Shown: piece after piece, positions 1 to 32,226 of the stretch
Position numbering within the stretch: position 1 is the stretch's first letter
Layout: each line of letters opens with the position of its first letter
DNA from: Candidatus Pacearchaeota archaeon
GTDB taxonomy: Archaea > Nanobdellota > Nanobdellia > Pacearchaeales > GW2011-AR1
Assembly (NCBI GenBank): GCA_018304325.1
Contig: JAGVWM010000015.1
Span: forward strand, 1 to 32,226
DNA length: 32,226 nucleotides
Reading direction: 5' to 3'
Notes under the pieces: model-generated
Database searches by the model: none
Told to the model about the DNA's origin: nothing
What the model saw: the letters and a program-made list of their open reading frames with translations, nothing else
Translations under genes and position numbers: made by a program

Positions 1-143
1 AGAGAAACAGAAATATAGACATATTTAACTTTAAAAATCTGCCGATAGCTATTTTGAATAAAAATTAGATAATGTTAAGTTTGATTATTGACTTAACATA
101 AAGGAAAGATTTAAAAGTCTAATTTTTAACTTATTATTATAAG

Positions 144-404
144 ATGGAAGTTAAAATATTAAGTGAAGATAAGAATGTTATTGAAGTAGAGATAGATAAT
201 TTGACTGTTACTGAAACTATAAGAGAATACTTGAATAAGGATAAAACTGTTGAATTTGCTGCCTGGAAAAGATCTCATCCAAATAACCCTCCTATGCTGA
301 GAGTTCAGACAAAAGGAAAATCACCTATTAAGGCAATACAAGATGCAATTGATTCTATAACTAAGGATATTAATAGCATTGCTTCTGAGGCTAAGAAAGC
401 TTAA
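144..404 (+). CDS. rpoL: DNA-directed RNA polymerase subunit L (Rpo11/RPB11-like)
   Basis: 86-aa ORF with the RpoL-type pattern DNLTVTETIREYLNKD..VEFAAWKRSHPNNPPMLRVQTKGKSPIKAIQDAI. Confidence 0.9.
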   Translation: MEVKILSEDKNVIEVEIDNLTVTETIREYLNKDKTVEFAAWKRSHPNNPPMLRVQTKGKSPIKAIQDAIDSITKDINSIASEAKKA

Positions 405-408
405 CAAT

Positions 409-540
409 AAACCTTTAGAAAAGGTTTCCAAAACGAACAATAAACCTTTAGAAAAGGTTACCAAATAAACCTTTAAGAAAGGTTTCCAAAACGGAATAAA
501 CTTTTAAAAAAGTAACAAAATAAACCTTTAGAAAAGGTTT
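409..540. repeat. Array of five short hairpin units (AAACCTTT-3nt-AAAGGTTT type)
   Basis: Units near 409-427, 443-459, 467-485, 498-515 and 522-540; near-identical stems separated by AT-rich linkers. Confidence 0.85.
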
Positions 541-609
541 CAAAACTATCTTTAAAAGCAAAATTTTAGAATTAATAACCTTTTTAAGTTGTATATCTCT
601 TTTGAAGTT

Positions 610-2127
610 ATGTTTAAATTGTTTAAATCTATATTTAAGTCAATAGTAAATGCAGTATATAATGACCCGCAAGTTAATGATTTATCTAAAAAATATCCTA
701 ATACTTTTGGATTTTTTAAAAATAGATTAAGCCCAAGAAAAAAATTCGGACTTTACCTTACTCTTGGAATAATAGTTTCTTTAGTATTTGTTTTTATGTT
801 TTTTTCTTTTGTTGAAAATGTAATACATACTGAATCAATTGTAAGAGCAGATGCAAGAGTTATAAATCTTTTACAGATGCTTAGAACACCTGAGTTTAGT
901 AACTTGATGCTTTTTTTTACTTATCTTGGTAATTGGGAAGTTGTTTTTTTTGGAGCATTATTACTTTGCATTGCTTTTGCTTTTTATACAAAATATAATT
1001 ATATCAAAGCTATTTTAGTATCTATTGTATTTGGTGAGTTATTTGTCTGGTTAGTAAAAAATATTGTTCAAAGACCTAGGCCATTATTAGTTAATGCTTT
1101 GATACAAGAAGGAAGTTTTAGCTTTCCAAGCGGACATGCTTTTATCTCCATTTCTTTTTATGGATTGCTTACTTATTTTTTATATAAAAATTCCAAGACA
1201 AAACTTCAGAAGTTTTTAGTTTTGCTTTTAGGTTTGAGTCTTATTGTTCTTATTGGTTTTTCAAGAGTTTATCTTGGAGTTCACTGGCCTTCTGATGTTT
1301 TAGCAAGTTATTTTGCTGGATTGTCTTTTCTTGCTATAATAATTACAATGTTTGAAATTAAAGATAAATTTGAACCATATAATAATATTAAAGTTAATTT
1401 AGATAAGAAATTTCCCAAATATTTTATTCTAGCTCTTTTTTTGACTTGGGTGATTTTTTTAGGGTTTTTCTTTCAAACACACCCACTTAATTTTCATTCT
1501 CCTACTAAGAATATAAATATGATACTTGAAAGTGAGATATCTAATAATCTTTTTTTAAATATTTCAAAAACAAGTGAGGATTTAATGGGTAATCCTATAG
1601 AACCTATTAATATAATTATTGTAGGAAATGAAACTAGTCTTAGAAATACTTTTGAAGAAGCTGGATGGCATGAAAATGACAAAATAAATGTAAAGACTAT
1701 TATTCTTGATATACGTGCTCTAATTTTTAATATTTCTTATCCACAATCTCCTGGTGTACCATCTTTTTGGAATGCTGAGCCCAATAATTTTGCATTTGAG
1801 CAACCAACTACAAAAAATTCAATTCATGAGAGACATCATATTCATTTTTGGAAAACATCTTTAGTTACAGATACTGGAAAAGATATTTGGTTTGCAACTG
1901 CCCATTTTGATAAAAAAATTATTAGAAAATCAAGCAGTGTACTTATTGTCCATGATATTGATCCTTTTGTAGACAATGAACGTGATAAAGTTAAGGAAGA
2001 CCTTTTGAAAACTAATGGAGTTATTTCTGTTAAAGAGGTAAATGTTGTTAATCAAACACTTGGTGCAAATGCTGCAGGTAGCTCTTTTTATACAGATGGA
2101 AAGGCAGAAGTTATATTTTTGAGATGA
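610..2127 (+). CDS. PAP2-superfamily membrane phosphatase with LssY-like C-terminal domain
   Basis: PAP2 motifs KNIVQRPRP, PSGHA and SRVYLGVHWPSD; multiple TM segments; soluble C-terminal region. ATG at 610 preferred over TTG at 589. Confidence 0.85.
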   Translation: MFKLFKSIFKSIVNAVYNDPQVNDLSKKYPNTFGFFKNRLSPRKKFGLYLTLGIIVSLVFVFMFFSFVENVIHTESIVRADARVINLLQMLRTPEFSNLMLFFTYLGNWEVVFFGALLLCIAFAFYTKYNYIKAILVSIVFGELFVWLVKNIVQRPRPLLVNALIQEGSFSFPSGHAFISISFYGLLTYFLYKNSKTKLQKFLVLLLGLSLIVLIGFSRVYLGVHWPSDVLASYFAGLSFLAIIITMFEIKDKFEPYNNIKVNLDKKFPKYFILALFLTWVIFLGFFFQTHPLNFHSPTKNINMILESEISNNLFLNISKTSEDLMGNPIEPINIIIVGNETSLRNTFEEAGWHENDKINVKTIILDIRALIFNISYPQSPGVPSFWNAEPNNFAFEQPTTKNSIHERHHIHFWKTSLVTDTGKDIWFATAHFDKKIIRKSSSVLIVHDIDPFVDNERDKVKEDLLKTNGVISVKEVNVVNQTLGANAAGSSFYTDGKAEVIFLR

Positions 2128-2153
2128 TTTTTATTAATAAAGTTTAGTTGTAA

Positions 2154-2750
2154 TTAAATTCCTTGCCTGTCTAATTCATTATTTATAATTGTTACAACTT
2201 GTGATGCAAAGTATGTTTCACTACCAATTGATACTGTCTCACCATAAGATTTTAGTTTTTTAAACTCTTTTTTATTAAAACCTTCATGATCTCCTATAAC
2301 TAACACAGAATTTTCCGAAAACCTTACCTTTCTTAGGTCTTCTCCTTTAGAATCTAAAATATATATTTCTTTTCCATCTTTTTCCATTTCATCAAGAACT
2401 TTGAATACCGATTTTTTTTCTATTTCATAACCTTCTTCAACTTTAGTTATTTTATTTGGATTAGACTTATATAACATTTTTTTAATTAATCCTGCAACAT
2501 CTTTTTTACTTAATTGTATCTTTCCTGATGATTTCTTTCCATCTGGAAAAATTATTAAGTGTTGTGGTGGATTTGGAGGGCCATTAAAAATTAAATGGAT
2601 TTTAGTTTTTTCTCTTATTTTATGACTTAGAAATAAAGAATTAATTAGTACATGTATTGCTATGTCCATTCTTCCAGCATGCATTAGATTCCCAGATAAA
2701 TACTTTCCAGAAGTTACTGCTTTATTTGAAAAGTAAACAAATTCTCTCAT
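2154..2750 (-). CDS. trmY: tRNA (pseudouridine(54)-N1)-methyltransferase TrmY
   Basis: 198 aa; N-terminal MREFVYFSNKA, HLIFNGPPNPP, VLVIGDHEGF; SPOUT-type TrmY pattern. Confidence 0.85.
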   Translation of the reverse strand: MREFVYFSNKAVTSGKYLSGNLMHAGRMDIAIHVLINSLFLSHKIREKTKIHLIFNGPPNPPQHLIIFPDGKKSSGKIQLSKKDVAGLIKKMLYKSNPNKITKVEEGYEIEKKSVFKVLDEMEKDGKEIYILDSKGEDLRKVRFSENSVLVIGDHEGFNKKEFKKLKSYGETVSIGSETYFASQVVTIINNELDRQGI

Positions 2751-2856
2751 TTTATCTTTATGATTATTGGAAATTTTTAGAATACTTAAATTATTCTGTT
2801 AAATCTGTTTGATTTTTTAACCTATATTATTTTTTTAAACATGCCTGAAATTCTGG

Positions 2857-3045
2857 TTATTCTGATAATAATAAAAGACCTTTTACTTCACATATTGTTC
2901 TGTACCCATTCCCCGTTTCTTCTGGATTTTGTGTTTTTTGATGTCCATATGGGCAAATTGCTGTGCAGTCATATGTAGCAATTTTAGGATCATAGTTAGC
3001 ATTTATTCCTATTTCTCTGCATAAATGATAATTGTGATTTGTCAT
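2857..3045 (-). CDS. Small Cys-containing hypothetical protein
   Basis: 62-aa ORF directly upstream of the pseudouridine synthase on the same strand; four Cys including CTAICPYGH. Confidence 0.45.
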   Translation of the reverse strand: MTNHNYHLCREIGINANYDPKIATYDCTAICPYGHQKTQNPEETGNGYRTICEVKGLLLLSE

Positions 3046-3052
3046 TTTAAAC

Positions 3053-3922
3053 TTATTTTATTGGTTGGAAAACATATTCTGGCCTTGCTAATATGGTTTT
3101 TTCATTTGTTGTTCTAAATACACCTATAAAAGTGTTACCATTAAAAACAGCTATTTTCTCTGTTTTAGGTATATCATTTTTAACATATTCTTTTATTAAA
3201 GGAGATCCATGTTGCAATTTTTTAACATACTCTTTTTTAACTTCTATAATTGGTAGTACATTAGATATTATCTCGCCAGGTATTAGAATATTTCTTAAAA
3301 ATAATTCATTTCCATTATTATACTCTTCAACTATTTCTAAAAATCTATAAATATCTACTGAATTTTCTTCATTGAAAATACTTGCCTGTGTTCTTCTTAA
3401 TTCTAACATATGTGCTCCTCCAATTAATATACCTAAATCATGTATTAATTTCCTAATATAAGTTCCAGCTTCTACTTTAGCTTCAAAAATAAAGTTATTT
3501 TTGTTGTTTTCATCTTGTTCAGTTATTTTAAAATTATACACAGTTCTTTTCCTTTCTACTCTTTTTACTCTTGACTTTCTAGGAGGCGTTTGATTTATTT
3601 TTCCAGTAAACTTATCGGCAGTTTTTTGTAGATTTTCTAGAGAAATTTCTTTGTGGACCCTTAAGATACCAACATAAGTTTTATCTTTACCTATAAAATA
3701 AGGCATTAGTTTACATGCCCTAGATAAAGCTACTGGAAGAACTCCTGTAACCATTGGGTCTAGAGTTCCAAAATGTGATGTTTTTTCTATATTAAGCGCC
3801 TTTTTTATAACAACATCAACTCCAAAAGATGTTGGACCTGATGGTTTATCAATATTAATTATAGAAAATTCTAGAAGTTCTTTTATTAGCTTCTCTGATT
3901 TTATTTTTTCTATACTTATCAT
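3053..3922 (-). CDS. Cbf5/TruB-family RNA pseudouridine synthase with C-terminal PUA-like region
   Basis: NIDKPSGPTSFGVD, HFGTLDPMVTGVLPVAL, ARKTYVGxLRVHKE-like and AGTYIRKLIHDLG motifs. Confidence 0.9.
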   Translation of the reverse strand: MISIEKIKSEKLIKELLEFSIINIDKPSGPTSFGVDVVIKKALNIEKTSHFGTLDPMVTGVLPVALSRACKLMPYFIGKDKTYVGILRVHKEISLENLQKTADKFTGKINQTPPRKSRVKRVERKRTVYNFKITEQDENNKNNFIFEAKVEAGTYIRKLIHDLGILIGGAHMLELRRTQASIFNEENSVDIYRFLEIVEEYNNGNELFLRNILIPGEIISNVLPIIEVKKEYVKKLQHGSPLIKEYVKNDIPKTEKIAVFNGNTFIGVFRTTNEKTILARPEYVFQPIK

Positions 3923-3936
3923 GTTATATTAAAATT

Positions 3937-4968
3937 TTATCTATATTTTATCATTGTCTTCCATTCAACAAAGGTTTTTAAAATACCTGGAATTATTCCT
4001 GTTAGGATAAAATTTTTATATTGTAATATTCCGTTAAATCTCCCTAAACTTATTATCATTATTCTTGGCTTTGGTACATATTTTTCTAATGGTTTGTTTG
4101 ACTCTATGTTCTTTAAATTTTTTATTATAATATCTGCATGACATTCTGCATTTTGAGCAAGCTTTTCTTCCTTAATATTTGTTATATCTCCTGCTGCGAA
4201 AATATTCTTATAACCATTTATTTGTAGATATTTATTGACATTTACATACTCCCTTTTATTTAAGTATTTTGACATATTCTTTTTCAATGGTTCTGAATTT
4301 GGAGTTATCCCAGTACAAATAAATGTCAGGTCTGATTTTATTTTTATGCCTTTATCTGTAGTTATTACTTTTTTATTATATTCTTTCATTTCTTCTTCAT
4401 AGATTATTCTTACTCCTTTTTTCCTCAGGAAATTGTCTGCATATGATATTGTTTTATTACGATTTCTTTCCATTAATTTTTCATGTTTTTGTATTAGTGT
4501 TATTTCTTTATTTTTGTAAAAATCTGAGATTTCACCAGCTAGTTCAACTCCAACAATTCCTCCTCCAACTATTGTAATATTTTTTACTTTACATAACTCT
4601 TTATAGTATTTTCTCAAATGTGCCCCTCTTGTTGCCACAATTATTTCTTTTTCTTTAAATGGAGAATTATAACTAGAACCTAGTGCAATTACAAGATAAT
4701 CAAATTTTATTTTACTTTTATCAGTTAGTACATAATTTTTACTAACTTCTTTTATACATTCTACAATTACTTTAGCCTTTTTTAAATAATGATTATGTAT
4801 AACTTGTATCTTTTTTAGATGAGTAGGTTTTACAATAGATCTTAAAATTCCAGGGGTAAACTCATAGTAGTCTTTACTATCAATTAAAGTAACTTCAAAT
4901 TTATTTTCAAGAGCTTTTGCAATTTTTGCTCCTGCAAAACCTCCTCCTAAAATAACTAATTTTTTCAT
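3937..4968 (-). CDS. NAD(P)/FAD-dependent oxidoreductase (type II NADH dehydrogenase-like)
   Basis: N-terminal GGGFAGAKIAKAL, second dinucleotide fold ITIVGGGIVGVELAGEI, FAAGDIT motif. Confidence 0.85.
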   Translation of the reverse strand: MKKLVILGGGFAGAKIAKALENKFEVTLIDSKDYYEFTPGILRSIVKPTHLKKIQVIHNHYLKKAKVIVECIKEVSKNYVLTDKSKIKFDYLVIALGSSYNSPFKEKEIIVATRGAHLRKYYKELCKVKNITIVGGGIVGVELAGEISDFYKNKEITLIQKHEKLMERNRNKTISYADNFLRKKGVRIIYEEEMKEYNKKVITTDKGIKIKSDLTFICTGITPNSEPLKKNMSKYLNKREYVNVNKYLQINGYKNIFAAGDITNIKEEKLAQNAECHADIIIKNLKNIESNKPLEKYVPKPRIMIISLGRFNGILQYKNFILTGIIPGILKTFVEWKTMIKYR

Positions 4969-5037
4969 AGATTTTAACTAATTCCTCTATTTAAAAAACC
5001 TAAGAAAGATAAATAATAAAAATAAAAAAGAAAGTAT

Positions 5038-5433
5038 TTACCTTTTTTTCATTAACTGATCTATAGACCACATTCCTGAACCTGTTAATGTTAGACTTAT
5101 TAAACCAGCTATTGCCTGTAAATGGAACAGAAGATTTATTGGATTTCCATTCATGTTTGGAATTGCAACTGTTATTACTGCCACTGCAAGGATTATTGCT
5201 AGAGGCCAAGCAGTATACTTTACTTTCCATCCAATTATTATTGTAACACCAAATATTATCTCTCCTAATATTACTATCCATGCAAATAAAACTGGTATTG
5301 GGAAACCTATACCTGTTAAAAGTCCTGTTATTCCAGCAGGATTCATTAGCTTAGATATCCCTGGAATTAACAAAAGTAGACCTAAAAACACTCTTATTAA
5401 TGTAGGACCATACTCATTATATTTACCTTTCAT
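5038..5433 (-). CDS. DoxX-family membrane protein
   Basis: Four-TM protein: LIRVFLGLLLLIPGISKLMNP, LFAWIVILGEIIFGVTIIIG; start at internal Met (MKGKYNEYG). Confidence 0.8.
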   Translation of the reverse strand: MKGKYNEYGPTLIRVFLGLLLLIPGISKLMNPAGITGLLTGIGFPIPVLFAWIVILGEIIFGVTIIIGWKVKYTAWPLAIILAVAVITVAIPNMNGNPINLLFHLQAIAGLISLTLTGSGMWSIDQLMKKR

Positions 5434-5516
5434 TTTATACCTCCTTTCAATCAACTATTGTTTAGATCCGAAGGAATTACCTTTTAAAAATCTAATGATA
5501 TTGGCTTCCTTATAAG

Positions 5517-6134
5517 TTAAAATTCCAATTTTAAAATTGGAAATTCATGTTCCCTTCTTTTTTCTTTGTAGATATTTAATAACATGTAAAGATCATTTTT
5601 ATCTGGTTTTATATCAATTTCTGGAGGGTTGTTATCATTAGTGTAATCTTTTATTGATATTTTCCATTTAGGTATCGGGGTATCTTCCATTTCGGCCCAG
5701 TAACAAGTTACTTCTTTACCATTTGATCCTGGAGATATATCTTGGATATGCATAACAACAACCTTTAACTTTTCTTCATTATCTTTTCTTTTCTTTTCTT
5801 TCTTTTCTACTTCTTCAATTCCTCGATTAAACATTTCAACATATCTTCTATGAATATTTTCAGGGGCTGCTATCTGGAAACTAACAGCATTTTTTTCAGC
5901 ATCATACCTTATTGATGTATTCCAATCAATATTAGGATAATTTGAAACTATTACGCCATCTATTTCATCACTCCATACAGTTCTTAGAGAAATTGATTCT
6001 TTAGTTGTATAATCCATAATTGTTGATTCTATTCTTCCATTATGGCCTTTTTCAGTTCTGTAATTAGCTGATGCTTCATTAGATGGTAATAAAGCTAGGA
6101 ATGTTAGCAATCCTGATAATAAAGCTCTTTTCAT
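5517..6134 (-). CDS. Hypothetical secreted protein
   Basis: 205 aa, N-terminal signal peptide MKRALLSGLLTFLALLPSNEASA. Confidence 0.65.
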   Translation of the reverse strand: MKRALLSGLLTFLALLPSNEASANYRTEKGHNGRIESTIMDYTTKESISLRTVWSDEIDGVIVSNYPNIDWNTSIRYDAEKNAVSFQIAAPENIHRRYVEMFNRGIEEVEKKEKKRKDNEEKLKVVVMHIQDISPGSNGKEVTCYWAEMEDTPIPKWKISIKDYTNDNNPPEIDIKPDKNDLYMLLNIYKEKRREHEFPILKLEF

Positions 6135-6158
6135 TAGTTTTTACTTTGTGTAATATAT

Positions 6159-6863
6159 TTAAAGATTTATGTTACCTTTAAGATATTTCAATCTTTCAGC
6201 TTCAGAAAATTTTTCAATAGCATATCTAAGTGTTGTTCTTGGGATTTTATGGTAGTTTTTACTAATGAATTGTAAAAGTATTTTTTTATCCTTTTTACCA
6301 ACTTCTCTTAACATCCAACCAACTGCTTTATGTATTAAATCATGTTTATCTCTTAAAAGTAATTCAGATACAGTTATTGTTTGTTTGAAATCATTATTTT
6401 TTATGAAATAAAAAGTTGAAACTATTGAAGTTCTTTTTTCCCATAAATTATTGGATTTTGCAAGTTCATATAATTCTTGTATCTTGTTTTTATTGTTATA
6501 ATAATAATGACCCACTATTTTATCTGCACTTAAATCAACTAAATCCCAGTTATTTATTTTTTTATTATGTTTTTTATAAAAAAAGAATATTTTATCATCA
6601 TTTGTTTTCTGATATTTTTGCACAAGTATTAAGACCCCAAGAAGCCTTTCTTCATGGATTTTGCTTCCAAGTAATTGTTCTACTACACTTAATTTAGAAT
6701 CTTTGTATTTTTTAGCTATCTTTCTTGTGTTTGGAACTGAAACACCTATAAATACATCACCCTCACTATATTGCCCCTTTTTAGTTTTAAAAAAATTCTG
6801 ATAAATTGGTATTTTCTCTTTGTTGGCTAATTTTCTTAAGTCGCCTTTTATTTTATTTAACAT
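6159..6863 (-). CDS. DNA alkylation repair (AlkD-like HEAT-repeat) protein
   Basis: SVPNTRKIAKKY, HEERLLGVLILV, NNWDLVDLSA, HKAVGWMLREVGK, PRTTLRYAIEKF. Confidence 0.85.
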   Translation of the reverse strand: MLNKIKGDLRKLANKEKIPIYQNFFKTKKGQYSEGDVFIGVSVPNTRKIAKKYKDSKLSVVEQLLGSKIHEERLLGVLILVQKYQKTNDDKIFFFYKKHNKKINNWDLVDLSADKIVGHYYYNNKNKIQELYELAKSNNLWEKRTSIVSTFYFIKNNDFKQTITVSELLLRDKHDLIHKAVGWMLREVGKKDKKILLQFISKNYHKIPRTTLRYAIEKFSEAERLKYLKGNINL

Positions 6864-6912
6864 TAATATTACTAACTATTAATATTTATAAACAGTTTTG
6901 TTATGGAATTTT

Positions 6913-7237
6913 ATGGAGTTTAAAAAGCCAAGAAAATTATTAAGTGATGCAGTTAAGTATGATTTAATGGTAGATTTAGCTCGTATGCTTTTGGGTAGCC
7001 ATACTAGAATTGGTACTACTAATGAAAAAAGTGCTTTTAGCATTTTTAATAGAGATAGAATAAATGTTATACCCAAAACTAATGAAGTTTATGTTTTGTG
7101 GACCATTACATTTACATTATGTTGAAAGACTTGTTACCCTTTATGCATCTCATTTTGAAGAACAGTTTTTAGTTCATAATTTTTATAAGTCCAAAGGTTC
7201 TTTTATTCCTGACAGTTATATTGTTAAACTAAGATAG
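6913..7237 (+). pseudogene. Frameshifted small hypothetical gene
   Basis: Frame 1 (6913-7125) MEFKKPRKLL...IPKTNEVYVL; continuation in the +1 frame to 7237: GPLHLHYVERLVTLYASHFEEQFLVHNFYKSKGSFIPDSYIVKLR*. Confidence 0.55.
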
Positions 7238-7239
7238 AA

Positions 7240-7791
7240 TTATTTTTTAGGAAGGGTCTTAGTTTGTATTCTTTCAGTTTTCATTGGTTTTTGCTTTGAT
7301 ATATGTTTTTGTTCTTTAGCTTGCATTTCAGCTTGAAGTTCTTTTGAAGCCATTACTGAAGCTTCTTTTTCTTTTTCTTCTCTTACTTCCTCTTTTGATT
7401 TTTCATCAACTTTTTCTTTCTTTTCTTCTACCGGTTTCTTTTTCTTCTCTTGCTCTTTTTTATCTCTATTCTCTCTTTCTATAATATATTTTATTTTTTC
7501 TGGTATATTTACTAAGCTGACTTTTACAATATCTCCTTCTTTTATTACTTTTACTTTTATTTTATTTGGAGGGTTTTTTATCCCCCTAAACCATAATTCA
7601 TTATTTAACCATTTGTCCACCTTTACCTTTTTTAAATCCCTGTCTTCTATTTTCATGTGTTTCGCTATAAATTGTTTAACAGCTTTTACAGCTTTAGGAG
7701 TTCTTTTATGTCTTTTAACTTTCATAAACTCCCTTCTAAGTGGAATTGTGTATTCTCTTTCAATAACTTCCTTTTTTTCTTTTTTTGCCAT
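7240..7791 (-). CDS. Ribosomal protein L31e with long charged C-terminal extension
   Basis: REYTIPLRREFMKVKRHKRTPKAVKAVKQFIAKHMK...VKVDKWLNNELWFRGIKNPPNKIKVK; Lys/Glu-rich tail. Confidence 0.9.
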   Translation of the reverse strand: MAKKEKKEVIEREYTIPLRREFMKVKRHKRTPKAVKAVKQFIAKHMKIEDRDLKKVKVDKWLNNELWFRGIKNPPNKIKVKVIKEGDIVKVSLVNIPEKIKYIIERENRDKKEQEKKKKPVEEKKEKVDEKSKEEVREEKEKEASVMASKELQAEMQAKEQKHISKQKPMKTERIQTKTLPKK

Positions 7792-7795
7792 CTTA

Positions 7796-8125
7796 TTAAA
7801 CTACCTGTATTTTGTTTGAACTTACTATATCTTCTAATGCTCTTTTTATTCTTTCATTATTATTTCGATCTAATGAAGTATATGTTAAACTTGAGCCTTT
7901 CCCATTTTCACTATGATCATTTATTTTTCCTGTAATTGTTACTTCTCCTAAAACTTTTTCATTTTCTCTGATAACTGCATGATAAACTTTAACTTCAGAT
8001 GGATTTCTTGTTACATATGAAGGTTCTATTCCAAGCATTTTAGCTATTTCTTGGTCTGGTTCATTTAGAGTCCTTATTATCAGATCATATTCTTCTCTTG
8101 GGTAAAAAACTGTTTCTTTTGTCAT
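7796..8125 (-). CDS. Hypothetical protein within ribosomal protein gene cluster
   Basis: 109-aa ORF co-directional, spacing of a few bp to L39e and L31e genes. Confidence 0.7.
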   Translation of the reverse strand: MTKETVFYPREEYDLIIRTLNEPDQEIAKMLGIEPSYVTRNPSEVKVYHAVIRENEKVLGEVTITGKINDHSENGKGSSLTYTSLDRNNNERIKRALEDIVSSNKIQVV

Positions 8126-8126
8126 T

Positions 8127-8336
8127 TTATCCTAGATGCCTCTTTCTGTCAATTCTTGGTTTAATTTTTAGCTTTCTTGTTCTCCAGTTTCTTCTTATTC
8201 TTGTTATTGAAGCAGGATGAACTCTTTTTCCTGAACCAACTTTACGCACAACAATCCATACAGGAGCCCATTTAGTTCTTCGATTATGTTTTGCTAATTT
8301 TATTTTCTTTTGCCTTTGTTGTTTTGCTTTTACCAT
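8127..8336 (-). CDS. Ribosomal protein L39e
   Basis: KKIKLAKHNRRTKWAPVWIVVRK...RRNWRTRKLKI matches the L39e pattern. Confidence 0.85.
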   Translation of the reverse strand: MVKAKQQRQKKIKLAKHNRRTKWAPVWIVVRKVGSGKRVHPASITRIRRNWRTRKLKIKPRIDRKRHLG

Positions 8337-8337
8337 A

Positions 8338-8742
8338 TTATTTTATGTTTTCTAGTAATTTAATTCCTTTCTCAGTTAGTTTTCTTCCTTTTTTACCAGT
8401 TTCAACTTTCATAATTAATCCTGCCTTCTCAGCTTGTTGCAGGATTGTTCTTATAATTTTTCCTCCACCTTTTCTAAATTCTGATGGTCTAGCTCCTCTG
8501 TCTTTTAGACCTCCATATCTATTTCTTAGCCTATTTACTCCAACTAATTTTTTTATGTATATTTGTCTTAGAATACTTGCTGATCTTTTATGCCAAAAAT
8601 CTGGATCTTGAGTAGGTCTTTCTCTTGCTACTGACGTTTTAACATATAAGCTCCATTCTGGTATACTAAATTCAGGAATTTTTTTTAGTTCTTCAACTAG
8701 TTTTTTATTAAATTCTCTTGCATCTAGATTGTAAATACTCAT
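8338..8742 (-). CDS. Ribosomal protein S19e
   Basis: PEWSLYVKTSVARERPTQDPDFWHKRSASILRQIYIKKLVGVNRLRNRYGG. Confidence 0.92.
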   Translation of the reverse strand: MSIYNLDAREFNKKLVEELKKIPEFSIPEWSLYVKTSVARERPTQDPDFWHKRSASILRQIYIKKLVGVNRLRNRYGGLKDRGARPSEFRKGGGKIIRTILQQAEKAGLIMKVETGKKGRKLTEKGIKLLENIK

Positions 8743-8758
8743 TTTATTTTATGTAACC

Positions 8759-8791
8759 TTGCTTTGCAGCAATAGAACAGCTCTTAGCTGT
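8759..8791 (-). promoter_or_regulatory. Two short hairpins in the leader of the S19e-L39e-L31e cluster
   Basis: TTGCT-TTGC-AGCAA (8759-8772) and ACAGCT-CTT-AGCTGT (8777-8791), between a minus-strand TTTATAAA-like box (about 8820) and the S19e start. Confidence 0.5.
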
Positions 8792-8829
8792 CAAAGTTTA
8801 TTTTAAAGTGTAAATGTGGTTTATAAATC

Positions 8830-9183
8830 TTACTTTGCTTTTAGTTCTTCAACTTCTTCTCTATATTTTCGTGATTCGGAAATAAAATAGTCTCTTTCTT
8901 CTTCTAATTCAGCAATTCTTGCTTGAGCAAATGCTAATGCTAATTCTTCAAAAGGTATTTTATGTTCTTTTAATATATATAAAATATTTGGATTAGATGT
9001 ATTAATTTTTCTTTCTATTTTGAATATTTCTTGTGTTTCAGCTAATTCTTCTAATATTCCTCTCTGAATATGCACCATTCTTTCATTATCAGTTCCTTCT
9101 AGACCAATGTAGAGAATATGGTCTTCATGACTATTTGGATTATAGCCAATTCTTAATTTTTCACCTTCATATAATAATTCCAT
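8830..9183 (-). CDS. Hypothetical protein with C-terminal coiled coil
   Basis: 117-aa ORF; ELALAFAQARIAELEEERDYFISESRKYREEVEELKAK. Confidence 0.65.
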   Translation of the reverse strand: MELLYEGEKLRIGYNPNSHEDHILYIGLEGTDNERMVHIQRGILEELAETQEIFKIERKINTSNPNILYILKEHKIPFEELALAFAQARIAELEEERDYFISESRKYREEVEELKAK

Positions 9184-9227
9184 TTGAAATTTAAGAAAAA
9201 AAGTTTTTTAAAGATTTATATAACATA

Positions 9228-9473
9228 TTATCTCATTGGCTTGCGCCATTTTTTTATGAAAACTGTAAAGCCAACTACTCTATAAGTGTAGTTGTTTCCT
9301 AACCCAAAAACTATTTTTTCAGCATCTTTTTTTATTGATTTACTATCCCTTCCCGATCCTTTTAAAAATACTACTTTTACATTTAAATGATTCTTAAAAT
9401 GAGTTTTTATTGCTTCAATTGTATTTTTAGTTATACCATTTTTACCTATTTGAACACTTGAAACTAATTGCAT
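9228..9473 (-). CDS. YhbY/CRM-domain RNA-binding protein
   Basis: QIGKNGITKNTIEAIKTHFKNH...VKVVFLKG...VGFTVFIKKW, CRS1-YhbY pattern. Confidence 0.8.
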   Translation of the reverse strand: MQLVSSVQIGKNGITKNTIEAIKTHFKNHLNVKVVFLKGSGRDSKSIKKDAEKIVFGLGNNYTYRVVGFTVFIKKWRKPMR

Positions 9474-9497
9474 GATAAAAACCACCTCCGGGTTACT

Positions 9498-9543
9498 AGA
9501 GATTCAATTAATCTCTGTACCAGAGAACAAGTGTGTTCTCTGG
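9498..9543. repeat. Pair of tandem hairpins between NFACT-R and YhbY genes
   Basis: AGAGATT-CAATT-AATCTCT (9498-9516) and CCAGAGAACA-AGTG-TGTTCTCTGG (9520-9543). Confidence 0.8.
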
Positions 9544-9570
9544 GTTTTATGAATCCTGGAATCATTGCTT

Positions 9571-10158
9571 TCAGCATGTTTGAAAACCACCTGTTGGTAA
9601 GGCATTAAGAATTTCTTCCATAGGGATGTCTAGTTTAATTGATAACTGCTCTGCGAATTTGTCTTTAGACATTTTTCCAGGAATAATTGGAATAGAATTC
9701 TTTGCATTAAATGGTATAGCTCTTAGCTTACCATTTTGTTTTGTCAGGTATAATTTTAATTTCACTGGTTTTCTGTCTATTTTCCCTATAACTCCAAAAG
9801 TGCCTGTTTTCATATTTTTGTTCTTTACTATTTGTTCAACAAGGAATACATCTATTATAACACTTTTCTTTTTCTCTCTCCAGGCTCTTGAAAAACAACC
9901 TGTAAATATTGCTGTTTCTTCAAGGTCTCTTTTGTTATATTTGTCTGACATGATTATTGAAAAAGGACTTCCTGGGGCTTTTGTGTGCATAACAACATAT
10001 TTTGAGAATTTTAAGTCAGTTTTATAGCTATTAACCACTTCTTCATTTTGTTCAGCACTTTTGCCACCTATAACAATTTTATTACTAGAGGTTATGAACC
10101 ATTTGTACTTTTCATAATCATTTTTTGATTTTTTAGAGCTGATAAGTCTTTTTACCAT
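9571..10158 (-). CDS. Standalone NFACT-R (DUF814-like) RNA-binding protein
   Basis: YEKYKWFITSSNKIVIGGKSAEQNEEVV...VVMHTKAPGSPFSII, the NFACT-R signature. Confidence 0.8.
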   Translation of the reverse strand: MVKRLISSKKSKNDYEKYKWFITSSNKIVIGGKSAEQNEEVVNSYKTDLKFSKYVVMHTKAPGSPFSIIMSDKYNKRDLEETAIFTGCFSRAWREKKKSVIIDVFLVEQIVKNKNMKTGTFGVIGKIDRKPVKLKLYLTKQNGKLRAIPFNAKNSIPIIPGKMSKDKFAEQLSIKLDIPMEEILNALPTGGFQTC

Positions 10159-10177
10159 AAAATACCATAAAGAATCA

Positions 10178-10290
10178 GGCTTTTAAAGTTTCTTCTTTAT
10201 CTGGAAGAAACTTTAAGCCAAGAAAACATACTTGTTTTCTGGATCCAAAGAATCACTGATTCTTTTGGCCACAAAAATCTTTGATTTTTG
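10178..10290. repeat. Four consecutive hairpins
   Basis: TTAAAGTTTCTTC/GAAGAAACTTTAA; AGAAAACA/TGTTTTCT flanked by CC/GG; CCAAAGAATCA/TGATTCTTTTGG; CAAAAATC/GATTTTTG. Confidence 0.85.
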
Positions 10291-10304
10291 ATGTTTAAAG
10301 CTTA

Positions 10305-10514
10305 TTACTGGTCTAAAGAAGCAATAGCATTGTCTATTTCATTAAAGACACTATCGGAGTTAGTTAAATCTGTAAATTCTGTACTTGGGGCATTGTCAAG
10401 GTTTGAGTTATTTCCATTATTCTGATTACTTCCTGTGTTTATCCCATTAAATAAGTAAACTCCTCCTGCTATCAAAATTACTATGATTATTATCGTTATT
10501 ATCCATTTAAACAT
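10305..10514 (-). CDS. Small single-pass membrane protein
   Basis: From internal Met: MFKWIITIIIIVILIAGGVYLF then Asn/Ser-rich tail; starts immediately after the stop of the upstream secreted-protein gene. Confidence 0.6.
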   Translation of the reverse strand: MFKWIITIIIIVILIAGGVYLFNGINTGSNQNNGNNSNLDNAPSTEFTDLTNSDSVFNEIDNAIASLDQ

Positions 10515-10515
10515 T

Positions 10516-11280
10516 TTATTGTGTTGTGTTACCCCCAATGGAATTATTTTCTTCTGTTTGGTTATTACCGGAATTATTATTTTGGTTTTCAACCATAGTA
10601 TTTCTATAGTCTAATTTAAATTTTTGAATTTTTGGTTGTATTATTTCTCTAGAATCTCCATTTAGTACACTTTCTTTAATGTCTGTTATTTGGCTTATTA
10701 AATCAGCTCCAGTTGCATCATTTATTCTTCCAGATTCTACTTTATCCTCAATTTTTTGTTGAAGCTCTTCTAAAAGAGACACTATGTATATTCTGCCTTT
10801 TTCAGATTTGTTAGAACGCTCATCGTTTAAATTACTATTAATAAAACCAGCTACTCTTTTAAAACATCTATCTTTTTCTCTACCTTCTTTTTCAAAACAA
10901 TTATTAATTGCCCTATGCAATTTTCTACACTCTTCTTTTCTGTTAGTATTTAAATTTCTACAGGCTTCTGGAGTTTCATCTTTATTTTGTTCTTTCCAAG
11001 CTTGCACTATTTTTCTTGTTGCTATTTGCTTTATTTTAAGTCTACACTCTATTCTTTCTGTTCTGTTTTCTTTTTCTTCACAATCCTGAAGATGTGCACG
11101 TATTCTCTGAGCTAGTTCTGTTCCAAGTGTAACATTAGAAGACATGTTTCTTGCCTGCAATTGTTCTCTAATTTCATTTCCTGCTTCCCTGGCATTTGTA
11201 TTATAATCTCCTAAATTTATTGCAAGCACTAAAGAAGTAGCTAATATTAGTATAAGTATTGAAACACCTATTTTTCTCAT
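10516..11280 (-). CDS. Secreted helical Cys-repeat hypothetical protein
   Basis: Signal peptide MRKIGVSILILILATSLVLA; repeated C-(x10/11)-C segments; Asn/Gly-rich C-terminus. Confidence 0.7.
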   Translation of the reverse strand: MRKIGVSILILILATSLVLAINLGDYNTNAREAGNEIREQLQARNMSSNVTLGTELAQRIRAHLQDCEEKENRTERIECRLKIKQIATRKIVQAWKEQNKDETPEACRNLNTNRKEECRKLHRAINNCFEKEGREKDRCFKRVAGFINSNLNDERSNKSEKGRIYIVSLLEELQQKIEDKVESGRINDATGADLISQITDIKESVLNGDSREIIQPKIQKFKLDYRNTMVENQNNNSGNNQTEENNSIGGNTTQ

Positions 11281-11312
11281 ACAACATTAAGTTTTTTTAA
11301 GTATTTAAATTT

Positions 11313-12677
11313 TTATGATTTTTTAACAATAGGACCTTCAGAAGTGTCTGAAACTGAATATCCTAAAGAATTTATTTTATTTCTTAATTCATCTGATAAT
11401 TTGAAATCTTTATTTTTTCTTGCCTGTTCTCTTTTTTCAATTAATGACTGAACTTCTTTAGGTATTTTTATATGTTCTTTAATTAAAAGATTTAAGGCAA
11501 AAACTTCATCCATTTTTCTTATAGTTTCTATTTTTCCTTTTGCTTTTTTATCTCTTAGAAGATTCCATAAAAGTTGTAGTGCTTTAACTGTGTTTAGATC
11601 ATCATTTATTGCTTTTTGGAAATCTTCAATGTATTTCTTATTTTCATTTCCATCATCTTCTAGAGATTGACAGATATTTTTTAGTCTTTCATAAGCATTT
11701 CTTGCGGATTTTAACTTTTCAATTGAGAAGTCCAACTGTTTTCTGTAACTTGTTGTTAAACAAAAATATCTGTAGTCTAAAGCACTAAAACCTAAATTTT
11801 CCAATTCTGACAAAGTGTACAGTCCACCTTTACTTTTACTTATTTTTTCTCCTTTAAATGTTAAAAATGCTCCATGCATCCAGTAGTTTACAAATGGTTT
11901 GCCTGTTGCACATTCTGATTGAGCAATTTCATTTGTATGATGGACTGAGATATGATCTTCTCCACCTGTATGTATATCAAATCTATCTCCTAGGTATTTC
12001 ATTGACATAGCAGAACACTCTATATGCCAGCCAGGAAATCCAATTCCCCATGGAGAGTCCCATTCTTGTTTCCTTACTCCTACTGGATTTGAAAATTTCC
12101 ATAAGGCAAAGTCAGTTTTGCTTTTTTTATCTCCAAAAGATACTCTTTTTCCTGCTTGTAATCCTTTGATATTTAGTCTTGCTAATTTACCATAATTTTT
12201 AAATTTTGAAGTGTCAAAATATATACCATCTTCTGTTTTATATGTGTATCCTTTTGATTCTAACTCATTTATTAGCCCAATTTGTTCTTCTATATGTTCA
12301 GAAGCCTTTGGCCAAACATCTGGCATTATTATGTTGAGTTTTTCTAAATCATTTTTGAATACAGAAAAATAATAATCAGCTATTTGTTTAGCTGTTTTAC
12401 CTTCTTTAGATGCAGCTTTTTCCATTTTATCTTCTCCTGTATCTGCATCACTTGTTAAATGTCCTACATCTGTTATGTTAATTACATGACGGACATTATA
12501 ACTATTAAATAAAAGAATTCTTTTTAAAACATCTGAAAAAATATAACTTCTTAAGTTTCCTATATGCTGATACCAGTAAACTGTTGGTCCGCAGGAATAG
12601 ATAGAAACATGGGATTTTTTAACAGTTTTTAATATTTGTTTTTTTCTTGTTAGAGTGTTGTAAAGTTTTATTTCCAT
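11313..12677 (-). CDS. cysS: Cysteinyl-tRNA synthetase
   Basis: YSCGPTVYWYQHIGNLRSY, GFPGWHIECSAMSMKYLG, DIHTGGEDHISVHHTNEIAQSE, KISKSKGG. Confidence 0.95.
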   Translation of the reverse strand: MEIKLYNTLTRKKQILKTVKKSHVSIYSCGPTVYWYQHIGNLRSYIFSDVLKRILLFNSYNVRHVINITDVGHLTSDADTGEDKMEKAASKEGKTAKQIADYYFSVFKNDLEKLNIIMPDVWPKASEHIEEQIGLINELESKGYTYKTEDGIYFDTSKFKNYGKLARLNIKGLQAGKRVSFGDKKSKTDFALWKFSNPVGVRKQEWDSPWGIGFPGWHIECSAMSMKYLGDRFDIHTGGEDHISVHHTNEIAQSECATGKPFVNYWMHGAFLTFKGEKISKSKGGLYTLSELENLGFSALDYRYFCLTTSYRKQLDFSIEKLKSARNAYERLKNICQSLEDDGNENKKYIEDFQKAINDDLNTVKALQLLWNLLRDKKAKGKIETIRKMDEVFALNLLIKEHIKIPKEVQSLIEKREQARKNKDFKLSDELRNKINSLGYSVSDTSEGPIVKKS

Positions 12678-12754
12678 AAGAGAATTAGAAATTAAATACT
12701 TATTAAGGTTTTTGTTTTAATTAAGTTTATTAATTGGTTATTTCTAATATATTT

Positions 12755-13112
12755 ATGAGTAAAAAAAGGAGTAAGTGATGTTATAACAACTGTTCTTATG
12801 ATTTTAATGGTATTAGCAGCTATTGGAATTGTATGGGCTGTTGTTTCAAGTTTTTTAAATAAATGGACAAATTTTGTTGGATTTTATAAACCAGGTGTTT
12901 ATATGAAACTATACCAAAACGGGATTTTAGTTGCTGAAAAAACAAACCTTGCTGTTCCATCTTCAATTGTTTATAATGCAGCAGTTGATCCTGCAGTAAT
13001 TGGAAGAAGTGTTCGATCTCAATCTCATTTTAATGGAACTATAGATGAAGTTAGAATCTACAATCGAAGTTTAAGTCCTCAAGAAGTTTATTACTTGTAT
13101 AAATATAATTAA
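12755..13112 (+). pseudogene. Archaeal type IV pilin-like N-terminus joined to a partial LamG-like domain, interrupted by a frameshift at an A7 run
   Basis: ATG AGT AAA AAA AGG AGT AAG TGA at 12755; removing one A gives MSKKGVSDVITTVLMILMVLAAIGIVWAVV, continuous with ORF 12798-13112 which ends FNGTIDEVRIYNRSLSPQEVYYLYKYN. Confidence 0.65.
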
Positions 13113-13993
13113 GTTAGTATTTCAACTTCACCTTTATTAATTATTATTGTTGCTTCACTTTGAGCTACTGGAGATTTTGATTTTTCAACTAAATGAGTGA
13201 ATTGATGCAAAAGCCCTGCTGATTCTAGGAAGTTTAAAGATACTAAAGCACGAGTTCCAAATTTTTTTACTAACCATCTTGAGCAGAATGGAAGAGAATT
13301 GTATTCATCTATTATGTATTTTAAAATCTCTCTGGCATTAGAATCCCTAACACTCCCAGATTTTTTTAATTCATATATTCCAGAATCTTTTCCATCATAG
13401 ACTTTTCCTTCTCCAGCTGTTATAAATGGTTCAATTGCATATATCCCATCATCTAATTTTATTGTTGAATTATTATTATAATTAGGTATTGTTAAACTAG
13501 AATGTAATTCCCACTGACTAATTTCATGCCCTGATAGATTTTGAATTGCACTAAAACCAGCATCTGAAGCTGTTTTTTGAATTTTTGTTCCAATTTCTCC
13601 AAGCGTTTCATTATTTTTTACAGATTCTATTGCATTTTCTAAAGCTAACTCACTTGTTTCTATTAGTTTTTTATTTTTGCTGGAGTTATCTAAATCTATT
13701 GAAAATGCATTGTCTACAACATAACCATTTATTTGAACACCAAAATCAACTTTTAATAATCCATATGCAATTGTTTTGTCATCATGTGAAGGAGTGTAGT
13801 GTGCAGCATACTCATTTATACCTAAATTTACAGGGAAAGCTGGTTTTCCACCTAGTTTAACAATTTGTGTTTCTATTTTTTCAGCTAGTTCTATTAGTGG
13901 CATACCTTGTTTTATCCAAATTATTGCTTCTTTTTTTATTTTTTTAACTATTTCACCTGCTTTTCTTGCTGATTCTATTTCTTCTTTATTCAT
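13109..13993 (-). CDS. map: Methionine aminopeptidase, type II
   Basis: AGEIVKKIKKEA, FPVNLGINEYAAHYTPSHDD, KVDFGVQINGYVVDNAFSID, NLSGHEISQWELH, AIEPFIT. Confidence 0.92.
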   Translation of the reverse strand: MNKEEIESARKAGEIVKKIKKEAIIWIKQGMPLIELAEKIETQIVKLGGKPAFPVNLGINEYAAHYTPSHDDKTIAYGLLKVDFGVQINGYVVDNAFSIDLDNSSKNKKLIETSELALENAIESVKNNETLGEIGTKIQKTASDAGFSAIQNLSGHEISQWELHSSLTIPNYNNNSTIKLDDGIYAIEPFITAGEGKVYDGKDSGIYELKKSGSVRDSNAREILKYIIDEYNSLPFCSRWLVKKFGTRALVSLNFLESAGLLHQFTHLVEKSKSPVAQSEATIIINKGEVEILT

Positions 13994-14460
13994 TTTATTC
14001 TCCTTTCTTTTGGAACATAATTTTGTATATATGTTTTTCTATTTTTTGCTACTCCTAATAAATCTTCATTATTCTTTATTACAACTAGATCATTTTTTGC
14101 TAATTCTTCTGTGTTTATTTCAATTGATTTCCCTTTAAGCCATTCCAAGACTTCTGTAGAAGAAATTTCAATTATATTTTTATTTATTTGAGATTTTATT
14201 TCTGGTAAATTTAATATATCAAAATTAATTCTTAAATTATCTTCTTCTATTTTTCCTAAAGATGCACCAATTAATTCTAATCTTAAGTTCTTACCAAATA
14301 AATTTAGTTCTTCTAAAGACAATCCTCCAGAATAAATCCTTATTTTGTCATTTCCAGAACGAATAAACAAATGATGTAAACTTTCAATTCCATAATTATC
14401 ATTAAGATTTCCAATCATTTTTTTCTTTTTTGTTTTGTCAAGAAATTCTATTTTACTCAT
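13990..14460 (-). CDS. Putative PUA/Nip7-like RNA-binding protein
   Basis: 156 aa; C-terminal LVVIKNNEDLLGVAKNRKTYIQNYVPKERRIK resembles PUA-type endings; 4-nt overlap with map. Confidence 0.5.
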   Translation of the reverse strand: MSKIEFLDKTKKKKMIGNLNDNYGIESLHHLFIRSGNDKIRIYSGGLSLEELNLFGKNLRLELIGASLGKIEEDNLRINFDILNLPEIKSQINKNIIEISSTEVLEWLKGKSIEINTEELAKNDLVVIKNNEDLLGVAKNRKTYIQNYVPKERRIK

Positions 14461-15083
14461 TTTAATCCTTTATTATTTTTTAAACAATTATCTAATATAT
14501 CTTTATCTTTCAAAATTAAAAATCTGAATCTGCCCTGCATTAATTCCCGAGCATATCCATTTAAAACCATTGCAGTTATGACTTCTTTTTTTAAATCTTT
14601 AATAATTTCCATAACTGGAATAAAATCAGCATCTCCTGAGATTAGAATACAAACATCACACTTTTTGTCAATTATTGTGTTTCTTATAATATCACTAGCT
14701 ATTAAAACATCAACACCTTTTTCTTTTTTTAATTTTGTAAGTTTTCGTGTTTTAACTATAATGCCTTGTTTTTCCAGGCCTGATAAAAAATTAAGATGTT
14801 TATGATAAGTAATTTCATTGTCAGAAATATCCGGAATAGAATTATAATATCTTATCTCTTTTAAGTTTAAATTGAACTTAGAACAAATAAAATCTGCTAG
14901 TTTTTTAAAATCAATTTCACTTGGTTTTATTATGTTTTTCAAATTATGATATAAATTATTACCATCAATGAAAACAATTGCCAGTTTTTTAAGATTAGAA
15001 CTCCCGGCATTACCCGAAAGCCATACCGGGGATTTGATAGTATTATTATTCATTTGATCTTTATAAATTTTTTGATTGCTCAT
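14457..15083 (-). CDS. NYN-domain (PIN-like) putative ribonuclease
   Basis: LAIVFIDGNNLYHNLK, KGVDVLIASDIIRNT, CILISGDADFIPVM: NYN/LabA acidic motifs. Confidence 0.85.
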   Translation of the reverse strand: MSNQKIYKDQMNNNTIKSPVWLSGNAGSSNLKKLAIVFIDGNNLYHNLKNIIKPSEIDFKKLADFICSKFNLNLKEIRYYNSIPDISDNEITYHKHLNFLSGLEKQGIIVKTRKLTKLKKEKGVDVLIASDIIRNTIIDKKCDVCILISGDADFIPVMEIIKDLKKEVITAMVLNGYARELMQGRFRFLILKDKDILDNCLKNNKGLK

Positions 15084-15571
15084 TTTCTTATATGAGAAAT
15101 TATCTCTTTAACTATTTCTTCTTTGTTTTTATTATATGTGTTAATTAAAATTCCTTCATCAAACTTTGATACTAATTTATGAACATCTTTAATATTTTTT
15201 TCACCTATTGACTTTCTTTTTGAATCTCTTTTTATGCATGTTTTAACATTTGTTTTTAAGGTAAATATATAATTTTTGGAATTAATATTTTTTAATAAAT
15301 CTTTAATATGCTCTTTGTGGTAGAAATTACCTTCTATTATTATTTTTTTGTTTTTTATCTTTTCATTTATTTCAGGGATTATCTTTTTATCTACCTCTAA
15401 AAAATTATTTAATGGGACCCATTTTCCCCCTTGTTTATATCCAAGATTTAACCTGTCTAGTATATTATCAATATGAAATACTTCTGCTTTGATTTTATTG
15501 GATAGTAGCTTTGCAATTGTACTTTTTCCCATTCCAGCTGGTCCTCTTAAAATTATAAAATAGTTTTTCAT
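15080..15571 (-). CDS. P-loop kinase-like ATPase (AAA_33/zeta-like)
   Basis: Walker A GPAGMGKSTIA; HIDNILDRL; IIIEGNFYHKE; Arg/Lys-rich lid. Confidence 0.75.
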   Translation of the reverse strand: MKNYFIILRGPAGMGKSTIAKLLSNKIKAEVFHIDNILDRLNLGYKQGGKWVPLNNFLEVDKKIIPEINEKIKNKKIIIEGNFYHKEHIKDLLKNINSKNYIFTLKTNVKTCIKRDSKRKSIGEKNIKDVHKLVSKFDEGILINTYNKNKEEIVKEIISHIRK

Positions 15572-16545
15572 TCTATTTCTCCTGTTTTTTTAAGATGTGC
15601 AATAAAAAAACCTTCTGTATTGTTATCTTGAGGATAGATTCTTACACATTGAGATACATCTTTATTATACTCCCGATCTTTCCATTTTGTAATTCCTGGA
15701 CGAGTTTTTAATGGAAGCTCTATTTTCTGAATTTCAACTGGGAAGTTATCCAATAAGTAAGATATAATAGCTTCATTTTCTTCTGGAGCATGAGTACATG
15801 TACTATAAATTAAATCTCCACCTAATTTAAGAACTTTTAGCGCATTTGTTGCTAGATATTTTTGAGTGTTAGAAAGATTTTTTATTAAATTTTCAGAAAA
15901 CATCTGCACTGTTTTTGGTGAACTTCTAATTGTTCCTTCACCAGAACATGGAACATCTGCGAGAACTTTGTCAAATCTTATATTTAGTTTAACTAATTTT
16001 TTACATAAACTTTCACCAGTTTGTCTTATAACAAGAGTATTTGTAACTCCACATCTTTGTAAATTAGTTGACAAAATACTTATTCTTCCAAGAGATACTT
16101 CGTTTGCTATAAGAACGCCTTTATTATTTGTCATAGAAGCTATTTGAGTGGTTTTTGATCCAGGAGCTGCAGCTAAATCAATTATTGATTCACTTTCTTT
16201 AGGATTTAATACAAGTGCCGGCATCATGCTTGAAATTTCCTGGATGTAATAATACCCTAATATGTGTTCTATAGCTTTTCCTAATTCTCCTGGCGAAAGC
16301 TTAGATTTTACTATCATAATTTCAGGAAATTCTGGAAATGGTTGTTTAATTTCCCATTTTTTCTCAAGACGTTTTTTTAACTCAACTGGAGAGATTTTAA
16401 TTGTGTTACATCTTATTGAATTAACTGGAGGAATAATCGATATTTTACAAAACTCTTCATAATCTTTTTCATCCTTTAACTGATCTTTAATTCTATTTAG
16501 GAATATCGGATTTGCTTTTTCAATTGGATTTATTAATTTTGACAT
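15568..16545 (-). CDS. RsmB/NOP2-family RNA (cytosine-C5) methyltransferase
   Basis: DLAAAPGSKTTQIA, VLADVPCSGEGTIR, LIYSTCTHAPEENE. Confidence 0.92.
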   Translation of the reverse strand: MSKLINPIEKANPIFLNRIKDQLKDEKDYEEFCKISIIPPVNSIRCNTIKISPVELKKRLEKKWEIKQPFPEFPEIMIVKSKLSPGELGKAIEHILGYYYIQEISSMMPALVLNPKESESIIDLAAAPGSKTTQIASMTNNKGVLIANEVSLGRISILSTNLQRCGVTNTLVIRQTGESLCKKLVKLNIRFDKVLADVPCSGEGTIRSSPKTVQMFSENLIKNLSNTQKYLATNALKVLKLGGDLIYSTCTHAPEENEAIISYLLDNFPVEIQKIELPLKTRPGITKWKDREYNKDVSQCVRIYPQDNNTEGFFIAHLKKTGEIE

Positions 16546-16595
16546 GTTTTAGTTAGTATGAGAATGCTTATAAAGTTTTAATTAATTATTATTTG

Positions 16596-16850
16596 ATGTT
16601 TTGTATTTGTAATCCGAATTATATTAGCAATCTTGAAAATGGGTTTTATGTTCATAATGCTGAACATGTAGATATGACATGGATAAAATTTAGGGAAATG
16701 TATCAAGGGTTGCATCCTGAGATTAGAAAAGAGTTTGATGTTTATCTTTTACAAGTAGAATCAATGAAAACATGGGCTTACGTAATACATAATAGAGAAC
16801 TTAGAAATCGTCCTAGTAAAATAATGCCATTAACAAGAACTGCAGCCTGA
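16596..16850 (+). CDS. Small hypothetical protein
   Basis: 85-aa ORF starting after a TATA-like region, no recognised motif. Confidence 0.45.
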   Translation: MFCICNPNYISNLENGFYVHNAEHVDMTWIKFREMYQGLHPEIRKEFDVYLLQVESMKTWAYVIHNRELRNRPSKIMPLTRTAA

Positions 16851-16864
16851 TTTTGTTTTAACTA

Positions 16865-17776
16865 TTATTCTTTTATAGGAATAGAAGCTTTGAAATAAAA
16901 TGAAGGTAATGGAGGCACATGTTGTTCTGGTGTAATAATTCCATACGTCTTTCTTTTCATCCCTTTTGAGTCTTCTTCTCTTAGTCTAAAGGAGTCTCCA
17001 CTTGATAGTTCATATTCTCCGCCTAGTTTTCCTAGTATGTTTATTACACTTTCTAATCCTATTCCTTGATTTGATTCAAAAAATGCTCTATCCTCAATTT
17101 CTTCTGCAGTATAACCGTCTCTAATTTTTCTTAGAACATCCTTGACATTTATGGGACGATTAACCATATTTTCTATTTCAAAAACATATCTTTCTTTACT
17201 AGAATCAAAATGTGAGACTAGTTTTATTACAGAACCATCAATAGCATATTTCACAGCATTTGAAAGAGTGTTTGATAGTGTAGCTGCAAAAGCATATTGA
17301 TTCATTGAAACTTCTTTTTCAGAATCATTTTTATTATACTGAAATGATAAACCAAGATTTCTTGAAATTATTAAATGATTATGAGCTTCTATTATTTTTC
17401 CAGTTCTTTTTATTGGTTTTGTTTTTTGCCAGCCTTTTTGTAATTCTTCTTTTGAAGCGCTTTCAGAGGCTATACCTTCAATTATATCACTTCCTAACTG
17501 AACCCCTGTTTGTATTAGTGTAGTATATCTTCTTATTTGAAATGCTAATTCTGTAGTTGCTTTCTGTATTTCTTCATTGTGTGGATGTGCTTCTCTTAAT
17601 TTTTGCATTTTCCTTTCATTTTCCTTTAAATCATACAACATTCTTTCTACATTTACATTAATTATATTTAGGGGGGATTTTAGGTGATGAGTTATTATTG
17701 TTCTTCTTGCATCTTCATTTAAAACTACTAATTCTAACTTTTTTTGCAGTTCTTCTATAGTTTGTTTTTCTTCCAT
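16865..17776 (-). CDS. Soluble sensor histidine kinase-like protein
   Basis: H-box-like RTIITHHLKSPLNIINVN, N-box SNTLSNAVKYA, G-box NQGIGLESV; no TM segment. Confidence 0.75.
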   Translation of the reverse strand: MEEKQTIEELQKKLELVVLNEDARRTIITHHLKSPLNIINVNVERMLYDLKENERKMQKLREAHPHNEEIQKATTELAFQIRRYTTLIQTGVQLGSDIIEGIASESASKEELQKGWQKTKPIKRTGKIIEAHNHLIISRNLGLSFQYNKNDSEKEVSMNQYAFAATLSNTLSNAVKYAIDGSVIKLVSHFDSSKERYVFEIENMVNRPINVKDVLRKIRDGYTAEEIEDRAFFESNQGIGLESVINILGKLGGEYELSSGDSFRLREEDSKGMKRKTYGIITPEQHVPPLPSFYFKASIPIKE

Positions 17777-17836
17777 TTTAGTGGAGAATTGGCTAATTTA
17801 GTTAGCTTATAAATCTTTTCAATTAAAAAATTAAAA

Positions 17837-18838
17837 TCAAAAAAGAGTTTTCTGTTTATTTTTTTCTTTAATATTAATAAGTTTTTCAATTTGTTTTTCA
17901 ATTCTTTCTTCAGAAAAATCTCTTTTTGTTAAAATCTCTTTTATTTTGTCAGGATTTATTTCAGGAAATTTTATATCTATATTTTTTCTAACATCTGGTT
18001 TTTTGAATAATTCAAAAACTTCTTTCCAATCAAAATATGTTTCATAATTTTTGAATATATCTATAGGATTTTTATATTTTTGAACAATTTCTAGCGCTTT
18101 TTTTTGACCTATTCCTTTTATTCCTCCGGGATTATAATCAGTTCCAGTTAAAATTCCTATACATATAAGTTGATCATGGTCAATATGGAGATGATTAAGC
18201 ACTTTTTCTAGTTCAATTATCTCAGGATTTATTTCAATTATACCTGAAGCAGTTTTTCTTTTTCTAGCAAGAGTTAGATTTTGAATGAGTAGTGGTGCTC
18301 CAAACAACAAACAATCGTAGTCTTGAGAAGCAACTGCATAAATACCTTTTTCTTTTGATAATTCTGAAGCTTGAGCTTCTCCTTCTCCAGGAGCTTGGAT
18401 AACTGCAATACCCATTGCCTCTAAAAGTTCTTTACTTTCTTCAATCATTGTGCTATTTATAATTGAAAGTTGTTTGCTGTATTTCCTCATATCATCAAAG
18501 TCTTCTTTTTCTTTAGCTTCTTTATACCTTACTTTAGCTAAATCTTTTATTTCTTTTCTTTTTTCTTTAAGAGAATTTTTTAAATCTGGAGCTTTTCCAT
18601 CAAAAACATAAACTAGTTTTACACCTTCACTAAGAAGAGCAATATTTCTGTAAAATAAACCAGACAAATGGCTGGTTATATTTCCCTTCGAATCCATTAG
18701 TGGAGTTCCATCATACTGTCTTATACTACTTAGAAATTGATAGAGGGCATTGAATGCATCAACTGCTACTATTTTTCCTCTTAATTCGTTAGTATCCAAT
18801 TCTTTTCTTGGAACAATATCTCTTATGTTAAGACCCAT
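17837..18838 (-). CDS. fen: Flap endonuclease 1
   Basis: MGLNIRDIVPRKEL, VAVDAFNALYQFLSSIRQYDGTPLMDSKGNITSHLSGLFYR, APGEGEAQAS, GILTGTDYNPGGIKGIGQKKAL; C-terminal KQKTLF. Confidence 0.95.
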   Translation of the reverse strand: MGLNIRDIVPRKELDTNELRGKIVAVDAFNALYQFLSSIRQYDGTPLMDSKGNITSHLSGLFYRNIALLSEGVKLVYVFDGKAPDLKNSLKEKRKEIKDLAKVRYKEAKEKEDFDDMRKYSKQLSIINSTMIEESKELLEAMGIAVIQAPGEGEAQASELSKEKGIYAVASQDYDCLLFGAPLLIQNLTLARKRKTASGIIEINPEIIELEKVLNHLHIDHDQLICIGILTGTDYNPGGIKGIGQKKALEIVQKYKNPIDIFKNYETYFDWKEVFELFKKPDVRKNIDIKFPEINPDKIKEILTKRDFSEERIEKQIEKLINIKEKNKQKTLF

Positions 18839-18888
18839 TAAAAAAACAAGAAATTGCAATATAAATAATTAATTATATGATTATTAAT

Positions 18889-19353
18889 CTATTCAGCTTT
18901 ATCATAACCAAAAATTTCACCATAATCTCTTATAAAATCAATACCTTCTCTGTGACAAGCTGATCTTACTGCATCTTCATCTAGTCTTGCTAAAGCTTCT
19001 TCTAATTTAATCCTTGGAGTTAATTTGTGAGCTTGTGGAGGTAATCTTTTGGGTTTACTATATGTTGATGTAGCATCTTTTTCTCTTAATCTTAATGCTA
19101 ATTTTGCATTTCCCATTTCTTTTTGCCAGTATCTTCCAACTTGTTCTTTAGAAGCATCTGTAATAGGTATCATTTTTTCTTCTCCAAATTCTATTGTAGG
19201 TATAGCAGGAATATGGTAAATTTTTTTTAGTATTTCTTTTGCTTTTGGCAAGTTTTCAGCATCAACTCCATTAGAAAAATCTATTGGTGAGTTATTTACA
19301 GCATCAACTAGACTTCTATATCTATTAATATCTGTTTGAGTTGGCCATTCCAT
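18889..19353 (-). CDS. Hypothetical protein
   Basis: 154-aa ORF on the same strand as and upstream of FEN1. Confidence 0.6.
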   Translation of the reverse strand: MEWPTQTDINRYRSLVDAVNNSPIDFSNGVDAENLPKAKEILKKIYHIPAIPTIEFGEEKMIPITDASKEQVGRYWQKEMGNAKLALRLREKDATSTYSKPKRLPPQAHKLTPRIKLEEALARLDEDAVRSACHREGIDFIRDYGEIFGYDKAE

Positions 19354-19463
19354 AATATGACTTATTTTAGAGTATTTTTAAACCTTTCTATATGTTACTC
19401 CTTATTAGTAATTATTATAATGAATATAAGAACTTTTTAATATCATGTTTGGTTAAAATATAA

Positions 19464-22400
19464 ATGGAAGTTGATTTTATACCTTTAAGCTACGAAGATT
19501 TTGATTTTCAAGGTAAGAATTACATTAAAATAATTGGAAAAACTAGAGATAATAAAAGAATATGTTTAATTGATTCATGTGATGTATTTTTCTGGGCAAT
19601 ATTAAAAGATTCAGTTTCAGAAAAAAAACTAAAAGAATTACATAATAAAATAGAAAAAATTAAAGTTGAAAATGAATCTAGAGTATCTAAAGTAATAAAA
19701 ACAGAAATCAAAGACAAAAACTTCTTAGGAAACAAAGTCAAAGCAATTAAAATATTTATAACAAATCATAAAGATGCTGATAAGTTTTCAGAAAAAATTA
19801 AAGAAAAAGAAATTAAAGCAATAAGAGAAATAGATTTGAATTATATAACAAGATATATTTTAGAAAAAAAATTAATTCCTCTGACTTGGCATTCAATCAA
19901 AGGAAATGTAATAACAAATATAGATGATTTTGGAGGTTTAATAGATTCTTTAGATGTTGATTTAGTAATCAAAGTTGATAAAATATCTGAAACTAAAACT
20001 CAACATAATTTTATACCGAAAGTTTTAGCTATTGACATAGAAACTAAAGAATTTGAAATTGGTAAAGGTGAAATATTAATGATTTCATTAGTTTCTGAAG
20101 GAATAAAAAAAGTTCTAACAACTAAAAAAATTCCAAATTCTCCAAGTTTTGTAGAAATATATAAAGATGAAGAAGAAATGATAGAGTCATTCATAAAACA
20201 TACTAAAAAAATATCTCCAGATATAATTACAGGATATTTTTCAGACGGTTTTGATTTTCCTTATCTAAAAGCAAGAGCTGAAAAAAATAAAATTAAATTA
20301 ACTTTAGGTTTAGATAATTCTGTTTTAAAATTTTCAGGAGGTCAAAATCCAAGAGGAAAAATATCTGGAATTGTTCATGTAGATTTATTAAAATTCATAA
20401 GTGTTGCTTATTCTCAATATCTCCAATCTGAAACACTTTCATTAGGTGAAGTATCAAAAGAGTTATTAGGAGATAAAAAAATAGACCATGAATTTAAACC
20501 AACTGAAAATATGTCTAACGAAGATTGGAAAAAATTTTTTGAATATAATCTCCAAGATTCAATTTTAACATATAATTTATTTAATAAAACTTGGAATGAT
20601 ATGGCTGAATTTTGTAGAATTACACAAGAACCTTTATTTAATGTAACAAGAGATGGGATGTCATCACAAGTTGATAATTATATAATTCACAACTTAGAAA
20701 AATATAATGAGATTATTGAAGAAAAGCCAAGACATGAAGAGATAGGAAAAAGAAGACTAAGAGAAAAATATGAAGGGGCATTTGTATTGCAACCTATACC
20801 AAAATTATATGAAAATATAGCAATGTTTGATTTCACATCATATTGGCCAAGCATTATAGCCACATTTAATCTATCAAGATCTACATATCTGGGTGAGAAA
20901 AAACCAGGAAAAAGTGATTTCTTAGAAGTAGATATAGGAAACAAAAAATATTACTTCTCTAAAAATAAAGGGTTTTTCCCTGAAATGTTGGAAGAAATAA
21001 TTAAAAAAAGAAAGCAATATAAAGAAGACTATAAAAAATTACAAAATAATTTAGTTAAAGCAAGATCAAATGCTTTCAAACTATTAGCAAATGCCTCATA
21101 TGGTTACCAAGGATTTTTTGGAGCAAGATATTATTGTCCTGAAGCTTCTGCTTCAGCAACATCTATTTCAAGAGATTATATTAAAAAAGTGATTAATGAT
21201 TCTGAAAAATCAGGGTTTAAAGTTATCTACTCAGATAGTGTTGATGGGAAGACTAAAGTAATAGTTAAGAAAAATGGGATAATTAATGAAGAATTTATTG
21301 AAAGTTTATTTCAAAAAGAAGATAGTAAAAATTTGCTTGGGAAAGAGTATGATTATAAGAGAGATATAGAAGTTCTAACCTTAAATAAAAATGGAAGATC
21401 TATTTTCAAACCAATTAATTATATTATGAGGCATAAATGCAATAAGATAATGTATAGAGTTCATTTTACTAATAATTGGTATATTGACGTTACTGAAGAT
21501 CATTCTCTAATTGGATATGAAAGAATAAAAAATAACAAACTAAAAAAACTGTCTGATAGACTTATTGAAGTAAAGCCTACTGAAATAAAGAAAAAACTAA
21601 ATTCTATAGTTTGTTTGAAAACAATACCATCTGAATTTCTAAGAAGTAAAGATTACCCCAAAGAAGTTTATGAATTTGCAGGATATTTTATAGGAGATGG
21701 AAGCTTTATGAGGAATAAATCACATACAAAAAATAATAAAGATTATTACTTGAGATTATCTTTAGGTAAAGATAGTTCTGAAGTTTTTGATAAGTTAATA
21801 ACACCTTTAATAAAAAATGGCTTTATAAAAAATTACTGGTGGAGTAAATCAAGAGAAGGAGATTTAGTAGTAAATGGATTAAAATTAATAAATATTATCT
21901 CAAAAGAATTTAGAAGTATTAATGGGAAAAAAATAATTCCGGATTGGTTATTTCATGAAAATGAGAGAAATATTGCCTCGTTTTTAAGAGGTCTATTTTC
22001 AGCAGATGGCTGTGTAATGGTAAGGAACAATGCTCCTGTAATAAAATATACTTCTATTTATGAAGAATATATTGATAATGTAAGGAAATTATTATATAAA
22101 ATTGGAGTTTCTCACTCAGTTTTTAAAGAAAATACAATAAATAAATATAAAGGTTATTCAAGAGGAAGCTATTCAAAGAATATAATTTTGAAGGATAGAA
22201 GACAATTTATTAAAAAAGTTGGCTTTTTACTTGAGCGTAAAAATAAATTAATGAACATAAAAACAAATTCAAGCAAGACAAAAAATATTAAAGATTTTGA
22301 GTTTGATCTTCAGAGTGTTAAGGAAATTAAACTAATTGATGCTCCAGAATATGTCTACGACTTGGAAGTTGATGAAACTCATTGCTTCTTTGCAAACTAT

Positions 22401-23102
22401 GTATTAGCACATAATACAGATTCTATTGCCTTAGAAATGAATAAAAAATCAAAAACTCAGGCACTAGAATTCCTAGGAAGTATTAATAAAAAATTGCCAG
22501 GGATTATGGAATTAGAATTAGAAGATTTTTATAAAAGAGGTATCTGGGTTACAACTAGGGGTGGGAAGATTGGAGCAAAGAAAAAATATGCCTTAATAAA
22601 TGAAAAAGGTAAACTAAAAATTAGAGGTTTTGAAACAGTGAGGAGAGACTGGTGTAATTTAGCACGTGAACTTCAAAATAAAGTTTTGGAAAAAATACTT
22701 AATGAGGGAAATGAAAAATCTGCTTTGGTTTATACAAAGGAAGTAATAAATAAAATTAAAGATCGTAAAGTAAACAAAGGAAGCATAATGATAAAAACAC
22801 AGCTTAAAAAATCCCTTTCTGACTATAAAGCTGTAACTCCTCACGTGACAATTGCAAGGAAAATGTTAGCTAAAGGAATGCCTGTAAATGCCGGAATGCT
22901 GGTTAAATATTATATAGCAGAATCAAGTGATAAAAAAGCTTTGACTAGAGATAGAGCTGTTTTTCCAGATGAGAATAAAAATTATGATATTGACTATTAT
23001 TTGAGCAAACAAATATTACCTGCTGTTGAAAATATCTTCCAAGTATTTGGACTTGATATGTCAGACATCATAAAAGGAACAAAACAAAAAACCTTGTTTT
23101 GA
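19464..23102 (+). CDS. polB: Family B DNA polymerase precursor containing an intein
   Basis: Exo I LAIDIETKE, Exo II GYFSDGFDFPYL, Exo III YNLQDSILTY; motif A FDFTSYWPSII; motif B KLLANASYGY; motif C YSD|TDS split by intein; C-terminal KQKTLF. Confidence 0.95.
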   Translation: MEVDFIPLSYEDFDFQGKNYIKIIGKTRDNKRICLIDSCDVFFWAILKDSVSEKKLKELHNKIEKIKVENESRVSKVIKTEIKDKNFLGNKVKAIKIFITNHKDADKFSEKIKEKEIKAIREIDLNYITRYILEKKLIPLTWHSIKGNVITNIDDFGGLIDSLDVDLVIKVDKISETKTQHNFIPKVLAIDIETKEFEIGKGEILMISLVSEGIKKVLTTKKIPNSPSFVEIYKDEEEMIESFIKHTKKISPDIITGYFSDGFDFPYLKARAEKNKIKLTLGLDNSVLKFSGGQNPRGKISGIVHVDLLKFISVAYSQYLQSETLSLGEVSKELLGDKKIDHEFKPTENMSNEDWKKFFEYNLQDSILTYNLFNKTWNDMAEFCRITQEPLFNVTRDGMSSQVDNYIIHNLEKYNEIIEEKPRHEEIGKRRLREKYEGAFVLQPIPKLYENIAMFDFTSYWPSIIATFNLSRSTYLGEKKPGKSDFLEVDIGNKKYYFSKNKGFFPEMLEEIIKKRKQYKEDYKKLQNNLVKARSNAFKLLANASYGYQGFFGARYYCPEASASATSISRDYIKKVINDSEKSGFKVIYSDSVDGKTKVIVKKNGIINEEFIESLFQKEDSKNLLGKEYDYKRDIEVLTLNKNGRSIFKPINYIMRHKCNKIMYRVHFTNNWYIDVTEDHSLIGYERIKNNKLKKLSDRLIEVKPTEIKKKLNSIVCLKTIPSEFLRSKDYPKEVYEFAGYFIGDGSFMRNKSHTKNNKDYYLRLSLGKDSSEVFDKLITPLIKNGFIKNYWWSKSREGDLVVNGLKLINIISKEFRSINGKKIIPDWLFHENERNIASFLRGLFSADGCVMVRNNAPVIKYTSIYEEYIDNVRKLLYKIGVSHSVFKENTINKYKGYSRGSYSKNIILKDRRQFIKKVGFLLERKNKLMNIKTNSSKTKNIKDFEFDLQSVKEIKLIDAPEYVYDLEVDETHCFFANYVLAHNTDSIALEMNKKSKTQALEFLGSINKKLPGIMELELEDFYKRGIWVTTRGGKIGAKKKYALINEKGKLKIRGFETVRRDWCNLARELQNKVLEKILNEGNEKSALVYTKEVINKIKDRKVNKGSIMIKTQLKKSLSDYKAVTPHVTIARKMLAKGMPVNAGMLVKYYIAESSDKKALTRDRAVFPDENKNYDIDYYLSKQILPAVENIFQVFGLDMSDIIKGTKQKTLF
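21237..22415 (+). mobile_element. 393-aa intein with LAGLIDADG homing endonuclease, inserted in PolB motif C
   Basis: Starts Ser1 SVDGKTKVIVKKNG after YSD; block-B-like VTEDHSLI; endonuclease motifs EFAGYFIGDGSF and FLRGLFSADGCV; ends VLAHN followed by extein TDS. Confidence 0.93.
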
Positions 23103-23136
23103 TTAACTTTATTAATTGATTTTTGTTATTTTTTAT

Positions 23137-23913
23137 ATGAAAATAAGTTATGATATTTTAGGAAATGTGATAATTGCTAAATTTCCTGATGAAGCTAAAA
23201 AGCCTGAAAAAATAAAAGAAGCTAATAAATTGCTGAAAGAGAAAAAAAGTGTTGAAACAATTCTTGAAAAAAAGGAAAAAGTAAAGGGCAGATTAAGAAC
23301 AATTAAGACAAATTATCTAGCTGGCAAGAAAAATAAAGAAGCATTATATTTGGAAAATGGATGCAGGTTTAAATTTAATGTTGAAACTTGTTATTTTTCT
23401 CCTAGGCTAAGTAATGAGAGAAAAGAAATTTATCAGCAGGTAAAGAAAAATGAAAAAGTATTAGTTATGTTTGGAGGGGTTGCACCATATGCTATTGTTA
23501 TTGCTAAGAATTCCAAACCTGAAGTTGTTTATAGTGTTGAATTAGGCAAAGAGTGCAATAAGTATGCAAAACAAAATGTAATTTTAAATAGAGTTAATAA
23601 TGTTAGAATAATTCAGGGAGATGTTAAAAAAGTTATTCCAAAACTGTCAAAAGAAAAACTAAAATTTGACATAATTATTATGCCTAGGCCTAATCTAAAA
23701 GATAGTTTTCTTAATTCAGCTTTTCAAGTAATTAAGAAAAATGGTATAATTAATTATTATGGGTTTTCTTATAACTCTAATGAGATAGTTCAGAATATCC
23801 AAAATGAAGCTAAAAAAGCTAAAAAAATCATTAAAATCATTAAAGTAAAGAAGGCAGGAGATATAGCTCCGTATAAGTTTAGGTGGCGGGTAGATTTTAA
23901 AGTTTTGAATTAG
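23137..23913 (+). CDS. Trm5-like class I SAM-dependent tRNA (guanine-N1)-methyltransferase
   Basis: YDILGNVIIAKFPDE, FNVETCYFSPRLSNER, VLVMFGGVAPYAIVIAK, VVYSVELGKECNKYAKQN, IIMPRPN. Confidence 0.85.
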   Translation: MKISYDILGNVIIAKFPDEAKKPEKIKEANKLLKEKKSVETILEKKEKVKGRLRTIKTNYLAGKKNKEALYLENGCRFKFNVETCYFSPRLSNERKEIYQQVKKNEKVLVMFGGVAPYAIVIAKNSKPEVVYSVELGKECNKYAKQNVILNRVNNVRIIQGDVKKVIPKLSKEKLKFDIIIMPRPNLKDSFLNSAFQVIKKNGIINYYGFSYNSNEIVQNIQNEAKKAKKIIKIIKVKKAGDIAPYKFRWRVDFKVLN

Positions 23914-23938
23914 TAAGGCAGAAAGTTTTAAATATTAA

Positions 23939-23952
23939 TTATACATGTATAA
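23939..23952. promoter_or_regulatory. Palindromic operator-like site upstream of vapB-type gene
   Basis: Perfect 14-bp palindrome TTATACATGTATAA, 3 nt before ATG at 23956. Confidence 0.6.
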
Positions 23953-23955
23953 CTT

Positions 23956-24201
23956 ATGGAAAAAATTAGTACTAAAGTTAAGAAATGGGGAAATTCATTT
24001 GGAGTAGTTATTCCTAAAAATATAGTGAATACTGAACAATTAAAAGAGGGATCTGATATTACTATAATTGTCCAATCAGAAAATAAAACAACTGCTGGAG
24101 ATATTTTTAGGCTAGCTAAAAAACTTAATTTGACAAAACCAAAAAAAACAACAAAAGAACTATTGGATGAAGTTGATAAAGAACTTTGGGATGAGGATTG
24201 A
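23956..24201 (+). CDS. AbrB/SpoVT-type antitoxin (VapB-like)
   Basis: STKVKKWGNSFGVVIPKNIV...LKEGSDITIIVQ. Confidence 0.88.
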   Translation: MEKISTKVKKWGNSFGVVIPKNIVNTEQLKEGSDITIIVQSENKTTAGDIFRLAKKLNLTKPKKTTKELLDEVDKELWDED

Positions 24202-24563
24202 TGAAATATTTTTTTGATACATATGCTCTTGTAGAAATTATTAATCAAAATCAGAGTTACATCAAATTTGCAGATGAGATTATTATAACAACTAGCTTGA
24301 ATGTTTCTGAGTTATATTATTATTTATTAACTAATTATAATCGACAGACTGCTGATTACTGGATAAAAAACCTTAATTTGCAATTTTTTGATATAACTCT
24401 TGGAGTATCTGTTGAATCAGCTAGATTTAGGTATAAATATAAAAAGATGAAATTATCTTATGCAGATTGTATTGGATATATACTTTCATTGAGAAATAAT
24501 CTTAAGTTTCTTACAGGGGATAGACAATTTAAAAACATGAAAAATGTTGAATTTGTAAATTAA
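24201..24563 (+). CDS. PIN-domain toxin (VapC-like)
   Basis: KYFFDTYALVEII, LNVSELYYYLL, LSYADCIGYILSLRNNLKFLTGDRQF; overlaps the antitoxin stop. Confidence 0.88.
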   Translation: MKYFFDTYALVEIINQNQSYIKFADEIIITTSLNVSELYYYLLTNYNRQTADYWIKNLNLQFFDITLGVSVESARFRYKYKKMKLSYADCIGYILSLRNNLKFLTGDRQFKNMKNVEFVN

Positions 24564-24564
24564 G

Positions 24565-24703
24565 ATTATGTCAAGATTCTTGATAAAATCACATCTCGAA
24601 AGATGTGGTTAAATCTTGAGCATTCAAAAGTCCTAAACAAACCACACTTTAAAAAGTGTGGTAAAACTCAAGGACTTTTGAATTTACAACGCCATAACAT
24701 AAT
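24565..24703. ncRNA. Nested inverted-repeat (branched stem) structure; candidate structured RNA or regulatory element
   Basis: Outer ATTATGT/ACATAAT; arm 1 TCAAGATT/AATCTTGA enclosing CACATCT-CGAA-AGATGTG; arm 2 ATTCAAAAGTCCT/AGGACTTTTGAAT enclosing CCACACTT-TAAA-AAGTGTGG. Confidence 0.55.
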
Positions 24704-24732
24704 TTTTAAACAAGGTTCTTTTTTAACAAATT

Positions 24733-26709
24733 ATGGGATTTGAAAAAGAAGTTAATTTCAAGGAAAAACAGCTTAGGTTTAATCCTGACGGCAGTATTAG
24801 TCTTCCTGAAAATATCAAGAAAGATTTATTTTTGAGGAAAGGGAGGGGATCTGATATATGGCCAAGTGATGAACAAGATGATGAGGTTCATAATCTAAAT
24901 GACAATGTCCAAGAATTTAACCTTTACAGCAATGGAAAAAAGCTAAAACCTTTGATTTTTTCAAACAATAAAACTCAGGGAGAAGTTGTTAATGAGGTTA
25001 TTTCCCATATAATTAATGGGCAGAAAGTTATTTTTATTAAGGGTGTTTGTGGTACGGGAAAAAGTGCTATTGCATTGAATATAGCTAAAAAATTAGGAAG
25101 AGCAAGCATTGTTGTTCCTGGCAAAAGTCTGCAAAAACAATATATGGAAGACTACTCAAGAGAAAAGTATGTGCTTAAAGATGACCATAAGAAGCTTAAA
25201 ATTAAAGTCATAACTGGAAGAGAAAATCACAGATGTTTGTTTTTCTCCGGTAATGCAAATAGTTCTGATTTACCCTGCAAAATAGAAATAAAAGAAGCAA
25301 ATTACGGAAAAATTAAAGAATATCTTAAAGAAAACCCGAGAGTTAAAGATGATCTTGAGCTGAAAAATGTCAGAAGAATCTCGATTGCTCCTGTTTGTCC
25401 TTATTGGTCTCCAGCAGTTCCTGCGGATATTGAGCTTAATCTGAAAGCTGATAAAAAAATCTATAATGGTGTCGGGGGGAAATACACTATTTACAGCAGA
25501 AAATCCGGTTGCACTTATTACGAGCAATTTAACTCTTATTTAAACAATGAAGTTATTGTCTTTAATTCTGCAAAGTATAAAATTGAAATGGCTATGAATA
25601 GAAAACCTAAAACAGAAGTAGATATTATAGATGAAGCAGATGAATTTTTAGACAGTTTTTCAAATTCTAGGAAAATAAATTTGAACAGGCTTTTAGGTTC
25701 ATTGAATAATTTTTTTAGCGAAGATAAACATAATGAATTTATAATAAAAAAAATAACAGAAATAACCATGCAGTTAATTAAAAATACAGATTTTAATGAT
25801 AAGATATTTCACCTGAAAGAAACTTTGATTTATCCGTTATTTAGGTATTTAATTGAAAACCCAAATACAATAGATGAAGCAGATGATGAAAATTATATTA
25901 ATTCTGTTTATGAATCTGCAGTTGATTTTGAAGACCTTTTTGATGAAACCTATGTTTTGTTTAAAAAAGAAGAAAGAGGGTTAGTTGCCGAAGTGATTAC
26001 AACCAATCTTGCAAAAAGATTTTCAGAATTATTGGACAAAGTTGAAGCTTTAGTTTTAATGTCAGGCACAATTCATTCTGAAGCTATTTTGAAAAATGTT
26101 TTTGGAATAAATGATTTTGTTAGTGTAGATGCAGAAACTGTAAATCAGGGAGAAGTTAAGCTATTTAAAATTGGAAAAGAAGTTGACTGCAAATATGAGA
26201 ATTTTTCCCAAGGTAGAGTAACTAGGGAAAATTATCTCAAGGTTTTTGAAGAAATTGTTGAAAAAGCTCCAAGGCCTAGTTTAATACATGTAAATGCTTT
26301 TGAGGATTTACCAAGTGAAAGGGAAAAAGAACTTTTTGGATTAAAATTTCTTGCTACTAGAGAAAAGTTTGCGCATTTTCACGGAGATGAAATTGAGAAA
26401 TTTAAAAATAAGGAAACAGATGTTTTGTTTACAACTAAATGTGCAAGAGGAGTTGATTTTCCAGATGAACAATGCAGAAGTATTATTTTTACAAAGTATC
26501 CTAATCCAAATGCAAGAGACATTTTTTGGAAAATTTTAGCTAAAACTCACCAAGGATATTACTGGGATTTTTATAAAGACAAGGCAAAAAGAGAGTTTCT
26601 ACAGAAAATTTACAGGGGAGTAAGAAGTAAAAATGATTATGTTTATGTTTCGTCTCCTGATTTGAGAGTTTTGGAAGCTGTTGAAAATAATTTTTTACCG
26701 AAAAATTAG
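24733..26709 (+). CDS. XPD/DinG-like superfamily 2 DNA helicase with probable Fe-S cluster
   Basis: Walker A GVCGTGKSAIA, DEAD box IIDEADEFLD, four spaced Cys (HRCLF, LPCKIE, APVCPYW, SGCTYYEQ), LMSGTIHSE, C-terminal RGVDFPDEQCRSIIFTKYPNPNARD. Confidence 0.88.
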   Translation: MGFEKEVNFKEKQLRFNPDGSISLPENIKKDLFLRKGRGSDIWPSDEQDDEVHNLNDNVQEFNLYSNGKKLKPLIFSNNKTQGEVVNEVISHIINGQKVIFIKGVCGTGKSAIALNIAKKLGRASIVVPGKSLQKQYMEDYSREKYVLKDDHKKLKIKVITGRENHRCLFFSGNANSSDLPCKIEIKEANYGKIKEYLKENPRVKDDLELKNVRRISIAPVCPYWSPAVPADIELNLKADKKIYNGVGGKYTIYSRKSGCTYYEQFNSYLNNEVIVFNSAKYKIEMAMNRKPKTEVDIIDEADEFLDSFSNSRKINLNRLLGSLNNFFSEDKHNEFIIKKITEITMQLIKNTDFNDKIFHLKETLIYPLFRYLIENPNTIDEADDENYINSVYESAVDFEDLFDETYVLFKKEERGLVAEVITTNLAKRFSELLDKVEALVLMSGTIHSEAILKNVFGINDFVSVDAETVNQGEVKLFKIGKEVDCKYENFSQGRVTRENYLKVFEEIVEKAPRPSLIHVNAFEDLPSEREKELFGLKFLATREKFAHFHGDEIEKFKNKETDVLFTTKCARGVDFPDEQCRSIIFTKYPNPNARDIFWKILAKTHQGYYWDFYKDKAKREFLQKIYRGVRSKNDYVYVSSPDLRVLEAVENNFLPKN

Positions 26710-26717
26710 GTAAGTAA

Positions 26718-27119
26718 TTAAAAAAAGAGAAGGTCTTTTGTTTTTAAAATTTTAACTTTATTTTGTTTTATGAAATGTTCATCTTCACTCCAGATATAAT
26801 CTGCTTTCTTGGCTATAGCTAATGCAAGAAAAGGAACATCTTTTTTATCATCTATTAAAGAAATGGTTTCAGGAATTAATTGTATGTACTCTTCCTTTGA
26901 GATTATAGTTATATTTTCAAAAATTATGGATAAAACAATTTCAAATTCTTCATTACTTAGAATTGCTTTTTCTTGAATTTCTGCTTTGTGATTTTTTATT
27001 TCTATTAATGATTCTTCTGGACATATGAAATTAATTTCTTTATCTAAAAGTATTTTTCTTGAGATACTATTTTTTATTAGTGCTGCAATTATTATGTTTG
27101 TATCTACTACAATTATCAT
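26718..27119 (-). CDS. PIN-domain toxin-like protein
   Basis: MIIVVDTNIIIAALIKNS, DDKKDVPFLALAIAKKADYIWSEDEHF. Confidence 0.88.
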   Translation of the reverse strand: MIIVVDTNIIIAALIKNSISRKILLDKEINFICPEESLIEIKNHKAEIQEKAILSNEEFEIVLSIIFENITIISKEEYIQLIPETISLIDDKKDVPFLALAIAKKADYIWSEDEHFIKQNKVKILKTKDLLFF

Positions 27120-27121
27120 CT

Positions 27122-27343
27122 TTAAAGACCATGTTTTTTTGCAATAGCTTTTTTTATTTTGTTTCCTATTTCTTCAGCATCTTTTTCTGTGAGACTACTT
27201 TTTGAGAGAATTTTATCCATTAATTCTATTTTTTTTGCCTGATTCCACATCGCTTGCCTTGCTATCTCACTCCATTTTATTTCTTTATGTTTTTTCATAA
27301 GTTCATTAAGTTCTTCTGGAACTGCTAAGGTCATATTTGTCAT
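27122..27343 (-). CDS. Putative antitoxin (RHH/VapB-like) paired with PIN protein
   Basis: MTLAVPEELNELMKKHKEIKWSEIARQAM; 2-nt gap to PIN gene. Confidence 0.75.
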   Translation of the reverse strand: MTNMTLAVPEELNELMKKHKEIKWSEIARQAMWNQAKKIELMDKILSKSSLTEKDAEEIGNKIKKAIAKKHGL

Positions 27344-27435
27344 TTTTAGATTTTATACATTTAATATAAGTAATTTATGTATTTTTACTTATTTAAATCT
27401 TTTGGTTAATCTGGGAAATTTATAAATTAGATATA

Positions 27436-27451
27436 ATGTATAATTATACAT
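27436..27451. promoter_or_regulatory. Palindromic operator-like site overlapping vapB-type start codon
   Basis: Perfect 16-bp palindrome ATGTATAATTATACAT; ATG of next gene begins at 27450. Confidence 0.6.
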
Positions 27452-27656
27452 GAAAGTTCAAACTGTTTTAAGGAAATGGGGAAATTCAATAGGAGTGGTT
27501 ATTCCTAAAGAGATTATTGAGAAAGAAAAATTAAGAGAAGGAGAAGAAGTATTTATTATAATTGAAAGTAAGAATGATTTAAAGGAAGTATTTGGGTCTT
27601 TGAAAGATTGGAAAATTAACACTCAAAAATTGAAAGATGAATTGAGGAAGGAATGA
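27450..27656 (+). CDS. AbrB/SpoVT-type antitoxin (second VapB-like)
   Basis: KVQTVLRKWGNSIGVVIPKEIIEKEKLREGEEVFIII, paralogous to 23956-24201. Confidence 0.88.
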   Translation: MKVQTVLRKWGNSIGVVIPKEIIEKEKLREGEEVFIIIESKNDLKEVFGSLKDWKINTQKLKDELRKE

Positions 27657-28019
27657 AGATAGGTTATTTTGCTGATACTTATGCACTAATTGAAATAATT
27701 AAGGGGGATAAGAATTATCAAAAATTTCTTAATAAATCTTTATTTACAAGTATTTTTAATTTATATGAATTATATTATAGTTTATTACGCGATTATAATG
27801 GAATTCAAGCTAAACAATTCTTTTTTATTTTAAAAAAATTTGATTAAATATAGTGATAATTCAATTTTTTTAGCTTCAAAATTTAAGCTTGATAAACATA
27901 AAAGAGGGATTTCTTATACAGATGCTTTAGGTTATTCTATAGCTTCTGAAAATAATCTTAAATTTCTTACAGGAGATAAAGAATTTAAGAACTTAAATAA
28001 TGTTGAATTTGTCAAGTGA
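27653..28019 (+). pseudogene. PIN-domain toxin (VapC-like) interrupted by frameshift at A7 run
   Basis: Frame 1 ends FFILKKFD*; +1 frame continues NLIKYSDNSIFLASKFKLDKHKRGISYTDALGYSIASENNLKFLTGDKEFKNLNNVEFVK*, aligned by eye with the intact VapC at 24201-24563. Confidence 0.85.
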
Positions 28020-28024
28020 AGAAT
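27981..28024 (+). repeat. Left 44-bp direct repeat (3' end of vapC)
   Basis: gaatttaagaacttaaataatgttgaatttgtcaagtgaagaat; 43/44 identical to 29248-29291. Confidence 0.95.
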
Positions 28025-28055
28025 AACTTTTTCTAAATGGCAAACTTTAAATAGT

Positions 28056-28075
28056 ATTACGTATAATTACGTAAT
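28056..28075. promoter_or_regulatory. Perfect inverted repeat abutting a start codon
   Basis: ATTACGTA-TAAT-TACGTAAT immediately before ATG at 28076. Confidence 0.7.
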
Positions 28076-28903
28076 ATGGAAATAATAGGAAAGATAAGCA
28101 AGGGAACAAACATGGATCAGATATATATTAGTAAGCAGAGAGATGGAATGCCTATTGGAGAATATGTCTTAATTAAACCAATAACAATAGATGAAAAAAT
28201 TAAAATTGAAGAAAAGAAAAAACAAAAATATTATTTTTATGGAGTTAAAGAAATTGAACCCATTAAATTAAAAATAATTAAAGAGATATTTAATGTTATA
28301 TCAAAAATTAATGATAAAATTGATAATGTCATAATAACTGGCTCATTTTTAGATGAAGGTTTTAAGTTTAATGATATTGATATATTAATTATGTCTAATT
28401 CGAATATTGATCATAGTATAATTAATAATAGGCTAAAAAACTTAACAGGGGTAAAAACTCATTTAATTATACTAACAAATAAAGAGCTTTTGGCTGGAAT
28501 TTCAACAGACCCATTATACCAGTCAATGCTTTCTAAATGCGTTTCAATGAGAAGAATAATATATAATATAGATAATAAAGTTTATAGAATAAACTATAAA
28601 TTATTAGATTTGCAATTATTAAAAAGCAAAATAGTTTTAGATTCTTTTGATTATCTAAATGGGGCGGAAGTATACTATTACCTTTATAATTTAATATCTA
28701 TTTATCTTTTCCTTAAAAATAAAAGAATAACTAAATCTGAAGTTGAAAACAAAATTAAAAATTTATTTGGTGATAAAGACAAGATAAAAAGCAAAATAAT
28801 AGATAAAAAGGAATTCTTAAGAGAATATAAAGTAATTTATCACGAACTATTTTCTGTAATAATGGATAATATCAGAAAAGAAAATGGTTCAAAACAGAAA
28901 TAA
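28076..28903 (+). CDS. Nucleotidyltransferase-domain protein with possible AbrB-like N-terminus
   Basis: NTase signature VIITGSFLDEGFKFNDIDILIM; N-terminal GKISKGTNMDQIYISKQRDGMPIGEYVLIKPI resembles swapped-hairpin AbrB proteins. Confidence 0.65.
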   Translation: MEIIGKISKGTNMDQIYISKQRDGMPIGEYVLIKPITIDEKIKIEEKKKQKYYFYGVKEIEPIKLKIIKEIFNVISKINDKIDNVIITGSFLDEGFKFNDIDILIMSNSNIDHSIINNRLKNLTGVKTHLIILTNKELLAGISTDPLYQSMLSKCVSMRRIIYNIDNKVYRINYKLLDLQLLKSKIVLDSFDYLNGAEVYYYLYNLISIYLFLKNKRITKSEVENKIKNLFGDKDKIKSKIIDKKEFLREYKVIYHELFSVIMDNIRKENGSKQK

Positions 28904-29240
28904 ATTCATTGGATTATTAATAGGGAATATCTCAAATGCAATAGTTCATGAAATACTGGAAAAAGCAGTTTCATCTAAACCAGAGATTTCCATAAAATAT
29001 AAAAAAGAAATAAGAAACAGCTTTGAGATAGCTAAAATATATAGAAGCAAAATAAATCCTGTAAATAAATCATTGCCTGAAAAAGATGTACAAGATATAA
29101 AGAATAGGATAAAAAGAATTGTCACCAATGAACTTAAATTAAGGATTTCTAAGGGTTATAAAGGCATAAGCCTTGATTTAATAGATATTACAATTGATAA
29201 AAAATTGAAAGAATTAAAATTAGAAATTAAATGCCTTTGA
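28884..29240 (+). CDS. Small hypothetical partner protein of the nucleotidyltransferase gene
   Basis: 118-aa ORF overlapping the upstream gene by 20 nt. Confidence 0.6.
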   Translation: MVQNRNKFIGLLIGNISNAIVHEILEKAVSSKPEISIKYKKEIRNSFEIAKIYRSKINPVNKSLPEKDVQDIKNRIKRIVTNELKLRISKGYKGISLDLIDITIDKKLKELKLEIKCL

Positions 29241-29247
29241 AATAAAG

Positions 29248-29291
29248 GAATTTAAGAACTTAAATAATGTAGAATTTGTCAAGTGAAGAAT
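29248..29291 (+). repeat. Right 44-bp direct repeat (copy of vapC 3' end)
   Basis: gaatttaagaacttaaataatgtagaatttgtcaagtgaagaat. Confidence 0.95.
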
Positions 29292-29417
29292 TTTATCTTA
29301 ACACAATGTTTAAAGAAAGCATAATTTTTTACCAAAATTCCCACTTTAATTATTAACATTATCTCTTCTAATATTTCCCCATTTTGAGTAATTAACTGCT
29401 ATTGGATTAACTCTAAG

Positions 29418-29744
29418 CTAAAAAATAACAATTCCTTTTTCTTTTGCTTCTTTAGCGATAGTAATCATTTTAGATAATCTGTTAAATTCTTCATGAGTGT
29501 AACAAATAACTTCTAAGTCAATATATTCATCCCAATATCCAATAACTTTAGACATTCTTTTTCTAAAGGGAATATTTTCAAAATCTTTAGATATTAATAC
29601 TAAATCAACATCACTGTTTAATACCCAATCGTCTTTTGCTCTGCTACCAAATAATATGGCTTTTTCTATTTTAAATTTTTTATTTACTTTTTTTAAGTAC
29701 TGGTTTAATAGCTCCATTACTCTTTTATTTGTGTATTGATCCAT
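29418..29744 (-). CDS. MNT-type minimal nucleotidyltransferase (HEPN/MNT antitoxin-like)
   Basis: KAILFGSRAKDDWVLNSDVDLVLIS. Confidence 0.85.
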   Translation of the reverse strand: MDQYTNKRVMELLNQYLKKVNKKFKIEKAILFGSRAKDDWVLNSDVDLVLISKDFENIPFRKRMSKVIGYWDEYIDLEVICYTHEEFNRLSKMITIAKEAKEKGIVIF

Positions 29745-30118
29745 TTTATTATCTCCTTTGTACCATTTAATATTTCCAGATTATCTTTTTTAGTGTAAAG
29801 CTTGTAGGGAACATCACCACTTGCATCAGCGTATCTTGTGGCATAATACTCAGGAGAAATATTTTTTAAGCTTATTTCAAATTTTTTTGGGACTTCTGCA
29901 ATTCTTCCTAGTTTAATTAGGGAATGAATGAAAGGAGATTCTTTTTTATATAAAAGAATATATGCTTTAAGAGCCTTTTCTAATGATTGCTGACACCAGA
30001 AAACAGAGGCATAATAATCCCCAGATTCTAAACTATTTTCAGCCGTTTTCAGATCAGCTTTTGCCTGTTCCCAGTTATTTTTTATTTCTTCTCTCATGCT
30101 ATTATTTAATAAAAACAT
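29717..30118 (-). CDS. HEPN-domain protein (HEPN/MNT toxin-like)
   Basis: WEQAKADLKTAENSLESGDYYASVFWCQQSLEKALKAYIL; overlaps MNT gene by 28 nt. Confidence 0.85.
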   Translation of the reverse strand: MFLLNNSMREEIKNNWEQAKADLKTAENSLESGDYYASVFWCQQSLEKALKAYILLYKKESPFIHSLIKLGRIAEVPKKFEISLKNISPEYYATRYADASGDVPYKLYTKKDNLEILNGTKEIIKWINTQIKE

Positions 30119-30236
30119 AATATTTAAGCTTTTTCGATATTCTTAGGATAATGGACAGAATGTCTGCTATGGATAACTGCATTGTTTAAGTGACAGATTC
30201 TTGGCAGTTAATTTAGTCCCATAACTAACTTGTGGA

Positions 30237-30270
30237 AATATAATCTTTCAGATGCCTGAAGGCTTATATT
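30237..30270. repeat. Strong intergenic hairpin
   Basis: AATATAA t CTTTCAG-ATGC-CTGAAGG c TTATATT: 7 bp, one mismatch, 7 bp (one G-T). Confidence 0.75.
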
Positions 30271-30437
30271 ACACTATTAAAAATGATAAATCCAGTGTTC
30301 TTTTTGTTATCTTATAATGGATGGACCATAAAACCTATGAAAAAAGATTTGGCTACTGAATGTTTTATATTCGATGATTTATAAAAATAGCAGGATAATA
30401 TTTATATACTCTTTTTACGATTTCTTTTTATATTAGA

Positions 30438-31913
30438 ATGAAAAGAGGGAAAGTTGTATTTAGCTTGCTATTTGTATTTATACTAATTGGCTTACTTTCA
30501 AGTGTTTTGGCTGTTGATGACCTTATGAGTTTGCAGGGAAATATTAAACAGGCTGGAATAGATTTAGCTTTAGGAAATTTAACTGTTAGTGTTTATGATA
30601 CTCAGACTGGAGGGAATTTAATTTATAATTCTTCAAATGAGTTTAATGGTGCTATTATTGCTGGTAAGTATGATGTTATGTTAGGAAATTCTTCGAGCAA
30701 TAATCTTTCATTAGAATATGGAAAATTGTATTACCTTGAAATTTTTGTTAATAATGAAAAATTTTCCCAGACACATTTTGTTTATAGTATTGATCTGGGT
30801 AATGCTACTGGATTTAATGCAAGTTTTTTAACAGGACAGGTGAGTATTTCTCAATTAACTATTGGAAGTAATATAGTTCTTAATAATCAATCCCAAAGTT
30901 TTTCAGACGATCAGAATATAACTCTTGGAGCTAGAGGATGGTTTAAAGGACTTTTTAATTGGTTGATAGCTGGAAATTCAAGCCATTATCTAAGTTTTAA
31001 TGGTAGTACTTTAACATTTGATGAAACAAGGTTAAACACTACAATTGATAACAGGATAATTACTTCATCAGCAGTTAATGCTTCCTGGAATCAGACTTAT
31101 GCAGATAGCAAATATTCTAATATTATTTATGGTTATAATCAATCTCTTAATCCTATTTTGTCTAATATTTTTAATCAGGATTTGAATACAACGAATAATG
31201 TTTTGTTTTCTGATTTAAATGTTACAAATGTTTTAAGAGTTGGTTCAACTGTTTTACAGGCAGATACCTCTGGAACTTTAAATGTTACCGGAGTTGCTAA
31301 TTTTAATGGCGGGTGGAGAAGTAGTGGAGTAACAATTTCAGGAGGAAATCTTTTTGCACAGACAATTTTTGTTTATAATATTACTTCTTTAGCTGTTAAT
31401 GATTTAGAAATTAATGGAAGTTTAGTTCCTGATTTAAATAATACTTTTGATATTGGAAATATAACGCAAGTGTATAAGAATGTTTATCTTTCAGGAGATG
31501 CAGGAGATATTTATTTTGGTTCTAATAGTGTGAAGCAGTGGCTGTATAATCAGACATCTTCAAGTCTTTATTACTACAATCAAACTTTAAGTCCATATTT
31601 TTATAATCAGAGTGATGGTGTTGGTGTAGGATATTGGCAAACTAATGGAACAGCAATTTATAATGCAACTACAAGTCAGGTAGGGATAGGCACAGCAACT
31701 CCTGCTGAATTGTTAGATGTGAATGGTCATATTATTATACCAAATGCTAAAGATTTGAGGTCAAAGAATACTGGGGGTTCAAAAATAGGGGTAATTGGTT
31801 TAGATAGTGGAAATCAAGTTGGTATTTATGATGATAAAGTGAATATAGATAGTTCTGGAAATGTGAAATGTAGGAATTGGAACTACAATTCCTCAAACGT
31901 CATTACACATTAA
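30438..31913 (+). CDS. Secreted surface/adhesin-like protein with tail-fibre-type motif
   Basis: Signal peptide MKRGKVVFSLLFVFILIGLLSSVLA; many N-x-S/T sequons; SQVGIGTATPAELLDVNG motif; terminates prematurely after a 7-bp duplication. Confidence 0.75.
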   Translation: MKRGKVVFSLLFVFILIGLLSSVLAVDDLMSLQGNIKQAGIDLALGNLTVSVYDTQTGGNLIYNSSNEFNGAIIAGKYDVMLGNSSSNNLSLEYGKLYYLEIFVNNEKFSQTHFVYSIDLGNATGFNASFLTGQVSISQLTIGSNIVLNNQSQSFSDDQNITLGARGWFKGLFNWLIAGNSSHYLSFNGSTLTFDETRLNTTIDNRIITSSAVNASWNQTYADSKYSNIIYGYNQSLNPILSNIFNQDLNTTNNVLFSDLNVTNVLRVGSTVLQADTSGTLNVTGVANFNGGWRSSGVTISGGNLFAQTIFVYNITSLAVNDLEINGSLVPDLNNTFDIGNITQVYKNVYLSGDAGDIYFGSNSVKQWLYNQTSSSLYYYNQTLSPYFYNQSDGVGVGYWQTNGTAIYNATTSQVGIGTATPAELLDVNGHIIIPNAKDLRSKNTGGSKIGVIGLDSGNQVGIYDDKVNIDSSGNVKCRNWNYNSSNVITH

Positions 31914-32226
31914 TGGTACAACTGGGAAATTATTAAATATTACAGGTACACTTGGAGAGATTTATACTGCATCGGGAGCAAGACAATTAATATTAACTGG
32001 AATACCTATAGGAACTGATAATACTAACGCAGTATTATCCATTAATCCTGCTACAACTGGAGATGTAAACAGAAAATTATTGGGAATAGGTGTTGCAGGC
32101 GTAGAGAAATTTAGTGTTGATGTAGAAGGAGATGTTAATGCTACAGGATTAGCTTCTTTAGGTTCTTCAACTGTTAGTTCAGGTATATTAGTTATTTCAA
32201 GAGTAGGTGCAGAACAAGGCAGAGCT
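31870..32226 (+). pseudogene. Out-of-frame 3' continuation of the surface protein, running off the window
   Basis: Open +1 frame VGIGTTIPQTSLHINGTTGKLLNITGTLGEIYTASGARQLIL... to window end without a stop. Confidence 0.75.

Follow-up and report, generated by a model that had tools for sequence, protein, structure and literature searches.

A multicopy, PATE-like mobile element with two hairpin arms inserts behind TTAT in Pacearchaeota

The DNA between a vapC-like gene and a helicase gene in the window (the whole stretch of 32,226 nucleotides analysed, from a Candidatus Pacearchaeota archaeon) holds one copy of a short non-coding element that is mobile and multicopy, has exact ends, is specific for TTAT, leaves its target unduplicated and keeps its structure by compensatory change. 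The element is PATE-like and not a member of IS200/IS605; PATEs are the palindrome-associated transposable elements of the haloarchaeon Haloquadratum walsbyi (PMC3119063). It is probably a copy of a non-autonomous element of the PATE type, mobilized in single-stranded form by an IS200/IS605-like (Y1/HUH) transposase supplied in trans, where the enzyme, the single-strand intermediate and a guide role for the motif GCATCC are what we infer.

The copy in the window and its neighbours

The features of the locus are as follows.

23956 to 24563, + strand: vapB-like (MazE/AbrB-fold antitoxin) and vapC-like (PIN) genes (Pfam PF04014, 3e-9; PF01850, 1e-9), directly upstream and outside the element
24566 to 24569, + strand: insertion target TTAT, at the left junction
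24570 to 24683, + strand: mobile element, 114 bp here, from the G that follows TTAT to GAAT (most copies end in TGAT)
24571 to 24619, + strand: arm 1, the left-end arm, with stem TCAAGATT (24571-24578) / AATCTTGA (24612-24619)
24590 to 24607, + strand: arm 1 hairpin CACATCT-CGAA-AGATGTG, with CACATCT at 24590-24596 and AGATGTG at 24601-24607
24620 to 24625, + strand: junction GCATTC between the arms (GCATCC in most copies)
24622 to 24683, + strand: arm 2, the right-end arm, with stem ATTCAAAAGTCCT (24622-24634) / AGGACTTTTGAAT (24671-24683), 13 of 13 paired
24641 to 24662, + strand: arm 2 hairpin ACCACACTTT-AA-AAAGTGTGGT, with ACCACACTTT at 24641-24650 and AAAGTGTGGT at 24653-24662
24565 to 24571 and 24697 to 24703, + strand: ATTATGT and ACATAAT, an outermost stem proposed earlier, of which ACATAAT is host flank, outside the element
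24733 to 26709, + strand: helicase gene (Helicase_C_2 / ResIII), the downstream neighbour

An earlier note, made from the sequence of this locus, had reported five perfect complementarities, too many for chance, in a nested and branched structure. All five were located in the window sequence, and the predicted RNA minimum free energy was −47.4 kcal/mol against −19.8 ± 3.0 for shuffled sequence (z −9.2, 0 of 200 shuffles). The element alone, folded with DNA parameters, gave −28.4 against −8.6 ± 2.4 (z −8.3, 0 of 200 shuffles). The two arms with their inner hairpins held, as did an alternative fold within arm 1, where TCAAGATTCTTGA can also pair with itself. The 7-bp outer stem did not: it was found in one of 133 other copies and is therefore not part of the conserved structure, being a fortuitous pairing of the insertion target with host sequence outside the element. 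The match of the window copy to the covariance model described below, 24566-24683, scored 115.7 bits (E 6e-21).

Arm 2 includes an unpaired AAACAAA, which is conserved. The CAT of the junction can pair with the ATG of the left junction, and ATC or ATTC with GAT or GAAT at the right end; in the window the right end is GAAT, matched by ATTC in the stem. The C and the T of CATC were invariant in 52 non-redundant copies. The element contains no ORF and cannot itself encode a Y1 HUH TnpA.

The suggestion that the structure might be a leader of the helicase gene was not supported by comparison with three genomes of the same genus (G001, G004 and G006), in which the helicase, or its start, lies directly behind the upstream methyltransferase, with neither vapBC nor the element; the element is thus not conserved as part of this gene. 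The vapBC pair and the element together (window 23914-24732) form an island absent from these three relatives. Another vapC, on contig C7 of the same genome, has a copy of the element immediately behind it. The window also holds a second vapBC (27450-28018, vapC frameshifted) and a short vapC 3'-end remnant (29249-29282), both resembling the pair that precedes the element, and no element follows either of them. Carriage of the element by toxin-antitoxin genes, for which the window vapBC, the C7 vapC and a mazF at L107 were considered, was rejected. The flanks of 137 other copies contained no VapBC homologue and two weak MazF matches only, so the association with vapBC reflects local chance or joint inheritance. 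Further upstream, window 19464-23102 encodes a family B DNA polymerase interrupted by an in-frame intein that has a LAGLIDADG domain.

Copies, ends and insertion target

A genome-wide search for further copies, suggested in the earlier note, found the element to be multicopy in its own genome. BLAST gave 16 matches on eight contigs besides that of the window, and 13 covariance-model matches place the element at no fewer than 13 positions; the copies were analysed in sequence stretches around the matches. Contigs C30 and C19 terminate within copies, as repeats break assemblies. The archaeon BMS3Abin17 (G028) yielded 35 copies of 97–100% identity. In an order-level survey with the covariance model 55 of 200 genomes were positive, and a pattern search across 84,980 species genomes picked out 39 stretches, 38 of them labelled Pacearchaeota, Nanoarchaeota or Archaeon BMS3Abin17; the remaining one, from Ruminococcus, was judged a chance match. 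Viral contigs, phages and plasmids were also searched and gave no match. Among 371 genomes drawn across the phylum, matches outside the order were few and divergent, yet they kept the full framework of TTATG, stem, AAAAC, hairpin with TTTA, stem, GCATCCTAAAAATC, a longer second stem and GATTTTTATGAT, which indicates that the family is class-wide. Across all copies the length ranged from 80 to 180 bp. Two copies in one genome (G149; L206 901-1078 and L208 901-1069) carry further hairpins nested within the second hairpin's loop.

The ends were read from 36 distinct copies in BMS3Abin17. All 36 start with TTATG and end with TTTTTGAT; their flanks are unrelated, T-rich at positions −2 and −3 on the left, and the target is not repeated. 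Among 101 copies from 18 further genomes, 77 start with TTATG and 98 end with TGAT. Terminal inverted repeats were absent from both sets (36 and 101 copies), and target duplication from the 36 recent BMS3Abin17 copies. When the flanks in BMS3Abin17 were joined with exactly four bases kept, nine interrupted genes were restored, with ORFs of at least 40 codons on each side of the join; three or five bases failed. The restored genes include trpD, a GNAT gene, a LigT-like gene and an IS200 tnpA. The Pfam domains Y1_Tnp, Glycos_transf_3 (anthranilate phosphoribosyltransferase), GNAT and HEPN run across the join, and that of LigT/2-5 RNA ligase extends up to it. An older set of 94 copies gave a weaker excess, with 22 ORFs for four bases against 15 and 14 for three and five, as decay would give. 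Restoration by four bases defines the unit as ∼115 bp, lying behind TTAT.

These ends bear on the proposal in the earlier note that the element is MITE-like. That description was apt in so far as the element is mobile, palindromic and non-coding and occurs in many copies. A classical MITE, moved by a DDE transposase acting on terminal inverted repeats, would likewise be short, non-coding and multicopy with highly identical copies, but TTATG and TTTTTGAT are not inverted repeats, the recent copies lack a target duplication and exactly four left bases restore the ORFs. The element is for these reasons not a classical MITE, and a DDE origin is highly improbable. Several of the interrupted genes are intact otherwise, as would be expected if they were still functional and the element were an intervening sequence removed from RNA, whether a self-splicing or a BHB-type intron. 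In several cases, however, including trpD and the GNAT gene (strand −), the element is antisense to the gene, so that no single RNA structure could be spliced; this explanation can hardly be credited.

Some insertions involve other mobile DNA. Copies were found within IS200 tnpA genes (L119, L166 and L167), and the loci L234 and L277 show one element inserted directly at the TGAT end of an apparent second element, and two elements lying 33 bp apart.

Covariation of the paired arms

An RNAalifold alignment of ten copies from the same genome contained 15 pairs with double changes. A covariance model (A2) built on 17 distinct copies was 93% paired, with 23 of 33 pairs compensated (0 of 500 shuffles), and was then calibrated. 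An alignment of 110 matches, fitted to the model and with nine rows that are reverse-strand or weak extra matches (101 copies otherwise), was 96% paired and showed compensatory changes at all 33 pairs, in 847 double-change cells (0 of 500 shuffles); slid controls for this alignment were 32–47% paired. The compensated pairs comprised 15 of 15 in helices 1 and 2 (arm 1) and 18 of 18 in helices 3 and 4 (arm 2). Stem halves were also exchanged between copies, a test independent of the fitted alignment. For stem 1, cognate halves gave −12.2 kcal/mol and swapped halves −4.6; for stem 2 the values were −10.4 and −6.0 (0 of 20,000 permutations in either case). The earlier note had looked to pairing broken without compensation as a sign against the structure; the opposite was found, compensation being nearly universal.

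Deep conservation of secondary structure with compensatory change is likewise a property of RNA families, and a structured non-coding RNA, like a cis-regulatory leader of the downstream helicase, had to be considered. Judged by position, however, copies lie in both orientations, between and within unrelated genes, and the three relatives have no element before the helicase. An Rfam search gave no match at the gathering score, and chance-level matches only below it. G-T pairs numbered 37 of ∼1590. A frequency of ∼2% is low for RNA; it fits pairing maintained as DNA and, read without a control comparison, suggests that the stems are kept paired at that level. An RNA or leader function is therefore very unlikely, and the earlier suggestion of a structured non-coding RNA is not supported by the positions of the copies.

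The transposase and relationship to known systems

Insertion next to a tetranucleotide without duplication, by an element with hairpin ends, suggests the mechanism of IS200/IS605 (Y1 HUH) elements, which transpose as single strands 3' of a tetra- or pentanucleotide, have hairpin ends and cause no duplication (PMC7290912, PMC3119063). Mobilization in trans by a Y1 transposase thus appears most likely. The element consists of a left-end and a right-end arm only, and in each arm a stem encloses an internal loop and a terminal hairpin. Both arms would fold in single-stranded DNA, such as arises during replication, and would be recognized by a Y1 HUH transposase of IS200/IS605 type acting in trans. 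Cuts would be made after TTAT at the left and after TGAT at the right, the constant GCATCC between the arms serving as a guide by pairing with the ATG of the left cut site and the GAT of the right one. The excised single-stranded circle would then be re-inserted 3' of another TTAT, leaving the target unduplicated.

Y1_Tnp genes in the genome of the window are truncated and at contig ends. BMS3Abin17 gave eight Y1_Tnp matches, with IS200 TnpA proteins of three types, and among 21 further high-copy genomes 14 had the domain; several carriers of the element gave no Y1_Tnp match. Also against the proposal, no autonomous IS with the ends of the element was found among ∼60 Y1_Tnp loci from 43 genomes, examined with the covariance model and by reading the ends; a search for a TnpB-carrying parent gave none, and split left and right ends were absent from 1.04 Mb of collected loci. 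An IS200 of 'type C' (contigs C1 and C5 of the same genome) was rejected as a parent: the left arm is alike, but the target and the right end differ. Y1_Tnp was present in 10 of 10 amplified genomes and in three of eight others, which is only a hint that recent amplification tracks its presence, as G247 and G076 contradict it.

A link to IS200 was seen in the arm 1 motif AGAAA-hairpin(TTTA)-GATGAA. In the 1.04 Mb of loci it occurred 34 times against 0.7 in shuffled sequence, having been noticed before it was counted; by hand assignment from the list, 17 occurrences fall within elements, 11 at the left ends of IS200 and six elsewhere. The resident IS200 insert differently, with the left junction TTA|GCAAG, and end in GATGTCA(C).

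A site-specific recombination element, resembling an integron attC or mobilized by a recombinase of the tyrosine, serine or IS110 type, would also leave no target duplication. The attC sites are folded imperfect palindromes, and in a transposase search that took in Y1_Tnp and TnpB several carrier genomes lacked a Y1_Tnp match, including G247 (98% complete, with two very similar copies). However, the target is only four bases and many sites are used, copies are single and inside genes with no cassette arrays, and the ends lack the attC GTT core, the motif that is shared being with IS200 left ends. Such an origin is unlikely.

The closest parallel is to PATEs. Four of the five features in their definition (PMC3119063) were found. 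Like PATEs, the element is too short for a transposase, lacks inverted terminal repeats, has palindromes near its ends and causes no target duplication; homogeneous and heterogeneous subfamilies and insertions into other mobile elements are also common to both. As to the fifth feature, palindromes tied to an IS605-type transposon, the left-end motif is held in common with IS200, and no IS with the same ends was found, whereas the palindromes of PATEs match IS605-type transposons of the same organism. The element differs further in being folded end to end, with two dissimilar arms whose stems diverge widely yet stay paired.

Insertion 3' of a tetranucleotide, the lack of target duplication and hairpin ends are shared with IS200/IS605 elements such as IS608 and ISDra2, and the left arm has the motif of IS200 left ends in the same archaea. 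Unlike these, the element has neither tnpA nor tnpB, and its target is TTAT rather than the TTA-G context seen for resident IS200. One central GCATCC might suffice for both ends, where IS200/IS605 elements have a guide 5' of each hairpin; the left-arm guide would sit 3' of the stem, as opposed to 5' in IS608. REP/BIME repeats moved by RAYT transposases (PMC2817692) are similar in being high-copy and palindromic and in their link to a Y1 transposase; the element differs in also entering coding genes, in its exact ends at TTAT and in its fixed two-arm unit. No RAYT-like partner was identified for it.

No published description of mobile non-coding elements in Pacearchaeota or their class was found in the papers searched, and such elements seem to be undescribed so far. 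We tentatively raise the possibility, itself doubtful, of a lineage of single-stranded-DNA transposons, spread across the class, that have neither a gene nor an autonomous parent. In such a lineage the whole length would be recognition structure, one central GCATCC would guide both cuts, stems could diverge freely if paired, and the enzyme would read shape and a few loop bases.

Over a quarter of the order's sampled genomes carry the family, which disrupts both genes and assemblies. Its short loop and end motifs stayed constant as the stems went through compensatory changes by the hundred, and in this sense the family is a natural mutagenesis experiment on the requirements of an IS200/IS605-type transposase. 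It also allows selection on pairing at the DNA and RNA levels, and the persistence of gene-less elements in very small genomes, to be tested. At five IS200 right ends from several genomes (L170, L159, L174, L178 and L172) the hairpin loops hold extra small hairpins, which recall the small repeats that target such palindromes in Haloquadratum.
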